Shown: positions 1-64,000 of the stretch, piece by piece
How the letters are laid out: every line of letters begins with the position of its first letter
How positions within the stretch are numbered: position 1 is the stretch's first letter
DNA from: an uncultured Clostridia bacterium
GTDB taxonomy: Bacteria; Bacillota; Clostridia; Christensenellales; Borkfalkiaceae
Length of the DNA stretch: 64,000 bases
NCBI GenBank assembly: GCA_947572415.1
Contig: CANPBT010000001.1
Location: 31,127-95,126 of the forward strand
Direction of reading: 5' to 3'
Translations under genes and position numbers: made by a program
The notes under the pieces: generated by a model
What the model was told of the DNA's origin: nothing
Databases searched by the model: none
Seen by the model: the letters and a program-made list of their open reading frames with translations, nothing else

Positions 1-95
1 TGCAGGAAATAAACCAGCTTTTAAAGCAGTTCGACCAGACCAAACAGCTTATGAAGCAGCTTAAATCGGGCAAACGCCGTTTGCCTTTCGGTTAA
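1..95 (+). CDS. ffh: Signal recognition particle protein Ffh, C-terminal end (partial)
   Basis: The reading frame is open from base 3 and ends in TAA at 93-95; only about 30 residues of the C-terminus are inside the window. They are rich in Lys, Gln and Leu and end in a Lys/Arg-Pro-Phe-Gly tail, as in the methionine-rich M domain that binds SRP RNA and signal peptides. The identity rests partly on context, since ffh directly precedes rpsP and khpA in Firmicutes. Confidence 0.75.
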   Translation, partial: QEINQLLKQFDQTKQLMKQLKSGKRRLPFG

Positions 96-150
96 ATAAA
101 TCAATAAAAAATTTTTTAGTATTGCCTGACGGCACAAAGGAGTAATAAAA

Positions 151-447
151 ATGGCAGTTAAAATGAGATTGACGAGAATGGGCGACAAGAAATCACCTTT
201 CTACCGCGTAGTTGTAATCGATTCGCGCAAGGCGCAATCGGGCGAGTATATCGACAAAGTCGGATACGTAGACCCGCTTAAAACCCCTGCGGAAATCAAC
301 ATCGACGTCGAAAAAGCAAAGGCATGGCTTGCTAAGGGCGTTCAGCCTACCGAAACGGTCAAAAGCTACCTTGTAAAGGTCGGAGCAATGGAGCCCGCTA
401 AAAAGCTCTCTGCGCCCAAAACCAACGATAAGAAGAAAAAAGGCTAA
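151..447 (+). CDS. rpsP: 30S ribosomal protein S16
   Basis: A 98-residue protein with the typical S16 start (MAVKMRLTRMG) and the conserved YRVVVIDSR segment near residue 20. S16 binds 16S rRNA and is needed for 30S assembly. A clear Shine-Dalgarno (AAAGGAG) lies 7-8 bases before the ATG. It sits 55 bp after ffh and before khpA, the usual Firmicutes order. The C-terminus is Lys-rich, as expected. Confidence 0.97.
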   Translation: MAVKMRLTRMGDKKSPFYRVVVIDSRKAQSGEYIDKVGYVDPLKTPAEINIDVEKAKAWLAKGVQPTETVKSYLVKVGAMEPAKKLSAPKTNDKKKKG

Positions 448-496
448 TATAGGACAGGCGCAATAATCCCGTATTTCCGCGCCGAGGGAGTAATAT

Positions 497-733
497 ATGT
501 TGGAATTAATCAGATACGTAGTAGAGCAGTTTGCCGAAAAAAAGGAAGAAATCGAGTACAAGGTCGACGAAAAGGAAAACGCTATCGAGGTTACCGTTCT
601 TCTTGCCGAGTCCGATATGGGCAAGGTAATAGGCAAGCAGGGTAAAATAGCAAAAGCTTTGCGCACGCTCGTAAAAGCGGCTACGCCCCGCGAAAGCAAG
701 AAATATGTATTAGAAATTAAGGAAAAAAATTGA
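497..733 (+). CDS. khpA: KH-domain RNA-binding protein KhpA (YlqC)
   Basis: A 78-residue single KH domain with the GKVIGKQGK loop (GxxG RNA-grip motif) near residue 43. KhpA works with KhpB/Jag in post-transcriptional control, cell elongation and division in Gram-positive bacteria. Family length is 75-80 residues. It follows rpsP after 49 bp with a GGGAG ribosome-binding site. A family-B palindrome begins directly after its TGA stop. Confidence 0.93.
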   Translation: MLELIRYVVEQFAEKKEEIEYKVDEKENAIEVTVLLAESDMGKVIGKQGKIAKALRTLVKAATPRESKKYVLEIKEKN

Positions 734-921
734 GTTCACAAAAATTTACTTCTATTCTGCGAAGTAAATTTTTCGTGAATTGAAAGGCTCCGCCTTTCTT
801 TGCGCGACCATAAGGGCAAACATATAATTTAGTCGCGCAAATTCAATCTGCCGAGGCGCAGGTATGCGCAAATTGTGTGCGCTTGCAAAAAGTGTCATTT
901 TTGCGCGCGCCGTAAATTTAT
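734..921. repeat. Intergenic foldback region, family-B palindrome plus hairpins
   Basis: A palindrome starts one base after the khpA stop: arms 735-752 and 761-779, the left beginning TTCACAAAAATTTAC and the right ending TTTTTCGTGAA. It is followed by a small hairpin at 781-797 (GAAAGG/CCTTTC), a larger stem (TTGCGCGAC with GTCGCGCAA, about 799-839) and a third GC-rich stem near 868-884. No ORF or poly-U terminator is evident. This is one of several family-B copies that abut stop codons. Confidence 0.7.
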
Positions 922-930
922 TTGAATTTT

Positions 931-1428
931 ATGCACGAATATTTAACGGTTGCAACAATTTTAAAGCCGCAGGGCATACGCGGAGAAGTTAAAGTCAAGG
1001 CTTTGACGGACTCCGCCGAGGACCTGAAGGGCTTGAAAAAGCTTTTTATCGACGGGGCCGAGTACCCCGTTCTTTCCGTACGCGCTCAGGGCGATTTCGC
1101 CTATATGGGGCTCAAAGGCGTGGCTGACAGAAACGCCGCAGAGCTTCTGCGCGGCAAGGATATGCTTGCGGAGCGTTCGGATATGCCCGAGCTACCCGCC
1201 GGCAGATATTATATAGTGGATTTAATCGGTTGCGAGGTGTTTGGCGAGCGCGGCGATTTTATCGGCAGAGTTACGGAGGTTACCCCCGCGAAAACGGATG
1301 TTTACACGCTTGACGCGGGCGGAAAAAACCTGACCTTTGTCGCGGCGGACGGCGTGATTTCCGAAGTGGACACGGCGTCTGGCAGAATTACCGTAAACGA
1401 AAAACGGTTCAGGGAAGTTTCTCTGTGA
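931..1428 (+). CDS. rimM: Ribosome maturation factor RimM
   Basis: A 165-residue protein assisting 30S 3'-domain maturation by binding S19. It has the N-terminal RimM beta-barrel (YLTVATILKPQGIRGE) and a C-terminal PRC-barrel domain (about residues 90-165, with YYIVDLIGCEV). I chose the ATG at 931 because family members begin at this point; an in-frame TTG lies three codons upstream at 922. There is no obvious Shine-Dalgarno. It overlaps trmD by 4 nt (GTGA), so the two are probably translationally coupled. Confidence 0.93.
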   Translation: MHEYLTVATILKPQGIRGEVKVKALTDSAEDLKGLKKLFIDGAEYPVLSVRAQGDFAYMGLKGVADRNAAELLRGKDMLAERSDMPELPAGRYYIVDLIGCEVFGERGDFIGRVTEVTPAKTDVYTLDAGGKNLTFVAADGVISEVDTASGRITVNEKRFREVSL

Positions 1429-2099
1429 AAATTACTATCTTAACGCTTTTCCCCGAGATGTTCGCGCCCCTTTTCGGCAGCGTGATAGGCAGGGCGGTAA
1501 AGGCGGGAAAACTCAATATCGAAGTGGTGAATATCCGCGACTACGCCGAAAACAAGCACTTTAAGTGCGACGATTATCCTTTCGGCGGCGGCGCAGGTAT
1601 GGTGATGATGCCCCAGCCGATAGGTTCGGCGATAAAGGCGGTTGACCCGAAACATAGGGCTCACCGCATTTACCTTTCGCCCAAGGGACAAACTTTCAAA
1701 CAGGACAAGGCGTTCGGGCTTTTAGGCTACGAGCACCTTATTTTGCTTTGCGGGCATTACGAGGGCGTCGACCAGCGAATAATCGATTTGTATATCGACG
1801 AGGAAATTTCGATAGGCGACTACGTTTTAACGGGCGGCGAGCTGCCCGCGATGGTGGTTTGCGACTGTATAGCCCGCTACGTCGACGGGGTGATTTCGGA
1901 CAAGTCGCTCGTGGACGAAAGCTTCGGCGAAAACGGGCTCGAATATCCGCAGTACACGCGCCCTGCGGTTTACGAGGGGGTAAGCGTGCCAGAGGTGCTT
2001 TTGTCCGGCAACCACGCGGATATAGACAAATGGCGCAGAGAGCAGAGCGGTATTTTAACCCAAAAACGCAGACCCGATTTGTTGGAAAAAAAGCTATGA
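1425..2099 (+). CDS. trmD: tRNA (guanine-N1)-methyltransferase TrmD
   Basis: Transfers methyl from SAM to G37 of tRNAs, preventing +1 frameshifting. It is 224 residues and has the SPOUT trefoil-knot signatures: LLCGHYEGVDQR near residue 107 and ISIGDYVLTGGELPA near residue 130. The start is a GTG overlapping the rimM stop. The C-terminal tRNA-binding part is slightly shorter than in Bacillus. The TGA stop overlaps the ATG of the next gene (ATGA). Confidence 0.97.
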   Translation: MKITILTLFPEMFAPLFGSVIGRAVKAGKLNIEVVNIRDYAENKHFKCDDYPFGGGAGMVMMPQPIGSAIKAVDPKHRAHRIYLSPKGQTFKQDKAFGLLGYEHLILLCGHYEGVDQRIIDLYIDEEISIGDYVLTGGELPAMVVCDCIARYVDGVISDKSLVDESFGENGLEYPQYTRPAVYEGVSVPEVLLSGNHADIDKWRREQSGILTQKRRPDLLEKKL

Positions 2100-2416
2100 A
2101 AAAGTTGCTGATAACTACCGCGGTCGCGCTCGCGCTGGCAGTGGGCGCGGTGTTAGCCGCTTATTTCGGAATTAAATCGGAATATTACGAAGTTAACATA
2201 TATGAAAAAGCATGTGCTTATTTTATTTTGCCGCTCTGGGCGTTCAGTGTTGCTCCAGCATACGTATATCTGATTGAGTGGTTGAGCGAAAAATCATTTG
2301 AACAGTCGTTCAGGTTCGGATACGTAATAGGTTTTTTTCTGCCCCTTTTAATAGCTCCCGTTCTTATGGTATTTTTTTACGTAAGCACGGTAGAAAATTT
2401 AATAAAAAAAAGATAA
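2096..2416 (+). CDS. Small membrane protein of unknown function
   Basis: A 106-residue hydrophobic protein with three likely membrane segments: about residues 4-24, 42-63 and 79-98. It starts with a short Lys patch and ends in KKR. I recognise no family. It overlaps the trmD stop by 4 nt and ends 6 bp before rbgA, so it lies in the operon where rplS stands in most Firmicutes; here rplS has moved to 5315. An upstream extension of this frame reads through trmD and is spurious. Confidence 0.75.
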   Translation: MKKLLITTAVALALAVGAVLAAYFGIKSEYYEVNIYEKACAYFILPLWAFSVAPAYVYLIEWLSEKSFEQSFRFGYVIGFFLPLLIAPVLMVFFYVSTVENLIKKR

Positions 2417-2422
2417 AGTTTT

Positions 2423-3271
2423 ATGAAAAAAATTCAATGGTTCCCGGGGCATATGACCAAGGCAATGCGCATGATGGAGGCTTCCGTGCCGCTTGCCGAC
2501 GGCATAATTTACGTGCTCGACGCGCGCTGCCCCGCGGCTTCGTTCAACCGCAAGCTTCTGAAAATGGCGGGAAACAAACCCGTACTGTACGTGCTCAACA
2601 AAGCCGACCTTGCGGACGAGCGCGCGGATAACTTAATGCGGCTTTTGGGCGGCAACGCCGTCAAAATAAACGCGGCGAACGCGGGCTCGAAAAGGGTAAT
2701 TTCTTCTGCGATAGACAGGCTCGTTGCCGAAAAGCGCGAAAAAAGCCTTGCAAAGGGGCTTACAAAGGTTTTCCGCTTTATGGTGGTGGGCGTGCCCAAC
2801 ACGGGCAAAAGCACGGTTATAAACCTTCTGGCGGGCTCTAAACGCACTGTCACGGGCGACAAGGCGGGCGTGACCCGCGGAAAACAGTGGATAAGGCTTG
2901 ACGGGTTCGAGCTTCTGGATACCCCCGGCACAATGCCGCCCGCGTTCGACAACCAAAAGCTTGCCCTGCACCTTGCGTTCGTCGGCAGCATAAACGACGA
3001 TATTCTCGATCCGGACGATATCGCGCTCGAACTTCTCGGCGAGCTTTACGAAAAATACCCCGCGCGGCTCGAGGAGCGGTACGGCGTTACGGGCGGCGAA
3101 AAGCTTGAAATGCTCGACTGCGTGTGCAGGCGCAGGGGCTTTATGCTGCGCGGCGGCGAGTACGACTACGAACGCGCCGAACGCGCCGTTATCGACGATT
3201 TCAGAAAGGGCAGGCTGGGCAGAATTACTCTCGATACTCCCGCAGACCTTACGGAAAGTTTTAAATTATGA
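2423..3271 (+). CDS. rbgA: Ribosome biogenesis GTPase RbgA (YlqF)
   Basis: A circularly permuted GTPase needed for late 50S assembly (L16 incorporation). Its 282 residues show the permuted order: G4 NKAD at 59-62, then G1 GVPNTGKST at 123-131, then G3 DTPG at 166-169. The N-terminal IQWFPGHMTKA signature is present. The family C-terminal RNA-binding ANTAR-like helix region follows. It overlaps rnhB by 4 nt (ATGA). Confidence 0.96.
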   Translation: MKKIQWFPGHMTKAMRMMEASVPLADGIIYVLDARCPAASFNRKLLKMAGNKPVLYVLNKADLADERADNLMRLLGGNAVKINAANAGSKRVISSAIDRLVAEKREKSLAKGLTKVFRFMVVGVPNTGKSTVINLLAGSKRTVTGDKAGVTRGKQWIRLDGFELLDTPGTMPPAFDNQKLALHLAFVGSINDDILDPDDIALELLGELYEKYPARLEERYGVTGGEKLEMLDCVCRRRGFMLRGGEYDYERAERAVIDDFRKGRLGRITLDTPADLTESFKL

Positions 3272-3867
3272 TTGATAAGCTTCAATTCGAAAAACAGCTT
3301 ATAAAAGACGGTTATGCCCGCATATGCGGCGTCGACGAGGTCGGCAGAGGTCCTTTGGCGGGGCCGGTAGTCTGCGCCGCGGTGATTATGCCGCTCGAAA
3401 AAATCATAGAGGGCGTCGACGACAGCAAAAAGCTTTCCTCAAAAAAACGCGAACGGCTTTCCGAAATTATACTCGAAAATGCGGTTGCATACGCCATATG
3501 CCGCGTCGAACCGCAGATAATAGACGAAATCAATATTTTACAGGCGACGCGGCTGTGTATGAAAAATGCGGTTGAAAGCCTTAAAGCAAAGCCCGATTTC
3601 GTGCTTACGGACGGCAATATGAAGCTTGATATATCCATACCGCAGAGATGCGTCGTCAAGGGCGATTCGTTAAGCTATAGTATAGGGTGTGCGTCTATCG
3701 TCGCTAAGGTTTACAGAGATAAACTTATGTGCGAATACGATAAAATTTATCCCGACTACGCCTTTGCAAAAAACAAGGGTTACGGCACTGAAATACATAT
3801 TCGCGCGATAGAACGCACGGGGATATGCGCTATCCATCGCAGGAGTTTTACGAAAAGATGGCAGTAG
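3268..3867 (+). CDS. rnhB: Ribonuclease HII
   Basis: Removes RNA from RNA-DNA hybrids and incises at misincorporated ribonucleotides. It has 199 residues with the catalytic GVDEVGRGPLAGP block (Asp/Glu near 23-24), the DDSKKLS motif near residue 51 and a later conserved Asp in LTDGNMKL. It lies between rbgA and yraN in a run of overlapping genes, so co-expression is likely. Confidence 0.96.
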   Translation: MIDKLQFEKQLIKDGYARICGVDEVGRGPLAGPVVCAAVIMPLEKIIEGVDDSKKLSSKKRERLSEIILENAVAYAICRVEPQIIDEINILQATRLCMKNAVESLKAKPDFVLTDGNMKLDISIPQRCVVKGDSLSYSIGCASIVAKVYRDKLMCEYDKIYPDYAFAKNKGYGTEIHIRAIERTGICAIHRRSFTKRWQ

Positions 3868-4217
3868 AAGAGCGCGACGCCGCAAATAAAAAGCTGGGCA
3901 GAAAGGGCGAAAAGCTTGCCGTAAAATATTTAAAACGCGGCGGCTATAAAATTTTGAAGCGTAACTACGTAAACCCGTTCGGCGAAGTGGATATCATAGC
4001 GCAAAAGGAAGATACGGTTGCGTTCATAGAAGTCAAAACAAGGCTTTCAGACGTTTTCGGCGCGCCGTCGGAAGCGGTGAATTACAGTCGCAAACAAAGA
4101 TATATTTCGGCGGCAAAGTACTTTTTTTACGAACGGGCTATCGATTGCACGGTACGCTTCGACATAATCGAAATTTTTAAAGGCACGATTAATCATATTG
4201 AAAATGCATTTTATTAA
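3858..4217 (+). CDS. yraN: YraN-family (UPF0102) nuclease-fold protein
   Basis: About 119 residues from ATG 3858. The family has a restriction-endonuclease-like fold of unknown cellular role and is often found near rnhB and dprA. Visible motifs are LGRKGEKLAVKYLKRGGYKIL, FGEVDIIAQ and VAFIEVKTR, which carry the PD-(D/E)xK type Asp, Glu and Lys. An earlier in-frame ATG at 3825 would overlap rnhB by 43 nt; the later start gives the usual family length and has AGGAG 12 nt upstream. Confidence 0.88.
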   Translation: MAVEERDAANKKLGRKGEKLAVKYLKRGGYKILKRNYVNPFGEVDIIAQKEDTVAFIEVKTRLSDVFGAPSEAVNYSRKQRYISAAKYFFYERAIDCTVRFDIIEIFKGTINHIENAFY

Positions 4218-4380
4218 GTTCACAAAAATTTGCGTTGCAAATTTTTCGTGAGATTGTTATTGTCGTAAAATTGCTTAACGCGCGTGCGAGCTTCGCGATG
4301 CTTTGCACACTTTATTGCAAAAATTTTCAGATTATAATGTGCAAAAATCAATCCGCGCTTGCAATTTTTCGGCGTTAAAA
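4218..4380. repeat. Composite family-B palindrome plus family-C bulged hairpin (reverse orientation)
   Basis: Directly after the yraN stop comes a family-B palindrome (TTCACAAAAATTTGC at 4219-4233 and its mirrored arm to about 4251). On the minus strand it is joined to a family-C hairpin: stem-1 arms 4361-4368 and 4267-4274, AA bulge 4359-4360, stem-2 arms 4354-4358 and 4280-4284, and GTTAA bulge 4275-4279. A long distal loop contains a further nested stem (TTTGCACA/TGTGCAAA). The same architecture occurs before hslU and fakA. Confidence 0.65.
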
Positions 4381-4407
4381 TTAGAATAATGATAAGGAGT
4401 AATTTTT

Positions 4408-5034
4408 ATGGAAAAGAGAGCTTACGAAATTTTTTCGCACATGAACCGCGAGATAAGCGTCAGGATAATCCCTGGACACTTTGCAACAAAGCACTCGCAT
4501 ATCAGCCATTGCCTGGATATGACGGACGTAAAATCCAGACTCGACAGCGCGAAGGCTGCGGCAAAAATTCTGTCCGACAGCTTCACCGGCGTGCCCGTCG
4601 ACACCATTATCACGTTGGAGCGTATGAAAATGGTCGGCGCGTTTATGGCGAATTATCTGTCGCACTCGGGGGTAAACGCCCGCCAGAACATTGCGGTAAT
4701 CACGCCCGAGCTCGTCGAGGACAAGCTGATTTTAAGGGATAACTTCCTGCCGTACGTTATGAACTGCCACGTGTTGCTGCTTACGGCCTCGGCGACAACC
4801 GGTCAAACTGTGAACAGCGGCGTAGAGGGCATAAGGTACTACGGCGGCACGCCCGTCGGCGCGGCGACCGTGTTCGGCGGCGAATTCGCGTGCGACGTGC
4901 CCGTCGTCAAGCTTTTCGGTGCAAAAGACCTTAAAGGCTACGTGTCTTATCCCCCGCAGGATTGCCCTATGTGCAAAAAGGGGTTGAAGGTGGACGCGGT
5001 AGTCAACTCGTACGGGTATTCCAAAATAATATAA
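4408..5034 (+). CDS. Phosphoribosyltransferase-fold protein (orotate PRTase-like)
   Basis: A 208-residue soluble protein resembling type-I PRTases such as PyrE. The segment CHVLLLTASATTGQTV near residue 115 sits where the PRPP loop (usually two acidic residues, then TGGT) should be; the acidic pair is replaced by Thr/Ala. A C-terminal CPMCKKG motif may bind metal. It is a stand-alone gene with AAGGAG 11 bp before the ATG, between yraN and rplS. Substrate and activity are unknown; it could be a degenerate sensor. Confidence 0.6.
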   Translation: MEKRAYEIFSHMNREISVRIIPGHFATKHSHISHCLDMTDVKSRLDSAKAAAKILSDSFTGVPVDTIITLERMKMVGAFMANYLSHSGVNARQNIAVITPELVEDKLILRDNFLPYVMNCHVLLLTASATTGQTVNSGVEGIRYYGGTPVGAATVFGGEFACDVPVVKLFGAKDLKGYVSYPPQDCPMCKKGLKVDAVVNSYGYSKII

Positions 5035-5151
5035 AACGCATATATACTTCGCATAACTTTGTTGCGCTGCACTTTGTTTAGTCGTGTACGTCTTTGTACA
5101 CTCCTTGCGCAAATGCTCGCGCGCTGCGTTCTGCTCGTATCTCTGCGTTTT
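5034..5151. repeat. Family-D long foldback repeat, copy 1
   Basis: About 118 bp whose ends are imperfect inverted repeats (AAAACGCATATATAC near the left end against an arm ending GTATCTCTGCGTTTT). The centre contains GTGTACGTCTTTGTACAC. Related elements with different but self-complementary ends lie at 5698-5817 and 37302-37427. Confidence 0.55.
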
Positions 5152-5212
5152 TGCTAAATGTAGTAAGTAAAAAATAGTTTTGTGAAAATTGCGACACACC
5201 CCTTAAAATGAG

Positions 5213-5241
5213 TTGCGTTTTCGTAAAATATTTGTTAATAT
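5213..5241 (+). promoter_or_regulatory. Sigma-A-type promoter for rplS
   Basis: The -35 is TTGCGT (5213-5218), followed by a 17-bp spacer and the -10 TAATAT (5236-5241). Transcription should start near 5248, giving a leader of about 65 nt before rplS. Confidence 0.7.
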
Positions 5242-5247
5242 AGTTTT

Positions 5248-5303
5248 CGGCTTCGGGCAGTCCGCTGTCCTTTTCAGGGCAAGAATGCCACGTTATTATT
5301 AAG
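5248..5303 (+). promoter_or_regulatory. Structured leader of rplS, possible L19 leader
   Basis: The short 5' leader can fold with GGCA (5256-5259) pairing to TGCC (5286-5289) around a CCGCTGTCC/AGGGC interior. Autoregulatory L19 leaders are known in Firmicutes. I cannot confirm membership of that family by eye; a covariance-model search would settle it. Confidence 0.3.
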
Positions 5304-5314
5304 GAGTAAAAGTC

Positions 5315-5659
5315 ATGAAAGGTTTGGTTGAGGCAATCGAAAAAGAAAATATGAAAAAGGAAGTGCCCGCTTTCAACGTAGGCGACACCGTAAAGGTAGG
5401 CTTTAAGGTTATCGAGGGTACGAAAGAAAGAATTCAGAACTTCGAGGGCGTGGTTATCGCCAAAAAACACGGCGGAATACGTGAAAGCTTCACGGTACGC
5501 AGAATGTCGTTCGGCGTCGGCGTCGAAAGGACTTTCCCCGTTCATTCCCCGAAAATCGCTTCGATAACCGTCGTAAGAAAGGGCAAGGTAAGAAGGGCAA
5601 AGCTTTACTACCTGCGCGGACTTACCGGCAAGGCGGCAAAAATTGCGGAAGCGAAATAA
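5315..5659 (+). CDS. rplS: 50S ribosomal protein L19
   Basis: A 114-residue L19, located at the 30S-50S interface. Recognised by [20 protein letters not shown] and the C-terminal [18 protein letters not shown] block. A strong AAGGAG precedes the ATG by 8 nt. It is transcribed from its own promoter and ends at a clear terminator, so here it is a single-gene unit displaced from its usual place after trmD. Confidence 0.97.
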
Positions 5660-5668
5660 TGTGTAATA

Positions 5669-5700
5669 AAAAAGCTCTTGCTGTGCGCAAGAGCTTTTTG
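5669..5700 (+). terminator. Intrinsic terminator of rplS
   Basis: Stem arms 5671-5681 and 5687-5697 (AAAGCTCTTGC with GCAAGAGCTTT), loop TGTGC, followed by a short T run. Confidence 0.9.
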
Positions 5701-5817
5701 CGTTATAATAAGCTTCGCAACACTTCGTCAAGCATCGCCGTTTTTTCGGTTACATACTTCATGTATGCGCCCTTAAAACGGCTCGCTTTCCTTGTCTTTC
5801 TTGCTTCTTATAACGCA
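5698..5817. repeat. Family-D long foldback repeat, copy 2
   Basis: Ends TTGCGTTATAATAAGC and its mirror GCTTCTTATAACGCAA enclose about 120 bp, with central GGTTACATACTTCATGTATGCGCCC. It fills the gap between the rplS terminator and comM. Same layout as 5034-5151 and 37302-37427. Confidence 0.6.
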
Positions 5818-5848
5818 ACACTTTTATAATTTACAAAGGATTTATGAT

Positions 5849-7366
5849 ATGTTATCTAAAATAACCAGCTTCGCGCTGAACGGGATAGAGGGTATCCCCG
5901 TCGAGGTGGAAACGGATATAAATAAGGGCATGGTTGCCTACGACCTTGTCGGTTTGCCCGACGCGGCGGTAAAGGAAAGCAAGGAAAGGGTGCGCTCCGC
6001 GATAAAAAACAGCGCGATGCGCTTTCCCGTCAATAAAATTACCGTAAATCTCGCGCCCGCCGACGTCAAAAAAGAGGGCTCGCAGTATGATTTACCCCTT
6101 GCGGTAAGCATTTTAAAGGCGAGCGACCAGCTCGCCGCGGACTGCGGTTACGTGTTTTTAGGCGAGCTCGCGCTCGACGGCGCGCTTCGCCCCGTAACAG
6201 GCATATTGCCCGTGCTCATTTCCGCGCGCGACAGAGGCTTTGAAAAATTCGTTATCCCTGCCGCGAACGCGAACGAGGCAAGTTATATCGCGGGTATCGA
6301 GGTGTACGCATTATCCTCGCTTTCCGAGGTAGTAGCCTTTCTCACGGGCGAAAAGCAGTTCGCGCCCGTAAAACCGCGCAGCTTTTCCGTCGCTGCGGCA
6401 TCGCGTTCTTATAACTCTGACATGTCGTTTGTACGGGGACAGAAGGCCGCGAAACGCGCACTCGAAATAGCCGTTGCCGGCGGGCACAATATTCTTTTGT
6501 ACGGCCCGCCGGGTACGGGCAAGACCATGCTTGCGCGCTGTATACCGACGATTATGCCCGATTTGACTTTCGAAGAAGCGCTCGAAGTTACAAAGATACA
6601 CTCTGTCGCGGGCGAGCTCGGCGATGAGGGTATAGTTACGCTCCGTCCTTTCCGCACGCCCCACCATACGGCTACCGCCGTTTCGCTTTGCGGGGGCGGC
6701 AGTACAAAAATCCGTTCGGGCGAGGCCTCGAAGGCGCATAAAGGCGTGCTTTTTCTGGACGAGCTGCCCGAGTATTCCCGCCACGCGCTCGAATGTCTGC
6801 GGCAGCCGCTTGAAGACGGAGTGATTACAGTCACGCGCGCGGGCGGCGCGGTCACATTCCCCGCGGACTTCATTTTGTGCGCGAGCATGAACCCCTGCCC
6901 GTGCGGCAACTACGGCTCCGCCTCGCGTGAGTGCAGCTGTACGCCAGCGCAGATACACAAATACAAAAGCAAGGTTTCGGGCCCGCTTTTAGACAGAATA
7001 GATTTGCACGTCGAGGTGGACGGGGTAAGTTACGACGATTTTATTTCGGATGAGCGCGAGGAAACGAGCGCGGAAATAAAAGAGCGGGTGGAGCGCGCCC
7101 GTGCGGTTCAGCGCGAAAGGCTGGACGGCGAGGGAATGGACGTAAACGCGGGTATGGGCGAGAGGCAGGTCAAAAAATATTGCAGGCTTTCCGCGGAATG
7201 CGAGGACATACTCAAAAACGCGTTTGAAACGCTCAATCTTTCGGCGAGGGCGCGTTCGAGGATAATCAAGGTTTCGCGCACGATAGCCGACCTCGATTTT
7301 TCCGAAAATATCCGCCCCGAACATATTCTCGAAGCGGTGTCGTACCGCAGCGGCGACCTGAAATGA
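5849..7366 (+). CDS. comM: ComM/YifB family Mg-chelatase-like AAA+ ATPase
   Basis: A 505-residue AAA+ helicase; ComM homologues promote branch migration during integration of transforming DNA. It has an N-terminal Lon-like fold domain (residues 1-170), Walker A GPPGTGKTM near residue 219, Walker B VLFLDELPEY, and a cysteine cluster (CPCGNYG ... CSC). I placed the start at ATG 5849, with AAAGGA 8 nt upstream and the family N-terminus (MLSKITSFALNGIEG). It overlaps dprA by 4 nt; both act on incoming ssDNA. Confidence 0.93.
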   Translation: MLSKITSFALNGIEGIPVEVETDINKGMVAYDLVGLPDAAVKESKERVRSAIKNSAMRFPVNKITVNLAPADVKKEGSQYDLPLAVSILKASDQLAADCGYVFLGELALDGALRPVTGILPVLISARDRGFEKFVIPAANANEASYIAGIEVYALSSLSEVVAFLTGEKQFAPVKPRSFSVAAASRSYNSDMSFVRGQKAAKRALEIAVAGGHNILLYGPPGTGKTMLARCIPTIMPDLTFEEALEVTKIHSVAGELGDEGIVTLRPFRTPHHTATAVSLCGGGSTKIRSGEASKAHKGVLFLDELPEYSRHALECLRQPLEDGVITVTRAGGAVTFPADFILCASMNPCPCGNYGSASRECSCTPAQIHKYKSKVSGPLLDRIDLHVEVDGVSYDDFISDEREETSAEIKERVERARAVQRERLDGEGMDVNAGMGERQVKKYCRLSAECEDILKNAFETLNLSARARSRIIKVSRTIADLDFSENIRPEHILEAVSYRSGDLK

Positions 7367-8439
7367 GCGGGTACGAAAAATACGAAGAGGATATAATTAT
7401 CCTTTCCGGGTTTAATGAGCTGACTTACGAAACAAAGCGCGTATTGCTGTCCGATTTTACAAATCCGTATATCGATTTGAAAAAACACGAAAAATTTCTG
7501 ATTAAAACGCTTTCCGACGGCGTATATAATAATGTGTCGGGTAAATTTTACGACCGCGCGTACCGTGACGGAGTTTTGCGCGGGCTTGCCGAAAAGGGCG
7601 TAAAATGCGTAACGTATTTTTCGGACGGCTACCCCGACAGCCTTAAAAATATTCCGTCTCCGCCCGTAATGCTTTATTGTAAGGGCGATATATCTTTACT
7701 TAAAACAAACTGTTTTTCCGTAGTCGGTTCCAGGCGCGCTTCGCCTAAGACGCTTGCCGACTGTAAAAAAATAGCGGGTGAGCTTACGCTTGCTTTCACC
7801 GTCGTTTCCGGCGTAGCCGACGGCTCCGACAGCGCGGCTGTATGCGGCGCGCTCGACTGCGGCGGGAAAGTAATCTGCGTGCTTGCAAACGGGTTCGACA
7901 GGGTTTATCCCGCAAGCGCCGCAAACCTTTACCGCACCGTTGCCGGGAAGGGCTTGCTTATTTCCGAATATCCGCCCGACGCGGTATGTAAACCCTATCA
8001 CTTCCCCGTGCGCAACAGAATAATCGCCGGGCTTTCGAGGGGCGTTCTGGTAGTCGCCGCAGCGGAAAAGAGCGGCGCGCTGATTACTGCGGATTACGCC
8101 GCGGACTACGGCAGAGACGTATTCGCGTTTCCTTACGGCATAGGTTCGCCCGCGGGCGCGGGGTGCAACGCGCTTATTAAAAACGGGGCTTATCTTACCG
8201 AAAATATACTTGACATATTCCTTAAATATGGTTTAGACTGTAATACGCAAAACCGACCTCGGCTTTCCGAAGAGGAAAACGAGGTGTATAACGTAATAAA
8301 AAGTACGGGTCAGGCGTTTTTGCCGCAGATTGCGCAAAAGCTCGGCAAACCGTCGTTCCGCCTCATCCCCTTGCTGTCCTCGCTTGAGATAAAGGGGCTT
8401 ATAGTAAGGCTGGGCGGAAACAGGTATTCGGTTATTTAA
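7363..8439 (+). CDS. dprA: DNA-processing protein DprA (Smf)
   Basis: Binds incoming single-stranded DNA and loads RecA during natural transformation. It is 358 residues: an N-terminal helical region, a Rossmann-like DprA domain (VVGSRRASPKT near residue 119, VVSGVADGSDSAA near 147, VRNRIIAGLSRGVLVV near 214) and a C-terminal winged-helix domain (about 300-358). It starts inside the comM stop and lies 21 bp before topA, an order common in Firmicutes. Confidence 0.96.
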   Translation: MSGYEKYEEDIIILSGFNELTYETKRVLLSDFTNPYIDLKKHEKFLIKTLSDGVYNNVSGKFYDRAYRDGVLRGLAEKGVKCVTYFSDGYPDSLKNIPSPPVMLYCKGDISLLKTNCFSVVGSRRASPKTLADCKKIAGELTLAFTVVSGVADGSDSAAVCGALDCGGKVICVLANGFDRVYPASAANLYRTVAGKGLLISEYPPDAVCKPYHFPVRNRIIAGLSRGVLVVAAAEKSGALITADYAADYGRDVFAFPYGIGSPAGAGCNALIKNGAYLTENILDIFLKYGLDCNTQNRPRLSEEENEVYNVIKSTGQAFLPQIAQKLGKPSFRLIPLLSSLEIKGLIVRLGGNRYSVI

Positions 8440-8460
8440 CTATCATAGAGAGGCTATTAT

Positions 8461-10785
8461 ATGGATTTGATTATCGTCGAATCGCCGTCCAAGGCGAAAA
8501 CAATTTCAAAGTATTTAAAAGGCAAATACAAGGTCGACGCTTCGGGCGGGCACGTTCGTGATTTGCCGGAAAAGACGCTCGGCGTCAGGATAACTTCCAA
8601 CTTCGAACCCAAATACGAAATCACGCCAAGCAAAAAAGAGGTTATAAAGAGGCTTGAAGCGGAGGCGAAGAAAGCCAACAAAGTATATCTTGCGACCGAC
8701 CCCGACCGCGAGGGCGAGGCTATCAGCTGGCATTTGCAGACCGTTTTAGGGCTCGACGAAAACGGCGACAACAGGATAGAATTCAACGAAATTTCGCCTA
8801 CGGCGGTCAAAAACGCTTTGACCTGCCCGAGGAGAATAAACTATAACCTCGTCGACGCGCAGCAGGCGCGGAGGGTTTTGGACAGACTCGTGGGGTATAA
8901 ACTTTCGCCCCTTTTGAACAACCGTATCCAGAACGGACTTTCTGCTGGCAGAGTACAGTCCGTGGCGCTTCGCTTAATCGTCGACAGAGAGCGCGAAATT
9001 CAGGCGTTCGTCCCCGACGAATACTGGACGTTTACAGCTATGCTGCAGGATACCGCGGCCAAGTACGTGCCTTTCAAGGCTGTGTACCAGTGCAAAAAGA
9101 ACGGCGAAAGCATAGGCAAGGAGCTTGCCGACAAGGTTGAAGAAGCGGTTAAAAATTCGCCGTTTACCATAACCAAAGTTAAAAAAGGCGTAACCAGGCA
9201 GCACGCGCCCGCGCCTTTCACGACCTCGTCGTTACAGCAGGACGCGTCGAATAAATTCGGTATGACCTCGCCCGAAACAATGCTTGTCGCACAGCATCTG
9301 TACGAGGGTATGGACGTGGGCGGCGACCATATCGCGCTGATTACTTATATCAGGACCGACTCTGTCCGCGTTTCGAAAGAGGCGCAGGACGGCGCGCTCG
9401 AATTCATTAAAAAGGAATACGGCGAGGAGTACGCGCCCGAAAAACCCAACTATTACGCGACCAAAAAGGGCGCGCAGGACGCGCACGAGGCAATTCGCCC
9501 CATTAACCTTGCCGTTACCCCCGCAAGCGTTAAAAACGCGCTTGATAAAAAACACTACAACGTATACAAGCTTATTTACGACAGATTTATAGCTTCGCAG
9601 ATGGCGGAGGCAAAATATAACTCTATGCAGGTCGACGCCGAATCCGCCGGGTACACGTTCAAAGCGAGCGGCAAGGCGATGCTGTTTGCGGGCTATCTCG
9701 CGGCGTATCAGGAGGCGGCGAAAGCCGACGACGAGGAAGAGAGCGCCAAGCTTCTTCCCCCCGTCGAGGAGGGCGACGCGGTAAATTTAATCGAGCTAAA
9801 CAAAGAACAGAAATTCACCAAGCCGCCTTTGAGGTATACCGACGCTTCGCTCGTCAAAGCGATGGAGGAAAAGGGCATAGGCAGACCTTCCACCTATGCT
9901 TCGATTATTTCGGTGCTCACAAAACGCCGTTACGTCGAAAAGGACGGCAAATATATGGTGCCTACCGAAGTTGCGTACAAAATAACCGATATGCTCGTCA
10001 AGTATTTTAACGACATTATGGACGTCGGCTTTACCGCGCATATGGAGGACGACCTCGACAAAATCGAAGAGGGCGGGTGCGACTGGCATAAAATAATCGC
10101 GGATTTTTATCCCGGATTTGCCGAACAGCTTAAAACGGCTTCCACCGAGGGCGACGAGCCTACCGACGTCAAGTGCGAAAAGTGCGGCAGCCCCATGATA
10201 AGGCGCACGGGTAAATACGGCAAGTATCTCGCTTGCTCGAATTATCCCGCATGCTCTAACATAGTCAGCGAAAGCGAAGTTGAGGTTTCGGAAATGCGTT
10301 GCCCCAAGTGCGGCGCGAATATGATTGTAAAGAGCGGGAAATTCGGTAAATTCCTCGCCTGCCCCAACTATCCCGAGTGCTCGTCGATACTGCCTATCGA
10401 CGCAAAGACCACCGAGGAAAAATGCACGGAGTGCGGCACTTACCTGCTGCTTAAAAAGGGCAGATACGGCAACTTCCTCGAATGCCCCAAATGCGGCACG
10501 AAGAGGCCGCAGACCTCCGAGGACGGGGCTACGTCCGCAGAAAAAACGGAGGGAGTGTGCCCCGACTGCGGCAAGCCCATGCGCAGAATGCGCTCGAAAA
10601 CGGGTAAGATATATTACGGCTGTACGGGCTATCCCGAATGCAAATTTTTGAGCTGGGATATCCCCACGGGCGGCAAGTGCCCCAAGTGCGGGAAATTCCT
10701 TATAAGGCGTGGCGAAAAAATAAAGTGCTCGGATAAGAACTGCGACTATTCCGAAGCAGCGCCCGCCGCGGAAAATGAAGGTTAA
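8461..10785 (+). CDS. topA: DNA topoisomerase I
   Basis: Type IA topoisomerase relaxing negative supercoils. It is 774 residues, with an N-terminal TOPRIM domain (IVESPSKAKTI, ATDPDREGEAISWH) and the catalytic tyrosine in TYIRTDSVR (Tyr296). The C-terminus carries five four-cysteine zinc-ribbon units between about residues 572 and 770, at the upper end for the family. The last 11 nt overlap trmFO. AGAGAGG precedes the ATG. Confidence 0.97.
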   Translation: MDLIIVESPSKAKTISKYLKGKYKVDASGGHVRDLPEKTLGVRITSNFEPKYEITPSKKEVIKRLEAEAKKANKVYLATDPDREGEAISWHLQTVLGLDENGDNRIEFNEISPTAVKNALTCPRRINYNLVDAQQARRVLDRLVGYKLSPLLNNRIQNGLSAGRVQSVALRLIVDREREIQAFVPDEYWTFTAMLQDTAAKYVPFKAVYQCKKNGESIGKELADKVEEAVKNSPFTITKVKKGVTRQHAPAPFTTSSLQQDASNKFGMTSPETMLVAQHLYEGMDVGGDHIALITYIRTDSVRVSKEAQDGALEFIKKEYGEEYAPEKPNYYATKKGAQDAHEAIRPINLAVTPASVKNALDKKHYNVYKLIYDRFIASQMAEAKYNSMQVDAESAGYTFKASGKAMLFAGYLAAYQEAAKADDEEESAKLLPPVEEGDAVNLIELNKEQKFTKPPLRYTDASLVKAMEEKGIGRPSTYASIISVLTKRRYVEKDGKYMVPTEVAYKITDMLVKYFNDIMDVGFTAHMEDDLDKIEEGGCDWHKIIADFYPGFAEQLKTASTEGDEPTDVKCEKCGSPMIRRTGKYGKYLACSNYPACSNIVSESEVEVSEMRCPKCGANMIVKSGKFGKFLACPNYPECSSILPIDAKTTEEKCTECGTYLLLKKGRYGNFLECPKCGTKRPQTSEDGATSAEKTEGVCPDCGKPMRRMRSKTGKIYYGCTGYPECKFLSWDIPTGGKCPKCGKFLIRRGEKIKCSDKNCDYSEAAPAAENEG

Positions 10786-12067
10786 GATAGTAGGCGCGGG
10801 GCTTGCCGGCTCGGAGGCGGCGCTGTATCTCGCAAATCGCGGAGTACGGGTTGAGCTGTACGATATCAAACCCCGTTCGTTTACGCCCGCGCACTCGGAT
10901 ACAAATTTCGGCGAGCTCGTATGTTCGAACTCGCTTAAAGGCAGCGACCCGTACACCAACGCGTGCGGACTTTTAAAAGAGGAAATGCGCGTGTTCGGTT
11001 CGGTTATGCTCGAAGCGGCGGAAGAAAGCAAGGTGCCCGCGGGCGGTGCACTCGCCGTCGAAAGAGAGGCTTTTGCGCGGCATATTACGCGGCGAATTAA
11101 AGAAAACCAAAATATAACTGTAATTTGCGAAGAAGTTACAAGCGTGCCCGACGGGTGGGTTATTATATCCACCGGCCCGCTTACAGCAGCCGCGCTCGCC
11201 GAGGATATCCGAGGCATATGCGGGGGCGGACTGAATTTTTACGACGCTTCCGCGCCCATAGTATCGCGCGAGAGCATAGATTTTGAAAAGTGCTTTTACG
11301 GCGACAGATACGGCAAGGGCGGCGACGACTATATCAACTGTCCTCTGACGAAAGAGGAGTACGAAAGTTTCGTTGACGCGCTCATATGCGCCGACAAAGT
11401 TATTTTGCACGACTTCGAAAAGAGAGAAATTTTCGAAGGGTGCATGCCCGTCGAGGTTATGGCGGCGCGCGGCAAGGACAGCTTGCGGTTCGCCATGTTG
11501 AAGCCCGTGGGGCTTAAAGACAAGGACGGCAATAAGTATTACGCGGTGCTGCAACTTCGTAAGGAAAATAAAGAGGGCACGGCGTATAATCTTGTCGGCT
11601 TTCAGACGAATCTGAAGTTTGGCGAACAGAAGCGCGTGTTCTCGATGATACCCGCGCTTGCAAATGCGGAGTACCTGCGGTACGGCGTTATGCACCGCAA
11701 CACGTACATAAATTCGCCCGCGTGCCTCAACGCCGATTTTTCGTTGAAAAGTAAGCCCGAAGTGTTCTTCGCAGGGCAGATAACGGGCGTCGAGGGCTAC
11801 GTCGAATCGGCCGCGAGCGGACTTTTAGCCGCAATACATATGTTTGAAAAAATCAACGGCAGGCAGCCGCAAATCCCCGACAATACTACGGTTATGGGCG
11901 CGTTGTCGGCGCATATATCGGGGGCGACGGAAAATTTCCAGCCTATGAACGCAAACTTCGGTATTTTAAAGCCCGCCGAAAAAAGAATAAAGGACAAAAA
12001 GCAGCGCTATGCGTACCTTGCGGAACGCGCGTTGAAAAGCATAAAAGCGTACAAGGAGTTATTATGA
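10775..12067 (+). CDS. trmFO: Folate/FAD-dependent tRNA m5U54 methyltransferase TrmFO
   Basis: Methylates U54 in the T loop of tRNA using methylenetetrahydrofolate and FADH2. It is 430 residues, starting with the FAD-binding [14 protein letters not shown] motif and containing ELVCSNSLK and a C-terminal [21 protein letters not shown] block. It overlaps topA by 11 nt and hslV by 4 nt. The topA-trmFO-hslVU order is typical, although xerC is absent between trmFO and hslV. Confidence 0.96.
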
Positions 12068-12600
12068 CTGAATTTCATGCAACTACTATTTGCGGAGTAA
12101 AAAAGGACGGCAAAACCGCGATAGCGGGCGACGGTCAGGTGACCATGGGCGAAAGCGTAATATTCAAAAACAGCGCGACCAAGGTAAGGCGTATCTACGG
12201 CGGCAACGTCGTTTTGGGCTTTGCCGGTTCGGTTTCGGACGCGTTTTCGCTGAGCGAGAAGTTCGAGGGTATGCTCAATAAATTTTCAGGCAACCTTATG
12301 CGCTCCGCGGTGGAGCTTGCCGAGCTCTGGCGTTCGGACAAAGCCGTAAGAAAGCTCGAAGCTTTGATGATAGTCGCCGATAAGGACACTATGCTTATAG
12401 TTTCCGGCACGGGTGAAGTAATAGAGCCCGACGACGGAATAGCGGCGATAGGCAGCGGCGGCAACTATGCCCTTGCGGCGGCGCGCGCACTGTATCAGAA
12501 TACCGAATTTTCCGCAGAAGAAATAGCAAAAAAATCGCTTAAAATTGCAAGTGAAATCTGTGTATATACTAACGATAACATTAAGGTAGAAACTATATAA
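12064..12600 (+). CDS. hslV: ATP-dependent protease proteolytic subunit HslV
   Basis: The 178-residue threonine-protease subunit of the HslUV (ClpQY) complex. The HATTI segment near the N-terminus holds the catalytic Thr exposed by removal of the leader residues, and GDGQVT and AGSVSDAF are family motifs. It is separated from hslU by 243 bp of repeats and hairpins, unusual for a normally tightly coupled pair. Confidence 0.96.
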
Positions 12601-12604
12601 TACG

Positions 12605-12650
12605 CCGCAAAAAGTAAGCGAAACGGCTTTCGCGTTAAAACTTTTTAAGG
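12605..12650 (+). repeat. Family-C bulged hairpin, copy 1
   Basis: Just after the hslV stop: stem-1 arms 12609-12615 (AAAAAGT) and 12640-12646 (ACTTTTT), AA bulge 12616-12617, stem-2 arms 12618-12623 (GCGAAA) and 12628-12633 (TTTCGC), loop CGGC, and a 3' bulge GTTAAA. Same architecture as the copies at 12734, 49406 and 4267 (minus). Confidence 0.6.
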
Positions 12651-12659
12651 CAAATAAAT

Positions 12660-12713
12660 ACCTCATTCGTCTTTGCCTTCACGGCAAAGCCACATACCCC
12701 CAATGGGAAGGCT
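12660..12713. repeat. Family-A (CTTCCCC/CCTCAT) dispersed repeat
   Basis: A degenerate unit: CCTCATTCGTC, a TTTGCC/GGCAAA hairpin, then a decayed CCCCCAATGGGAAGG arm. Related to units at 20552, 22290, 32836, 32970, 41371, 41909, 46845 and 56092. Confidence 0.6.
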
Positions 12714-12731
12714 ATAAAAATGAATAATGCC

Positions 12732-12830
12732 GAAAAGCGGCAAGGTTGAATTTAGTTCAACCGTTAAGCCGCTTTACGACAAAAAAATAAAATTCGCCGC
12801 AAATGTTTTGCGTAGCAAAGCATTTGAGCG
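12732..12830 (+). repeat. Family-C bulged hairpin fused to family-B-like palindrome, upstream of hslU
   Basis: Stem-1 12734-12741/12768-12775 (AAAGCGGC with GCCGCTTT), AA bulge, stem-2 12744-12750/12756-12762 (GGTTGAA with TTCAACC), 5-nt loop, GTTAA bulge, then ACGACAAAAAAAT. A second palindrome (GCAAATGTTTTGC with GCAAAGCATTTG, about 12796-12829) follows and ends just before the hslU ribosome-binding site. The copy at 49405 has the same spacing with compensatory arm changes. Confidence 0.7.
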
Positions 12831-12843
12831 AGAAAGGAAATCT

Positions 12844-14154
12844 ATGGATTTGACACCCAAGCAGATAGTTCACGAACTCAATAAACACATCATAGGGCAG
12901 GCGGAAGCGAAAAAGGCGGTTGCAATCGCGCTTCGTAACCGTTACAGAAGGAGCTGTCTTTCCACCGAATTACAGGAAGAAATCACGCCCAAAAACATTA
13001 TTATGAAAGGCCCTACGGGCGTCGGCAAAACGGAAATAGCAAGGAGGCTTGCTAAGCTCGTCAAGGCGCCTTTTCTTAAAGTCGAGGCGACGAAGTATAC
13101 CGAAGTTGGCTACGTCGGGCGCGACGTCGAGTCGATGGTGCGAGATTTGGCGGAGTGCGCAATACGCCTCGTCAAGGAAGAAAAGACCGCGGAAGTGAGC
13201 TTCCGCGCTACCGCCACGGCGGAGCGCAAAATTGCAAAAGTGCTTGCGGAAGCCCGTAAAAGCGAACGGGGCGAAACCGCGAAAGAGGTTTTCGAGCAGC
13301 AGCTCGTCGACGATATACACGCGGGCAAATACGACGGTACCGTTATAGAGATAGAAGTGAACGACGTGCCCAAGCCTTTGGAGCTTTCTCCCGGCAGCGG
13401 CGCGGCGATTGATCTGGGCTCGATTTTCAGCGGTATGGGCATGCACAGAAAGAAGAAGCGCAAAATCACCGTAAAGGAAGCGAAGAGCCTTATTATCGCA
13501 GAGGAAGCGGATAAGCTTATCGATAACGACGCGGTAAACGCCGAAGCCATAAGGCGCGCGGAAAACGACGGCATTATCTTTATCGACGAAATAGATAAAA
13601 TCGCGGGCAAGGGCAACCACGGCGCTGACGTTTCGCGCGAGGGGGTTCAGCGCGACATTCTGCCCATTGTCGAGGGATGTACGGTTATGACCAAATACGG
13701 CCCCGTCAAAACCGATTATATTCTGTTTATCGCCGCGGGCGCTTTCCACGTATCCAAGGTGGAGGACTTAATCCCCGAGCTTCAGGGCAGATTCCCTATT
13801 CAGGTCGAGCTGCAAAGCCTGACGAAAGAGGATTTTATCAATATTCTGACACAGCCGCAGAATTCGATTACTATGCAGTACTCCGCATTGCTTGCGGTGG
13901 ATAATATCGATTTGCATTTCACGCCCGACGCAATCGAAAAGATTGCCGAAATTTCCGAGGACGTGAATGCGACGAGCGAGGACATAGGCGCGCGCCGCCT
14001 GCACACCGTTATGGAAAGGCTTTTGGAGGATATTTCCTATAACGCGGGCGGCAACGATTATCCCGTCGTTCAGGTCGACGTCAACGCCAGATACGTTGAA
14101 GAGCATCTTGAAAATATTATCAAGAACCGCGATTTGAAAAAATACGTGCTGTAG
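12844..14154 (+). CDS. hslU: HslU ATPase subunit of the HslUV protease
   Basis: The AAA+ unfoldase (436 residues) that feeds substrates to HslV. N-terminal MDLTPKQIVHELNKHIIGQ is the family start; Walker A GPTGVGKTE is near residue 57 and Walker B IIFIDEIDKI near residue 240. The intermediate I domain lies between them. I set the start at ATG 12844 (GAAAGGA upstream); the open frame further upstream runs through the repeat. A family-B element begins at its TAG stop. Confidence 0.96.
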   Translation: MDLTPKQIVHELNKHIIGQAEAKKAVAIALRNRYRRSCLSTELQEEITPKNIIMKGPTGVGKTEIARRLAKLVKAPFLKVEATKYTEVGYVGRDVESMVRDLAECAIRLVKEEKTAEVSFRATATAERKIAKVLAEARKSERGETAKEVFEQQLVDDIHAGKYDGTVIEIEVNDVPKPLELSPGSGAAIDLGSIFSGMGMHRKKKRKITVKEAKSLIIAEEADKLIDNDAVNAEAIRRAENDGIIFIDEIDKIAGKGNHGADVSREGVQRDILPIVEGCTVMTKYGPVKTDYILFIAAGAFHVSKVEDLIPELQGRFPIQVELQSLTKEDFINILTQPQNSITMQYSALLAVDNIDLHFTPDAIEKIAEISEDVNATSEDIGARRLHTVMERLLEDISYNAGGNDYPVVQVDVNARYVEEHLENIIKNRDLKKYVL

Positions 14155-14188
14155 TTCACAAAAATTTGCTCGCAAAATATTTGAGCGA
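14155..14188. repeat. Family-B palindrome at the hslU stop codon
   Basis: TTCACAAAAATTTGC begins at the base after the TAG stop, and a partly decayed mirror arm follows (GCAAAATATTTGAGCG). It ends at the hisS ribosome-binding site. Confidence 0.55.
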
Positions 14189-14200
14189 AAGGATTTTTAT

Positions 14201-15445
14201 ATGATAAATATACCCAAGGGCACGAAGGACGTTCTGCCCTCAGATTCCTATAAATGGCAGTATATCGAGGATACCGCGCGCGAGGTTGCCCGCGCTTTCA
14301 ACATAAGCGAAATCCGCACGCCGACATTCGAGCATACCGAGCTTTTCAGCCGCGGCGTGGGTGAAACAACCGACGTAGTCAATAAAGAGATGTATACGTT
14401 CGAGGACAAGGGCGGCAGAAGCATTACCCTCAAACCCGAGGGCACGGCGGGCGCGGCGAGAATGTTCATCGAAAACGGACTTGCAAGCTCGCCCATGCCT
14501 CTTAAAGCTTTTTACGTTACGCCCGCATTCCGCTACGAAAGGCCGCAGGCGGGCAGACTCAGAGAGTTCCACCAGTTCGGCATAGAGGTTTTCGGCTCCG
14601 AAAATTATCACACCGACGCGGAAGTCATATTCGCGGCGTCTACGTTTTTAAAAAAGCTTGGCGTGAAAACGCGGCTCGAAATAAATTCGATAGGCTGCAA
14701 AAGCTGCCGCGCCGAGTATAACGCCGCGCTTAAAGGATATTTTAAACCCCACCTTGCCGAAATGTGCGAAACGTGTAACTCGCGGTTTGAAAAGAACCCG
14801 TTGCGTATGCTCGACTGCAAGGAAGAGGGTTGCAGAAAATTTACCGCGGCCGCGCCGAAAATCACAGATTATCTCTGCCCCGAATGTAAGGCGCACTTCG
14901 ACGGAGTCAGAAACCTTTTGACGGATTTGGGTATCGATTATACGGTTAACCCCCGCATAGTGCGCGGGTTAGACTATTATTCGCGTACGGTGTTCGAGTT
15001 TGTTTCCGGCGAAATCGGCGCGCAGGGCACCGTTTGCGGCGGCGGAAGATACGACGGGCTTATTGAGGAGCTGGGCGGAAAATCCCTGCCCGCTATAGGT
15101 TTTGCCGCGGGTATCGAAAGGCTCATGCTGCTTATGGACAACACGGGCGCAGCCTTCCCCGAAAGGCAAAAGCCCCGAATATATATCGCGGGTATGGACG
15201 AAAAGACGCGCGCAGCGGCTTTCAAAATAGCGGCTGAGTTACGTCTTAAAGGCGTAAATGCCGAGTGCGACCTTATGAACCGCTCCGTAAAGGCGCAGTT
15301 CAAATATGCGGACAAGCTGGGTGCGGAGTACGTCGCCGTTATCGGCGAAACCGAGATTGTAAGCGGCGAAGTTACTTTAAAAAATATGAAAGACGGAACG
15401 CAGTCCGCGGTTAAAACAACACAAATTTACTCATACATACAATAG
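14201..15445 (+). CDS. hisS: Histidyl-tRNA synthetase
   Basis: Class II synthetase charging tRNA-His. It is 414 residues, starting at IPKGTKDVLP, with motif 1 EIRTPTFEHTELF, motif 2 FRYERPQAGRLREFHQFG, the HisA loop RGLDYYSRTVFEF and motif 3 GFAAGIERLML. The anticodon-binding domain spans about 315-414. A four-Cys insert (residues 167-230) is common in Firmicutes HisRS. GAAAGGA precedes the ATG. Confidence 0.97.
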   Translation: MINIPKGTKDVLPSDSYKWQYIEDTAREVARAFNISEIRTPTFEHTELFSRGVGETTDVVNKEMYTFEDKGGRSITLKPEGTAGAARMFIENGLASSPMPLKAFYVTPAFRYERPQAGRLREFHQFGIEVFGSENYHTDAEVIFAASTFLKKLGVKTRLEINSIGCKSCRAEYNAALKGYFKPHLAEMCETCNSRFEKNPLRMLDCKEEGCRKFTAAAPKITDYLCPECKAHFDGVRNLLTDLGIDYTVNPRIVRGLDYYSRTVFEFVSGEIGAQGTVCGGGRYDGLIEELGGKSLPAIGFAAGIERLMLLMDNTGAAFPERQKPRIYIAGMDEKTRAAAFKIAAELRLKGVNAECDLMNRSVKAQFKYADKLGAEYVAVIGETEIVSGEVTLKNMKDGTQSAVKTTQIYSYIQ

Positions 15446-15453
15446 GAGGAGCT

Positions 15454-15768
15454 ATGGTAAAAGAAATAAACGTTAAGGAATTCGACGAGCTTTTAAAGGG
15501 TGAAAAACCCGTGGTATGCGATTTTTACGCGACCTGGTGCGGCCCCTGCAAGATGCTTGCACCCGTAATGGATACGGTAAGCGAGCAGTTCGGGGATAAG
15601 GCGGAATTCGTAAAATGCGACGTGGATAAAAATCACGAGCTTGCGGCGCGCTACGGCATAATGTCGATACCCTTCGTTGCGGTTTTCGACAAGGGCGAGC
15701 AGAAAGCGAAAACTCTGGGATATATGTCGAAAAGCGAAGCGGAAAAGTTTTTAAACGATAACCTTTAA
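15454..15768 (+). CDS. trxA: Thioredoxin
   Basis: A 104-residue thioredoxin with the redox motif WCGPC (Cys29, Cys32) and the conserved cis-Pro in SIPFVAVF. It is a cytoplasmic disulfide reductase. A strong AGGAGGAG lies before the ATG, 8 bp after hisS. Its TAA shares a base with the next ATG, so co-translation with the aldo-keto reductase is likely. Confidence 0.95.
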   Translation: MVKEINVKEFDELLKGEKPVVCDFYATWCGPCKMLAPVMDTVSEQFGDKAEFVKCDVDKNHELAARYGIMSIPFVAVFDKGEQKAKTLGYMSKSEAEKFLNDNL

Positions 15769-16724
15769 TGAAATTTGCCGAAGTAAGCGGTTGTAACAAG
15801 CCCGTATCAAAAATTATTTTCGGTTGCTCTGGCAACGCTATGCGCCGCGGAAAAAACTGCGACGAAATTCTTGACGCGGCATTTTCGGCGGGGATAAACT
15901 CGTTCGACACCGCGCGCGGCTACGGGGCAAGCGAATGGACGCTGGGCGACTGGATTAACCGCCGCGGTATCCGCGACGACGTTACGGTTATTTCGAAGGG
16001 CGCGCTTCACGGTTTATTCGGAAACAATCGCGTTAATGAAAAGTGCATACGCGCCGACCTCGAAAAATCAATAACCGCGCTTAACTGCGGCTATATCGAT
16101 ATTTATCTTTTGCACCGCGACAACCCGAAAGTACCCGCGGGCGAGTTTGTCGGGCTTTTGAACGAATTCAAAAGCAAAGGTTACGTAAAAGCTTTCGGCG
16201 TTTCTAACTGGACTTACGAGAGGATAAAGGAAGCCAACGCCTACGCCGAAAAACATAATCTTGCGCCGTTTACCGTTTCGGAGCCGCATTTTTCGCTTGC
16301 GGTTGCGGGGCGGTGGACGTGGATAGGCTGTACGTCGGTCACGGGTGAAAAGCACGCCGGCGAGCGGGAGTGGTATAAAAACACCGGTTTGCCGCTGTTC
16401 GCGTTTTCGCCTCTGGGCGGCGGATTTTTGTCGGGCAGGGTGAGAGGCGACGATATAAAGCGCACGTCGAAGAGTATGCCGCACGCTATGCGCGTTACCT
16501 TTTTGTCGGAGGAAAACGCAAAAAGGCTCAGGCGTTTGGAGGCGCTTTCGCGGGAAACGGGTTTTACCGTCGCGCAAATAGCTCTTTCATACGTAATAAA
16601 TTCGGGGCTGAACGCTTTTGCGATTACGGGCAGCAACAGGGTGCAAACGGTTTTGGACAGCGCCGCCGCGGCAGATATAACGCTTACGGCGGAACAAATA
16701 AATTATCTTGAAAACGAACAGTAA
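15768..16724 (+). CDS. Aldo/keto reductase
   Basis: A 318-residue NAD(P)H-dependent oxidoreductase of the AKR TIM-barrel family. The catalytic tetrad is visible: Asp and Tyr in FDTARGYGASE, Lys in VISKGALH and His in IYLLHRDNP. The C-terminal ITGSNRVQTV segment is a cofactor-binding loop. Substrate unknown. It shares one base with the trxA stop and ends at a strong bidirectional terminator. Confidence 0.9.
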   Translation: MKFAEVSGCNKPVSKIIFGCSGNAMRRGKNCDEILDAAFSAGINSFDTARGYGASEWTLGDWINRRGIRDDVTVISKGALHGLFGNNRVNEKCIRADLEKSITALNCGYIDIYLLHRDNPKVPAGEFVGLLNEFKSKGYVKAFGVSNWTYERIKEANAYAEKHNLAPFTVSEPHFSLAVAGRWTWIGCTSVTGEKHAGEREWYKNTGLPLFAFSPLGGGFLSGRVRGDDIKRTSKSMPHAMRVTFLSEENAKRLRRLEALSRETGFTVAQIALSYVINSGLNAFAITGSNRVQTVLDSAAAADITLTAEQINYLENEQ

Positions 16725-16726
16725 AT

Positions 16727-16760
16727 AAACAGCGGCGGAGCAAAAGCTCCGCCGCTGTTT
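16727..16760. terminator. Bidirectional intrinsic terminator
   Basis: A 15-bp perfect stem (16727-16741 with 16746-16760) with AAAA loop, flanked by A/T runs on both sides. It serves the aldo-keto reductase on plus and the micro-protein on minus. Confidence 0.9.
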
Positions 16761-16914
16761 AAATTTCATTGAGTTCTTTTAAAAGTTCAATATGCCGTAT
16801 AAGGTCGTTTACGGTACGTTCGGGTTTTTTTAACTTTTTGTCGAGTTTTTCAAGCTCCGCATTGATTTCGGTAATCCTTTCCGCTTTGTTTTGTTCGGTA
16901 AAATCGTACTGCAT
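16759..16914 (-). CDS. Small coiled-coil protein (51 aa), unknown function
   Basis: An ATG on the minus strand with TAAGGAG 9 nt upstream opens a 51-residue frame. The product is highly charged (Glu/Lys-rich) with Leu and Ile at heptad-like spacing and should form a helix or coiled coil. No family is recognised. It lies downstream of the two-HTH repressor on the same strand, behind 280 bp of hairpins. Its stop overlaps the terminator stem. Good ribosome-binding site and amino-acid composition argue for a real gene. Confidence 0.6.
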   Translation of the reverse strand: MQYDFTEQNKAERITEINAELEKLDKKLKKPERTVNDLIRHIELLKELNEI

Positions 16915-16941
16915 TTATGTAAGCTCCTTAAAAAATAAAAG

Positions 16942-17093
16942 TGTACCTCTAAAAAAGAAGTACACTCCGGAATTGCACTTTTTTGTTAGAGATTCACCAC
17001 AAACCTTACAATTTTCTTACCGAAAAAGCAAGTGCAATACCTTGCAGTATTTCACTTTCACGGTAAATATATTAAATTGTAAGCTTTGTGGTG
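16942..17093 (-). promoter_or_regulatory. Hairpin-rich leader of the small coiled-coil gene
   Basis: Two structures: a 99-bp foldback with arms 16995-17014 and 17074-17093 (CACCACAAA...TTACAATTT mirrored), and nearer the gene a hairpin AGTGTAC/GTACACT (about 16941-16968) followed on the minus strand by a U-rich run. The second looks like an intrinsic terminator just before the Shine-Dalgarno. An AAGTGCAA/TTGCACTT alternative pairing links the two. Function inferred only. Confidence 0.4.
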
Positions 17094-17194
17094 CTTACAG
17101 TTTAACATATTCCGTACGATATTACAAACAAAAAAACAAAAATTTTAAATAAAAGTCGTATTCGACAAAATATTTTATAATTCGTGTTTTTACT

Positions 17195-17635
17195 TTAATT
17201 TTCTCGTCCGAGCAAATAATCCATTGAACAATCAAAGTAATTTATTAATTTGTCAATATTAAATAAATTAGGCTCGGTTTTGCCGTTTTTCCAATCGTAA
17301 AAACTTCCTTGTGGAATTTTTGCGTCTTTACAGAGTTTGTAACCCGAGCAAGGTTTTTGCTTCATCAGATAAACAAGACGGGTTGAAAACGGAGGACAAG
17401 GTTTAAAAATTTTTTCTTCACTTGTTTCTTTTTTACCTGTCAGATAGTCGGTGGAGCATTTAAAATAGTCCGCAATTGAAACTAATGCCTTTAACGACGG
17501 TTCGCTTTTTCCGGAGATATAGTTGCTTACGGAAGTTTCGGTAAGTCCCGTCGCTTCAGCAATTTGTTTCTGTGTTAAGCCGCTTTCTGCTATAAAATCG
17601 GCAAATCGTTCGGCAAAGCTTATTAATATTGTCAT
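17195..17635 (-). CDS. XRE-family repressor with two tandem HTH domains
   Basis: A 146-residue protein made of two Cro/CI-type helix-turn-helix domains, about residues 6-68 and 82-144. Each ends in the same FxCSxDYLxG motif, so the protein looks like an internal duplication forming a single-chain dimer. AGGAG precedes the ATG. It is transcribed divergently from 17768 across a symmetric promoter/operator (17659-17710) that it probably controls, including itself. Ligand and targets unknown. Confidence 0.85.
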   Translation of the reverse strand: MTILISFAERFADFIAESGLTQKQIAEATGLTETSVSNYISGKSEPSLKALVSIADYFKCSTDYLTGKKETSEEKIFKPCPPFSTRLVYLMKQKPCSGYKLCKDAKIPQGSFYDWKNGKTEPNLFNIDKLINYFDCSMDYLLGREN

Positions 17636-17658
17636 AATACTGCTCCTATAAAAAATTT

Positions 17659-17710
17659 AATATACCTCGGAAAAATTTACTTGCAAATAAACAGTTCCGA
17701 GGTATATAAT
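17659..17710. promoter_or_regulatory. Symmetric divergent promoter and operator
   Basis: An 11-bp perfect inverted repeat, TATACCTCGGA (17661-17671) and TCCGAGGTATA (17696-17706), flanks a palindromic TTGCAA at 17681-17686. On plus, TTGCAA is a -35 with TATAAT (17705-17710) 18 bp away; on minus the same hexamer is the -35 with TATATT (17664-17659) 16 bp away. Each operator arm covers one -10 region. Confidence 0.75.
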
Positions 17711-17767
17711 GTATTTGACAATATTAACCGCATACATACGATTGCGGATTAAACAAAGGATAAAGGT

Positions 17768-17938
17768 ATGTTCAGATTTTTAAACGGAAGATTGATAGGC
17801 GAAAACATTTACGCCGTTATGGATTCGCCGCCGATTAAAAATTTTTTTAACAGTATTGAATACCGTTGTTACTGTAACAAAAAAAGCTTCCGTGGGGAAG
17901 CTTTTTTGGATTGTAACGCATGTGTTGCGGGGTTGTAA
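17768..17938 (+). CDS. Hypothetical 56-aa protein reading through a hairpin
   Basis: An ATG with AAAGG 3-7 nt upstream opens a frame of 56 codons on the plus strand, driven by the divergent promoter. The first ~36 residues look ordinary; the remainder is encoded by an intrinsic-terminator hairpin (17881-17906). If termination is efficient most transcripts would lack the stop codon. It may instead be a truncated gene or a non-coding transcript. No homologue is recognised. Confidence 0.35.
   Translation: MFRFLNGRLIGENIYAVMDSPPIKNFFNSIEYRCYCNKKSFRGEAFLDCNACVAGL
17866..17880. promoter_or_regulatory. Operator-like palindrome
   Basis: TTGTTAC-T-GTAACAA is a perfect odd-centred palindrome. Further TTGTAAC copies occur near 17912 and 17933. 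A regulator-binding role is inferred. Confidence 0.3.
17879..17909 (+). terminator. Intrinsic terminator
   Basis: Stem arms 17881-17891 and 17896-17906 (AAAAAGCTTCC with GGAAGCTTTTT), loop GTGG, with a T run forming part of the arm. Confidence 0.8.
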
Positions 17939-17949
17939 CACGGTTGTTC

Positions 17950-17978
17950 TTGTTTGATTATCGCCCGCACCGTATAAT
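17950..17978 (+). promoter_or_regulatory. Promoter of the 18000 gene cluster
   Basis: TTGTTT (17950-17955), 17-bp spacer, TATAAT (17973-17978). A GGAGG ribosome-binding site follows at 17988. Confidence 0.7.
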
Positions 17979-17999
17979 GATTGTAATGGAGGTAGAACT

Positions 18000-18323
18000 A
18001 TGGAAAATAATTCGGGCGGGCAAAGCCGGTTGCCAAAAATAGCGTTGGGGTTTGATATCGCAGCGGTCGGCTGCTTTTTGTTGGGGCTGGGCTGTTTTTA
18101 TACGTTTATTCTTTTTCCGCTTTCGCTGCTTTTCTTTCTTGCGACGGTGGTGTTGCCGTTCGGGGCGATAATTGCGGGCATCTGCGCGCTGTGCCTCGGC
18201 AAAAAGGAAATAGGCGCAAAGGGAATAGCTATGTCGGTCGCGGCGATTGTTATACCCGTGGTAACGGTAATAGTGCTCGTCATACTTTTCAGTACGGGCG
18301 TGGCGTACATTCGTTGGATGTGA
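18000..18323 (+). CDS. Small membrane protein (DUF4190-like)
   Basis: A 107-residue protein with a short polar N-terminus, then hydrophobic segments at about 14-36, 38-62 and 75-100. The middle repeats small residues and has GICALCLGKKEIGAKGIAM, reminiscent of DUF4190-type two-TM proteins with a central Gly/Lys turn. Strong GGAGG 8 nt before ATG. It is first in an apparent operon with the PstS-like gene 4 bp downstream. Function unknown. Confidence 0.7.
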   Translation: MENNSGGQSRLPKIALGFDIAAVGCFLLGLGCFYTFILFPLSLLFFLATVVLPFGAIIAGICALCLGKKEIGAKGIAMSVAAIVIPVVTVIVLVILFSTGVAYIRWM

Positions 18324-18326
18324 CAT

Positions 18327-19508
18327 ATGAAGGGCTTAAAAGTATTTTTCATAATATTGCGCGCCCTTGCGACTGCCGCCGCGGCGGCTGCGGGAATTTT
18401 CGTGCTTTACCGCTTCGAATATCTCACAGAAATCAATTCGCTCGATAATATTGTGGGGGTAATCCCCGTGGCGTTCGTATTGATGGCGGTGGGCGCCGTT
18501 GCCGCGCTCATATGGCTCAGATATTCGAAGCGCACCTCGCCGCTCGCCGTCTGCCTTGCCGTGCTTATCGCGCTGCTTTCGGCGCTGTTCCCGACCGCTC
18601 TCCGCGGCAGCTGGTGGGTTGCCGAAATAGATAACTCTGTGGGTTCGGACGGGGATATATCGGGGTATGCGCCCTTTAAGGAGGACACTTTGGCGGTGAA
18701 GCTCGGCGAAGAGCCCGAGCTGTTTCTCGACGGCGATTTGCCCGTAATGGACGGCGCGCTCGCGCTGTATCCCGTATATTCCGCTGTGGCGCAGGCAATT
18801 TACGATGAAAGCGCGTACGGCGGCGAGGTAATGTTCACAAACACAGTAAAGGCGTTCGACGCGCTTATCGCGGGCGAGCGAGACGTGATTTTTTCGGCTT
18901 CGGCTTCCGCAAAGCAACGGGCGGCAGCCGAAGCCGCGGGCGTTGAACTCGTGCTAACGCCCATAGGCAGGGAGGCGTTCGTATTCGTCGCAGGCAAGAA
19001 TAACCCCGTCGAGGGACTCACGACGCGGCAGATCCGCAACATATATTCGGGCAAAACGGATAAATGGGCGACGCTCGGCTGGCGCGAGGGCGGCAGGATA
19101 ATCGCTTTTCAGCGCCCCGAAGGCTCGGGCAGTCAGACGGGGCTGCAAGGCATTATGAAGGGGCTCCCCATACACGCGCCGCGCCCGTTGCCGTCAGACG
19201 ACCTCATCGGCACGAACTCGTTGATGAAACAGGTTTCGGTTGAGTGGAAGGGGGTTCAGCCCGCGCTCGGGTATACGTACAGGTTTTTCGGCAACACTAT
19301 GTACCCCAACCCCGACGCGAAGTTTTTAAAAGTCGACGGCGCGGAACCTTCCGTTGAAAATATCCGAAACGGCAGCTACCCGTTTACCGTAAACTTTTAC
19401 GCGATAACTAGCGGCGCGCCGCAAGGCAACACGAAAAAATTAATCGACTGGCTTTTGTCGGAGCAGGGTCAAAGGCTTATCGGCAAGACGGGGTACGTAC
19501 CGCTATGA
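18327..19508 (+). CDS. Membrane-anchored PstS-like substrate-binding protein
   Basis: A 393-residue protein. Residues 1-95 contain about three membrane segments instead of a lipoprotein signal. Residues ~125-390 form a periplasmic-binding-type domain of the PstS kind: an AFVFVAGKNNPVEGLTTRQI segment, then IYSGKTDKW and FQRPEGSGSQT, which in PstS contacts phosphate. No pst permease or ATPase genes are nearby, so a sensor or accessory role is possible. It overlaps the next gene by 4 nt. Confidence 0.75.
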   Translation: MKGLKVFFIILRALATAAAAAAGIFVLYRFEYLTEINSLDNIVGVIPVAFVLMAVGAVAALIWLRYSKRTSPLAVCLAVLIALLSALFPTALRGSWWVAEIDNSVGSDGDISGYAPFKEDTLAVKLGEEPELFLDGDLPVMDGALALYPVYSAVAQAIYDESAYGGEVMFTNTVKAFDALIAGERDVIFSASASAKQRAAAEAAGVELVLTPIGREAFVFVAGKNNPVEGLTTRQIRNIYSGKTDKWATLGWREGGRIIAFQRPEGSGSQTGLQGIMKGLPIHAPRPLPSDDLIGTNSLMKQVSVEWKGVQPALGYTYRFFGNTMYPNPDAKFLKVDGAEPSVENIRNGSYPFTVNFYAITSGAPQGNTKKLIDWLLSEQGQRLIGKTGYVPL

Positions 19509-20548
19509 ATATTTTAACCTATTTAAAAAAACAGAAATCGACTTTCGCCGAAAGCCCGTTCAACAGTGTGGACGCGCTTGTCTTGTGCTGGCTCGCTTAT
19601 TTCAGCTTTCCCGATTATTTAAAGAGCGGCGAGAGCGTGGCGTTAAAGGATATTGTCGGGCGCGGGATTCTGCCCGAAGAAAAGATGTACGCGGAAGCGT
19701 ATAAACTCAAAACGAGCAAAATGTTTTTTAAAAAACTGACCGAAAGCGAACGCTTTAAAACCGCGGAGCTTTGCGACTTCGTTTCGGAAAAGGACGACGA
19801 GCTCGAAAAGCAGTTTGCGGCGGTGTGCGTCAAAATTTCCGAAAACGAATACTTCCTTGCGTTCAGGGGCACAGACCCGTCTTTTACGGGCTGGAAGGAG
19901 GACTTCAACCTGATATGCCGCTATCCCGTGCCCGCGCAAAGCGCGGCGGCGGAGTATTTCGCGCGGGAAGCGGAAAAATTCCCAGAGGCGAATTTCTATC
20001 TCGGCGGACACTCCAAGGGCGGCAATCTGGCTGAGTACTCCGCGGCGCACGCCGACAAGTCCGCGCGGCGCAGGATAAAGGCGGTGTACAACTTCGACGG
20101 CCCTGGGTTTATAGGCGAGGTCTGCGCGGAGAGTGTAATCAAAATCGTGCCAAAATCCTCTTTCGTCGGCGCGCTTCTGGACAGGAGGAATAATTTCGGC
20201 ATAATAAAAAGCCGCGCCTTCGGCTTTTTGCAACACGACCCGTTTTCGTGGACGGTCAAAGGTGACGACTTTGTATATCTTAAAAAAAGAACGCACTCGT
20301 CGGTGCGTATCGAAAGGGCTGTCAACAGGTGGATAACCGAGCTTTCGTTCAAGGAGCGGGAAAGGGTGGTGGAGCTTGTTTACGGCGCCCTGAACACGCT
20401 CGACACCAAAGACTTCAACGTGTTTTTCAAAACTGTTTACAGGCAACTGCCCGCGCTGTACAGGCAGTACCGGCGGCTGAACGCGGAGGACAAAACTTTT
20501 TTCGTTTTAAAAATAAAGCGGTTGCAAAAGCTACTTGTAAGTAAATAG
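19505..20548 (+). CDS. Mbeg1-like (DUF2974) alpha/beta hydrolase
   Basis: A 347-residue protein with a lipase-class-3-like core: the strand-loop FRGTDPSFTGWKEDF near residue 120 and the nucleophile elbow GHSKGGNLAEY near residue 167 (Ser169). These are typical of the Mbeg1-like group in Firmicutes. No signal peptide. Substrate unknown. It is translationally coupled to the PstS-like gene by a 4-nt overlap. Confidence 0.8.
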   Translation: MNILTYLKKQKSTFAESPFNSVDALVLCWLAYFSFPDYLKSGESVALKDIVGRGILPEEKMYAEAYKLKTSKMFFKKLTESERFKTAELCDFVSEKDDELEKQFAAVCVKISENEYFLAFRGTDPSFTGWKEDFNLICRYPVPAQSAAAEYFAREAEKFPEANFYLGGHSKGGNLAEYSAAHADKSARRRIKAVYNFDGPGFIGEVCAESVIKIVPKSSFVGALLDRRNNFGIIKSRAFGFLQHDPFSWTVKGDDFVYLKKRTHSSVRIERAVNRWITELSFKERERVVELVYGALNTLDTKDFNVFFKTVYRQLPALYRQYRRLNAEDKTFFVLKIKRLQKLLVSK

Positions 20549-20551
20549 CGT

Positions 20552-20635
20552 TCACCTCATCCGTCTTATTCTCGATGCGCTACGAATAAGACACCTTCCC
20601 CCTTGGGGGAAGGCAATAATAGTGACTGATGAGGT
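20552..20635. repeat. Family-A dispersed repeat
   Basis: CACCTCATCCGTC, a variable hairpin (GTCTTATTC...GAATAAGAC), then CCTTCCCCCTTGGGGGAAGG and a trailing GATGAGG. Lies between convergent genes. Confidence 0.8.
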
Positions 20636-20641
20636 ATATAT

Positions 20642-21052
20642 CTATTTCCTTTTACCGTCGGCGCCGTAAAGCACCGAGTCGCTTAAAATAAATTTTTTAT
20701 CGCCGTTCACCGAGTAATCGAGCCGCGCCAAAAGATAGCTTTCCTCCGTAAGCCGCCACGTTATATCGAGCGTCTTGTACGCGCCGAGCCCCTCGCTTTC
20801 CGTTCTGGATACAAGCGTCATTTTTTCGGTGTCGGTCGTGTACTCTTCGCAACAATAAAGCGAAAGGGTTACGGGTATTTTGTCGCTGAAAAGCGAAAAT
20901 TCGTTCTGCGCCACCGCGGAAACGGTGCCGTCGCCGTTGCCTTTCATTCTCACGGAAATAAACGCAAAGGCGTTTTTGCCGCCCTTACAGCCGCTTGAAA
21001 TGCATGCGCAGACGGCAAGCACGCAGATTGCGGCAGTTAAAAACTTTTTCAT
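20642..21052 (-). CDS. Predicted lipoprotein, unknown function
   Basis: A 136-residue protein with a signal peptide and lipobox ending ISSGC (Cys22). The mature part is a small beta-rich domain with a CC pair near residue 69. It follows the XRE/TM regulator gene with a 4-nt overlap, so the regulator and lipoprotein are co-expressed. No family recognised. Confidence 0.7.
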   Translation of the reverse strand: MKKFLTAAICVLAVCACISSGCKGGKNAFAFISVRMKGNGDGTVSAVAQNEFSLFSDKIPVTLSLYCCEEYTTDTEKMTLVSRTESEGLGAYKTLDITWRLTEESYLLARLDYSVNGDKKFILSDSVLYGADGKRK

Positions 21053-21525
21053 TTTTTACCCCTTTTCAGAAGATAAACAAACAGCGCCGCAAGCGCGATT
21101 ATAAACGCGCCTAAAAATACCGACAGCACTATCATAGGCGTGTTCTGCGGCACCGAAATTATCCATACCGTGGCGGTGGTGTCGTACGCGGCGTCCTTAA
21201 CGCAGTAAATTATTGTTATAATAAGCCCCGTTATAGCCGCGACGGTTGCGCAGGCAATCGCGATAAACGGCAAAAGCTTTTTTGCTTTCTGCAACCTCAG
21301 CTCGTTCGCGTTTGCTTCGCCTGGTTTTATGCCGCCTTCCAGAAATTCGTTCGCGTCGAGCCCGAACACGTTGCATATGTTCAGTATCTGCGCGGAGGAG
21401 GGCGTGCTTCTGCCCGCCTCCCAACGGGTCACCGTCTGTCGGGCTACGTTTAACTTATCGGCAAACTCCTGTTGGGATAGCCCGCTGTCGCTTCTTATTT
21501 TAATCAGCTTTTCACGTATTGTCAT
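21049..21525 (-). CDS. XRE-family regulator with C-terminal membrane segments
   Basis: A 158-residue protein: an N-terminal Cro/CI HTH (residues 5-60, SQQEFADKLNVARQTVTRWE), a linker, then two membrane segments at about 83-107 and 126-152. Such proteins act as membrane-tethered repressors. The palindrome TTGACAAATTGTCAA at 21547-21561 lies in the divergent promoter region and is a likely operator for itself and for tcdA. Confidence 0.85.
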   Translation of the reverse strand: MTIREKLIKIRSDSGLSQQEFADKLNVARQTVTRWEAGRSTPSSAQILNICNVFGLDANEFLEGGIKPGEANANELRLQKAKKLLPFIAIACATVAAITGLIITIIYCVKDAAYDTTATVWIISVPQNTPMIVLSVFLGAFIIALAALFVYLLKRGKK

Positions 21526-21546
21526 AAAAATATTTTAACATACTGA

Positions 21547-21575
21547 TTGACAAATTGTCAATTTCCCATTATATT
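21547..21575 (+). promoter_or_regulatory. Promoter with palindromic operator at -35, upstream of tcdA
   Basis: TTGACA (21547-21552), 17-bp spacer, TATATT (21570-21575). The -35 is half of a TTGACA-AAT-TGTCAA palindrome. The tcdA ATG is only 9 nt after the -10, so the mRNA would be nearly leaderless. Confidence 0.7.
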
Positions 21576-21584
21576 TATGTCGTT

Positions 21585-22277
21585 ATGGAAATATTTTCGA
21601 GGACGGAACTTTTAATAGGGGAAGCGGGGCTTAAAAAGCTTTCGGCTTCGCGCGTGGCGGTGTTCGGCGCGGGCGGCGTAGGCGGCTATGCGATAGAGGC
21701 GCTGGCGCGTTCGGGCATAGGCGCGCTGGATATTATCGATAACGACGTCGTTTCGGTATCGAACATCAACAGACAGATTCTCGCGCTTAAAAGCACCGTC
21801 GGCAAATACAAAGCCGACGTCGCAGTATCGCGTATTGCCGACGTTAATCCCGATTGCAGGGCGACCGCGCACAAGCTCTTTTATCTGCCCGAAACGCCCT
21901 TTGATTTTTCTTGCTTCGACTATATTGTGGACGCAATCGATACGGTGACGGGCAAAATCGCGATTATCGAAAACGCTGTAAAGGCGGGCGTACCCGTTAT
22001 AAGTTGTATGGGCGCGGGCAACAAGCTCGACCCGACTGCGTTCGAAGTTGCGGATATAAAGAAAACCTCCGTATGCCCGCTTGCAAAGGTGATGCGCAGG
22101 GAATTAAGTAGGCGCGGCATAGACGGCGTAAAGGTAGTATTTTCGCGCGAAACGCCCGTTGCCCCCGCAATATGCCGTGGCGAAAACGGCAAAAGCGTGC
22201 CCGCAAGCATCGCTTTCGTGCCCTCAGTAGCGGGGCTTATTATCGCGGGCGAGGTAATAAAGGATTTGATTAAATAG
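21585..22277 (+). CDS. tcdA: tRNA threonylcarbamoyladenosine dehydratase TcdA-like (ThiF/E1 family)
   Basis: A 230-residue E1-like enzyme that cyclises t6A37 to ct6A using ATP. It has the nucleotide-binding GAGGVGGYAIEALARSG, the substrate Asp-Asn-Arg run DIIDNDVVSVSNINRQ and a CPLAKVMRREL segment. The start is set at ATG 21585 (MEIFSRTELLIGE), the usual N-terminus. It stands upstream of tsaE and tsaB, which make the t6A it modifies. Confidence 0.9.
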   Translation: MEIFSRTELLIGEAGLKKLSASRVAVFGAGGVGGYAIEALARSGIGALDIIDNDVVSVSNINRQILALKSTVGKYKADVAVSRIADVNPDCRATAHKLFYLPETPFDFSCFDYIVDAIDTVTGKIAIIENAVKAGVPVISCMGAGNKLDPTAFEVADIKKTSVCPLAKVMRRELSRRGIDGVKVVFSRETPVAPAICRGENGKSVPASIAFVPSVAGLIIAGEVIKDLIK

Positions 22278-22289
22278 TGAATAATCAAT

Positions 22290-22425
22290 ATTGTAACTTT
22301 CCCCTTTCGGGGAAAGTGTCCGCGCCGTGCAGGCGCGGACGAATGAGGCTTTAATTTAATATTTTACCTCATCAGTCTTTGCCTTAACGGCAAAGCCAGC
22401 TTCCCCGTTAGGGGAAGCCTACAAT
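22290..22425. repeat. Family-A dispersed repeat, inverted pair
   Basis: Left unit: CTTTCCCCTTTCGGGGAAAG, GTGTCCGCGCC hairpin, GAATGAGG. Right unit is the mirror: CCTCATCAGTC, TTTGCC/GGCAAA hairpin, CTTCCCCGTTAGGGGAAG. The two face each other across an AT spacer. Confidence 0.85.
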
Positions 22426-22433
22426 AGTGATAA

Positions 22434-22604
22434 GCACCTAAAATTACGCTCAATAAAGAGCAAATCGATTGTTTAAATAACTTTGCCGACGCTAACCTTG
22501 CGGCTAATTGCGAGTTCGTAAGGGCAGCCTTTAAAACGGGCTTTATGTCGGGCGTAAGTCTTATTGTCGAGTGCCTGTGCGACGACGATATGTGCAATAC
22601 GTAA
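22434..22604 (+). pseudogene. C-terminal remnant of a small protein (possibly DUF6809-like)
   Basis: A frame of about 56 codons ending at TAA 22602-22604 with no start codon before an in-frame TAA at 22431. The residues (LNKEQIDCLNNFAD ... FKTGFMSGVSLI) resemble the C-terminal half of small helical Clostridia proteins. The upstream part appears replaced by the family-A repeat. Low confidence; it could be non-coding. Confidence 0.3.
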
Positions 22605-22632
22605 GGCGGTCGTAAAAATTCCTTAAAATCTA

Positions 22633-22661
22633 TTGCAAAAAATTGCCGTGCGGGGTATAAT
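22633..22661 (+). promoter_or_regulatory. Promoter of the tsaE operon, probably leaderless
   Basis: TTGCAA (22633-22638), 17-bp spacer, TATAAT (22656-22661). The tsaE ATG begins 6 nt later, at the expected transcription start, and no Shine-Dalgarno is present. Confidence 0.75.
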
Positions 22662-22667
22662 AACCGT

Positions 22668-23072
22668 ATGGCAGTTTTCTTATCCCGAAGCCCCGAGGAT
22701 ACTTTTAAGTTCGCGGGGGAATATGCGAATACCCTTAACCCCGGCGACGTCGTTGTTTTAAACGGCGATATGGGCGCGGGCAAAACCGTCTTTGCGAAAG
22801 GGGTGGCAAACGCGCTAGGTATAGACGACGAAATTTTGAGCCCGACCTACACTTATATGAACGACTACGGCGGCAGGCTGTACCACTTCGACTGTTACCG
22901 CCTCAAAAACGGCGCGCAGGCGGAGGGGCTGGGGCTCACCGATTATTTTTATTCGGACGGGATATGTCTTATAGAGTGGGCTTGCAATATTCGGGATGTT
23001 TTGCCCGAAAGGGTAAAAACGGTTACGATAGAAAAGACGGGTGAGGGGGAAAGGAAAATCATATATGAATAA
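22668..23072 (+). CDS. tsaE: tRNA t6A biosynthesis ATPase TsaE
   Basis: The P-loop ATPase of the TsaBDE complex that installs threonylcarbamoyl on A37. It is 134 residues with Walker A GDMGAGKTVFAKG near residue 34, the TYTYMNDY switch and LIEWACN near residue 107. It overlaps tsaB by 8 nt. The start is inferred as leaderless from the promoter position. Confidence 0.93.
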   Translation: MAVFLSRSPEDTFKFAGEYANTLNPGDVVVLNGDMGAGKTVFAKGVANALGIDDEILSPTYTYMNDYGGRLYHFDCYRLKNGAQAEGLGLTDYFYSDGICLIEWACNIRDVLPERVKTVTIEKTGEGERKIIYE

Positions 23073-23667
23073 CTTTCTTGCGATAGATACTTCCTCGCGG
23101 TATCTTACCGTGCTTGCGGTTAAGGGTGAAAAAAAGGTATTAAAGTATCTGGACGACTGCGCCATGCAGCACTCGGTAAAGCTTATGGGCGTAATAGACG
23201 CGGCGCTTAAAGAATCGGAGCTCTCGCCTGCCGGATGCGACTTTTTTGCCGCGGTGACGGGGCCGGGGTCGTTTACGGGTATACGAATAGGTATATCTGC
23301 GGCAAAGGGATTTGCCGCCGGGGCGGACAAGCCCCTGCTTGCAATCACCTCGTTCGATTTACTTGCATATAATGTCAAAGACGAAAATTTTTATACGGTC
23401 ATAGACGCGGCGCACGGTCATTATTATGCATGCGGCTACGGCAATGGCGGAGAGGTGGTTTCCCCTCCCGCGTACGTGAGTGCGGAAGAGGTCGCAGCGT
23501 TCGGCAAGCCGTTGTACGGCTTCGAGGCGCTTCCTTTCGAAAATTATACCCGCCTCGACGCGGGCGCCTGCCTTTACGCCGCGGCGCGGCTGAACGCGCA
23601 TAAAGTTTCGGATACTCTGAACGCGTTGTACGTAAGGAAGTCGCAGGCGGAGGAGGGGCGCAGATGA
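23065..23667 (+). CDS. tsaB: tRNA t6A biosynthesis protein TsaB
   Basis: The 200-residue non-catalytic ASKHA-fold partner of TsaD. It begins MNNFLAIDTSS and has the VTGPGSFTGIRIG block near residue 68. The start at 23065 (GAAAGGA upstream) is preferred over an earlier in-frame codon inside tsaE. It overlaps tsaE and rimI (4 nt), forming the usual tsaE-tsaB-rimI operon; tsaD is not next to it here. Confidence 0.94.
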   Translation: MNNFLAIDTSSRYLTVLAVKGEKKVLKYLDDCAMQHSVKLMGVIDAALKESELSPAGCDFFAAVTGPGSFTGIRIGISAAKGFAAGADKPLLAITSFDLLAYNVKDENFYTVIDAAHGHYYACGYGNGGEVVSPPAYVSAEEVAAFGKPLYGFEALPFENYTRLDAGACLYAAARLNAHKVSDTLNALYVRKSQAEEGRR

Positions 23668-24098
23668 ATTTACGCTGCTGGAAGTATGAGGACATTCTGC
23701 GCATATCCGAACTTGAAAAGGAGTGTTTCGGCGACGAGGCGTGGAGCTACCGTATGCTCGCTTCGAGCTTCGGCACGGAAAGCTTTATCGGCATACTTGC
23801 CGACGACGACGGGGATATCGCCGGTTACGGCGGAGTAACGGTCGCGGCGGACAGCGCTGATATAGGCAACGTCGCCGTTGCGGAGGCTTACCGCAGGGGC
23901 GGAGTGGGCGCGGCGCTGCTCAACGCGCTGTGCGATGAGGCTAAGCGCAGGGGCGCGGCGAGGGTATTCCTCGAAGTGCGCGTTTCCAACTCGGCGGCGA
24001 TGCTGCTGTACCTTAAAAACGGCTTTAAAGGCGTTTACGCGCGCACCCGCTATTATCCCGACGGCGAGGACTGCCTCGTTATGACCAGAGAGTTATGA
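23664..24098 (+). CDS. rimI: Ribosomal-protein alanine N-acetyltransferase RimI-like
   Basis: A 144-residue GNAT acetyltransferase. The acetyl-CoA motif is seen as VAEAYRRGGVGAALLNAL near residue 72 and the C-terminal LEVRVSNSAAMLLYLKNGF segment is typical of RimI. It may acetylate S18 or other N-termini. Coupled to tsaB by 4 nt. The stop overlaps a possible ATG of the next gene. Confidence 0.9.
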   Translation: MNLRCWKYEDILRISELEKECFGDEAWSYRMLASSFGTESFIGILADDDGDIAGYGGVTVAADSADIGNVAVAEAYRRGGVGAALLNALCDEAKRRGAARVFLEVRVSNSAAMLLYLKNGFKGVYARTRYYPDGEDCLVMTREL

Positions 24099-24107
24099 GG
24101 TAAACCT

Positions 24108-24830
24108 ATTTTTATCGGCGGCGAATACGTATCTACCGTCCGCGCGGGCGACGGAAAGGACGTACTTTTGCTTCACGGCTATATGTCGAGCAAGCAAAGC
24201 TTTTATTATCAGATTGAATATTTATCGAAAAGCTTCAAGGTGACCGCGCCCGACTTTCCGGGTTTCGGCGCAAGCGCGCCGCTCACGGCAGCGTGGTCGG
24301 TTTCGGATTATTGCGGCTGGCTTGAAAGCTTCGTAAAGGCGGCAAAGCTCGATAAGCCGCATATAATAGCCCATTCTTTCGGGGCGCGCGTTGCCTTCAA
24401 ATATCTTTGCGGCAGGCCGCAACTTGCGGAAAAGCTCGTGGTTACGGGCGGCGCGGGGCTGGTGAAGCCGCGTTCAGTCGAATATCTGCGCCGCGTGAAG
24501 GCGTACAGACGGGTAAAAAGGCTCTTCCCGAAATTTGCGGAAAAGCATTACGGCAGCGCGGAGTACCGCGCGCTTCCGCCGCTTATGCGCGAGAGCTATA
24601 AAAGCATTGTAAACGAAGATTTGAGGGAATACGCGGCGGGCGTGCAAAACAAAACGCTGCTCGTCTACGGGAAAAACGACACGGTGACCCCGTCGGGCGA
24701 GGAGGGTGAAATTTTTCATTCGCTTATCAGCGGCAGCCGCCTTGTTATTGCCGACGGCGGGCACTTCTGCTTTTCGGAAAAGCCCGAAGCTTTCAATAAA
24801 ACTGTATACGAATTTTTTACGGAAAAATAA
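24108..24830 (+). CDS. Alpha/beta hydrolase with non-standard or disrupted start
   Basis: A serine hydrolase of about 240 residues: oxyanion strand VLLLHGYMSSKQSF, nucleophile elbow AHSFGAR, late Asp in VYGKNDTVTPS and His in GGHFCFS. No ATG, GTG or TTG lies before the core strand; the frame is open back to the rimI stop. GAGG at 24097-24100 is spaced 7 nt from an ATT codon at 24108. Alternatively, one surplus G after ATGAG (24095-24100) breaks a start overlapping rimI; removing it would give M-S-K-P-I-F. Substrate unknown. Confidence 0.75.
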   Translation: MFIGGEYVSTVRAGDGKDVLLLHGYMSSKQSFYYQIEYLSKSFKVTAPDFPGFGASAPLTAAWSVSDYCGWLESFVKAAKLDKPHIIAHSFGARVAFKYLCGRPQLAEKLVVTGGAGLVKPRSVEYLRRVKAYRRVKRLFPKFAEKHYGSAEYRALPPLMRESYKSIVNEDLREYAAGVQNKTLLVYGKNDTVTPSGEEGEIFHSLISGSRLVIADGGHFCFSEKPEAFNKTVYEFFTEK

Positions 24831-24831
24831 A

Positions 24832-26430
24832 ATGGGTATCTTTATTTCGGTTTCAAAGACAATTGAATGCGTCGTTATCGCGCTTTTCTTTGCGGTTATG
24901 CTGTGCGCCGCCGCTTACAGGCAGGCGGGGGTTTTGCAGTCGTGCGGATACAGCGGCGGCAAATACTTCGGCTGGCTGAAAAAGAAGGGCAACCTCGCTT
25001 ACGAAAGGTTTGCGCTGCTCGCGCTTCTGTGCGCGCTCTCTTCGGCGGTCATAGCGCTCTGCTTTTCGTTTGCGGGCGAGTGGGCGGCGGTGATTTCCCT
25101 TGCGCCCTTCGCGCTGTTTTTCGTAATCTTTCTGGTTGCGGACAAAAAAATCGCGCTCCGCTCGGAGGTTACTTTAACCCCGCGCTTCAAAAGGCTTTAC
25201 GCCGTGTATTTCGTTGTCGCCGCGTTGCTTTCGTATATTTTCGTAACCCTTTTAAATTTCGCGGATTACGTATGGGGCAACTCCGTATTCACGCGGCTGA
25301 GGTACTGCGCGCTCGCGCTGCTGCCGCTTTTGAATCTTTTCATACTTCTTTTTTCCAACTGTATCGCTAAAATTTACGAGGTGCCGCACAACAATAAATT
25401 CATAAAAAAGTCGAAAGCAAAGCTTGCCGCGTCGGATATAAAGGTTATAGCCATAACGGGCAGCTACGGCAAGACGAGCACGAAGTTCATTCTAAACTCC
25501 ATTTTATCGAAAAAATACCGCGTGCTCACTACGCCGCGTTCGCACAATACGCCGATAGGCGTCGCGCTCGCGGTGAATAACGCAAACCTCGGCGACTACG
25601 ATATATTCATAGCCGAAATGGGCGCGCGGCACGTCGGCGACATTGCAGAGCTGTGCGAAATATGCCCGCCCGATATCTCGATTATAACGGGTATATGCGG
25701 CCAGCATATGGAAAGCTTTTTAACCTTTGAAAATATCGTCAAGGCAAAGGGCGAAATACTAGCCGCCACAAAGGGAACGGCGGTAATCGCGGCGGACTGC
25801 TTCGATTTGTTCGAGGAATACCCCTGCGACAAGAGAAAGTGCGGCTGCGTTTCGGATATAGCCTGTACGGCGGAGGGCACCGATTTTACCCTTACGCTGG
25901 GCGGCGAAAGCGTCGCGGCGCACACAAAGCTTTTGGGCGAACACTCGGCGTACAATATCGGGGTCGCAGCGGAGGCGGCGTACCTTGCGGGTATGACCGC
26001 GGACGAAATAGCCGACGCAATAAGCGGCATTGACTTTATCGAACACCGCTTACAGCTTATAAGCTCGGGCGGGGTGAATATTCTCGACGACGGCTATAAT
26101 TCAAACGTGAAAGGCGCGCGCGCCGCGCTCGGCGTTTTGCAGCTTTTCGGCGGCGCGAAGATAGTCGTGACTCCGGGGCTCGTCGAGCTGGGCGTGCTTG
26201 AGGAAAAGGAAAATTACGAGCTGGGCAAAGCGCTTGTGGGGCTTGATTTTGTAATACTCGTCGGCGACACTTTGGTTACGCCCGTAAAAAAAGGCTATCT
26301 CGAAAACGGCGGGGATGAGGGTAAGCTCAGGGTAAAGCCCACGCTTGCCGCCGCGCAGGAGGAGATTAAAACGATTATATCCGCGGGCGATACGGTTTTG
26401 TTTCTGAACGACCTGCCCGACGTCTATTGA
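24832..26430 (+). CDS. murF: MurF-like UDP-MurNAc-tripeptide D-Ala-D-Ala ligase with N-terminal membrane domain
   Basis: A Mur ligase adding D-Ala-D-Ala to the peptidoglycan precursor. It is 532 residues: residues ~1-175 are a membrane region with about five to six hydrophobic segments, then the ATP-binding GSYGKTSTKFIL near residue 208, EMGARHVGDI, and a C-terminal ligase domain with ILDDGYNSN. The membrane N-terminus is absent in classical MurF but occurs in some Clostridia. The next gene, ddl, makes its D-Ala-D-Ala substrate. The start follows the hydrolase stop by 1 nt. Confidence 0.85.
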   Translation: MGIFISVSKTIECVVIALFFAVMLCAAAYRQAGVLQSCGYSGGKYFGWLKKKGNLAYERFALLALLCALSSAVIALCFSFAGEWAAVISLAPFALFFVIFLVADKKIALRSEVTLTPRFKRLYAVYFVVAALLSYIFVTLLNFADYVWGNSVFTRLRYCALALLPLLNLFILLFSNCIAKIYEVPHNNKFIKKSKAKLAASDIKVIAITGSYGKTSTKFILNSILSKKYRVLTTPRSHNTPIGVALAVNNANLGDYDIFIAEMGARHVGDIAELCEICPPDISIITGICGQHMESFLTFENIVKAKGEILAATKGTAVIAADCFDLFEEYPCDKRKCGCVSDIACTAEGTDFTLTLGGESVAAHTKLLGEHSAYNIGVAAEAAYLAGMTADEIADAISGIDFIEHRLQLISSGGVNILDDGYNSNVKGARAALGVLQLFGGAKIVVTPGLVELGVLEEKENYELGKALVGLDFVILVGDTLVTPVKKGYLENGGDEGKLRVKPTLAAAQEEIKTIISAGDTVLFLNDLPDVY

Positions 26431-26490
26431 TACAATTAATAAATTAAATTCACCAAAGCTAAAAAAATAAATGCGGAGGTGAATTTTTTT

Positions 26491-27588
26491 ATGCAGAGAA
26501 ATATTGCGGTGATATTCGGAGGAATATCCAACGAAAACGAAATTTCGGTAATTACGGGCACGATGGCGGCAAATGTGTTAAAAAACGCGGGCAACACGGT
26601 TATACCCCTGTATATATCGCGGCAAGGCGATATTTATACCGGAGACGGGCTTGCCGATATCGACAATTTCAAGGGTGACAAGTATACCGCTTTCCCGCGG
26701 GCGATTGTTGCAAAGGGCGGCATATATGCGCTGAATAAGCGGCTTCGCCCAAAAAAATTCGTCAGGGTCGACGTTGCGGTCAACTGCTGCCACGGCGGTT
26801 GGGGCGAGGGCGGCGGCGTGTGCGGGCTTTTCGCGCTCAACGCGATTCCGCTTGCAAGCGCGGGTATGTTCGAGTCGGCTGCGTTTATGGATAAATATTT
26901 CACCAAACTCGTGCTCGCTTCGCTGGGCGTAAAAACGGCTTCGTACGTATATATGCGCGAAGCAACCGGTTTGGACGAGGCGGAAAAGCTCGGCTATCCT
27001 ATGATAGTTAAGCCCGCGAAGCTCGGTTCGAGCATAGGCATAGAGTGCGTCGAAAACCGCGAAGAGCTTGAAAATGCGCTCTCCTCGGCGTTTATTTACG
27101 ACGACGGGGTTATAATCGAACAGTTCCTGAAAGACCGCAGGGAAATCAATTGCGCCGCATACTATGCTTCGGGCAAGGTAGTAACTTCGGAGTGCGAGGA
27201 GGCGTTTGCGCACGGGGATATTTTAAGCTACGACGACAAGTATGCGGGCGGCGGCAAGAGCGTTTTGCCCGCGGATATACCCTTGCGAACGTCCGACGAA
27301 ATAAAAGCCATAACCGAAAAAGTATATTCGAAATTGAATATGCGCGGCATAGTCCGCTTCGATTACATACTCAGCGGCGGCGAAATTTATTTAAGCGAAA
27401 TAAACACCGTGCCCGGGTCGCTGTCGTATTATCTGCTGTCGAACGGGTTCAAAGATTTTTATACCGTGTTGCAGGCTGTAATCGTACAGGCGGAGGAGGA
27501 CTTCAAAGCTGCCTCCGAAAAGAAAATACTCACGACCGGCATTTTGAACGATATCCGTTCGGGCGCGTACAAGACGGGCGGCAAATAA
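26491..27588 (+). CDS. ddl: D-alanine-D-alanine ligase
   Basis: An ATP-grasp enzyme joining two D-Ala. It is 365 residues with the N-terminal IAVIFGGISNENEIS, ATP-grasp segments YPMIVKPAKLGSSIGI and IIEQFLKDRREI, and the metal site YLSEINTVPGSL. I set the start at ATG 26491, 9 nt after GGAGGTG; an upstream GTG overlaps that site. It ends at a perfect 36-bp palindromic terminator. Confidence 0.95.
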   Translation: MQRNIAVIFGGISNENEISVITGTMAANVLKNAGNTVIPLYISRQGDIYTGDGLADIDNFKGDKYTAFPRAIVAKGGIYALNKRLRPKKFVRVDVAVNCCHGGWGEGGGVCGLFALNAIPLASAGMFESAAFMDKYFTKLVLASLGVKTASYVYMREATGLDEAEKLGYPMIVKPAKLGSSIGIECVENREELENALSSAFIYDDGVIIEQFLKDRREINCAAYYASGKVVTSECEEAFAHGDILSYDDKYAGGGKSVLPADIPLRTSDEIKAITEKVYSKLNMRGIVRFDYILSGGEIYLSEINTVPGSLSYYLLSNGFKDFYTVLQAVIVQAEEDFKAASEKKILTTGILNDIRSGAYKTGGK

Positions 27589-27622
27589 AAGGAGCGCGGA
27601 CTTTAAAGTCCGCGCTCCTTTT
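27587..27622. terminator. Bidirectional intrinsic terminator, perfect 36-bp palindrome
   Basis: AAAAGGAGCGCGGACTTT and its exact mirror sit between the convergent ddl and ECF S-component genes, overlapping the end of the latter. Confidence 0.93.
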
Positions 27623-28193
27623 TGAATTCGGGCAGAAGATTGCTTTTCGCCAGCTGTTTTTTAAGCGTGGTCGCGTAGCACACCGTAAGCGCGGCGGCTA
27701 TCCCGATAACTTCCTGCAACACGTTTCTTACCACGCGCACGGAAGCGTAAGCATACCCGTAATTTTTATCGGGATATATAAGCGGCGCTATGAGGCAGTA
27801 GAACGCGAAGTACCCGCCTATTACGGCTATTGCGCCCGCAACCGAAGATATGCCCGCCCAGACGGGCTCGCGCTTTTTTGCAAGCCCCTTAAAAGCACAG
27901 TGCAAAAGCGCGGATACCGCCGCGCCCTGTACGCCGTGTATTATCAGCGATACGGGCGCCATAGCGGCGTTGCCGAAGCACATATCGTATAAAAGCGTAC
28001 CCAGCCCGCCGACTATGAACGAGGCGAAGGGGTCCATAAGATAGGCGGTAAGGAAGATAATTCCGTCGCACCAGTACACGTTGCCCCACGGCGTAGGCGC
28101 GGGCGGTATAGCCGCCGTGGCGACGGTCAACGCAGTAAGCATTGCCGTATAGGTTATCCATTTAGTTGCAAAAATCGTATTTCCGTTTTTCAT
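27603..28193 (-). CDS. ECF-type vitamin transporter S component
   Basis: A 196-residue integral membrane protein with about five to six segments, of the ECF-ribofla_trS type. It has the characteristic GDG-like turn (YWCDGIIFLTAYLMDPFAS) and FIVGGLGTLLYDM. It would bind a vitamin and share the EcfAAT module. The start at 28193 is preferred; the -10 TATAAT (28208-28203) is 9 nt from it, suggesting a nearly leaderless mRNA. Divergence from a MocR/PdxR-like regulator suggests vitamin B6 as substrate (inference). Confidence 0.8.
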   Translation of the reverse strand: MKNGNTIFATKWITYTAMLTALTVATAAIPPAPTPWGNVYWCDGIIFLTAYLMDPFASFIVGGLGTLLYDMCFGNAAMAPVSLIIHGVQGAAVSALLHCAFKGLAKKREPVWAGISSVAGAIAVIGGYFAFYCLIAPLIYPDKNYGYAYASVRVVRNVLQEVIGIAAALTVCYATTLKKQLAKSNLLPEFKKERGL

Positions 28194-28277
28194 ACGTTGA
28201 CAATTATACTCTGCTTTTGATATTATTAAAATAATCAATTTGATACTTTTTTATAATACCAGAAAAAACGGTGAATT
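28194..28277. promoter_or_regulatory. Divergent ECF/MocR control region
   Basis: Contains TATAAT boxes for both directions and two direct TTTGATA repeats (28216-28222, 28239-28245), which suit MocR-family binding. The -35 boxes are weak on both strands, consistent with activation. Confidence 0.45.
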
Positions 28278-29624
28278 ATGCTTACGTACGATTTAAATGG
28301 CAAAAACAAATATGCGTCGCTTTACGGCTTTATAAGGAGCGACGTGCTGTGCGGCAGACTCAAAAGCGGGCAGAGGCTTCCGTCGAAGCGGGCGCTGGCG
28401 GAAAATCTCGGCGTCAGCGTGATTACCGTGCAGACGGCTTACGAGCAGCTGCTTGCCGAGGGATACATATTTTCGAAAGAGCGCAACGGCTATTTCGTGG
28501 CGGAGGTCGACGCGGGATTTCACGGAGAGCGGACGGTGGCCTCCGTGAAAGAGGTAAAAGCCGAAAGGTACGAGGTGGACTTCGTAAAGGGTACTGCGAC
28601 CGAGCTTTTCCCGTTTTCGGTGTGGGCGCGGCTTATACGCAGGGTGCTTTCCGACTGCGGCGAGCACCTTCTGGAGCGCGTGCCGTGCGACGGCGACGCG
28701 GAGCTTAAACGCGCGGTGGCAGGCTATCTTTACCGTGCGCGCGGTATAGAAGCCGACCCCGCATACGTGGTTATAGGCGCGGGCGCGGAGTATCTGTACG
28801 GGATAATCGTGCAGCTTCTCGGCAGAGGCGCTGCGTTTGCGGTGGAAAACCCGGGCTACGGTAAAATTTCGGCCGCGTATGCGCTCAACGGCGCCAAGTG
28901 CGTTTATATCCCCGTCGGCGAAAGCGGCATGGATTGCGTCGCGGCGGCTGAAAGCGGGGCGAGCGTTTTTCACGTTTCGCCATCGCACCAGTTTCCTACG
29001 GGCGCGGTGATGCCCGTCGCCGAAAGGGCAAAGCTTTTAAAGCTTGCCAGGGAGGCGGACGGGTACGTGGTGGAGGACGATTACGACAGCGAGTTCAGGC
29101 TGACGGGCAAGCCGCTTCAAAGCATGCACAGTATCTGCCCCGACAGAGTTATTTATATGAACACATTCTCAAAGAGTCTTGCGCCGTCTATGAGAATGGG
29201 TTACATGGTCCTGCCGCCCGCGCTGTACGAAAGGTATATCGCGCTGTTCGGGCATTCGGCGTGCGTTGTTCCGCTGTTCGAGCAAAAGACGCTTGCCGCC
29301 ATGCTTGACGGAGGGTGCTTCGAGCGGCATATCGGCAGACTCAGAACGCGCTACCGCGAAGTCAGGCAGGCAATTTACGCCGCGGCGGAAGGGCTGGGCG
29401 ACAGGTGCCGCATACACGATACGGGCAGCGGCTTACACTTGCTTGCGGAGTTCCCCCAAGCGCCCTCGGAGGAGTTTATCAAAAGCGCGGCAAGAGAAAG
29501 GGGGATAAACGTGAAATGTCTTACCGACTATCTACACGCGCCTGCGCCCGTAATAAAAAATTGCGCCGTCGTAAACTACTCGGGCGCAACGCCGCAGAAA
29601 ATAGCGGCTATAAAGTTAAATTAA
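28278..29624 (+). CDS. MocR/PdxR-family GntR-aminotransferase regulator
   Basis: A 448-residue chimera: an N-terminal GntR winged helix (residues 10-75, LPSKRALAENLGVSVITVQTAYEQLLAEGY) joined to a class-I aminotransferase domain whose PLP lysine is in NTFSKSLAPSMRMGY. PdxR members sense PLP and control vitamin B6 synthesis or uptake. The divergent ECF S component is the obvious target. No pdxST genes are in the window. Confidence 0.88.
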   Translation: MLTYDLNGKNKYASLYGFIRSDVLCGRLKSGQRLPSKRALAENLGVSVITVQTAYEQLLAEGYIFSKERNGYFVAEVDAGFHGERTVASVKEVKAERYEVDFVKGTATELFPFSVWARLIRRVLSDCGEHLLERVPCDGDAELKRAVAGYLYRARGIEADPAYVVIGAGAEYLYGIIVQLLGRGAAFAVENPGYGKISAAYALNGAKCVYIPVGESGMDCVAAAESGASVFHVSPSHQFPTGAVMPVAERAKLLKLAREADGYVVEDDYDSEFRLTGKPLQSMHSICPDRVIYMNTFSKSLAPSMRMGYMVLPPALYERYIALFGHSACVVPLFEQKTLAAMLDGGCFERHIGRLRTRYREVRQAIYAAAEGLGDRCRIHDTGSGLHLLAEFPQAPSEEFIKSAARERGINVKCLTDYLHAPAPVIKNCAVVNYSGATPQKIAAIKLN

Positions 29625-29627
29625 AAC

Positions 29628-29652
29628 GCCCGGCCTGTTTGGGCGGGGCGTC
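29628..29652 (-). terminator. Intrinsic terminator of the micro-protein operon
   Basis: On the minus strand ACGCCC pairs with GGGCGT around a GC-rich loop, followed by TTTTAATTT. It lies between the convergent MocR gene and the micro-protein operon. Confidence 0.6.
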
Positions 29653-29654
29653 GG

Positions 29655-29783
29655 TTAGTACCTGTTGGAATTCATGAGCATACTCATTGCATAAAAGTAT
29701 AACATATTAAGGTTATTTTCTTTTTCCTTTTCTCTTTCGTCGTTTCTTTCGTACTCGTCGTACTCGTCGCAAAATCTGAACAT
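29655..29783 (-). CDS. Micro-protein, 42 aa, unknown function
   Basis: A minus-strand frame with AGGAG 7 nt before the ATG. The N-terminal half is very acidic and charged (Asp/Glu/Arg/Lys runs with Tyr); the C-terminal half is hydrophobic and Met-rich, possibly an amphipathic helix. It is second in a two-gene operon under a near-consensus promoter. No family recognised; candidates include a toxin/antitoxin pair or membrane-active regulator, neither shown. Confidence 0.6.
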   Translation of the reverse strand: MFRFCDEYDEYERNDEREKEKENNLNMLYFYAMSMLMNSNRY

Positions 29784-29814
29784 ATCGATACTCCTTTTTT
29801 AATATTTTCGTTTT

Positions 29815-29880
29815 TTATCTGCTGTGACGGTTGGGGTGTAAAAGACTGTTAATGTAGCGTAACCACTGTATAAATTTCAT
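29815..29880 (-). CDS. Micropeptide, 21 aa, unknown function
   Basis: A minus-strand frame with AGGAGGG 6 nt before the ATG, one of the best ribosome-binding sites in the window. The peptide is basic, with an amphipathic MKFIQWLRYINSLL start and a His/Arg-rich tail. It is the first gene after the promoter at 29932-29960 and could be a leader peptide for the 42-aa gene or a functional micropeptide. Confidence 0.55.
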   Translation of the reverse strand: MKFIQWLRYINSLLHPNRHSR

Positions 29881-29931
29881 AATATACCCTCCTTTTGGTC
29901 GTTTTGTTTGTGTCTTTGTTTTTGTACCTGT

Positions 29932-29960
29932 AGTATAGCATTTGTTAAAATGTTAGTCAA
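29932..29960 (-). promoter_or_regulatory. Sigma-A promoter of the micro-protein operon
   Basis: On minus: TTGACT (29960-29955), 17-bp spacer, TATACT (29937-29932). Upstream DNA to 30120 is very AT-rich and contains a TGTTAATTAACA palindrome near 30034-30045 and other TTAAC motifs that might be operators. Confidence 0.75.
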
Positions 29961-30127
29961 TAACATTCATAAAAATTTTTAAAATTTAATTTATGTTACT
30001 TTCTAACACTATTATATGATTATAAGTAAAATAAATGTTAATTAACAAGTTTAAAATTTTATTGCTGTAATATTTTATCACAAATTAACGAAATTAACAT
30101 TTTTTAATATGATTTAACACGTACGAA

Positions 30128-30163
30128 AAATCCGCGGACGCCTTTTCGGCGCCCGCGGATTTA
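30128..30163 (-). terminator. Intrinsic terminator after the M23 gene
   Basis: AAATCCGCGG with CCGCGGATTT arms and an inner GCGCC/GGCGT stem; T run on the minus strand. Confidence 0.85.
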
Positions 30164-30191
30164 TTTAAATGGAGAGAGGGGGAAGATTTAT

Positions 30192-30857
30192 CTATTTTTC
30201 GAGAATATCGAGGTAGTCGTCGGGGTCTGCGGTTTTGCCGTTGACGCTGACTTCGAAGTGCAGGTGTTCGCCCTGCTTCATTTCCATACCGCCCGCTTCG
30301 GCAATGCTGCCTATAACTTCGCCGCGCTTTACCTTGTCGCCTTCTTTCAGCCCGGACTTTGCGTTGATATACTTATAGGTCGTTGCAATTCCGTTGGCGT
30401 GGGTAATGGTCACGTAGTTTTCGTTGATGATGTGGTCGGTAACCACTTTCGTAACAGTTCCGTCAAGCACCGCGCAAACTTCGTCGCCGGCTTTGCCCTC
30501 GAAATCCATGCCCTGATGCACGCAGTACCTGTCAAGCGTCTGGTCGTATACGAATTCGTATTTCGACGTAACTGCCGCGCTCTTTACAGGCAGCATAAAG
30601 CTTGTATCCGAGCCGGTGGGCTTGTCGTCGTCGGGATTTTTGTCGTCGTCAGGCTTATTTCCGTCGTCGGGCTTATTTCCGTCATCGGGCTTGTTTACGT
30701 CGCCGTTGCCGGGCTTGTTGTCGAGGATATCGTTAGTGTTGCCCTTTACGGTGAAGATAACGGTTACGGTGACGGCTGCGATTACAAGCAGGCAGGCTGC
30801 CAGAATCAGATAGTAGAGTAAAAGTTTCTTTTTGCTTTTCTTGTTTTCTTCTTTCAT
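30192..30857 (-). CDS. Membrane-anchored M23 (LytM) peptidase, SpoIIQ-like
   Basis: A 221-residue protein: Lys-rich cytoplasmic N-terminus, one membrane helix (12-36), an Asp/Pro/Lys repeat linker (48-82, repeated NKPDDG) and a C-terminal M23 domain. The zinc ligands are intact: His114, Asp118 (HQGMD) and HLH at 198-200. The size and layout resemble SpoIIQ, the forespore partner of SpoIIIAH, but no sporulation neighbour proves it. Good AGGAG before ATG. Confidence 0.8.
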   Translation of the reverse strand: MKEENKKSKKKLLLYYLILAACLLVIAAVTVTVIFTVKGNTNDILDNKPGNGDVNKPDDGNKPDDGNKPDDDKNPDDDKPTGSDTSFMLPVKSAAVTSKYEFVYDQTLDRYCVHQGMDFEGKAGDEVCAVLDGTVTKVVTDHIINENYVTITHANGIATTYKYINAKSGLKEGDKVKRGEVIGSIAEAGGMEMKQGEHLHFEVSVNGKTADPDDYLDILEK

Positions 30858-30904
30858 AATAAACTCCTTTCGAAAATGATATTGACGGTATTATTGAATT
30901 TTAT

Positions 30905-31330
30905 TCAGTATCCGCCGAAAATTATCGGAGAGGCAGCCTTTACGCCGTCGTCTTTAATTGAAACGTGTAAATTAATTTCCTCGCCGTAGAGAATAACGGA
31001 GTAAGGCAGGTCGGCTTTGCAATAATAATTTACGCTGTCGGAAAGCTCTTCCACAAACACGATTTCACCGTTGACGCCTTTGAGGTAGTCGTCGAGGTCG
31101 AACTCCGAATAAAACGCGCATTCGCCGCAAACGTCGCTTAAAGACAGTCGTCCGAGGCTTGCCGCGGCGGAGTTGCCGAAAGTCACTTCCTTGCAGTCTT
31201 TTGAGGTGTCGCCGCAAAAAAAAGTGTAGCTTTCGCCGCCTTTAAAACACAGCCCGTCAGGTAACCACGCCAGCGTTGTAATAAGCGCGCCCGCTGCGAC
31301 GGTTACGCATAACAGCTTTAAAAACCGCAT
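30905..31330 (-). CDS. Secreted protein, possibly YwmB-like
   Basis: About 141 residues with a signal peptide or anchor (residues 1-20) and a mature domain with four Cys. The C-terminus (PYSVILYGEEINLHVSI ... PIIFGGY) resembles the YwmB family found beside spoIID/spoIIQ genes in Firmicutes, from memory only. I set the start at 31330, with AGGAGG 8 nt upstream. It precedes the M23 gene, so the two may be expressed together. Confidence 0.5.
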   Translation of the reverse strand: MRFLKLLCVTVAAGALITTLAWLPDGLCFKGGESYTFFCGDTSKDCKEVTFGNSAAASLGRLSLSDVCGECAFYSEFDLDDYLKGVNGEIVFVEELSDSVNYYCKADLPYSVILYGEEINLHVSIKDDGVKAASPIIFGGY

Positions 31331-31420
31331 TTCTGTCCTCCTTACGTAAAGCGTTATTGCCTGCTTTGAAAAAATATATACGCAAATAAAAAAATTTTTT
31401 TGTTTATCCTCCCGCCGCAA

Positions 31421-31456
31421 TAAAAAGGAGCCTTCACGCAGAGTGAAAGCTCCTTT
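31421..31456 (-). terminator. Intrinsic terminator after the corA-fmdB unit
   Basis: AAAGGAGCCTTCAC and GTGAAAGCTCCTTT pair around GCAGA; TTTTTATT follows on minus. Confidence 0.8.
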
Positions 31457-31469
31457 CTTTATTATTAAT

Positions 31470-31667
31470 TTATCGGCAGCCGCCGCAGGTTTTGCAATTG
31501 CCGCTGCATTTTTTGCTCTGCTTCCCCGTCGCGGAAAACATCTGCCCGCAGTAACACCGTTCGGCGGGGTTGCCGCAGTCGGGGCAGGTAACGGGCTCGT
31601 CGTATCTTTTCACTAATTCCTCAAAGCTTTTTTTGCAGCTTTTGCACACGTATTGAAGTAAAGGCAT
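31470..31667 (-). CDS. FmdB-family zinc-ribbon protein
   Basis: A 65-residue protein starting LLQYVCKSCKKSFEEL with a second CPDCG pair and CYCG, matching the FmdB/CxxC_CxxC_SSSS zinc ribbon. The tail is extra Cys-rich (CSGNCKTCGGC). Function of the family is uncertain. It is 13 bp downstream of corA. Confidence 0.85.
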   Translation of the reverse strand: MPLLQYVCKSCKKSFEELVKRYDEPVTCPDCGNPAERCYCGQMFSATGKQSKKCSGNCKTCGGCR

Positions 31668-31680
31668 ATCGGCTTAAAAT

Positions 31681-32682
31681 TCACTCCCGCGGTTGTTTTT
31701 TGTCTTTCTTTTTCTTCTTCTGTCTCAACGGCTTCCTGAAAGGGTTGCCCTTTAAAAGGAAAATCCCTATAACCACCGTCAGCACCACGGTCGCCCCCAT
31801 AACCAGCCAGAACCAACCCGTCTGATAAAACGCGTATCCGTCCTGCCCCGGTACGGGCATGTTCATTCCCCAGAAGCCCGCAATCATAGTGGGTATAGCA
31901 AGCAGAATGGTTATTATGGTAAGCTTTTTCATCGTGTCGTTGGCGTTGTTGGAGATGACCGAGCCGTAAGCGTCCATAGTCACGCTGAGAATATTTTTGT
32001 AAATGTTACAGGTTTCTATCGCCTGTTTACCCTCGATTATGACGTCCTCGTACAAATCCATATACTCTTCGCGCGCGGCTACGCCCTGAACTTTGAATAG
32101 CTTTTCGTGCACCCTTTCGTTCGAGTTCAGCGAAGTGGAAAAGTATACGAGCGAATTCTGCAAATCCAGAAGCTGAATAATTTCCGAGTTACGCATAGTC
32201 TTTTCCATTTCGGACTGAATGCGGCGGGTTTTACGGTCGATTTGTTTAAGGCAGTACAAAAACCTTTTTGCGTTGTTCAAAAGGAATGTAAGCGTAAAGT
32301 GCAGGGGCATATCCGTGCGCACCCGCTCTCTTCCCGTAATAAAGTCCTTTAAAACCGTGTTGCCTTTCAGGCAGACGGTGACTATACACTTTTCGTTATA
32401 AATCACGGCGAGCGGCAGGGTGGAGTACCCGTCCGTGCCGTCGTTGTCCTCGATAAGCGGGCAGTCGACGATAAACATGTTGTTTCCGTCGTCGAACTCC
32501 GTACGCGCACGTTCTTCTTCGTCGAGCGCGGCTTTAATCATATCTTCGGGTATGCCCGTGTAGTTGGATACGTCCTCGCACTCGTCGTCGCTGGGGTTGA
32601 CAAGGTCAATCCAGCATTTTTCTTTGAAAAGTTCGATTTGCTCGGGCGCGCGTCCGTCGCCGGTAATAAAGTATTTAACCAT
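31681..32682 (-). CDS. corA: CorA-family Mg/Co ion transporter
   Basis: A 333-residue CorA protein: large cytoplasmic N-terminal domain, long stalk helix, two C-terminal membrane helices (about 250-275 and 287-309) joined by the selectivity motif GMN (here WGMNMPVPG), and a Lys-rich tail. It mediates divalent cation uptake. The leader contains a terminator-like hairpin with a competing pairing, suggesting regulated read-through. Confidence 0.93.
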   Translation of the reverse strand: MVKYFITGDGRAPEQIELFKEKCWIDLVNPSDDECEDVSNYTGIPEDMIKAALDEEERARTEFDDGNNMFIVDCPLIEDNDGTDGYSTLPLAVIYNEKCIVTVCLKGNTVLKDFITGRERVRTDMPLHFTLTFLLNNAKRFLYCLKQIDRKTRRIQSEMEKTMRNSEIIQLLDLQNSLVYFSTSLNSNERVHEKLFKVQGVAAREEYMDLYEDVIIEGKQAIETCNIYKNILSVTMDAYGSVISNNANDTMKKLTIITILLAIPTMIAGFWGMNMPVPGQDGYAFYQTGWFWLVMGATVVLTVVIGIFLLKGNPFRKPLRQKKKKKDKKQPRE

Positions 32683-32690
32683 AACTTCAC

Positions 32691-32758
32691 CTTAAAAAAA
32701 TAATGCACGGAAAATTCCGTGCATATACAAGGCAAAGCTCATTTGTACGGAAATTTTA
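32691..32758 (-). promoter_or_regulatory. Candidate transcription attenuator upstream of corA
   Basis: On minus, ATGCACGGAA pairs with TTCCGTGCAT (32724-32703), followed by a U-rich run and the corA Shine-Dalgarno. The 5' arm (ACGGAATTTT) can instead pair with upstream AAAATTTCCGT (about 32757-32747), extended by ACAA/TTGT, a mutually exclusive antiterminator. I see no M-box consensus. The signal sensed is unknown. Confidence 0.5.
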
Positions 32759-32835
32759 CGGATTATTCGTTTTGTAAAAAATAATTACTACTTGGGTCCA
32801 TTTAAGTATCCTTGTAAACGTATATTATCCTTGAC

Positions 32836-32897
32836 TTGCCTTCCCTCTTGAAAGGGGGAAGGTGTCTTTGCCGTGGAGGCAAAGACGGATGAGGGAT
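32836..32897. repeat. Family-A dispersed repeat
   Basis: TTGCCTTCCCTCTTG, AAAGGGGGAAGG, GTGTC, TTTGCC/GGCAAA hairpin, GGATGAGG. Confidence 0.8.
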
Positions 32898-32969
32898 ATT
32901 TTATCTCATATTTGACTTAATTATATACCATTATATTTATTTTGGCAAGCGATTTGTTAAAGGTAAAAT

Positions 32970-33092
32970 AGCCTTCCCCTTTGGGGAAAGTGTCCGCGCC
33001 GGCGCGGACGAATGAGGAGTAAAGCGTTACCTCATCAGTCACTCGCTCGCGCTCGTGACAGCTTCCCCGTTAGGGGAAGCCTGCTAGCGGTC
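32970..33092. repeat. Family-A dispersed repeat, inverted pair
   Basis: Two units facing each other, as at 22290-22425: CTTCCCCTTTGGGGAAAG...GAATGAGG and CCTCATCAGTC...CTTCCCCGTTAGGGGAAG. Nothing else is seen in the 32759-33119 gap. Confidence 0.85.
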
Positions 33093-33119
33093 GGTTAAAA
33101 CATCTCAGTGCTAAAAATA

Positions 33120-33146
33120 AAGGGCTTCCCGTAAGGGTAGCCCTTA
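33120..33146 (-). terminator. Intrinsic terminator after the XRE pair
   Basis: AAGGGC...GCCCTT stem with inner CCC/GGG and a TTTTATTTTT run on minus. Confidence 0.75.
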
Positions 33147-33356
33147 AAACTCTTTTCTGCCGACCAAAATATCTATATCAACATTAAAGTAATCGGCTAA
33201 CGCAACAAGATTATCCAAAGTAATTTGCCGTTGACACAAAATATATCGGGATAAAGTAGGTTGCGGAATTTTTACTTTTTCCGCAAGTTCGCTTACAGAC
33301 ATTTCACCCATTAAAAATTTAAGGTTGTCCGAAAGGCTTTTTATGTATTTGCTCAT
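33144..33356 (-). CDS. Small XRE-family regulator
   Basis: A 70-residue single HTH domain (SVSELAEKVKIPQPTLSRYI) ending in the YFNVDIDILVGR motif. It begins 3 nt after the preceding XRE gene with no Shine-Dalgarno of its own, so translation is probably coupled. The two tiny regulators may form heterodimers (inference). Confidence 0.85.
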   Translation of the reverse strand: MSKYIKSLSDNLKFLMGEMSVSELAEKVKIPQPTLSRYILCQRQITLDNLVALADYFNVDIDILVGRKEF

Positions 33357-33359
33357 AAT

Positions 33360-33638
33360 TTATTTATTTTTCAAATCGTTTATCAAAACAACGATATGCG
33401 CAACTTGTTGTTCTGTAAGTTCGCTTACGTTAATTACTCTTTCGTTATCCAATCCGAGTAAGTAATCGCAGGAAGCGTTAAAATACTTTGCAATTTTTAC
33501 AAGCATTTCGATTGACGGCAGAATATTATCGTTTTCCCAATTTGAAACAGTTTGCTTTGTTACGTTTAAAGCTTCCGATAATTCTACTTGATTTATTCCG
33601 CGCGCCGTACGCAATAGTTTTATTCTTTCACCTAACAT
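33360..33638 (-). CDS. Small XRE-family regulator
   Basis: About 92 residues from ATG 33638, with HTH at 1-65 (NQVELSEALNVTKQTVSNWE, FNASCDYLLGLDN) and a C-terminal helix. An in-frame GTG at 33662 lies 6 nt after a TATAAT box (33674-33669) and could be a leaderless start giving 100 residues. Divergent from the exported protein at 33748, with AATAGTATT/AATACTATT motifs between them. Confidence 0.85.
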   Translation of the reverse strand: MLGERIKLLRTARGINQVELSEALNVTKQTVSNWENDNILPSIEMLVKIAKYFNASCDYLLGLDNERVINVSELTEQQVAHIVVLINDLKNK

Positions 33639-33684
33639 AATAGTATTATTTCCAAAAATCACAATACCATTATATAAAAATTAG

Positions 33685-33713
33685 TTGACTTTATAAAAAT
33701 ACTATTGTATTTT
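33685..33713 (+). promoter_or_regulatory. Promoter with operator-like repeat upstream of the 33748 gene
   Basis: TTGACT (33685-33690), 17-bp spacer, TATTTT (33708-33713). The inverted repeat AATAC-TATT-GTATT (33698-33711) overlaps the -10 and fits repression by the divergent XRE proteins. Confidence 0.6.
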
Positions 33714-33747
33714 AATATTTGACCAAATACAATAAGTGTGTAATAAA

Positions 33748-35019
33748 ATGAAAACAAATTTGTTCAAGAAAATTATTGTTTATTTTGCTTTATTTGTGTT
33801 TTGTGCGGTTGCTTTATCCGTAAACACAATTACTGCGCGCGCGTTCGATTATATGGACGCGTTCCCATTTTACGGGCTGTATTCAGGCGACGGTCAAGCG
33901 GTTGTAAGCGGAAAGGTGCGTTATGATTTGACGGATAACAACCTGTTTGCAAATAATCAGGCGCAGGTCGACTCGGAGTATATAATCGCCGCTTCGGATA
34001 GTTCGGTTGATTTTTCGATACCTTTTATTTCGCGCTATTACAAAATGCAGCCGCCGAAGGTTTTTGTCGACGGGCGGCAGGTCGAGGGCGAAATCAATTA
34101 CGGGAAGTATCATTATACCGTTTATTACGACAACCCGATATCGGAAGCAATTGCCGATACTTTCCCCGCAAGGCTTGAAAGCGAATTGTGCGGCACGCTC
34201 TATACGGTGTTTGCCGAGAAGTCGGATATATTAGTGAATTTGAAGTTGGGCGATGGGCAAAGCCTTATTTTCGACCGTACGGAAAACTATACCGCTTCTT
34301 CCGAAGCCGGAAGAAAGGAGTTCCTTTTTCTTCAAACGCCGCTCGGTAACGAACTCAGATTTTTCATTTTAGGCGACCAAGCCGACAATAATTTCACAAG
34401 TAATTGCACCTTCGAAAAACGGTTTATCACTTGTGAAGAGTACGTAGATTTTTATTACAAAGCTTTTGAGCAATATTATTTAAACAGCGGCAACCCCGAA
34501 AAGGAGTACTTTTATTCGCAGATAAACGCAGTTTACGGCACCGGAAATATCGTATGCTTCGAGGATATCTTTATAAAATCGTTCAGGGAGTACAGGATAA
34601 ATACTTTTAATTTCAGTATTGCGCCGAAAGCCGAAACGCGTGTTACCGTTTCGGCGAGTGCGGGGATAGGATATAACGGAAATTATTCGCCGTACCTGTA
34701 CGGTGTAAGTTTTGCCGCCGCGCAAAAATACCCCGCAGAGTTCAGCGTAAAACTCAATGCGGAGTATCCGTATATTATTAATTGTCCCGTACCGTTCAGC
34801 CGCGAGGGCAACGACATTTGTATAGCGCCGCAAAACGAAAATTTTTCGCTTAAATTCTGTTCGGTCGAAGCCCCCCTCAACGTGTATGAATTACAGGAAA
34901 AGGAGCGGACAAAGCACAAAATAATTATGATTGCGCTGGCTGCGGCTTTTTGCGTTTTTCTTATCGGCGCGATGGTTTTTTTTATTAAAGCAGCCGATTA
35001 TTTTGAAAACGCTATATAA
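33748..35019 (+). CDS. Exported membrane-anchored protein, unknown function
   Basis: A 423-residue protein with an N-terminal signal or anchor (8-30, ending near TITARA), a long extracytoplasmic beta-rich domain and a C-terminal membrane helix (about 393-415). No enzyme motif is recognised. The ATG at 33748 has a poor ribosome-binding site. Its base composition is slightly lower in GC than the core genes. Divergent from the XRE pair; its end overlaps that of the M1 peptidase by 8 bp. Confidence 0.75.
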   Translation: MKTNLFKKIIVYFALFVFCAVALSVNTITARAFDYMDAFPFYGLYSGDGQAVVSGKVRYDLTDNNLFANNQAQVDSEYIIAASDSSVDFSIPFISRYYKMQPPKVFVDGRQVEGEINYGKYHYTVYYDNPISEAIADTFPARLESELCGTLYTVFAEKSDILVNLKLGDGQSLIFDRTENYTASSEAGRKEFLFLQTPLGNELRFFILGDQADNNFTSNCTFEKRFITCEEYVDFYYKAFEQYYLNSGNPEKEYFYSQINAVYGTGNIVCFEDIFIKSFREYRINTFNFSIAPKAETRVTVSASAGIGYNGNYSPYLYGVSFAAAQKYPAEFSVKLNAEYPYIINCPVPFSREGNDICIAPQNENFSLKFCSVEAPLNVYELQEKERTKHKIIMIALAAAFCVFLIGAMVFFIKAADYFENAI

Positions 35020-36463
35020 CAATTTTGCCGTCTATGAACGAGTTGAAAAAGCCTTCGAGGTCTACGCCGCCGCTTATGAAGCAGCCGAACAGATGCTCGC
35101 GCGAGGCAATTTTGCCTTGATTTTCGGCAAAGTATTTTTTAAGCCCCGCCAAAAACTTTTCGTCGCCTATCGACTGCCGCAGCATATCGAAGAGTATAAG
35201 CCCCTTGTTGTACGCAATATTCGTATATTCGTATTCGCTTTCGTAGTCTTTAAGGTGGCGGTTCATGCTCGTGTCTGCGTCGCCGAAAATCTGTTTGTAC
35301 ACGGTGTAATACGCCCTGTAAGATTTTGTCGCCGCGCCGACTATGCCCGTCCTTGTAAACGAATATGCGGGGTGATTTTCGAAAAACATAAGGGTGGAGT
35401 ACTCCGCAAGCCCTTCGTCCTGCCATGCGTCTGTAAGCTGGTTGCTGCCCACCATTGCGTACCACCACTGGTGCGCGGTTTCGTGCACGACGGTGTAAAT
35501 GCCGTCGTCTTTTTTCAAAGAGTCGGAAATCATCACGAGCCCGGGGTACTCCATACCGCCGTAGCAAAATCCCGTCTGAACTACAGAGTAAACGGGGTAT
35601 TCGTATCCGCCGAACGTCGTATTGAAATATTGCAGGCTTTCGCTTGCTGCGGTAAGCGCGGTCTGCGGTTCGCTATCCGAATAATAGTAATATGTAACCT
35701 CCGTCCCGTTCACGTTCTGGTTAACCGTTTTGAACTTGTCGGATATAACCGCCGCAAAATCGCGCGCGTTGCTTAAAGTATACGTGCACTTCTGTCTGTC
35801 CGCCGCGGTGGTGCGGTTTTCAAGCTTTCCGCCAGTCGCCGCGATATATTCGGGGGGCAAATCCAAAGTTACCTTATAATTCGCGCATTCCGAAAGGAAA
35901 GGGTCGCCGTTACTGTAATAGGCGCACTCAACGAAGCCCTCGGACGAATACGCGCACAGCACGGGGTAGAAATTGCCTAAATTGACCGTGTTTTCGGTTA
36001 CGCCCGTGCGGTGGTTGATTTTTGCAAGCGTAAGGGTGTAGCTTATCTTTATTTTTACGTTCTCTTCGGGATATACTGGGGTCAACAGCGTTACGGTAAG
36101 GATATTTTCGTCCTCGCCGCCCACGTTCCAGCCCGAGCAGTTTTCAACCCCGTCCACGGTCATAGCGCCGTAATTCACGCCGGCATAGTACGCCGCGTTT
36201 ATATAGGTCTGCGAAACGGGTTTGTGCTGCGCGTTTTCGCGGAATGCGTTGCCGTACAGATTGAACTTCAAGTCGCCTATCTCGTTCCCCGTATCGTTAT
36301 AATAGGTAAAATCCACCGTGCCTTTCAGCGTCCTCGCCTCGGCGTCGTAGGAGGCGAAAATTTCATATTCGCTTATTTCGGCTTTTTTCTCTTTGCAGGC
36401 GGCAAGCGTAATCAAGGCGGCAGCCGCGCATATTACAAGTAAAACACAGATAAATCTTTTCAC
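35012..36463 (-). CDS. M1-family zinc metallopeptidase lipoprotein
   Basis: A 483-residue aminopeptidase-like protein. The N-terminal signal ends in a lipobox ITLAAC, so it is anchored outside the cell. It has the exopeptidase-type GGMEYPG, the zinc motif HETAHQWW and EGLAEY with the third ligand, and a downstream Tyr in YNKGLILF. The GTG start at 36463 is favoured by GAGGTG 4-5 nt upstream and by the normal lipoprotein signal; an ATG four codons earlier is possible. Convergent with 33748. Confidence 0.88.
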   Translation of the reverse strand: MKRFICVLLVICAAAALITLAACKEKKAEISEYEIFASYDAEARTLKGTVDFTYYNDTGNEIGDLKFNLYGNAFRENAQHKPVSQTYINAAYYAGVNYGAMTVDGVENCSGWNVGGEDENILTVTLLTPVYPEENVKIKISYTLTLAKINHRTGVTENTVNLGNFYPVLCAYSSEGFVECAYYSNGDPFLSECANYKVTLDLPPEYIAATGGKLENRTTAADRQKCTYTLSNARDFAAVISDKFKTVNQNVNGTEVTYYYYSDSEPQTALTAASESLQYFNTTFGGYEYPVYSVVQTGFCYGGMEYPGLVMISDSLKKDDGIYTVVHETAHQWWYAMVGSNQLTDAWQDEGLAEYSTLMFFENHPAYSFTRTGIVGAATKSYRAYYTVYKQIFGDADTSMNRHLKDYESEYEYTNIAYNKGLILFDMLRQSIGDEKFLAGLKKYFAENQGKIASREHLFGCFISGGVDLEGFFNSFIDGKIVI

Positions 36464-36507
36464 GTAGCACCTCATATCAGAAATATTGTATGAGCGTGCT
36501 TTTGTTT

Positions 36508-36537
36508 TTAACACATTTTTTCAAAGTTAAATAGAAT
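36508..36537 (+). promoter_or_regulatory. Promoter of the nitrilase-like gene, probably leaderless
   Basis: TTAACA (36508-36513), 18-bp spacer, TAGAAT (36532-36537). The ATG follows after 7 nt with no Shine-Dalgarno. Confidence 0.55.
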
Positions 36538-36544
36538 ATACAGT

Positions 36545-37207
36545 ATGGTATTTTGTGTGATTGCCGACGGCAACGTCAAGGATATAAAATCTCTGCCCGA
36601 GTGCGACGTCGCGCTTTTCGGCTTCAACGGTCTGGGCGAAGTGGATTACGAAAGCGAGCTTAAAGGCTACACCGATAAATTCGAGGACGCGACCCGCCTT
36701 TCCAAAACTTTCAAATGCGGCGTGCTTTGCGGCTGCCGCACCAAAAGCCGCGGGGTTATAAGAAAATCGGTTTCGGTCGCCGACAGAGGCAAGCTTTTAG
36801 GCATCTCCGATATGAACAACGTAATCGACAAGGAAGAGTACAAAAGCGGCGCGGGGCTGGGCGTGTACAACGTCGGGGGCTATAAAATAGGCGTGTGTAT
36901 CGAAAACGACCTGCTCTTCCCCGACGGCATAAAGGCGCAGGCAATGTGCGGCTGCAACGTTATCGCGGTAGTTATGGAGGAGCTGAAAAGCCCCATGCCG
37001 CCCGTGCTGATACGCGCGTACTCCTATCTTTACGGCGTGCCGATAATTATGTGCGCGGGGAATATGGCGTACTTTTCGGAAATAACGGGCGACGTCGCTT
37101 CCTCGTCGCTGCAATTTTCGCTCTTCGACGTGAATATGCAAAACAGCTATCACGTCGTTACGGCGCGGACAAAAGGGATATATACGGAAGTAAGAAACGA
37201 TTATTGA
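36545..37207 (+). CDS. Carbon-nitrogen hydrolase (nitrilase)-fold protein, atypical
   Basis: A 220-residue protein of the C-N hydrolase fold. The nucleophile region is recognisable as GVCIENDLLFPDGIKAQAM (Cys near residue 119) and the late strand VPIIMCAGNMAYFS fits the fold. The catalytic Glu and Lys segments are less clear and the protein is 40-50 residues shorter than usual. It may be an amidase with unusual residues or inactive. Single-gene unit ended by the terminator at 37208. Confidence 0.6.
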   Translation: MVFCVIADGNVKDIKSLPECDVALFGFNGLGEVDYESELKGYTDKFEDATRLSKTFKCGVLCGCRTKSRGVIRKSVSVADRGKLLGISDMNNVIDKEEYKSGAGLGVYNVGGYKIGVCIENDLLFPDGIKAQAMCGCNVIAVVMEELKSPMPPVLIRAYSYLYGVPIIMCAGNMAYFSEITGDVASSSLQFSLFDVNMQNSYHVVTARTKGIYTEVRNDY

Positions 37208-37247
37208 TTTTTTGCGGGGCGCATAACCAAGCGCCCCGCAAAAATTT
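37208..37247 (+). terminator. Intrinsic terminator
   Basis: TTTTTGCGGGGCGC pairs with GCGCCCCGCAAAAA around ATAACCAA. Confidence 0.85.
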
Positions 37248-37267
37248 TATATTGCGCCCATTAACGC

Positions 37268-37296
37268 TTGTAATTTAAAAAAAAAGTTGCTATAAT
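37268..37296 (+). promoter_or_regulatory. Promoter of the yicC-gmk-rpoZ unit
   Basis: TTGTAA (37268-37273), 17-bp spacer, TATAAT (37291-37296). The transcript leader would consist mostly of the family-D foldback. Confidence 0.7.
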
Positions 37297-37301
37297 TAAA
37301 A

Positions 37302-37427
37302 GTGTCGTTTCCTCTAAACTTCGCATACCTTCGTCAAACTGCGTTTTTCTCGGGTTACGTACGTCTGTGTACGCGCCCGTCGAAAATACTCGTTTTCCTC
37401 GGTCTGCTCGTTTATAGAAAACGACGA
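37302..37427. repeat. Family-D long foldback repeat, copy 3, in the yicC leader
   Basis: Left end TCGTTTCCTCTAAAC mirrors the right end GTTTATAGAAAACGA; centre GGTTACGTACGTCTGTGTACGCGCCC. Related to 5034-5151 and 5698-5817. As RNA it would form one long imperfect hairpin before yicC. Confidence 0.6.
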
Positions 37428-37455
37428 CAATCTTATAGCTATGGAGCATATTTTT

Positions 37456-38331
37456 ATGTTGTCGATGACCGGTTACGGCAGAGGGGAGTACAAGCAAAAC
37501 GGTATTGAGCTTACCGTCGAAATCAAGACGGTGAACAACCGCTATCTCGACGTTTCGGTCAGAAGCCCCCGCGTTTTCACCGCGTGCGAGGACCTTATCC
37601 GCAGGCTGGTGCGCGAAAAGCTTACGCGCGGACACGCCGACGTTTATATAAACTTTACGGACAAGCGCGAAAAGGCGCGCAGTCTTTACCTCGACGAAAA
37701 CACCGCGGTCGCCTATGCCGAGGCGGCAAGGCGGGTCGCCGCCCTCTTCCCCGACGCGCATAACGATTTTTCGGTGACGGGCATCTTGCGCTTCCCCGAG
37801 GTAATAAAGGCGGAGGAAAGCTCCGCGGCCGACGACGAGTGCGTCGCCGCGCTTACCGAGGCGCTTAACGCGGCAACCGCAAAACTCAACGAAATGCGCG
37901 CCGTCGAGGGCGCCAAGCTCGAAGCGGATATGCTTTCGAGAATGCGCGTCATCGAAAAGCACGTAAACGAAATAGAAAAACTCGCGCCGCTCGTCGCGGA
38001 TAAATACAGGATAAAGTTAGAGTCGGGCATGAAAAAAATCCTCGAAAACGTGGAAGTGGACGAGGGCAGGCTATTAAACGAGGTTGCGGTGTTCACGGAC
38101 AAAAGCAATATCGACGAAGAGCTCACCCGCCTCAAATCGCACATTGTTCAGTTCCGCGAAATCTGTAAGGACGGGATTGTCGGCAGAAAGCTCGATTTTC
38201 TCGTACAGGAATTCAACCGCGAAACGAATACCGTCTGTTCGAAGTCGAACGACCTCGAAATAACCCGTTTGGGGCTCGCGCTCAAAAACGAAATCGAAAA
38301 GGTGCGCGAGCAGGTTCAGAACGTAGAGTAG
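37456..38331 (+). CDS. yicC: YicC/YloC-family endoribonuclease
   Basis: A 291-residue protein with the family start MLSMTGYGRGE and the C-terminal VREQVQNVE. YicC proteins are endoribonucleases acting in RNA turnover. The long central helices (SNIDEELTRLKSHI) are typical. I chose ATG 37456, with GGAG 9 nt upstream, over ATG 37441. It is followed 6 bp later by gmk, as in Bacillus. Confidence 0.92.
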   Translation: MLSMTGYGRGEYKQNGIELTVEIKTVNNRYLDVSVRSPRVFTACEDLIRRLVREKLTRGHADVYINFTDKREKARSLYLDENTAVAYAEAARRVAALFPDAHNDFSVTGILRFPEVIKAEESSAADDECVAALTEALNAATAKLNEMRAVEGAKLEADMLSRMRVIEKHVNEIEKLAPLVADKYRIKLESGMKKILENVEVDEGRLLNEVAVFTDKSNIDEELTRLKSHIVQFREICKDGIVGRKLDFLVQEFNRETNTVCSKSNDLEITRLGLALKNEIEKVREQVQNVE

Positions 38332-38337
38332 TATATT

Positions 38338-38889
38338 ATGGGCAAGCTTATAGTTATTTCCGGCCCCTCGGGGGTAGGCAAGGGCACGATTGTTAAAAAA
38401 CTTTTAAAAACGGGCGGGTACGCGCTCAGCGTATCCTGCACCACCCGCGCCCCGCGCGACGGCGAAAAAGAGGGCGTTTCGTATTTTTTCATAACCGAAA
38501 AAAAATTCGACGAAATGATAGAAAACGGCGGCTTTCTGGAGTACTCGCGCCATTTCGGCAAATCCTACGGCACGCCGAAAAGCTTCGTCGAAAAGCAGCT
38601 CAAAACGCACGACGTTATCCTCGAAATCGAGGTCGACGGCGCGTTGCAGGTCAAAAAAAGTTATCCGGAAGCGGTGCTTATTATGGTTGTTCCGCCCAAC
38701 GCCCGAGAGCTTAAAGCAAGGCTTTTAAAGCGGGGCAGCGAGGATGAGGACACTATCCAAAAGCGCATGCAGCGTATGGAGTACGAGCTTTCCAAACGCG
38801 GGCAGTACGATTACACGGTGGTGAACGATAAGCTCGAAGCCGCGGTGGACGAAATAAACGGCATTATAAAATCAGTCGATAAAAAATAA
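38338..38889 (+). CDS. gmk: Guanylate kinase
   Basis: A 183-residue enzyme phosphorylating GMP to GDP. Walker A is GPSGVGKGTI near residue 9; the GMP-binding SCTTRAPRDGEKEGVSYFF segment is near residue 34. Lies between yicC and rpoZ in the standard order. Confidence 0.96.
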   Translation: MGKLIVISGPSGVGKGTIVKKLLKTGGYALSVSCTTRAPRDGEKEGVSYFFITEKKFDEMIENGGFLEYSRHFGKSYGTPKSFVEKQLKTHDVILEIEVDGALQVKKSYPEAVLIMVVPPNARELKARLLKRGSEDEDTIQKRMQRMEYELSKRGQYDYTVVNDKLEAAVDEINGIIKSVDKK

Positions 38890-38914
38890 ATTACGCGAGT
38901 AATAAGGAGTATAT

Positions 38915-39133
38915 ATGATAAATCAACCTTCCGTTGACGTTCTGATCAACAAATTAGGTACGGACGAACAGCCCGTATCGCGCTATTGCCTCTGCGTAGT
39001 CGCTTCCAAGCGCGCAAGGCAGGTGTTGGAGCACCATATGGCGCAGGGGCCCAACCCCAACGAGTATCTCAAAGAGATATCGGTCGCCTGCCAGGAAATA
39101 GCGGACGGCAAAATCAAGTGCACAAAAGACTGA
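38915..39133 (+). CDS. rpoZ: RNA polymerase omega subunit
   Basis: A 72-residue omega subunit aiding assembly of beta'. It shows the conserved SRYCLCVVASKRARQV helix and a C-terminal EISVACQEIADGKIKC. AAGGAG is 7 nt before ATG. coaBC, usually next, is missing here; priA follows after a hairpin. Confidence 0.93.
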   Translation: MINQPSVDVLINKLGTDEQPVSRYCLCVVASKRARQVLEHHMAQGPNPNEYLKEISVACQEIADGKIKCTKD

Positions 39134-39141
39134 TAATGAAA

Positions 39142-39182
39142 TAATATACTGCGGTTTTCGGTGGGAAAGCCGCAGTATATTA
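39142..39182. terminator. Hairpin between rpoZ and priA
   Basis: A 13-bp stem (39142-39154 with 39170-39182) with a 15-nt loop. It lacks a clear poly-U run and sits 14 nt before the priA ATG, so it may attenuate rather than end transcription. Confidence 0.5.
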
Positions 39183-39196
39183 CACTTAATTTTATT

Positions 39197-41368
39197 ATGT
39201 ACGCAAAGGTAATAGTAGATATCGCCCATAGCCGGGTGGACAGGATTTTCGAGTATTCCTGCCCCGACTCGCTTGCGGCTGGCAGCAGGGTAAAGGTGCC
39301 CTTCGGGGGCAGAACGGTGGACGGCTTCGTCATAGGCGTAAGCCGTGCTTCTTCATATCCCGCCGAAAAACTCCGCCCCGTGTCGGCGGTTTTCGACGAA
39401 GCCCCCGCGATTCTTCCCGAGTGCCTCGAGCTTACCGAGCTCATTTCACGGCGATACCGCGTCCCGCAAGCGGCGGCTTTACGGCTGTTTCTGCCGTCCG
39501 AAATGCGTCAGGGTAAGGTACACGAAGCGTACAAAAAGTTCGCCGTTTTCGTGACCGACGAAATAAAGCTTCCCGCTTCGGCGAAAAAGCAGTCCGCCGC
39601 GCTCGGATATTTAAAAGAGGTCGGCGAGTGCGAGCTTGCGCCCCTTTGCGAAAAATTCGGCAGAGGCGCGATAAATTCGCTTTCGGATAAAGGCGCGGTT
39701 GAAATTCAGGCTCGCAAGATAACCCGTAACCCGTTCGGCGGGCTTTCGGGCGGTGGCGAAAAAAAGACGCTCACCCCCGCGCAGCTTTCTGCGCTCGAAA
39801 GCATAGAAAGCTCGGATAAACAAATTCATTTAATCCACGGCGTAACGGGCAGCGGCAAAACGGAAATTTATCTGAACGTAATCGACGGGCAGCTCCGCCG
39901 CGGCAAAACCGCCATATTCCTGGTGCCTGAAATTTCGCTTACCCCGCAGATGCTTTCACAGCTGCGCTCGCGGTTCGGCGGCGCGGCGGCAATCCTGCAC
40001 AGCGGGCTTTCCGCGGGCGAAAGGTTCGACGAGTGGTGGCGGTTGCGCTCGGGCGAGGCGAAAATAGCAGTAGGCGCGAGGAGCGCGGTGTTCGCCCCGC
40101 TTGAAAATATAGGCGCGATAATAATCGACGAGGAGCACGACTCTTCTTATATCAGCGAATCCGCGCCGCGCTATTCCACTTTCGAGATAGCCGAAATGCG
40201 CGCAAGGTACAACGGCGCCAAGCTCGTCCTCGGCAGCGCGACCCCGTCGGTGGAAACGTACGTAAGGGCTAAGGACGGGGAGCTCGGGCTGATTACGCTT
40301 ACCGAACGCATTAACGGCAATCCCATGCCGGAGATTATAATTTCGGATATGCGCAAGGAGGTCAGGCGGGGCAACAACACGGGTTTTTCGCTCGCGCTCA
40401 GAGAGGAGCTCGATAAAACGCTGTCGGACGGCAATCAGGCGATTATATACCTCAACAGGCGTGGTTACTCCCGCACGGTTTTATGCCGCGACTGCGGCTA
40501 CGTCGCCAAGTGCGAAAACTGCGACGTCACGCTCACATATCACAGCGAGGACAACTGCCTCAAATGCCACTATTGCGGCGCGAAATACCGCATGCTTACC
40601 GCCTGCCCCGACTGCGGCGGCAGACACGTACTGTATAACGGCACGGGCACGCAGAGGGTGGTTGCGGATTTAAAGTCGCTTTTTCCGTCCGCGAGAATAC
40701 TGCGTATGGACAACGATACCGTCAGCGGCAAGGACGGGCATTATAAAATACTCAAAAAATTTGCCGAAAGGCAAGCGGATATACTTGTCGGAACGCAGAT
40801 GATTGCAAAGGGGCACGACTTCCCGTCGGTAACGCTCGTGGGTATACTCGACGCGGATATGAGCCTGCACTTTTCGGATTACAGAAGCGGAGAGCGAACC
40901 TTTCAGCTCATAACCCAGGTTGCGGGCAGGAGCGGGCGCGCGGGCGATAAGGGCAAGGTTGTGCTTCAAACCTATTCGCCGGAAAATTACATTTTGCGTT
41001 ACGCGGCGAGTTACGATTACAACGGCTTTTTCGACAACGAAATCGCGCTTCGCAAAGCCACCGGCTTTCCTCCGTATTCGCTGATTTGCAGGGTTATGGT
41101 TACCTCCGAGGACGGCGACGCCGCATTACAAACCCTCAAAAGCGTGTTTTTCGCGGTGGAGGATTTGCGCAAAGCCGCGCCGGGCGAATTTATATTTTTA
41201 AACAAAATGCACTCGCCCATAAAAAAGATACAGGGCAAAATCCGCTATCAGGTTTTAATGCGGCTTCAAAGCAAGGCGATGCTTGAAAAAATTTACGATA
41301 TCGCGGTTGCGAATTCGTCGGGCGATTGTTTGGTCTACGTGGAAGAAAATCCCGTAAACTTATCATAA
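39197..41368 (+). CDS. priA: Primosomal replication-restart helicase PriA
   Basis: A 723-residue superfamily-2 helicase restarting stalled forks. The N-terminal 3'-DNA-binding domain begins MYAKVIVDIAHSRVDRIFEY; Walker A GVTGSGKTEIY is near residue 226, the DEEH box follows, and eight cysteines (CRDCGYVAKCENC ... CLKCHYC ... CPDCGG) bind two zincs. The start at 39197 is the family N-terminus. Confidence 0.95.
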   Translation: MYAKVIVDIAHSRVDRIFEYSCPDSLAAGSRVKVPFGGRTVDGFVIGVSRASSYPAEKLRPVSAVFDEAPAILPECLELTELISRRYRVPQAAALRLFLPSEMRQGKVHEAYKKFAVFVTDEIKLPASAKKQSAALGYLKEVGECELAPLCEKFGRGAINSLSDKGAVEIQARKITRNPFGGLSGGGEKKTLTPAQLSALESIESSDKQIHLIHGVTGSGKTEIYLNVIDGQLRRGKTAIFLVPEISLTPQMLSQLRSRFGGAAAILHSGLSAGERFDEWWRLRSGEAKIAVGARSAVFAPLENIGAIIIDEEHDSSYISESAPRYSTFEIAEMRARYNGAKLVLGSATPSVETYVRAKDGELGLITLTERINGNPMPEIIISDMRKEVRRGNNTGFSLALREELDKTLSDGNQAIIYLNRRGYSRTVLCRDCGYVAKCENCDVTLTYHSEDNCLKCHYCGAKYRMLTACPDCGGRHVLYNGTGTQRVVADLKSLFPSARILRMDNDTVSGKDGHYKILKKFAERQADILVGTQMIAKGHDFPSVTLVGILDADMSLHFSDYRSGERTFQLITQVAGRSGRAGDKGKVVLQTYSPENYILRYAASYDYNGFFDNEIALRKATGFPPYSLICRVMVTSEDGDAALQTLKSVFFAVEDLRKAAPGEFIFLNKMHSPIKKIQGKIRYQVLMRLQSKAMLEKIYDIAVANSSGDCLVYVEENPVNLS

Positions 41369-41370
41369 AA

Positions 41371-41400
41371 AAGGCTTCCCCTCGGGAGCGGGTGATGAGG
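41371..41400. repeat. Family-A repeat remnant
   Basis: AGGCTTCCCCTCGGGAGCGG followed by GTGATGAGG; a shortened unit before def, which has its own AAGGAG site. Confidence 0.55.
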
Positions 41401-41430
41401 GGCAATAAACTATAATTTAAGGAGCGACAT

Positions 41431-41898
41431 ATGTCGAGATTATTTGTAGTGCAGACGGGCGACCCCGTTTTAAGGCAAAAATGTACCGAAGTAAAAAGCT
41501 TTAACGAAAAGCTGTGGAAGCTTTTGGACGATATGAAGGAGACGGTCCGCGCCGAGAACGGCGCGGGGCTTGCCGCGCCGCAGATAGGTCTTCCCGAGCG
41601 GGTTGTGGTTATAGACGTGGAGGAAGGGTTTTTCGAAATGGTCAATCCCGTAATCCTTTTTTCCAAGGGCGAGCAGACCGGCCCCGAGGGCTGCCTTTCG
41701 GTAAAGGGCAAGCAGGGTACGGTTACCCGCCCCGACAAGGTCAAAGCCGAGTACCGCGACCGTTACGGTAAAAAACACAAGCTGACCGCCGTAGGGTTTT
41801 TCGCGCGCGCGGTCTGCCACGAGCTCGACCACCTCGACGGCGTTTTATACACCGACAGGGCGAACGAACTTTACAACGTGGATATAGAAGAAGATTAA
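41431..41898 (+). CDS. def: Peptide deformylase
   Basis: A 155-residue metalloenzyme removing N-terminal formyl groups. All three motifs are visible: GAGLAAPQIG near residue 45, EGCLSV near 90 and the metal-binding HELDHLDG near 130. Located before fmt, its functional counterpart. Confidence 0.96.
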   Translation: MSRLFVVQTGDPVLRQKCTEVKSFNEKLWKLLDDMKETVRAENGAGLAAPQIGLPERVVVIDVEEGFFEMVNPVILFSKGEQTGPEGCLSVKGKQGTVTRPDKVKAEYRDRYGKKHKLTAVGFFARAVCHELDHLDGVLYTDRANELYNVDIEED

Positions 41899-41908
41899 CG
41901 AAGGTGAT

Positions 41909-42025
41909 GTAACCTTCACCGCTTCGCAAGCTTCGCGGAGTTTCCCCTTTGGGGAAGCTTGACACTATTGCAGCCTTCCCTTTTGGGGAAGGTGTCTTGC
42001 CCGCGTAGGGTAAGACGGATGAGGT
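41909..42025. repeat. Family-A repeats supplying the fmt ribosome-binding site
   Basis: Two units: a degenerate one (41909-41965) and a full one (about 41973-42024) with CTTCCCTTTTGGGGAAGG, GTGTC, a TTGCCC hairpin and GGATGAGGT. The terminal GAGGT lies 6-7 nt before the fmt ATG and is its only Shine-Dalgarno. Confidence 0.8.
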
Positions 42026-42030
42026 ATATT

Positions 42031-42942
42031 ATGAAAATAGTTTTTGCGGGTTCGCCGGGATACGCCGTGCCTGCGCTCGAAGCCCTATTTAAGGAGTACG
42101 GCGTTGCTGCGGTTATAACCCAGCCCGACAAGCCGTTCGGCAGAAAAAAAACTCTCGCTCCAACCCCCGTAAAGTCGAGGGCGGCGGAGCTCGGCTTGCC
42201 CGTCTACGACTTTGCAAAAATCCGCGAGCACGTAAATGAGCTCAAAAACCTCGCCGCCGATATTATGGTTACCTGCGCCTACGGCCAGCTTTTGACTGAG
42301 GAGGTGCTTGCCTGCTTCCCGAAAGGGGTATGGAATCTGCACGCCTCGCTGTTGCCCAGGTTCCGCGGCGCTTCGCCCATTCAGTCGGCTATATCCGCGG
42401 GCGAAACGCATACGGGCGTCACGGTAATGAAAACCGAGCTGTCGCTCGATACGGGCGGCATATTGCTTGTCAAACGCTGCGAAATAGGCGATATGACCTG
42501 CGGCGAGCTGTCTAAAAAGCTTTCTTCTCTTTCCGCGGAAGCCGCCGTCGAGGCGGTCGCGCTTATTCAAAGCGGGCAGACCCAGCTTCTCGTTCAGGAC
42601 GAAGCAAAGGCCACGCTTTGCAAAAAAGTGAATAAAGCCGACGGGAAGATAAATTTTTCAAGTTCGCCCGAGCATATATGCCGCTTAATCCGCGCGTTTA
42701 ACCCCGAACCCCTCGCTTATTGCATGCAGGGCGGAAACGTGCTGAATATATTGAGGGCGCAGCCTTTCGATGCGCAAGGCGAAATAGGCGCGGTAATATG
42801 CGCCGACAAACGCGGTATTGCGGTGGGCTGCGGCGGCGGAGCTATACTCATTGAGGAGCTTCAACCTGCGGGCGGCAAAAAAATGAGCGCGGCGGACTAT
42901 GTTAACGGCAGAAAGATAAAGGCGGGCGATATACTTGACTAA
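42031..42942 (+). CDS. fmt: Methionyl-tRNA formyltransferase
   Basis: A 303-residue enzyme formylating initiator Met-tRNA from 10-formyl-THF. It has MKIVFAGSPGYAVP, the folate-site HASLLPRFRGASPIQSAI (catalytic Asn/His/Asp region) and the SLDTGGILL segment, with a C-terminal OB-like domain. The start at 42031 uses the repeat-derived GAGG. It overlaps rsmB by 8 nt. Confidence 0.95.
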   Translation: MKIVFAGSPGYAVPALEALFKEYGVAAVITQPDKPFGRKKTLAPTPVKSRAAELGLPVYDFAKIREHVNELKNLAADIMVTCAYGQLLTEEVLACFPKGVWNLHASLLPRFRGASPIQSAISAGETHTGVTVMKTELSLDTGGILLVKRCEIGDMTCGELSKKLSSLSAEAAVEAVALIQSGQTQLLVQDEAKATLCKKVNKADGKINFSSSPEHICRLIRAFNPEPLAYCMQGGNVLNILRAQPFDAQGEIGAVICADKRGIAVGCGGGAILIEELQPAGGKKMSAADYVNGRKIKAGDILD

Positions 42943-44161
42943 CCCTATATGCGACCCGTATTTAATACTCGACAAGGTATACAGAGAGGGCAAATATTTA
43001 AAGCAGGCGATAGCCGACGCTCCGATAGAGCCATTAAACAGGGCACGCACGGTTAAAATTTGCTACGGTGTAATGGAAAAGGATATTTACCTCGCGCATA
43101 TTATCGGGGCAAACACAAAAAAACCCCCGAAATCCGCCGTCAGGATTATACTTAAAATCGCGCTGTATATGTTGGAGTTTATGGACAAGCACGACTATAT
43201 GGTCGTGGACAGCGCGGTGGAATTCGTAAAAAAGCTGGGCAAAGACGGGGCGGCCGGCTTTGTTAACGCCTTTTTACGCTCTTATAAAATCCCGCCGCTG
43301 CCCGAAAAAACGGACGAAAGACTTTCGGTGGAATGCTCTGCGCCGCTATGGCTCGTCAAAAAGCTGAGGCGCAGCTACAAGGGCGAGGCGGCGGATATAT
43401 TAGTCGCCCCGTCGCGGGGCGTGTGCGTGCGCTTTGTCCGCGGCGAAAAGGAGTATCTTAAAAAAGAGCATATAACGACCCCCTTTGAAAACGTATATAT
43501 TTTCGACAGCTTTGTGCGCGACGAAAATTTTCTGTCGGGCGGGTATACCTTTCAGTCGGTGGGTTCGGCGGCGATTTGTTCGGTTATAGCCCCGTGCGAA
43601 AAACTGCTCGACGCGTGCGCCGCCCCCGGCGGCAAGTCGGTGCTTTTGTCCGCAAAGTGCAAAAGCGTCACCGCGTGCGAGCTGCACCCGCACAGAGTTG
43701 AGCTTATCGAAAGCTATAAAAGCAGAATGGGAGTAAATAACGTGACGGCGGTGCAGGCGGATTCCTCCGTGTTCAACCCCGAATACGAAAATTCGTTCGA
43801 CGGGGTTTTGTGCGACGTGCCCTGTTCGGGTACGGGCGTAATAAACGAAAACCCCGATATAAAATATTTCCGCATGGAAGAGAGCGTGGAGGAGCTGAAT
43901 AAAATCCAGCTTGCCATTTTGGAAAACTGTTCGCGATACGTAAAGGCGGGCGGCAGGCTTTACTACTCCACGTGTTCGGTTCTGCCCGAGGAAAACGACA
44001 GCATAGTTTTCGCGTTTCTTAAAAAGCACCCCGAATACGTACTTGAAATCCCCGACTGCGCGCTCGCGCACAGAAAAACAAAATTCGGCTTGCAGTTTTT
44101 ACCGCACATTTCCCTCGGCGCGGGATTTTTCGTTTCGGCATTCGTAAAGGAGCAACTATGA
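42935..44161 (+). CDS. rsmB: 16S rRNA m5C967 methyltransferase RsmB
   Basis: A 408-residue enzyme with an N-terminal NusB-like helical domain (residues 1-130) and a SAM methyltransferase domain: SAM motif LLDACAAPGGKS near residue 228 and the catalytic cysteine in DVPCSGTG near residue 290. The TTG start lies inside fmt. The end overlaps the following hydrolase ATG. Confidence 0.93.
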   Translation: MTNPICDPYLILDKVYREGKYLKQAIADAPIEPLNRARTVKICYGVMEKDIYLAHIIGANTKKPPKSAVRIILKIALYMLEFMDKHDYMVVDSAVEFVKKLGKDGAAGFVNAFLRSYKIPPLPEKTDERLSVECSAPLWLVKKLRRSYKGEAADILVAPSRGVCVRFVRGEKEYLKKEHITTPFENVYIFDSFVRDENFLSGGYTFQSVGSAAICSVIAPCEKLLDACAAPGGKSVLLSAKCKSVTACELHPHRVELIESYKSRMGVNNVTAVQADSSVFNPEYENSFDGVLCDVPCSGTGVINENPDIKYFRMEESVEELNKIQLAILENCSRYVKAGGRLYYSTCSVLPEENDSIVFAFLKKHPEYVLEIPDCALAHRKTKFGLQFLPHISLGAGFFVSAFVKEQL

Positions 44162-45132
44162 ACAAAGCAAGGAAAAATTACATAAAAAGCTGCGAAGTAT
44201 CCGAAGTGGCGGAGTTTACTCTCGGCGGGTACAGGCAGAAAGTGCTTATAGAAGGCAAAACAAAGAATCTGCCCGTAGTGATAACCCTGCACGGAGGGCC
44301 GGGGTCGCCGGTGCCCTTTTCGGTTGGTTGCAGGGGGCTTTTCCCCGAATGGACGGACAGGGCGGTTATGGTTTATTGGGATCAGTTAGGTTGCGGAATA
44401 AATAACCGCAAGCTTGACGACGGGTTTACTATACGGAGCTTTGTCGATATGACCTGCGAACTTGTTTCGATAATAAAGCAAAAATTTCCCGATAATAAAT
44501 TGTTTTTATTCGGCGTAAGCTGGGGCAGTATACTTACCCTCAACGCCGCCGCGCGCCTGCCCGAAATTATTGACGGCGTATTGGTTTACGGTCAGCTATT
44601 AAAAAACGTTTTCTTCAATCAGGAAATTGCCGCACTGTTCGACTCCGCAGCGAAAAAGGCTAAAAGCGGAGTGCAAAAAATACTTGCAACGGGCAAGGAC
44701 TGTGAATACGCAGTGTTGGAAAACAACCTTAAAAAGCTGTTCAAGCTTTTAAATACGCATACCGACGCATATTTTAACAAAAATTCGCCGCGCGCGCCGA
44801 TGGGTAAAATAGTGAAGGGGCTTTTGACGAGTCCGGACTATTCGTTCAAAGATTTTTCTGCCGTTGTGAAAAACGGTTATAAATATAACAAAACGCTGTG
44901 GCGCGAAATACTGAATATGGACTTAACGCCGCTTTTAAACGAAGTTAACGTTAAATACGTAATTATGCAGGGCGAAACCGACGCGGTTGCTTCCACCAAA
45001 ACGGCATTGAATGCCGTTGAAAGCCGCGATAATAAAAACGTGACCGTAAAAGTAGTTAAAAATTCGGGGCATATGCCGTCGGCCGATGCAATGGACGAGA
45101 TATTCACGCAGTTGTGCGAACTTATAAAATGA
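44158..45132 (+). CDS. Alpha/beta hydrolase, proline iminopeptidase-like
   Basis: A 324-residue serine hydrolase inserted between rsmB and rlmN. It shows TLHGGPGSP (the oxyanion HGGPG of prolyl aminopeptidases), the nucleophile elbow GVSWGS, the acid in MQGETDAVAS and the base in NSGHMPS. It overlaps both neighbours by 4 nt, so it is fully integrated in the operon, though this position is not standard. Substrate unknown. Confidence 0.82.
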   Translation: MNKARKNYIKSCEVSEVAEFTLGGYRQKVLIEGKTKNLPVVITLHGGPGSPVPFSVGCRGLFPEWTDRAVMVYWDQLGCGINNRKLDDGFTIRSFVDMTCELVSIIKQKFPDNKLFLFGVSWGSILTLNAAARLPEIIDGVLVYGQLLKNVFFNQEIAALFDSAAKKAKSGVQKILATGKDCEYAVLENNLKKLFKLLNTHTDAYFNKNSPRAPMGKIVKGLLTSPDYSFKDFSAVVKNGYKYNKTLWREILNMDLTPLLNEVNVKYVIMQGETDAVASTKTALNAVESRDNKNVTVKVVKNSGHMPSADAMDEIFTQLCELIK

Positions 45133-46178
45133 AAAGTATCTTACAGGATTTAAGCTTCGAAGAGCTGGAAAACTTAACAATTTCTCTCGGCGAAAAAAAA
45201 TTCCGTGCAAAACAGCTTTACGACGGGCTTATGCGCGGCAAAAAAATTTCCGAAATAAACGTAACCCCGCAGCTGAGGTCGTCGCTTTTAAACGAGTACG
45301 AGGACGTGCCCGTTAAAATCATAAAAACCCTGACTTCCTCCGACGGCACGGAAAAGTATCTTTTTTCGCTTGCCGACGGCAACGTAATCGAGGGCGTGTT
45401 TATGCGGTACAAGTACGGCAACACACAGTGCGTGTCCACGCAGGTCGGCTGCCGTATGGGCTGTAAGTTCTGCGCAAGCACGCTCGGCGGACTTGTGCGC
45501 AACCTCACCTCGGGGGAAATCCTCTGTCAGATTCTCGCGGTGAACGCTTTGCACGGCGGCGACGGAAAGAAGCGCGCCGTAACGAACGTCGTACTTATGG
45601 GCAGCGGCGAGCCGCTCGATAACTACGACAATACCGTAAAGTTTTTGAAAAACGTTTCCGCGGAGGGCGGCATAAATATTTCACCGAGGAATATTTCTCT
45701 TTCAACCTGCGGCGTCGTGCCAGGGATATATTCTCTCGCGGACGAAGGGCTGCCCGTAAATTTAACCATTTCACTGCACCAGACAACGGACGAGGGGCGT
45801 GCCCGCACAATGCCTGTTGCGAAAAAGTATTCGATTGCCGAAATTTTAAAGGCGTGCGAATATTACTTCGAAAAGACGGGCAGAAGATATATTTTCGAGT
45901 ATTCGCTTATAGACGGCGAAAACTGCGAAAAAACAGACGCAGAGAGGCTTATCGCGCTTTTGAAGGGCAGGCCGTGCCACGTAAATCTGATACGGCTTAA
46001 CGAGGTAAAGGAGCGGAGTTTGAAAGCCGCGACGGACAGAGAGGCGTACGCGTTTGCCGCCATGCTCGAAAAGGGCGGGCTTTCGGCAACCGTAAGAAGA
46101 AGTATGGGGGCGGACGTGGGCGGCGCCTGCGGACAGCTTCGTGCAGGGTACTTAAAAGGAGAAAATTATGAAAGTTAA
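45129..46178 (+). CDS. rlmN: 23S rRNA/tRNA adenine-C2 methyltransferase RlmN
   Basis: A radical-SAM enzyme methylating A2503 of 23S rRNA and A37 of some tRNAs. It is 349 residues with the cluster motif CRMGCKFCAS near residue 113 and the conserved GSGEPLDNYDN. The start at ATG 45129 overlaps the hydrolase TGA. It overlaps rpe by 11 nt; the prpC-prkC-rsgA block usual here is absent. Confidence 0.96.
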   Translation: MKSILQDLSFEELENLTISLGEKKFRAKQLYDGLMRGKKISEINVTPQLRSSLLNEYEDVPVKIIKTLTSSDGTEKYLFSLADGNVIEGVFMRYKYGNTQCVSTQVGCRMGCKFCASTLGGLVRNLTSGEILCQILAVNALHGGDGKKRAVTNVVLMGSGEPLDNYDNTVKFLKNVSAEGGINISPRNISLSTCGVVPGIYSLADEGLPVNLTISLHQTTDEGRARTMPVAKKYSIAEILKACEYYFEKTGRRYIFEYSLIDGENCEKTDAERLIALLKGRPCHVNLIRLNEVKERSLKAATDREAYAFAAMLEKGGLSATVRRSMGADVGGACGQLRAGYLKGENYES

Positions 46179-46833
46179 AATAGCGCCTTCGATACTGTCG
46201 GCTGACTTTTCGGTAATGGGCGAAACGGTGAAAAAGCTCGAAGCGAGCGGCGCGGATTTGATTCACTGCGACGTTATGGACGGAAGTTTTGTAGAGCCTA
46301 TTACGTTCGGCGGGCAGATGATAAAAAATATCCGCCCCTTAACAAGGCTCCCGCTCGACGTGCACCTTATGATAGAGCACCCTAAAACGCAAATTAAATT
46401 TTTCGCCGAGGCCGGCGCGGATATAATCACGGTGCACTATAAAGCTTGCAAAAAAATATCGGATACCTATCTTAAAGAAACGCTCGCGCTTATTAAGTCC
46501 TACGGCGTAAAGTGCGGCGCGGTTGTCAACCCCGACGTGCCCGTCGAGAATATTTTCCCCGTATTCCCCTTATGCGATATGGTTTTGCTGATGTCGGTTT
46601 TTCCCGGCTACGGCGGTCAGAAATATATCCCCGAAGTTACGGAAAAAATAAAAAAGGCGCGGGAATATGCCCTTGCTATCGGCAAAGGCGATATGGATAT
46701 CGAGGTAGACGGCGGCGTTACCTCGGGCAACGCGAAAGAGATACGCGACGCGGGCGCGAACGTGCTTGTAGCGGGGTCGGCTGTGTTCAAATCAAGCGAT
46801 TGGGCTCATACCATCTCGGAGTTAAAAGCTTAA
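46168..46833 (+). CDS. rpe: Ribulose-phosphate 3-epimerase
   Basis: A 221-residue TIM-barrel epimerase of the pentose phosphate pathway. It shows IAPSILSADF, the metal-binding HCDVMDG and HLMIEHP, SVFPGYGGQ, and EVDGGVT near residue 177. AAAGGAG lies within the end of rlmN. Confidence 0.96.
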   Translation: MKVKIAPSILSADFSVMGETVKKLEASGADLIHCDVMDGSFVEPITFGGQMIKNIRPLTRLPLDVHLMIEHPKTQIKFFAEAGADIITVHYKACKKISDTYLKETLALIKSYGVKCGAVVNPDVPVENIFPVFPLCDMVLLMSVFPGYGGQKYIPEVTEKIKKAREYALAIGKGDMDIEVDGGVTSGNAKEIRDAGANVLVAGSAVFKSSDWAHTISELKA

Positions 46834-46844
46834 CCGAATTATAA

Positions 46845-46893
46845 TTCCCAAAAGGGGAAGGTGGCTTGCCCTTTTGGGCAAGCCGGATGAGGA
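46845..46893. repeat. Family-A repeat supplying the thiN ribosome-binding site
   Basis: TTCCCAAAAGGGGAAGG, then GCTTGCCC/GGGCAAGC hairpin and GGATGAGG, whose GAGG is 6 nt before the thiN ATG. Confidence 0.8.
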
Positions 46894-46898
46894 AAAAT

Positions 46899-47501
46899 AT
46901 GAAAGGCATACTTTTATTAAACGGCGAGCCGTATCCTTACGCGATTGACGCCGAGGGCGCGCTCGTATACTGCTGCGACGGCGCGTATTCCTGGGCGAAG
47001 GGCAGGGTGCGTATCGATAAAAACGTGGGCGACTTCGACTCGCTCAACGAGGTACCCATTCCTGCGCCGGAGGAAATATATCCCTCCGAAAAAAATTTCA
47101 CCGACGGCGAAATCGCGCTTTTCAAGCTCATTCGCGCCGGTGTGACCGAGTTGGAAATTTACGGCGGCGGAGGCGGCAGGGAGGATCATTTTCTCGGCAA
47201 CCTGCACCTTTTGTATCGTGCGGCAAGCTCGGGTGTGAAATGCCGTATGATAAATAAGGACAGCGTGATTTTCGCGGGGAGCGGCAAAATAGAGTTGAAC
47301 GCAATCCGCGGCAAAACCCTGTCGGTGTTACCTTTCGGCGCGCCGCTGCATATAATGGACAGTAGCGGGCTAAAATACTCATACCCGGAAGTCATAGGTT
47401 ACGGTGAATGCCGAGGAATTTCCAACGTAGCCGTAAACGACAGGGCTTTCGTGGAGGTTGAGGGTGTCGCGCTCGTAATAATAAACGGGGGTGAGGTATG
47501 A
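46899..47501 (+). CDS. thiN: Thiamine pyrophosphokinase
   Basis: A 200-residue enzyme converting thiamine to thiamine pyrophosphate. It has the two-part fold with CCDGAYSWA, VGDFDSL (metal/ATP site), FTDGEIAL and GGGGGREDHFLGNLHLL. It follows rpe as in Bacillus. The start at 46899 depends on the repeat-derived Shine-Dalgarno. Confidence 0.9.
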   Translation: MKGILLLNGEPYPYAIDAEGALVYCCDGAYSWAKGRVRIDKNVGDFDSLNEVPIPAPEEIYPSEKNFTDGEIALFKLIRAGVTELEIYGGGGGREDHFLGNLHLLYRAASSGVKCRMINKDSVIFAGSGKIELNAIRGKTLSVLPFGAPLHIMDSSGLKYSYPEVIGYGECRGISNVAVNDRAFVEVEGVALVIINGGEV

Positions 47502-47562
47502 CCATTATCTGCATAAAACCGCCCAGACCCGTGCGGTTTGTATTGAGGAAAATCTGTCGCAA

Positions 47563-48501
47563 ATGAGATATATCGATTTACATTGCGATACGCTTACCGC
47601 CGCGTGCGGCAGAGGCGTAGCGGTAGACGACCGCCGTTTGCAGGCGGGCGCGGCTCAACTCAATGAAAGCGAATGCGCGGCGCAGTGTTTTGCAATTTTT
47701 ACCGAGGGCGACTCCGCCGCGAACGATTTTTTCGGCTGTCTTGCGTTTTACGAAAAATGTGTAAACGACGGAAAATTTATCCCCGTGCTCAACGGCGCGG
47801 ACCTCGGGCGTTGCATAAAAAGCGGCGGCACGGGCGCGATACTCACCGTTGAAAATCTCGGGTTTCTGGAAGATATCGCCCGCCTCGGTGAGTTGTATTC
47901 GGCGGGCGTAAGAATGGCTTCGCTCGTATGGAATAACGAAAACAAGTTCGCTTATCCAAACCTCATCTTCGGCGCTGACGGCGCGCCTATTTTTTCCGCG
48001 CGCGAAAGCCGCGGCTTAAAGCCCGCGGGCAGGGCGGCGGTTGAAATGCTCGATAAGCTTAAAATAATAGTGGACGTATCCCACTTATCCGACGGCGGTG
48101 CGGACGAAATACTGAGCGGCAGAAAAATCCCCGCCGTGGCAAGCCACTCGGGCGCGGCGGGGGCGTGCCGCGTTTCGCGCAATCTTACCGACGTGCTCAT
48201 AAAAAAAATCGCCGACTGCGGCGGAGTTATAGGCATATATTATTGCAAGGATTTCCTAGGCGACGGCGATACGTTCGCTCGCGTGCTCGCTCATTTACAA
48301 CATATAATTAACGTCGGCGGCGAGGGCGTCGTTGCGTTGGGCAGCGACTTCGACGGCATACCCGCTCCGCCGGGGCTCGAAACATGCGAAAAGGTGCCCG
48401 CCCTTTTTGAGTATTTACAAGCCCGCGGTATAAGCGCGGCTACTCTCGAAAAGCTGTGCTATAAAAATTTTGCGCGTGTGTTCGAAGAAGTGTGCGGTTG
48501 A
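47563..48501 (+). CDS. M19 family membrane dipeptidase-like metallohydrolase
   Basis: A 312-residue protein of the renal-dipeptidase family. It has the N-terminal zinc motif DLHCDTL, the conserved VDVSHLSD, SHSGA and the late ALGSDFDGIPAPPG. It probably cleaves dipeptides, including D-amino-acid types. I chose ATG 47563; an open upstream extension to 47491 overlaps thiN and lacks family similarity. Confidence 0.88.
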   Translation: MRYIDLHCDTLTAACGRGVAVDDRRLQAGAAQLNESECAAQCFAIFTEGDSAANDFFGCLAFYEKCVNDGKFIPVLNGADLGRCIKSGGTGAILTVENLGFLEDIARLGELYSAGVRMASLVWNNENKFAYPNLIFGADGAPIFSARESRGLKPAGRAAVEMLDKLKIIVDVSHLSDGGADEILSGRKIPAVASHSGAAGACRVSRNLTDVLIKKIADCGGVIGIYYCKDFLGDGDTFARVLAHLQHIINVGGEGVVALGSDFDGIPAPPGLETCEKVPALFEYLQARGISAATLEKLCYKNFARVFEEVCG

Positions 48502-48521
48502 TAGGGTTAAAAAAATACAAT

Positions 48522-48552
48522 AAAAGCCCCGCAACGAAAGTTGCGGGGCTTC
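48522..48552. terminator. Bidirectional intrinsic terminator
   Basis: AAGCCCCGCAAC (48524-48535) with GTTGCGGGGCTT (48540-48551), GAAA tetraloop; between convergent dipeptidase and rpmB. Confidence 0.93.
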
Positions 48553-48568
48553 CCTTTTCAAATAAAAC

Positions 48569-48751
48569 TTATGCCCTTTCAACCGATTTAAGGCATCTTG
48601 CGCATACGTATCCCGTAACGGTTTTTCCTTCCGCAACGTATGATACTTTCTGGACGTTCGCTTTGAAAGTCCTTCTCGTTCTTCTCTTGGAATGGCTCAC
48701 GTTATTGCCCGACGTCTGACCTTTGCCGCAGACAGTACATACTCTCGACAT
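48569..48751 (-). CDS. rpmB: 50S ribosomal protein L28
   Basis: A 60-residue L28 of the zinc-binding type, with CTVCGKG at the start and CARC near the C-terminus. [16 protein letters not shown] is the typical core. It is on the opposite strand to its usual neighbours asp23 and fakA, with GGAGGTG before the ATG. Confidence 0.95.
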
Positions 48752-48790
48752 ATATTTACACCTCCGTGTGATTGCTGAATTGACTTAACT

Positions 48791-48819
48791 AATATAGCAC
48801 GCGGCAAATAAAAAATCAA
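48791..48819 (-). promoter_or_regulatory. Promoter of rpmB
   Basis: Minus strand: TTGATT (48819-48814), 17-bp spacer, TATATT (48796-48791). Confidence 0.65.
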
Positions 48820-48889
48820 TCAAAAACGGCGTTAAAGTTTAATTTTTTTTGTTTTTTCCAAAATAATTTAAGGGAATTGCAAAATATTC

Positions 48890-48918
48890 TTGCAAAATAT
48901 TATTAATTGATATAGAAT
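48890..48918 (+). promoter_or_regulatory. Promoter of asp23
   Basis: TTGCAA (48890-48895), 17-bp spacer, TAGAAT (48913-48918). Confidence 0.65.
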
Positions 48919-48980
48919 ATAAAAAGGAAAAGCTTGTAAAAAGCGTATTGTTGCAGGCCTATCCGCGGAAGGAAAAAGTT

Positions 48981-49331
48981 ATGGCAGTTAACACAAGCAA
49001 CGTATTCGGTAAAATATCAATATCCGATTCCGCCATCGCAAAGGTGGCTAAAAACGCTGCCCTCGAATGTTACGGAATTGTCGATACGGTATCCAGAAAG
49101 TTTACCGATTCGCTTTCCGAGCTTTTGAAAAAGCAGACGGGCGGGCGCGGGATAAAGGTAGTTACTTCCGGTGACAGAATTTATATCGACGTTTACGTCA
49201 TTATAAAATACGGCGTTTCAATAAACGCAGTGGCGGAGTCGCTTAAAGAAAGCGTCAAATACAAAGTGGAAAAATTCACGGGTATGATTGTCGATACCGT
49301 CAATGTGAATATTATAGGAGTCAAATTGTAA
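48981..49331 (+). CDS. Asp23/Gls24 family envelope-stress protein (YloU-like)
   Basis: A 116-residue protein with the Asp23 core: ISDSAIAKVAKNAALECYGI, then IYIDVYVIIKYGVSI and the C-terminal VNVNIIGVKL. Family members associate with the membrane and affect envelope homeostasis. AAGGAA precedes ATG 48981. It is normally paired with fakA, as here. Confidence 0.92.
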   Translation: MAVNTSNVFGKISISDSAIAKVAKNAALECYGIVDTVSRKFTDSLSELLKKQTGGRGIKVVTSGDRIYIDVYVIIKYGVSINAVAESLKESVKYKVEKFTGMIVDTVNVNIIGVKL

Positions 49332-49377
49332 GCCTTATACTATATATTTTAATTATATATAGCGATAAGGCTTTTTC
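49331..49377 (+). terminator. Intrinsic terminator of asp23
   Basis: AGCCTTAT with ATAAGGCT and an inner AT stem, followed by TTTTT. Confidence 0.8.
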
Positions 49378-49404
49378 GGGTGTATTTATTTAAATAATAA
49401 CGAC

Positions 49405-49497
49405 GGAAAACGCAAGGTCGGATTGATTTCGACCGTTAAGCGTTTTCGCGACAAAAAAATCTCACGAAAATTTTGTGCAACAAAATTTTGTGAACAA
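49405..49497 (+). repeat. Family-C bulged hairpin fused to family-B palindrome, upstream of fakA
   Basis: Stem-1 49406-49413/49440-49447 (GAAAACGC with GCGTTTTC), AA bulge, stem-2 49416-49422/49428-49434 (GGTCGGA with TTCGACC), 5-nt loop, GTTAA bulge 49435-49439, then GCGACAAAAAAAT and a B palindrome (CTCACGAAAATTTTGTG with CAACAAAATTTTGTGA). Spacing is identical to 12734-12775 while both stems differ by compensating pairs. Confidence 0.75.
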
Positions 49498-49509
49498 AAG
49501 GATCTTATT

Positions 49510-51162
49510 ATGCAGAAAAACATCAACAGCACCGAGTTCAGGAAGATGGTTGCAAGCGGTGCAAGAATGCTTGAAATAAACAGGGCTAAGGTAGACTCCC
49601 TGAACGTGTTCCCGGTACCCGACGGCGATACCGGCACTAATATGTCGCTCACCATGCAGTCGGCTATAAAGGAGATGAACGCGTGTTCTTCGAACCGCTT
49701 TCAAGAAATTTGCGACGCGGTTTCAAAGGGTGCGCTGCGCGGCGCGCGCGGCAACTCGGGCGTTATATCATCCCAGATATTCAGGGGCATATGCTCCGTT
49801 TTAAAGGACACGAAAGACGCTTTCGATACCAAAACCTTCGCAAAGGCGATGGAGGCGGGTACGAAAGTCGCTTACAGCGCGGTGTCTATCCCCAAAGAGG
49901 GCACGATACTTACCGTTGTCAGAATGATGAGCGAGTCGGCAGTCAAGCTCGCGAATAAGAATAAAGACTTCGTGGAGTTCCTCACGGCGCTCATCGAAGT
50001 GGGCGACGAGGCGCTTGCAAAAACCCCCGAGCTTCTGCCCGTTTTAAAAAAGGCGGGCGTAGTGGATTCGGGCGGCGTCGGGCTTATGATGATAATGCGC
50101 GGCTTCCTCGCGGCGATAACGGGCGAGGACATCGGCACCGATTCTATACCCACCGAAGCGCAGGAGGGTAAAAAGGACGAGGACATGTTCGGCGATAACT
50201 CGGATATCGTCAACCTCGATTTGGGCGATATCGAATTTGCGTATTGCACCGAATTTTTCATTATACATTTGAAACAGATGACCACGCTCGCCGATATCGA
50301 CAAGCTTAAAGAAAAGCTTATGAGCATAGGCGACTCGGTAATCTGTATAGGCGATCTGGAGCTCGTCAAGGTTCACGTGCACACAAACACGCCGGGCGTA
50401 GCGCTTTCGTACGCGCTCGAACTCGGCGAGCTGGACAGACTGAAAATAGAAAATATGCTCGAAGAGAATCGCGCGCTCAAAGCCAAGCTCGAAGCCGAGA
50501 AAAAGGAAATGGGCATGCTTGCAATCTGTGCCGGTAAGGGGCTTGAAGAAATTTTCAAGGATTTAATGTGCGACAGAGTAATCGAGGGCGGACAGACTAT
50601 GAACCCTTCGGCGCAGGATATAGCCGACGCGGTGCAGAAAATCAACGCCTCCAACGTGTTCGTATTCCCCAACAACTCAAACGTAATACTTGCGGCGGAG
50701 CAGGCGAAAGCGCTCGTCACCAACCGAATTATACACGTCATACCCACCAAAAACGTGCCGCAGGGCTTTGCGGCGGCGCTTGCGTTCAACCCCGACGCTT
50801 CCGTCCCCGAAAACAAGACGGATATGACCCACGCGATAGACTACGTCGCTTCGGGCATGGTTACGCATGCGGTCAGAAATACAACTATGAACGGCTTCAA
50901 GCTCAAAGAGGGCGATATTATCGGGCTTGACAACAAGCGTATTCTCGCAAAGGGCCGCAGCATAGAGGAAGCCACGCTTGCGCTCATTAAAGCGTTAAAG
51001 ACGGGCGACCACGAAATGATTACGCTGTATTACGGCGAGGGCGTCACCGAAGAGGACGCAAACGCGCTCGTTGAAAAGGTAACCGAAACTTATCCGGAGT
51101 GCGACGTGGACGTACATTACGGCGGGCAGCCCGTATATTACTATATGGTATCACTCGAATAG
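49510..51162 (+). CDS. fakA: Fatty-acid kinase subunit A / DAK-phosphatase family protein (YloV)
   Basis: A 550-residue protein. The N-terminal DhaL-type kinase domain (1-200) has VFPVPDGDTGTNMSLTM, with the Asp residues that bind Mg-ATP; a central domain and a C-terminal DAK1-like domain follow. FakA phosphorylates fatty acids presented by FakB. I set the start at 49510 (AAAAGGA upstream). A B-type element starts at the TAG stop (TTCACGTAATTTTGC). Confidence 0.93.
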   Translation: MQKNINSTEFRKMVASGARMLEINRAKVDSLNVFPVPDGDTGTNMSLTMQSAIKEMNACSSNRFQEICDAVSKGALRGARGNSGVISSQIFRGICSVLKDTKDAFDTKTFAKAMEAGTKVAYSAVSIPKEGTILTVVRMMSESAVKLANKNKDFVEFLTALIEVGDEALAKTPELLPVLKKAGVVDSGGVGLMMIMRGFLAAITGEDIGTDSIPTEAQEGKKDEDMFGDNSDIVNLDLGDIEFAYCTEFFIIHLKQMTTLADIDKLKEKLMSIGDSVICIGDLELVKVHVHTNTPGVALSYALELGELDRLKIENMLEENRALKAKLEAEKKEMGMLAICAGKGLEEIFKDLMCDRVIEGGQTMNPSAQDIADAVQKINASNVFVFPNNSNVILAAEQAKALVTNRIIHVIPTKNVPQGFAAALAFNPDASVPENKTDMTHAIDYVASGMVTHAVRNTTMNGFKLKEGDIIGLDNKRILAKGRSIEEATLALIKALKTGDHEMITLYYGEGVTEEDANALVEKVTETYPECDVDVHYGGQPVYYYMVSLE

Positions 51163-51234
51163 TTCACGTAATTTTGCTGATGAAAAGGCAAGGGAAACAG
51201 GAAGGGAAGACGTCGTCTTCCCTATAAATTTATT

Positions 51235-53241
51235 ATGCAGCTTACAGATTTGAAGTTCGTTTCCGAAAAGCGGGAAAAGGACCTGAACAAACTCAATATT
51301 TACACCGTCGAAGAGCTGTGCCGCCACTTCCCGCGCGACTACCTCGATATGACCTGCGTAACTCAGCTGAAATACGCGTACCATAACGACGTGGTGCTTA
51401 CCGCGTGCGAGGTTTTGAACGCGGAATACAACCGATATTCCCGCCGCCCGCACGTAAAGGCGCTGTGCCAGCAGGGCGGGTATCTTTTCACCGCTATATG
51501 GTTCAACCAGCCCTACGTTATGTCTAAGCTGGGTCGCGGCGAATATCTGTTTTACGGCAGGGTTCAGAACAAGTACGGTATGGGCTGTACCATGGTCAAC
51601 CCGTCGTTCGAGCGCGCGGACAAAAAATCCTTTTTAACGGGCTATATCCCCGTATATCCGCTGTCGGGCTCGCTCACGCAGGGCGTAGTCCGCGCCGCGG
51701 TCAGGCAGGCTGTTTCAAAGACGGTGTTCAACAGCCTTATCCCCGAGCCGCTTCAAAAAAAATATTCCCTGCCGCCGCTGAAAGAGGCGTACCGCAAGGT
51801 GCACTGCCCCGAAAACAAAGGCGACGTCGAAGAGGGCTCCGCAAGGATTGCGCTCGAAGAATATTTCCTGCTCATATCCGCGTTCAACGTGATAAAGGGC
51901 GGGCGGGACGAAGCGCGGCTCAACCGTTACAGCGCAACCCGCGAGGAGCTCGACGGGTTTGTCGCGCGCTTTCCGTTCAGGTTCACGGCAGGGCAGAAGG
52001 GCGCGGTTGAGGATATATATTCAAACTTGATTTCGCCGCATAAAATGAACAGGCTTTTACAGGGCGACGTGGGCAGCGGCAAGACCGCCGTTGCGCTCGC
52101 CGCGATATATATGGCGGTCAAATCGGGATATCAGGCTGCAATGATAGCCCCGACCGAGGTTCTGGCAAGGCAGAACGCTGCGCTTATTGAAAGATATTTT
52201 CCCGAATACCGCACGGCTGCGCTTACGGGCTCTACGCCCGCCGCCGAAAAACGCGCGGTTAAGCAGGGGATATGCAGCGGTGAAATAAATATCGTATGCG
52301 GCACGCACGCAGTCATTCAGGGCGACGTCGCGTTTAAAAAGCTTTCGCTCGTGGTGTGCGACGAGCAGCACCGCTTCGGGGTCGCGCAGCGCGCCTCGCT
52401 GACGGATAAGGGCGAGGGGTGCGACGTGCTTATCATGTCGGCAACCCCCATACCCCGCACGCTGTCGCTCATATTCTACGGCGACCTCGACGTCACCTCG
52501 ATAAAGGATAAGCCCGCGGCAAGGCAGGAAATTTCCACTTCGGTTATTCCCGAACGCAAGTACGGGGATATGCTCAGATACGTAGCAGCGGAGGCGCGAA
52601 AGGGCAACCGCACGTACTTCGTCTGCCCCAAAATCGATGGCGACGAGGAGGGGACGGTTATGTCCGTAACCGAGCTTTACGAGGAGCTTTGCGCGAAAAT
52701 GCCTTCGGTGCGCGTCGCGCTCTTGCACGGCAAAATGAAGGACAAGCAAAAAAACGAGGTAATGGCGGCTTTCAAGTCGGGCGAGTACGACTGCCTCGTT
52801 TCGACAACCGTAATCGAAGTCGGCGTGGACGTTCCCGAAGCGACGACAATGATAATTTACAATGCCGAAAGGTTCGGGCTGTCGCAATTGCACCAGCTGC
52901 GCGGCAGGGTCGGCAGAGGCGACAAAAAGAGCTATTGCTTTTTACTATGCGGTGCGGATACAGAGGAGGCGGCGGAAAGGCTTGCAGTAATCAAAAACAA
53001 CACCGACGGGTTTAAAATAGCGGAGGAAGATTTGCGGCTAAGGGGCGGCGGGGACTTTATGGGCACGCGCCAGAGCGGGAAAATGCTCGGTGAAATAAAA
53101 AATCTGAAATTTCCCGTCGAAACGATATTCACGGCGAAAGCGCTGTCCGACGAAGCTTTTTCGGGGCGGTACGACACGCGTTATTTATCCCGCGTCGCCG
53201 CGGCGAAATACGAAAGCTTAAAGGACGTGACGCTCAACTGA
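51235..53241 (+). CDS. recG: ATP-dependent DNA helicase RecG
   Basis: A 668-residue branch-migration helicase for stalled forks and Holliday junctions. It has the N-terminal wedge/OB domain, Walker A GDVGSGKTAVAL near residue 277, DEQH box VVCDEQHRFG, and motif VI QLRGRVGRG; the C-terminal LRLRGGGDFMGTRQSG is typical. A 20-bp palindrome (AGGGAAGACG mirrored, 51203-51223) lies upstream with no good Shine-Dalgarno. Confidence 0.96.
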   Translation: MQLTDLKFVSEKREKDLNKLNIYTVEELCRHFPRDYLDMTCVTQLKYAYHNDVVLTACEVLNAEYNRYSRRPHVKALCQQGGYLFTAIWFNQPYVMSKLGRGEYLFYGRVQNKYGMGCTMVNPSFERADKKSFLTGYIPVYPLSGSLTQGVVRAAVRQAVSKTVFNSLIPEPLQKKYSLPPLKEAYRKVHCPENKGDVEEGSARIALEEYFLLISAFNVIKGGRDEARLNRYSATREELDGFVARFPFRFTAGQKGAVEDIYSNLISPHKMNRLLQGDVGSGKTAVALAAIYMAVKSGYQAAMIAPTEVLARQNAALIERYFPEYRTAALTGSTPAAEKRAVKQGICSGEINIVCGTHAVIQGDVAFKKLSLVVCDEQHRFGVAQRASLTDKGEGCDVLIMSATPIPRTLSLIFYGDLDVTSIKDKPAARQEISTSVIPERKYGDMLRYVAAEARKGNRTYFVCPKIDGDEEGTVMSVTELYEELCAKMPSVRVALLHGKMKDKQKNEVMAAFKSGEYDCLVSTTVIEVGVDVPEATTMIIYNAERFGLSQLHQLRGRVGRGDKKSYCFLLCGADTEEAAERLAVIKNNTDGFKIAEEDLRLRGGGDFMGTRQSGKMLGEIKNLKFPVETIFTAKALSDEAFSGRYDTRYLSRVAAAKYESLKDVTLN

Positions 53242-53277
53242 AATACGCTCCGCGCCGCAGAGACACCCGTTTTTTTA

Positions 53278-53306
53278 TTGACAAAAATTTTACAAGCGTA
53301 TATAAT
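53278..53306 (+). promoter_or_regulatory. Consensus sigma-A promoter of nadA
   Basis: TTGACA (53278-53283), 17-bp spacer, TATAAT (53301-53306): a perfect consensus. Confidence 0.85.
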
Positions 53307-53331
53307 TCATATCAATCGGATAGGATTTACA

Positions 53332-54246
53332 ATGATTAAAGATTTACAGCAAAAAATATTAAAGATAAAAAGCGAGAACGACGCGTGTATTCTTGCCCAC
53401 AGCTATATGCCGGAAGAAATCTGCGAGGTCGCGGATTTTACGGGCGACAGCTTCGCGCTGTCGGTAAAGGCTAAATCCGCGCCGCAGAGCACGATAGTGA
53501 TGTGCGGCGTCAGGTTTATGGCGGAGGTGGTAAAAATGCTTTCGCCGGATAAACGCGTGTATCTTGCCAACGCTCGGGCGGGCTGTCCCATGGCGGAGCA
53601 ATTCAGCGCGGAAACGGTCGCCGCGATAAAGAGGGAGCACCCCGATTACGCCGTGGTGGCGTATATAAATACAACGGCGGAGCTTAAAACGGTTGCCGAC
53701 GTGTGCGTAACTTCGTCAAGCGCAGTCAAAATCTGTCGCGCCCTGCCGCAGAAAAATATACTGTTCATACCCGATATAAACCTCGGCACGTACGTAAAAA
53801 ATCAGCTTCCCGAAAAAAATTTCATATTGCTGGAGGGCGGGTGCCCCACTCACTCCAACGTGACACGCGCCGCTGCGCTCGCCGCGAAAGAGGCGCACCC
53901 CGACGCGCTTTTGCTCGTTCACCCCGAGTGTCGCCCCGAAGTAACCGCCCTTGCGGATTACGTCGGTTCCACCGCTGGTATTATGGAGTTTGCGGAAAAA
54001 TCGGATAAGCGCGGATTTATCATAGGCACCGAAAACGCTATCGTGCAGCACTTGCAATTCAGGTGCCCCGATAAGGATTTTTATCCGCTGTCTGTCGACC
54101 TAGTTTGCAATAATATGAAAGCGACCACGCTTTACGACATTTTGCACTGCCTCGAAGGGCGGGGCGGGGAGCAAATAACCATGGACGAGAGTCTGCGCCT
54201 GAAAGCGGTGAAATCGATAGATAAAATGATAGAGTTCGGAGGTTGA
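53332..54246 (+). CDS. nadA: Quinolinate synthase NadA
   Basis: Condenses iminoaspartate with DHAP to quinolinate for NAD synthesis, using a [4Fe-4S] cluster. It is 304 residues with AHSYMPEEICEVADFTGDS, VMCGVRFMAE, EGGCPTHSNV and HPECRPEV, which hold the cluster cysteines. nadB and nadC are not in the window. It sits beside the Fe-S assembly genes it depends on; the iscR-like start lies 1 nt after its stop. Confidence 0.95.
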   Translation: MIKDLQQKILKIKSENDACILAHSYMPEEICEVADFTGDSFALSVKAKSAPQSTIVMCGVRFMAEVVKMLSPDKRVYLANARAGCPMAEQFSAETVAAIKREHPDYAVVAYINTTAELKTVADVCVTSSSAVKICRALPQKNILFIPDINLGTYVKNQLPEKNFILLEGGCPTHSNVTRAAALAAKEAHPDALLLVHPECRPEVTALADYVGSTAGIMEFAEKSDKRGFIIGTENAIVQHLQFRCPDKDFYPLSVDLVCNNMKATTLYDILHCLEGRGGEQITMDESLRLKAVKSIDKMIEFGG

Positions 54247-54247
54247 C

Positions 54248-54643
54248 GTGTTTATAACCACGAAAGGCAGAAACGCGCTTAAAATTATGATAGACCTTGC
54301 CGTGCACTACGGCGAGGGCAACGTGTCGCTCGGCGACGTTGCGGAGCGACAGAAAGAATCTTTGAAATATCTCGAAGCGTCCGCGGCTCAGCTTACGGCG
54401 GCGGGGCTTGTTATAGGCGCGCGCGGCAAAAGCGGCGGATATAAGCTTGCAAGAAAGCCCGAGGAATACACCGTCGCGGAAATCTTGTTGTCGGGCGAGG
54501 GCACTCTGTCGCCCGTGCAATGCCTTGACAACGGCTGCGAAAACGCATGCAACTGCATGACCTTGCCGCTGTTTAAGGAGCTGGACGAAGTTATTATGAA
54601 CTTTCTGACCTCGAAAACCCTGAAAGATTTGATAAACAAATAA
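54248..54643 (+). CDS. Rrf2/IscR-family Fe-S-responsive regulator
   Basis: A 131-residue Rrf2 protein: winged helix (1-80, with SLKYLEASAAQLTAAGLV recognition region) and a Cys cluster at 92, 97, 101 and 103 that can hold an iron-sulfur cluster. It probably represses the nifS-nifU operon downstream through the ATTCCTATT inverted repeat. GTG start with GGAGGT inside the end of nadA. Confidence 0.9.
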   Translation: MFITTKGRNALKIMIDLAVHYGEGNVSLGDVAERQKESLKYLEASAAQLTAAGLVIGARGKSGGYKLARKPEEYTVAEILLSGEGTLSPVQCLDNGCENACNCMTLPLFKELDEVIMNFLTSKTLKDLINK

Positions 54644-54658
54644 TATAAAGCCTCAATC

Positions 54659-54837
54659 CCTATTGACAAAACCGCACTTTAAGAGCGCACTAAAATATTT
54701 CAAATATTTTCGTAAATTGTTTTAATTCCTATTGACAAAACCGCACTTTAAGTGCGCACTTGTGAAAAAAGGAATGCTCGTCGGAGATAAAATATTTCAA
54801 ATATTTTCGTAAATTGTTTTAATTCCTATTGACAAAA
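54659..54837. repeat. Direct repeats with repeated ATTCCTATTGACA elements upstream of nifS
   Basis: A 49-bp perfect direct repeat occupies 54692-54740 and 54789-54837; a second 25-bp repeat (starting CCTATTGACAAAACC) occupies 54659-54683 and 54728-54752. Each copy ends in the CCTATTGACA element that is the -35/operator half at the nifS promoter. Confidence 0.85.
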
Positions 54838-54857
54838 TAGGAATTAAAAATTATAAT
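54821..54857 (+). promoter_or_regulatory. nifS-nifU promoter with Rrf2-type operator
   Basis: TTGACA (54829-54834), 17-bp spacer, TATAAT (54852-54857). The perfect inverted repeat AATTCCTATT-GACAA-AATAGGAATT (54821-54845) covers the -35 and resembles Rrf2-family operators; a third TAGGAATTA half-site lies at 54876-54884. Confidence 0.8.
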
Positions 54858-54889
54858 TAAATCATACTTATTTTATAGGAATTAGAAAA

Positions 54890-56080
54890 TTGAAAACGGT
54901 ATACGTAGATAACGCGGCAACAACCGCAATGAGCGACAGGGCAATCGCCGCAATGGCGCCGTATTTAAAGGAAATATACGGCAATCCGTCCTCCCTGCAT
55001 ACGGCGGGGCAGGTCGCGAAAGAGGCGCTCGAGGACGCGCGCGCCCGCATAGCCGCATGCCTTAACGCTTCCCCGAGGGAAATTTACTTTACTTCGGGCG
55101 GAAGCGAAGCGGACAACCAGTGTATACGTTCCGCCGCGCTCAACGGCGCAAGGAAGGGCAAAAAGCATATCATAACCACCGCATTCGAGCATCACGCCGT
55201 ACTGCACACCCTCAGAAAACTCGAAAAGGAAGGGTTCGAAGTAACCTGTCTCGACGTGCATTCCGACGGACTTGTTACGGCAGAGCAGGTGCAAAGGGCT
55301 ATCCGCCCCGACACCGCGCTCGTTACGGTTATGTATGCGAATAACGAGGTCGGGACTATCCAGCCCGTGCGCGAAATAGGGGAAGTCTGCAAACGTGCGG
55401 GCGTGGTTTTCCACACCGATGCCGTGCAGGCGGTGGGGCATATCCCCGTCGACGTAAAGGCGGACAATATAGATATGCTTTCGCTTTCGGCGCATAAATT
55501 CCACGGCGCAAAGGGTGTCGGTGCGGTTTATTGCAGAAAGGGTATCCCGCTCAACACTTTCGTCGAGGGCGGCGCGCAGGAGCGCGGCAGAAGAGCCGGC
55601 ACCGAAAATTTAGCCGGTATCGCTGCGATGGCGGCGGCTCTGGAAGAAGCGTGCGAAAAAATGCCCGCAAATTCCGAAAAAATGCTCGCGCTCCGCGAAA
55701 AGATTATCGACGGACTTTTGAAAATCCCGCATTCACGGCTCAACGGCAATAGAATAAAAAGGCTGCCCTCCAACGTAAACGTTTGCTTCGAGGGCATTGA
55801 GGGCGAGGGGCTTTTGCTTCTGCTCGACGATAAAGGCATATGCGCCTCGTCTGGTTCGGCTTGCACCTCGGGCTCGCTCGACCCGTCGCACGTACTGCTT
55901 GCCCTGGGGCTCCCGCACGAGGTCGCGCACGGTTCGCTGCGCATCAGCCTTTCGGAATACAACACCGAAGAGGACGCGGAGGCGATACTCAAAGCCGTGC
56001 CCGAGGTCGTGGAGTATCTTCGCGGCATTTCCCCCGTCTGGGAAGAGCTTGAAAAAGGCGAAAGAAAACATATGATATAG
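54890..56080 (+). CDS. nifS: Cysteine desulfurase (NifS/IscS type)
   Basis: A 396-residue PLP enzyme supplying sulfur for Fe-S clusters. It has VDNAATTAMS, the PLP lysine in SLSAHKFHGAKG and the active cysteine loop CASSGSACTSG near residue 325. The TTG start follows TAGGAATT. A hairpin-containing gap of 131 bp separates it from nifU. Confidence 0.95.
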   Translation: MKTVYVDNAATTAMSDRAIAAMAPYLKEIYGNPSSLHTAGQVAKEALEDARARIAACLNASPREIYFTSGGSEADNQCIRSAALNGARKGKKHIITTAFEHHAVLHTLRKLEKEGFEVTCLDVHSDGLVTAEQVQRAIRPDTALVTVMYANNEVGTIQPVREIGEVCKRAGVVFHTDAVQAVGHIPVDVKADNIDMLSLSAHKFHGAKGVGAVYCRKGIPLNTFVEGGAQERGRRAGTENLAGIAAMAAALEEACEKMPANSEKMLALREKIIDGLLKIPHSRLNGNRIKRLPSNVNVCFEGIEGEGLLLLLDDKGICASSGSACTSGSLDPSHVLLALGLPHEVAHGSLRISLSEYNTEEDAEAILKAVPEVVEYLRGISPVWEELEKGERKHMI

Positions 56081-56091
56081 TTCGCAAAAAT

Positions 56092-56145
56092 AGGCTTCCC
56101 CTCACGGGGAAACTGTCGCGAGTGTGAACGAGCGACTGATTAGGT
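56092..56145. repeat. Family-A dispersed repeat after nifS
   Basis: GGCTTCCCCTCACGGGGAAAC, a GTCGC/GCGAC hairpin, then CTGATTAGG. It begins 11 bp after the nifS stop, which is itself followed by a TTCGCAAAAATAGG family-B fragment. Confidence 0.7.
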
Positions 56146-56161
56146 GTCAAAAAATAAAAAC

Positions 56162-56196
56162 ACACGGCGCATATTTCCGCAGGAAATATGCGCCGT
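56162..56196 (+). other. Strong hairpin immediately before the nifU ribosome-binding site
   Basis: CACGGCGCATATTTCC pairs with GGAAATATGCGCCGTG; loop GCA. No U run follows, and AGGAG starts 4-5 nt later. It may protect the nifU mRNA from 3'-5' or 5' decay, or balance expression (inference). Confidence 0.5.
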
Positions 56197-56211
56197 GAAC
56201 AGGAGTATATT

Positions 56212-56652
56212 ATGGCTTTATACAGCGAAAAAGTAATGGACCATTTCAGAAATCCGCGCAACGTCGGCAAGCTTGACGACGCCGACGGTATAGGCGAAGT
56301 CGGCAACGCAAAGTGCGGCGACATTATGAAAATTTATCTGAAAATAGAAAACGACGTGATAGCCGACGTTAAATTCAACACTTTCGGTTGCGGCAGCGCG
56401 ATTGCTTCGTCGTCTATGGCTACCGAGCTTATCAAAGGCAAACCTATATCCGAGGCTTTGGAGCTCACGAACAAAGCGGTTGCCGAGGCGCTTGACGGGC
56501 TTCCCGCGCACAAGCTGCACTGCTCCGTACTCGCGGAGGAGGCTATCCGCGCCGCCATTAAAGACTATTACGACAAAAACGGAATAGCATACGACAAAGC
56601 TATGTTCCCCGACCCTCACGACGAGGAAGAGCACGGCTTCGAAGAAGAATAA
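56212..56652 (+). CDS. nifU: Fe-S cluster scaffold protein NifU/IscU-like
   Basis: A 146-residue scaffold with the three ligating cysteines in NAKCGDIM, FGCGSAIASSS and LHCSVLAEEAI. It lacks the C-terminal Nfu domain. The start at 56212 has AGGAG 7 nt upstream. It works with the adjacent cysteine desulfurase. Confidence 0.95.
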   Translation: MALYSEKVMDHFRNPRNVGKLDDADGIGEVGNAKCGDIMKIYLKIENDVIADVKFNTFGCGSAIASSSMATELIKGKPISEALELTNKAVAEALDGLPAHKLHCSVLAEEAIRAAIKDYYDKNGIAYDKAMFPDPHDEEEHGFEEE

Positions 56653-56664
56653 TCATTAATCGAT

Positions 56665-56702
56665 ACGGCGGAAGCGCATATTGCGCTTCCGCCGTCTTTT
56701 TA
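56665..56702. terminator. Bidirectional intrinsic terminator
   Basis: ACGGCGGAAGCGCA (56665-56678) with TGCGCTTCCGCCGT (56682-56695), followed by CTTTTTAC; between convergent nifU and araC-type genes. Confidence 0.92.
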
Positions 56703-57575
56703 CGCGTCTGAGGATTCGAGCAAAAGGCACTCGTTCAGAGTAGGGTTCTTGCTGGTTTCGTTCAGCGTGTCGTATCTGTTTGTCAAAACAAAGCCTTTGG
56801 GCAGGGTTTTGGGCGAATAGCCCGTAATGCTTTTGAAAGTTCTGTTAAAATTACGAATCGTCATAAACCCGCAGCGCGAGGAAATTTCTGTTACGGTCAA
56901 ATCGGCGTTTTCGTTCAGCATACTCACCGCCCTTTCGCAGCGAACGTAATTTAAATACTGTGAAAAGGTTATGCCCGTAAGCTTGTGGAAAAGGCGCGAA
57001 AAGTAGGTCGGGTTCATATTCATAAATTTCGCCGCCCTTTCGAAGTCGTAGTCGGCGCAGTTTTGCTCGGCGTCCTCCATAAGCTCGATAACCCTCTCCG
57101 ACGTGCTCATGCCCGCCTTTCTCTCGGTAAGCTTTTCATTTCGTAAAATGTCTATTAGCGCGGAGGTCAGCTCGACTGTCATTCGCCGACGGTAAAATTG
57201 CTTTTTTTCAAGATATTCCTTCTTAAGCCTTGAATACAGCGCGGGGATATCGCAGTAATGTTTAAGCGCGGGGCATTCGGGGGTAAGTCCTCCGGTTATA
57301 AAATCCAAAAGCCCCGCGTCGAAAACTATCATAGTAACTTCGGTATCCGGGTCGACGGCGTTTGTGCTGTGTATGGTTTTGCCGTCGATAAAAAACGACC
57401 GCCCCGCCGCAACGCGATAATTTATCCGGTTGCACAGCACGTTCAGCTCGCCCTTGTCCACGTAAATAAGCTCGCACTCGTAATGCCAGTGCGGCATATT
57501 GCGCGAGTTTTTATATCTTCCTATCCATATCGAGGCGCCTTTTTGTATCCGCCATTCCTCGCGATTAATAATCAT
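56700..57575 (-). CDS. AraC-family transcriptional regulator
   Basis: A 291-residue regulator with an N-terminal cupin sensor (PHWHYECELIYVDKGEL, residues 27-85) and a C-terminal two-HTH AraC domain (about 165-270, with FMTIRNFNRTFKSITGYSP). It is divergent from the galactosidase-galTKM operon and is its likely activator, responding to a galactoside or derivative (inference). Confidence 0.9.
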   Translation of the reverse strand: MIINREEWRIQKGASIWIGRYKNSRNMPHWHYECELIYVDKGELNVLCNRINYRVAAGRSFFIDGKTIHSTNAVDPDTEVTMIVFDAGLLDFITGGLTPECPALKHYCDIPALYSRLKKEYLEKKQFYRRRMTVELTSALIDILRNEKLTERKAGMSTSERVIELMEDAEQNCADYDFERAAKFMNMNPTYFSRLFHKLTGITFSQYLNYVRCERAVSMLNENADLTVTEISSRCGFMTIRNFNRTFKSITGYSPKTLPKGFVLTNRYDTLNETSKNPTLNECLLLESSDA

Positions 57576-57675
57576 ATCGTCACCAACTGCTTACGTACAT
57601 AAAAATTATAATATTATTTTTCCATTAAGTCAACATTAAAAGTAAATAAAAGTCCAAAAAGCGTAAAATAATATC

Positions 57676-57704
57676 TTGAAATGGGGTAATAAAAATGATA
57701 GAAT
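57676..57704 (+). promoter_or_regulatory. Promoter of a small RNA upstream of the gal operon
   Basis: TTGAAA (57676-57681), 17-bp spacer, TAGAAT (57699-57704); about 110 nt before an intrinsic terminator at 57789-57825. Confidence 0.55.
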
Positions 57705-57710
57705 GAAGCA

Positions 57711-57822
57711 AAAGATGTTCGAAATTATATATTTTGCGACGGTTGCGGGCAGATTACACAAGGAAGTTTAATTTTCTCCTTTAAATCGGAAGCGGCGGGC
57801 CAAAAGCCCCCCGCTTCTTTAA
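57711..57822 (+). ncRNA. Candidate small RNA or attenuated leader of the gal operon
   Basis: A complete transcription unit without a normal gene: promoter at 57676-57704 and a GC-rich terminator (GAAGCGG...CCGCTTC, 57789-57817) with U/A run. It contains an 18-codon frame (57715-57771) lacking a clear Shine-Dalgarno. It could be a regulatory RNA, a leader peptide with attenuator for the gal operon, or both. No known family recognised. Confidence 0.4.
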
Positions 57823-57916
57823 AATAAAAAAAATTAAAAAAAAGGGCAAAATAAAATATTTTAAAAATAATGATTATGCAATATAATTTTAATATAAGCA
57901 CAAAAAGGTGAATTTT

Positions 57917-60274
57917 ATGATTAAGATTGATTTCGGGGCAGACTGGAAATACCGCCGCACAGACGGCGGCGAATGGAGCGAAACAGAAATCCCGCACGAC
58001 GCGGCTATGTACGAAAAACGTACGAAGGACGCTGAGGCGGGCGTAAACACCGGCTGGTATCTCGGCGCGGATTACGAATACGTAAAAACCTTTTCCGTGC
58101 CCGCAGAATACGAGGATAAGGACGTAATTCTTGAGTTCGAGGGGGTCTATCACAACGCCGAAGTGTATTTAAACGGCGAAAAAGCCGCCTTCCGCCCGTA
58201 CGGTTACACTAATTTTTACGTGACCGCAAATAAAAATTTAAGATACGGTCGGGAAAACGAAATTCGCGTACTCGCGAGGAATGCCGACCAGCCCAACAGC
58301 CGCTGGTATTCGGGCGCGGGCATTTACCGCCCCGTCAATATGTACGTCGGTAACAAAAAACGCATAGTCCTGAACGGAGTAAGGATACGCACCCTTTCGC
58401 TTTACCCTGCTGCGGTGGAAGTAACCGTGCAGACGACGGGCGTGGGCGAAGTCAGGGTCGTTATCGAAAAGGACGGGCGGGAGGTCGCGTCCGGCTCATG
58501 CGAGCAGACCGGCGGCAACGCCGTGTTCGCGCTCGAAATCCGCGACGCAAAGCTCTGGTCGGTCGATACGCCTGAGCTGTATACCTGCCGCGCTTTCTTC
58601 GACGACGACGAACAGAGCGTAAATTTCGGTATCCGCACGCTTACCTGCGACCATACCGACGGGCTATGCATTAACGGTGAAAGAGTAATTATCCGCGGCG
58701 CGTGTATACACTCCGACAACGGTATTCTGGGCGCGAGAAGCTACCCCGAAGCCGAGGAAAGAAAGGTTAAAATTTTAAAACAAAACGGCTACAACGCTAT
58801 CCGTTCCGCGCACAACCCCTGCGCAAAATCCCTTTTAGACGCGTGCGACAGGCTGGGTATGCTGGTTATGGACGAGTACTCGGATATGTGGTACATTCAT
58901 AAAAACAGGTACGACTATGCTACTTACCTCGAAGAGTGGTACGCTCGCGATATAAAGGATATGGTCGAAAAGGACTATAACCACCCGTCCGTAATAATGT
59001 ATTCGCTTGGCAACGAGGTTGCGGAAACGGGCGAAAAGCGCGGTATAGAGCTGTTCAGGCAAATGAAAGCCGTCTGCAAGCAATACGATAGCGACCGCCC
59101 CGTAACGACGGGCGTAAACATATTTTTCAACTATCTTTACGCTCTGGGCTTCGGGCAGTATTCGGACAAGAAAGCCGAGAAAAACCCGAACAAAAAAGTC
59201 GGCAGCGAATTTTTCAACGCGCTTGCGGGGCTCACGGGCGATTCTTTTATGAAGACTATGGCAAAGCTCCCCGGCTGCGATAAAAAGACGCGCGACTGCT
59301 TCGCGGTTATGGACGTGGCGGGCTACAACTACGGCATAAAGCGGTATAAGCACGACATAAAGAAGTACCCCGAAAGGATTATTTTAGGCAGCGAAACCTT
59401 CTGTTCGGACGCGTACGCTTTCTGGGAGTTCGCAAAGAAAAATCCCGCGCTCATAGGTGATTTCGTCTGGGCGGGTATGGACTACCTCGGCGAGGTCGGC
59501 GTGGGCAGCTGGGAGTATAAGGAATACGCGCCGAGCTTTTTGCACGGGGTCGGCTGGCTTACCGCGGGCAGCGGCAGGGTGGATTTAATCGGCACGCCGC
59601 TGGGCGAGGCGCTGTATACTCAGGTCGCGTTCGAGCTTACCGATAAGCCGCAGATAGCGGTCGTGCCCGTCAGTCACACCAAGGAAAAGCATTCCCCGTC
59701 GGCGTGGAAGTTTTCAAACGCTTTGCCTTCGTGGTCGTGGAACGGATTGTGCGGCAAAAAAGCTAAGGTCGAGGTGTATTCCCGCGCTCCGATAGTCGAG
59801 CTGTATATCAACGGCAAAAGGGTCGGCAGGAAAAAGTTCAAGAAAAACTGCCGTTTCGATTTTAACGTAAAATATTACGACGGCGAAATCACCGCCGTAA
59901 ACCTCGGCAGGGACGGCAAGGAGCTGAGCCGCAACTCGCTTAAAACGGCGGGCGGCGAAACCAGGCTTACGGTAACGCCCGAAAAGGGCAGCGTAAAGCG
60001 CGGCGAGGTGTGTTTTGTAAACCTTGCGTATACCGACGGCAACGGCGAAGTGAAGCCGTTGGAGCGTGGCAAAATCGAGGTCGCCGTTACGGGCGGCAGG
60101 CTGCTCGCGCTGGGGCACGCCTGCCCGTACAACGAGGACGGATATTCGGGCGCGTTTACCGACACGTATTACGGGCGCGCGCTCGCTGTGATAAAGGCGG
60201 AGGCGGACGCCGTGACAATTTCCGCAACGGGCAAAGGGCTTAAAGGCGAAGCGGAAATAGAGGTAACCGAATGA
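57917..60274 (+). CDS. Glycoside hydrolase family 2 beta-galactosidase
   Basis: A 785-residue cytoplasmic GH2 enzyme: sugar-binding jelly roll (1-150), Ig-like domain (150-250), TIM barrel (250-560) and C-terminal DUF4982-like plus Ig-like domains. The acid/base Glu is in MYSLGNEV and the nucleophile Glu in IILGSETF. Start ATG 57917 follows AGGTGA. A TATAAT (57882-57887) with weak -35 precedes it, suiting AraC activation. With galT-galK-galM it feeds galactose into the Leloir pathway. Confidence 0.88.
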   Translation: MIKIDFGADWKYRRTDGGEWSETEIPHDAAMYEKRTKDAEAGVNTGWYLGADYEYVKTFSVPAEYEDKDVILEFEGVYHNAEVYLNGEKAAFRPYGYTNFYVTANKNLRYGRENEIRVLARNADQPNSRWYSGAGIYRPVNMYVGNKKRIVLNGVRIRTLSLYPAAVEVTVQTTGVGEVRVVIEKDGREVASGSCEQTGGNAVFALEIRDAKLWSVDTPELYTCRAFFDDDEQSVNFGIRTLTCDHTDGLCINGERVIIRGACIHSDNGILGARSYPEAEERKVKILKQNGYNAIRSAHNPCAKSLLDACDRLGMLVMDEYSDMWYIHKNRYDYATYLEEWYARDIKDMVEKDYNHPSVIMYSLGNEVAETGEKRGIELFRQMKAVCKQYDSDRPVTTGVNIFFNYLYALGFGQYSDKKAEKNPNKKVGSEFFNALAGLTGDSFMKTMAKLPGCDKKTRDCFAVMDVAGYNYGIKRYKHDIKKYPERIILGSETFCSDAYAFWEFAKKNPALIGDFVWAGMDYLGEVGVGSWEYKEYAPSFLHGVGWLTAGSGRVDLIGTPLGEALYTQVAFELTDKPQIAVVPVSHTKEKHSPSAWKFSNALPSWSWNGLCGKKAKVEVYSRAPIVELYINGKRVGRKKFKKNCRFDFNVKYYDGEITAVNLGRDGKELSRNSLKTAGGETRLTVTPEKGSVKRGEVCFVNLAYTDGNGEVKPLERGKIEVAVTGGRLLALGHACPYNEDGYSGAFTDTYYGRALAVIKAEADAVTISATGKGLKGEAEIEVTE

Positions 60275-61638
60275 TTGATTTTACGGACAGAATAAACGAA
60301 CTTACGGAGTACGGGAAAAACAAGCTCGGACTCGACGCGCGCGACGAATTCTACGTGAAGAACAGGCTTGCGGAAATTTTCTTATCCGGCGCGGAGGGCG
60401 CGGAGCTCGAGGACGCGATATACGGCGAGCTTTCGCTTTTGCCGTCCGCCGTGGACGCGGTCTTTCAAAGCAAGCTTAAAAGCGAAGGCAGCCGCGCCGC
60501 TACCGACTGGTTCTATACCTACTGCGTAAATAATATGTACGTAAAAAAAGCCGTGCTCGATAAAAACCCCCGCTTCGATACCGACGGGGGACTGGTTGTA
60601 ACAATCAATAAGGCGAAGCCGGAATTCCGCGACCCGAAAAAGGCAAAGGCGGGCAACAGCGTCGACGGCGGGTTTGCAAAGTGCGTGATATGCCGCGAAA
60701 ACGAGGGCTTCGGCGCAAGAAACAAGAGAAATTTAAGGACTGTTTCTATTACGCTGGGCTCGCAGCCCTGGTTCTGGCAATACTCGCCTTACGGCTATTT
60801 TAACGAGCACGGTATCGCGGTGAACTGCGAGCATATCCCCATGCACGTGGATAAATCGACCTTTTATAAGCTCCTCGATTTCGTGGATTTGTTTCCGCAC
60901 TATTTCATAGGCTGCAACGCGCCTCTGCCGAGGATAGGCGGAAGCGTGCTCGCGCACGACCACTATCAGGGCGGCGGCGAGGTGCTGCCCCTGCACCGCG
61001 CTAAAATAAGAAAGTACGTAAAAGACGCAGAGTATCCCTCGGCGAAGATAGGTATATTAGAATGGCCCGGCACTGTAATTCGCATAATGAGCGCCGACAG
61101 AGAGCAAATCTGCGGCGTTTCGGAAAAGATAAGAAGGGCGTGGGAGGGCTACTCCGTGCCCGGGCTCGGGCTGATTGCCGAGGATAAGGACGGCGTTCAT
61201 AACGCCATAAGCCCCACCGTAATAAAGACGGCGGCGGGGTATGAAATGAACATAATACTCCGCAGCAACGTAACGAGCGAAAAGTATCCCGACGGCGTTT
61301 TTCACGCCCACCCCGAATTTCATTCCATAAAAAAGGAAAGCATAGGGCTTATCGAGGCGCAGGGGCTTTTCATACTGCCCGGCAGGCTCAAGGAGGAGCT
61401 TGCCGAAATAGAGCGGCTGATTGCCGAAAATCTCGGTTTGCCCCCCGAATATGACAGGTTTAAGCTCGTTTACGACGAAACTAAGGCGCTTATTTCAAGC
61501 GGAAGCTTTGCGGACGTCGGCGCGGCTATGCGCGCGGAGCTCGGCAACATATGTTATCGCATACTCGAAAACACCGCGGTATTCGCGGACGACGTGAGGT
61601 TCGGAGATTTTCTTATTAAAGCGGGGTTTGAATTATGA
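60271..61638 (+). CDS. galT: Galactose-1-phosphate uridylyltransferase (type 2)
   Basis: A 455-residue enzyme exchanging UMP between UDP-glucose and Gal-1-P. It matches the GalT2 class: FIGCNAPLPRIGGSVLAHDHYQGGG contains the catalytic HxH-like triad region near residue 228. It overlaps its neighbours by 4 nt on both sides. galE is not in the window. Confidence 0.92.
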   Translation: MIDFTDRINELTEYGKNKLGLDARDEFYVKNRLAEIFLSGAEGAELEDAIYGELSLLPSAVDAVFQSKLKSEGSRAATDWFYTYCVNNMYVKKAVLDKNPRFDTDGGLVVTINKAKPEFRDPKKAKAGNSVDGGFAKCVICRENEGFGARNKRNLRTVSITLGSQPWFWQYSPYGYFNEHGIAVNCEHIPMHVDKSTFYKLLDFVDLFPHYFIGCNAPLPRIGGSVLAHDHYQGGGEVLPLHRAKIRKYVKDAEYPSAKIGILEWPGTVIRIMSADREQICGVSEKIRRAWEGYSVPGLGLIAEDKDGVHNAISPTVIKTAAGYEMNIILRSNVTSEKYPDGVFHAHPEFHSIKKESIGLIEAQGLFILPGRLKEELAEIERLIAENLGLPPEYDRFKLVYDETKALISSGSFADVGAAMRAELGNICYRILENTAVFADDVRFGDFLIKAGFEL

Positions 61639-62750
61639 AAGGCTACGACTACAAGGTGACCGCCGCGGGGCGGATAAATATAATAGGCGAGCATATAGAC
61701 TATTGCGGCGGCAAGGTTTTTCCCGCCGCGCTGTCTTTGAAAAACACGATATATGTGCGCCCCAACGGCACCGATAGCATAAATTTAAGCTGGACGACCC
61801 TTCCCGACAAGGTTAAGCTGGATATCGGCAGTCTGCAAAGCTACGCAAACGAAAAGTACGCTAAATTTCAGGCTGGCTGCGCGCACTTGTGGAAGTCCGC
61901 GGGGCATAAGGTTATCGGTTGCGATATGCTTTACGACTGCACCGTGCCGTTCGGCAGCGGGCTGTCAAGCTCGGCTGCGATAGAGGTAAGCACGCTCGCC
62001 GCGCTTGCAACGCTTGCGGGCGAACCGCTCGACAAAAGGGAAATAGCGCTTACGGCGCAGCGCGCCGAACGCGAATATGCGGGGGTCAATTGCGGGATAA
62101 TGGACCAGTATGCTTCGGCGAACGGCAAAAAGGACTGCGCAATGATTCTCGACTGCAAGAGCGTGACTCACGAATATGTGCCGTTCAGGCTGGGCGATTA
62201 TTCGCTTGTGATAATAAACTGCAACAAGCCGCACAACCTTGCCGAAAGCAAATATAACGAGCGGCGCGCCGAAACAGAGGCGGGGCTTGAAATTTTGCAG
62301 ACCGTCCTGCCCGTAAGCTGTCTTGCCGAGGTCACGCCCGATATGTTTTCAAAGCACGGCGGGCTTTTGAAGGGCAAGGTATACGACAGATGCAGGCACG
62401 TCGTCGGGGAGTGCGAGAGGGTTGCGCTCGCGGCGGAGGCAATGAAGCGCGGCGATATAAAAGAGCTGGGCGGGCTGTTGAACTCGTCGCACAAATCGCT
62501 CAAAGAGCTGTACGAGGTCACGGGCAGGGAGTTGGACGCGCTCGCGGAGGCGGCGCAGAAACACCCCGCCTGCGTCGGGTCGAGGATGACGGGCGCGGGC
62601 TTCGGCGGCTGCACCGTATCGCTCGTTAATAAGGACGGCGTGGACGATTTCGTCAAATTCGTTTCGGCGGAATATAAAAAGAATATAGGGTACGACTGTA
62701 AAATTTACAATGCGGAAATATCTGACGGAATTACCGTTGAAAAACTGTGA
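61635..62750 (+). CDS. galK: Galactokinase
   Basis: A 371-residue GHMP kinase phosphorylating galactose. It has the sugar-binding GRINIIGEHIDYCGG, the ATP motif PFGSGLSSSAA near residue 101, catalytic Asp region in VNCGIMDQYAS, and GAGFGGCTVSLV. ATG overlaps the galT stop. Confidence 0.93.
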   Translation: MKGYDYKVTAAGRINIIGEHIDYCGGKVFPAALSLKNTIYVRPNGTDSINLSWTTLPDKVKLDIGSLQSYANEKYAKFQAGCAHLWKSAGHKVIGCDMLYDCTVPFGSGLSSSAAIEVSTLAALATLAGEPLDKREIALTAQRAEREYAGVNCGIMDQYASANGKKDCAMILDCKSVTHEYVPFRLGDYSLVIINCNKPHNLAESKYNERRAETEAGLEILQTVLPVSCLAEVTPDMFSKHGGLLKGKVYDRCRHVVGECERVALAAEAMKRGDIKELGGLLNSSHKSLKELYEVTGRELDALAEAAQKHPACVGSRMTGAGFGGCTVSLVNKDGVDDFVKFVSAEYKKNIGYDCKIYNAEISDGITVEKL

Positions 62751-62757
62751 AAAGCTT

Positions 62758-63744
62758 ATGGAAAGAAAATATTACGATACCTACAACAATAAAAAGCATT
62801 ATCTTTACACAATAGGCGACGGCGACGTTCGCGCCGTCGTCAGCGATTTCGGCGGACTTATTCAGAGCCTTACGGTGGGCGGCACGGATATAGCGCTGGG
62901 CTTTAACGGCATAGCGGACTATATTTCCAGCGCGACCTGCTGCGGCGCGACGGTGGGCAGGGTTGCAAACCGTATAGCGGGCGGCAAATTCAGCCTCGGC
63001 GAAGAAACCTATTCGCTTACGCAAAACGACGGCGGCAACCATTTGCACGGCGGCGGACGCGGTTTCGATAAGCGCGCTTTCGAGGTGCTCGGGCATACGG
63101 CGAATTCGCTGACCTTGCGCTATATCGCGGCGGACGGCGAAGAGGGGTATCCCGGAAAAATGACGTTTACGGTAACGTTTACGGTGGCGGACGGCGGGCT
63201 CGGGATAAAGTACGCGGCGGCAAGCGATAAGGATACGCTTTTCTGCCCGACCTGCCATACGTATTTCAACCTCGACGGCGAGGGCTCGGGCGATTGCCTC
63301 GGCAATATGCTTACGGTAAACGCGTCGTACTATACCCCCGCCGACGAAAAGCTTATACCTACCGGCGAAAAGGCGGAGGTTGAAAATACCCCGTTCGATT
63401 TCCGCAAACCGAAAGCTGTGGGCGCGGATTACGGCGCCGAACAAGTAAAGGCGATATCGGGCTACGACTGCAACTTTATTCTCGACGGCAGCTTTGCCGC
63501 ACGGGCGGAAAGCTTAAAGACGGGCGTTAAAATGACGGTCTATACCGATATGCCGTGCATGCAGCTTTACACGGGCGGCATGATGGCGCGCTGCCGCGGC
63601 AAAAACGGGTTTTACGACAAGTGGTACGGCTTCTGCTTGGAGCCGCAGTTCTGCCCCAACGCGGTGAATATGGACGGGTTCGAAAAGCCGCTTTTGAAAA
63701 AGGGCGAAAAAACGACTTATTATATCGAGTACAAATTTGATTAA
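62758..63744 (+). CDS. galM: Aldose 1-epimerase (mutarotase)
   Basis: A 328-residue enzyme interconverting alpha- and beta-galactose. It has ATVGRVANRIAGGKF, NHLHGGGRGFDK and the catalytic His in PTCHTYFNL. ATG 62758 is 7 nt after the galK stop; the frame open upstream overlaps galK and is unlikely. Last gene of the operon. Confidence 0.92.
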   Translation: MERKYYDTYNNKKHYLYTIGDGDVRAVVSDFGGLIQSLTVGGTDIALGFNGIADYISSATCCGATVGRVANRIAGGKFSLGEETYSLTQNDGGNHLHGGGRGFDKRAFEVLGHTANSLTLRYIAADGEEGYPGKMTFTVTFTVADGGLGIKYAAASDKDTLFCPTCHTYFNLDGEGSGDCLGNMLTVNASYYTPADEKLIPTGEKAEVENTPFDFRKPKAVGADYGAEQVKAISGYDCNFILDGSFAARAESLKTGVKMTVYTDMPCMQLYTGGMMARCRGKNGFYDKWYGFCLEPQFCPNAVNMDGFEKPLLKKGEKTTYYIEYKFD

Positions 63745-63825
63745 AATAACGGACGGCGCAAAGCGCACTTCCCATAGGGAAATAAAAAACTAAATTTTTT
63801 AGAGTTGCACTTTCAAGCGAGACAA

Positions 63826-63858
63826 AAAACTCTCGGACATTTCGTTCGAGAGCTTTTT
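63826..63858 (+). terminator. Intrinsic terminator of the gal operon
   Basis: AAAACTCTCG with CGAGAGCTTTTT (one bulge), followed by a T run. Confidence 0.8.
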
Positions 63859-63906
63859 AAATACACATTATTTTCAAAGATAAATTGAAATTTTATTTAA
63901 GGAAAT

Positions 63907-64000
63907 CTATCTTTTGACTTTAATTTTTAATAGTAGAGCAATAAAGCCGCAAAGTAAAATAAATATACCGAACAATACGGGTAAATGCCAAACTTGAAAA
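63907..64000 (-). CDS. C-terminal end of a membrane protein (partial)
   Basis: An open minus-strand frame entering from the right edge and stopping at TAG (63909-63907). The last 30 residues form one hydrophobic helix (FGIFILLCGFIALLL) followed by a short Lys/Arg tail, as at the C-terminus of a membrane protein. Too short to identify. Confidence 0.45.
   Translation of the reverse strand, partial: FQVWHLPVLFGIFILLCGFIALLLKIKVKR

Follow-up and report, generated by a model that had tools for sequence, protein, structure and literature searches.

The DNA upstream of hslU in the window analysed here (a 64,000-nt stretch from an uncultured Clostridia bacterium of the Borkfalkiaceae) contains bulged hairpins with an AA bulge opposite GTTAA, which raise the question of whether such foldbacks are regulatory RNAs of the genes that they precede or members of a mobile repeat family. 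A sequence-only reading of the window had proposed four copies of one architecture and had considered both a structured RNA and a REP-like foldback moved by an HUH-type transposase.

Anatomy of the element and its copies in the window

A strict descriptor of the proposed architecture (stem, AA, stem, GTTAA, stem) yields three matches in the window (the type A cores of Table 1) and no match when the sequence is reversed. Thus, three of the four proposed copies are exact, whereas the fourth (12609-12646) has a 6-nt bulge and represents a separate module (module B). Between the copies at 12734 and 49406, five base pairs are indeed altered on both sides (four in stem 1 and one in stem 2) with AA and GTTAA identical, as had been read from the letters. 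Likewise confirmed were the trailing sequences of the three type A copies, namely ACGACAAAAAAAT, GCGACAAAAAAAT and ACGACAATAACAAT located 3' of the cores at 12734, 49406 and 4368, respectively, and the assignment of hslU and fakA as downstream genes, which is supported by HslU-like and FakA-like Pfam domains. A second hairpin (hairpin 2), absent from the initial description, is found 3' of all three type A copies.

The element begins with an A/T-rich leader (conserved A/T-rich positions at about -16 to -1 in 112 copies) followed by ACGCCG and by hairpin 1, which is composed, in this order, of an 8 bp stem, AA, a 7 bp stem, a UUNAN loop, GTTAA and a closing stem. Its 3' part consists of ACGAC, a short spacer and the variable hairpin 2, terminating in CGTGAACT or similar. 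The overall length is about 120 bases, or about 190 with an extra 5' hairpin. Folding z scores against shuffles are -5.7 for the 12734 copy with its hairpin 2 and -4.0 for the 49406 copy, and are not outstanding for the long-loop 4368 copy (-1.5) and the 12609 region (-1.6). Two solitary palindromes resembling hairpin 2 and lacking hairpin 1 are also present in the window, one at 734..779 (no strand assigned) immediately 3' of the TGA of a 78-aa ORF and another at approximately 56159-56200, 5' of an AGGAG motif.

Table 1. Positions in the window of the hairpin elements and of adjoining features (strand "." if none is assigned)
Feature	Position	Strand	Remark
Type A core, hslU copy	12734-12775	+	Strict descriptor
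Type A core, fakA copy	49406-49447	+	Strict descriptor
Type A core, yraN copy, long loop	4368-4267	-	Strict descriptor
Module B, 5' bulged hairpin (core 12609-12646)	12604..12651	+	
CCTCATTCGTC..GGAAGGCT palindromic repeat of another family, between module B and type A	12661..12713	.	
A/T-rich leader, type A, hslU copy	12714..12726	+	A/T-rich positions conserved across copies
Hairpin 1 with tags ATGCCG and ACGAC, hslU copy (core 12734-12775)	12727..12780	+	
Hairpin 2, hslU copy, TCGC..GCGA type	12794..12831	+	12 nt 5' of the hslU start (12844)
A/T-rich leader, fakA copy	49383..49398	+	
Hairpin 1, fakA copy (core 49406-49447)	49399..49453	+	
Hairpin 2, fakA copy, TCACG..GTGA	49462..49493	+	Adjoins the fakA ribosome-binding site on its upstream side
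Complete extra stretch at the stop codon of yraN (UPF0102): leader, hairpin 1, hairpin 2	4216..4390	-	Not present in G050
Hairpin 2, yraN copy	4251-4220	-	
Half hairpin 2 after the fakA stop	51163..51180	+	Whole element there in G050; probable deletion scar

Module B follows a related design (stem, 2 nt, stem, an NGGC-like loop, GTTAA(A) or similar, stem), its core in the window being AAAAAGT-AA-GCGAAA..TTTCGC-GTTAAA-ACTTTTT with outer closing pairs GCC/GGC. In 11 of 117 copies, a module-B-like hairpin precedes hairpin 1 by 34-45 nt, and at hslU the distance is 80 nt. B-type hairpins number 19 in all (6 of them being tandem type A copies and one doubtful) vs. 0.4 expected in shuffles. Since module B recurs 5' of type A copies, the pair upstream of hslU is most simply a single element of three hairpins, interrupted at 12661-12713 by a CCTCATCC-type repeat.

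Several other repeats were observed in the vicinity of these elements. A palindromic repeat of the form CCTCATCCGTC .. GGGGAAGGCT occurs at 12661-12713 and 46847-46890 and, in several copies, immediately 5' of the hairpin element; stretches like 12661-12713 also precede other copies (e.g., at L003, L009, L152, L154). A further repeat, about 130 bp long and reading roughly AAACGCATATATACTTCGCAATAC .. CTTGCTCGTATCTCTGCGTTT, lies at or near stop codons (L206, L207, L212, L215 and L227, all after fakA) and fills the hslV-hslU site of the related genome G050 (L197), taking the place of the window's hairpins 5' of hslU. At L109-L116 of genome G002, a diverged hairpin 1 (GCGCAAGGCTGAATTTAGTTCAGCCGTTAAGCGC) is combined with a replacement of hairpin 2, e.g., by CCTCCCC..GGGGAGG palindromes. 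Head-to-tail tandem arrays of near-identical units of about 114-119 bp are found at L062 (G006), L167 (G046) and L181 (G053); as proof of site-specific insertion they were rejected, their junctions looking like duplications that include the flank.

Copy number, distribution and conservation of the fold

The expectation that a covariance model would reveal further copies was borne out both in the window's own genome and across its genus. A first model, built from the three window copies, gave 11 strong matches in the own genome (including module B at 12609 and missing the 4368 copy) along with weak ones, one of which (E 0.44) is in tandem. A second, two-hairpin model, built from ten own-genome copies, recovered 11 type A copies at E < 1e-11, now including the 4368 copy. 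By Pfam, the genes nearest to these copies include hslU, fakA, yraN, guaA, guaB, dnaJ, clpP, thyA, a DNA polymerase III gamma/tau gene, ybaB and rplJ; neighboring genes that we take, from their sequences, to be clpX, folA and dnaK are also present. In the genus, the element was detected at E <= 1e-6 in 43 of 93 genomes, each of which has between 1 and 34 copies. In a sample of 297 genomes from the order (10 in the genus and 287 outside), five were positive at E <= 1e-5, all in the genus and none among the 287 outside it under strict filters, and a looser search added a single weak match, in G036 (E 0.0076), which lies outside the genus.

A 28-nt hairpin pattern matched 114 stretches in named genomes, 80 of which were examined and gave 89 matches (at least two of these, L266 and L281, being plain chance), 77 of them with at least 6 of 8 stem 1 pairs. 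By title, these 80 stretches belong mostly to uncultured Clostridia and Candidatus Coproplasma, with one from Candidatus Borkfalkia faecavium and one 5-kb contig from an alphaproteobacterial MAG that may be contamination. Exact matches to the same pattern were absent from viral contigs, and phage or viral carriage was rejected on this basis. A known Rfam family was likewise rejected, as no score in the window exceeded the curated gathering thresholds and the 12550-12900 region gave only matches far below them. Translation of hairpin 1 (a shared frame K-R-K-x-G-x-I-S-x-V-K-R in several copies) was discarded because frameshifts or stops interrupt it in other copies (e.g., L006 and L010). No paper on this repeat family was found among the best literature matches listed, a search whose scope mostly excludes subscription journals.

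The arms of these added copies covary around a nearly fixed internal loop, in line with the initial prediction. In the ten own copies, 96.3% of alignment cells pair, and double changes occur in 16 of 31 pairs (shuffles average 10.4, with none of 500 reaching 16; slid structures 3 to 6), with AA and GTTAA invariant. Across 95 distinct genus rows, all 31 pairs show double changes, in an alignment fitted to the model in which some rows are weak matches. For comparisons over the genus, a set of 120 copies was hand-picked from lists of 99 and 85 matches by taking those of at least 60 bits and leaving out weaker matches, overlapping opposite-strand matches and duplicate loci. Seven of the 120 were unparsed (other bulges or long loops), and merging of identical hairpins left 96 distinct hairpins 1. 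AA is present in 94 and GTTAA in 88 of these, counts that lean towards the motif given that the parser sought GTTAA-like bulges and favored AA; the commonest loops are UUNAN. Unpaired loop letters that are more constant than the stems around them suggest that something reads them.

Mismatches provide an indication of which strand folds. A tandem G.A/G.A mismatch is present in 36 of 108 distinct hairpins 2 (and is missing from all three window copies), while T.C/T.C occurs in none. In pairs 1-5 of stem 2, G.T was counted 23 times vs. two A.C. Both biases fit a fold that is kept on the top strand, as either RNA or single-stranded DNA, whereas stem 1 is neutral in this respect since G.T and A.C are equally rare there (3 each among 672 pairs).

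Placement beside genes and turnover between relatives

Genes were called on both sides for 113 of the 120 copies with a mechanical ORF rule that makes occasional errors. Between co-directional genes, 43 copies are in sense and 34 in antisense orientation (p = 0.36); the remaining flanks are diverging in 25 cases and converging in 11. Among the 48 copies with hairpin 2 directed towards the 3' end of a gene, 33 have the stop codon at -3 to 6 nt; for the hairpin 1 side the corresponding figure is 4 of 55 (p = 3e-11). When hairpin 2 is directed towards a gene start, the distance is within 30 nt in 37 of 71 copies, vs. 5 of 59 for the hairpin 1 side (p = 6e-8). In both comparisons, the hairpin 1 side is lengthened by the roughly 16 nt of the A/T-rich leader, and the counts are not fully independent because the rpsG sites recur in several species and look inherited. 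Either a choice of target or the survival of those insertions that do least harm may underlie this placement.

Such placement has to be weighed against a structured cis-regulatory RNA, a 5' leader of the following gene whose AA/GUUAA loop would bind a protein or ligand. Covarying helices with a nearly fixed internal loop are consistent with it, as are the many copies immediately 5' of ribosome-binding sites (the 37 of 71 above), the recurrence of the rpsG copies in several species (an exception to the otherwise poor conservation at orthologous genes) and a leader that is A/T-rich like a -10 region, promoter-like hexamers being found upstream of 26 of 112 copies vs. 15 of 353 genic controls that were unmatched for A+T. 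Nevertheless, an RNA acting on its neighbor gene would need a single orientation, whereas 34 of the 77 copies between co-directional genes are antisense. Furthermore, the adjacent genes are unrelated (hslU, fakA, guaA, guaB, dnaJ, thyA, rplJ, ybaB), the window has no Rfam match, and the presence of an element at a given gene is mostly not conserved, the 5' copy at fakA being missing in 28 relatives. The structured-RNA half of the initial alternative, understood as a gene-linked leader, is not supported in view of orientation and poor conservation, and we consider a cis-regulatory role quite unlikely. The case is also a caution that covariation combined with a 5'-UTR position is not proof of a riboswitch-like RNA.

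A comparison of the window's genome (G000) with G050, about 91% identical to it in aligned flanks, revealed an extensive turnover of copies. Eight own sites were compared with G050 (two without an orthologue and one at a contig edge were left out) and 14 of the 17 copies of G050 were compared with the own genome, amounting to 21 distinct sites. Twenty of these are filled in one genome alone, the sole site filled in both being guaB-guaA (L016/L144). A clean junction is available at one site alone, the stop codon of yraN, where G050 continues from CTTATC directly to AATAAAATG and the window has 175 extra bases (4390-4216, minus strand; ends uncertain by up to about 4 nt), the stop TAA consisting of the final two letters of this stretch and the next A. 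There is no perfect target duplication at 4390-4216; an imperfect 4-nt repeat (ATTA/AATA), which may mark a short duplication, flanks the stretch, and the BLAST flanks of G050 vs. the window overlap by 4 nt. AATA also flanks the L151 copy, where the neighboring gene end differs too: a comparison of L151 with L194 shows the gene 5' of the element to be 13 C-terminal codons longer in G050 than in G000, and element and gene end may have been lost together.

The direction of change was argued for the fakA copy alone. Of 30 fakA loci, 28 were read (the two left out being partial genes), and the 5' copy is absent from all of these 28 other genomes, a pattern explained most simply by a gain. Some of the turnover is instead due to loss, as half of hairpin 2 remains at no fewer than three "empty" sites (the one after the fakA stop listed in Table 1, L196 and L189).

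These data also bear on the possibility of an old repeat that is no longer mobile and owes its patchiness to deletion between palindromes, recombination and interspecies gene transfer. Differences at 20 of 21 sites at about 91% identity would need a very fast loss together with a recurrent supply, and neither the gain of a copy at fakA in one of 29 genomes read nor the lack in G050 of exactly 4390-4216 is readily accommodated. The half-hairpin scars at empty sites, the tandem duplications and the rpsG sites common to several species do agree with such a history, which we regard as rather unlikely.

Probable mobilization, meaning and known systems

The search for a mobilizing gene covered the Y1_Tnp transposase family in 83 genomes of the genus. 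A match (fragments included) was obtained in 26 of them without association with the element, namely in 15 of 43 carriers vs. 11 of 40 non-carriers (p = 0.49). Among copy-rich genomes, G050, G063, G080, G107 and G108 (12 or more copies each) have a match, and none was detected in G046 (34 copies), G016 (16), G021, G002, G049 and the window's own G000 (each with at least 10). At 20 Y1 loci, some of them shortened by contig ends, the hairpin 1 model found nothing and the two-hairpin model gave one match with an E value of 0.18. The anticipated RAYT/TnpA gene with matching ends was thus not recovered, and no mobilizing gene was found within this search. A scan for a gene between hairpins 1 and 2 flagged 105 of 151 cases by a hairpin test that is too strict, hairpin 2 being imperfect.

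A REP element mobilized by a RAYT or another IS200/IS605-type Y1 transposase would share with this family the similar size, intergenic spread, subterminal hairpins, head-to-tail arrays and lack of terminal inverted repeats, and the five copy-rich genomes with a Y1_Tnp match would suit it. The similar occurrence of Y1_Tnp in carriers and non-carriers, the genomes rich in copies and devoid of a detectable Y1 (the window's own among them), the 20 Y1 loci without a significant copy, and a hairpin 1 without a GTAG tag argue against it. Given that draft assemblies may lack some genes and that a transposase may have disappeared, these results lower the odds of the idea, and we now hold it to be very improbable. 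Accordingly, the initial suggestion of a REP-like foldback moved by an HUH-type transposase stands with respect to the foldback (many copies in both orientations, a lineage-specific distribution, covarying arms), but not with respect to a Y1_Tnp association.

Overall, the best reading is that of a REP/MITE-like, structure-dependent element of unusual two- to three-hairpin design that is mobile or has recently been so. More specifically, we think it likely that this repeat family of about 120 bases is mobile and propagates via a folded single DNA strand that an enzyme would recognize; the case for mobility comprises presence/absence differences, one clean site and one polarized site. We infer that the fold is recognized by a protein and that the route is single-stranded. 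In such a mechanism, only those copies whose top strand folds properly would propagate, which would keep the pairing, and the fixed loop letters would be contacts of the mobilizing protein. Insertions would survive where hairpin 2 separates a coding sequence from its signals, and some copies would later be deleted across their palindromes. More tentatively, and with the odds rather against it, the family may represent a new class defined by structure alone, with three hairpins on one strand (two of which are built as stem / 2-nt:GTTAA(A) / stem), an enzyme outside Y1 that reads AA/GTTAA and the UUNAN loops, and a near-harmless docking between coding sequences and their signals.

REP-like repeats without a known transposase constitute a long-standing gap, for which this family provides a compact case with sharp predictions: a protein that binds the nearly fixed internal loop, a likely strand, and ends located to within a few bases at one site. 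Taken together with the fast turnover, these features make the mobilizing enzyme huntable by binding or by gene content. The family also illustrates how hairpins are added directly beside the stops and starts of essential genes.

MITEs such as ERIC are small, adjoin genes and occur in both orientations, as does the element described here; unlike them, it displays no terminal inverted repeats, and a classical MITE was rejected because the A/T-rich left end and CGTGAACT right end of our element are not complementary. In integron attC sites, RYYYAAC is paired with GTTRRRY at the base of the hairpin, and this candidate was set aside since the GTTAA of our element is unpaired within the hairpin, facing AA, and its GTT is not in a paired R box. 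IS200/IS605-type features amount to the top-strand mismatch bias and one clean site with uncertain ends, with no Y1 link. GTAG REPs and REPINs with their RAYTs are imperfect hairpins with unpaired bases that form multi-copy, intergenic, lineage-specific families, in all of which our element resembles them. It differs in the dissimilarity of hairpins 1 and 2 and in the lack of a GTAG tag and of a Y1_Tnp association; a RAYT-associated GTAG REP was rejected because of the consensus foot of our element, ACGCCG / ACGAC without an unpaired GTAG, and because of the missing Y1 association.

Placement near gene ends has precedents. According to the account by Di Nocera et al. (2013; PMC3733652), in which "Clostrid" and "Firmicutes" never occur, REPs sit near the 3' ends of ORFs, and GTAG REPs often provide stop codons. 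The CGTC-tagged REPs described there resemble our element in being short palindromic intergenic repeats, and they are without a dedicated transposase. Each consists of one stem of 8-9 bp with a loop of 4-5 nt and the CGTC tag, whereas our family combines two or three hairpins with a nearly fixed AA/GTTAA loop and lacks such a tag; a CGTC REP (with unpaired CGTC, TGTC or CCTC at one end) was rejected, since the complement of the 3' tag ACGAC is GTCGT and not CGTC. In the RepRanger paper (PMC12306157), E. coli REPs are located within 15 nt of stop codons, which is matched here by a hairpin immediately 3' of the stop codon; the sequence and structure of our element are different, and the same hairpin is also found near starts, always facing the gene.
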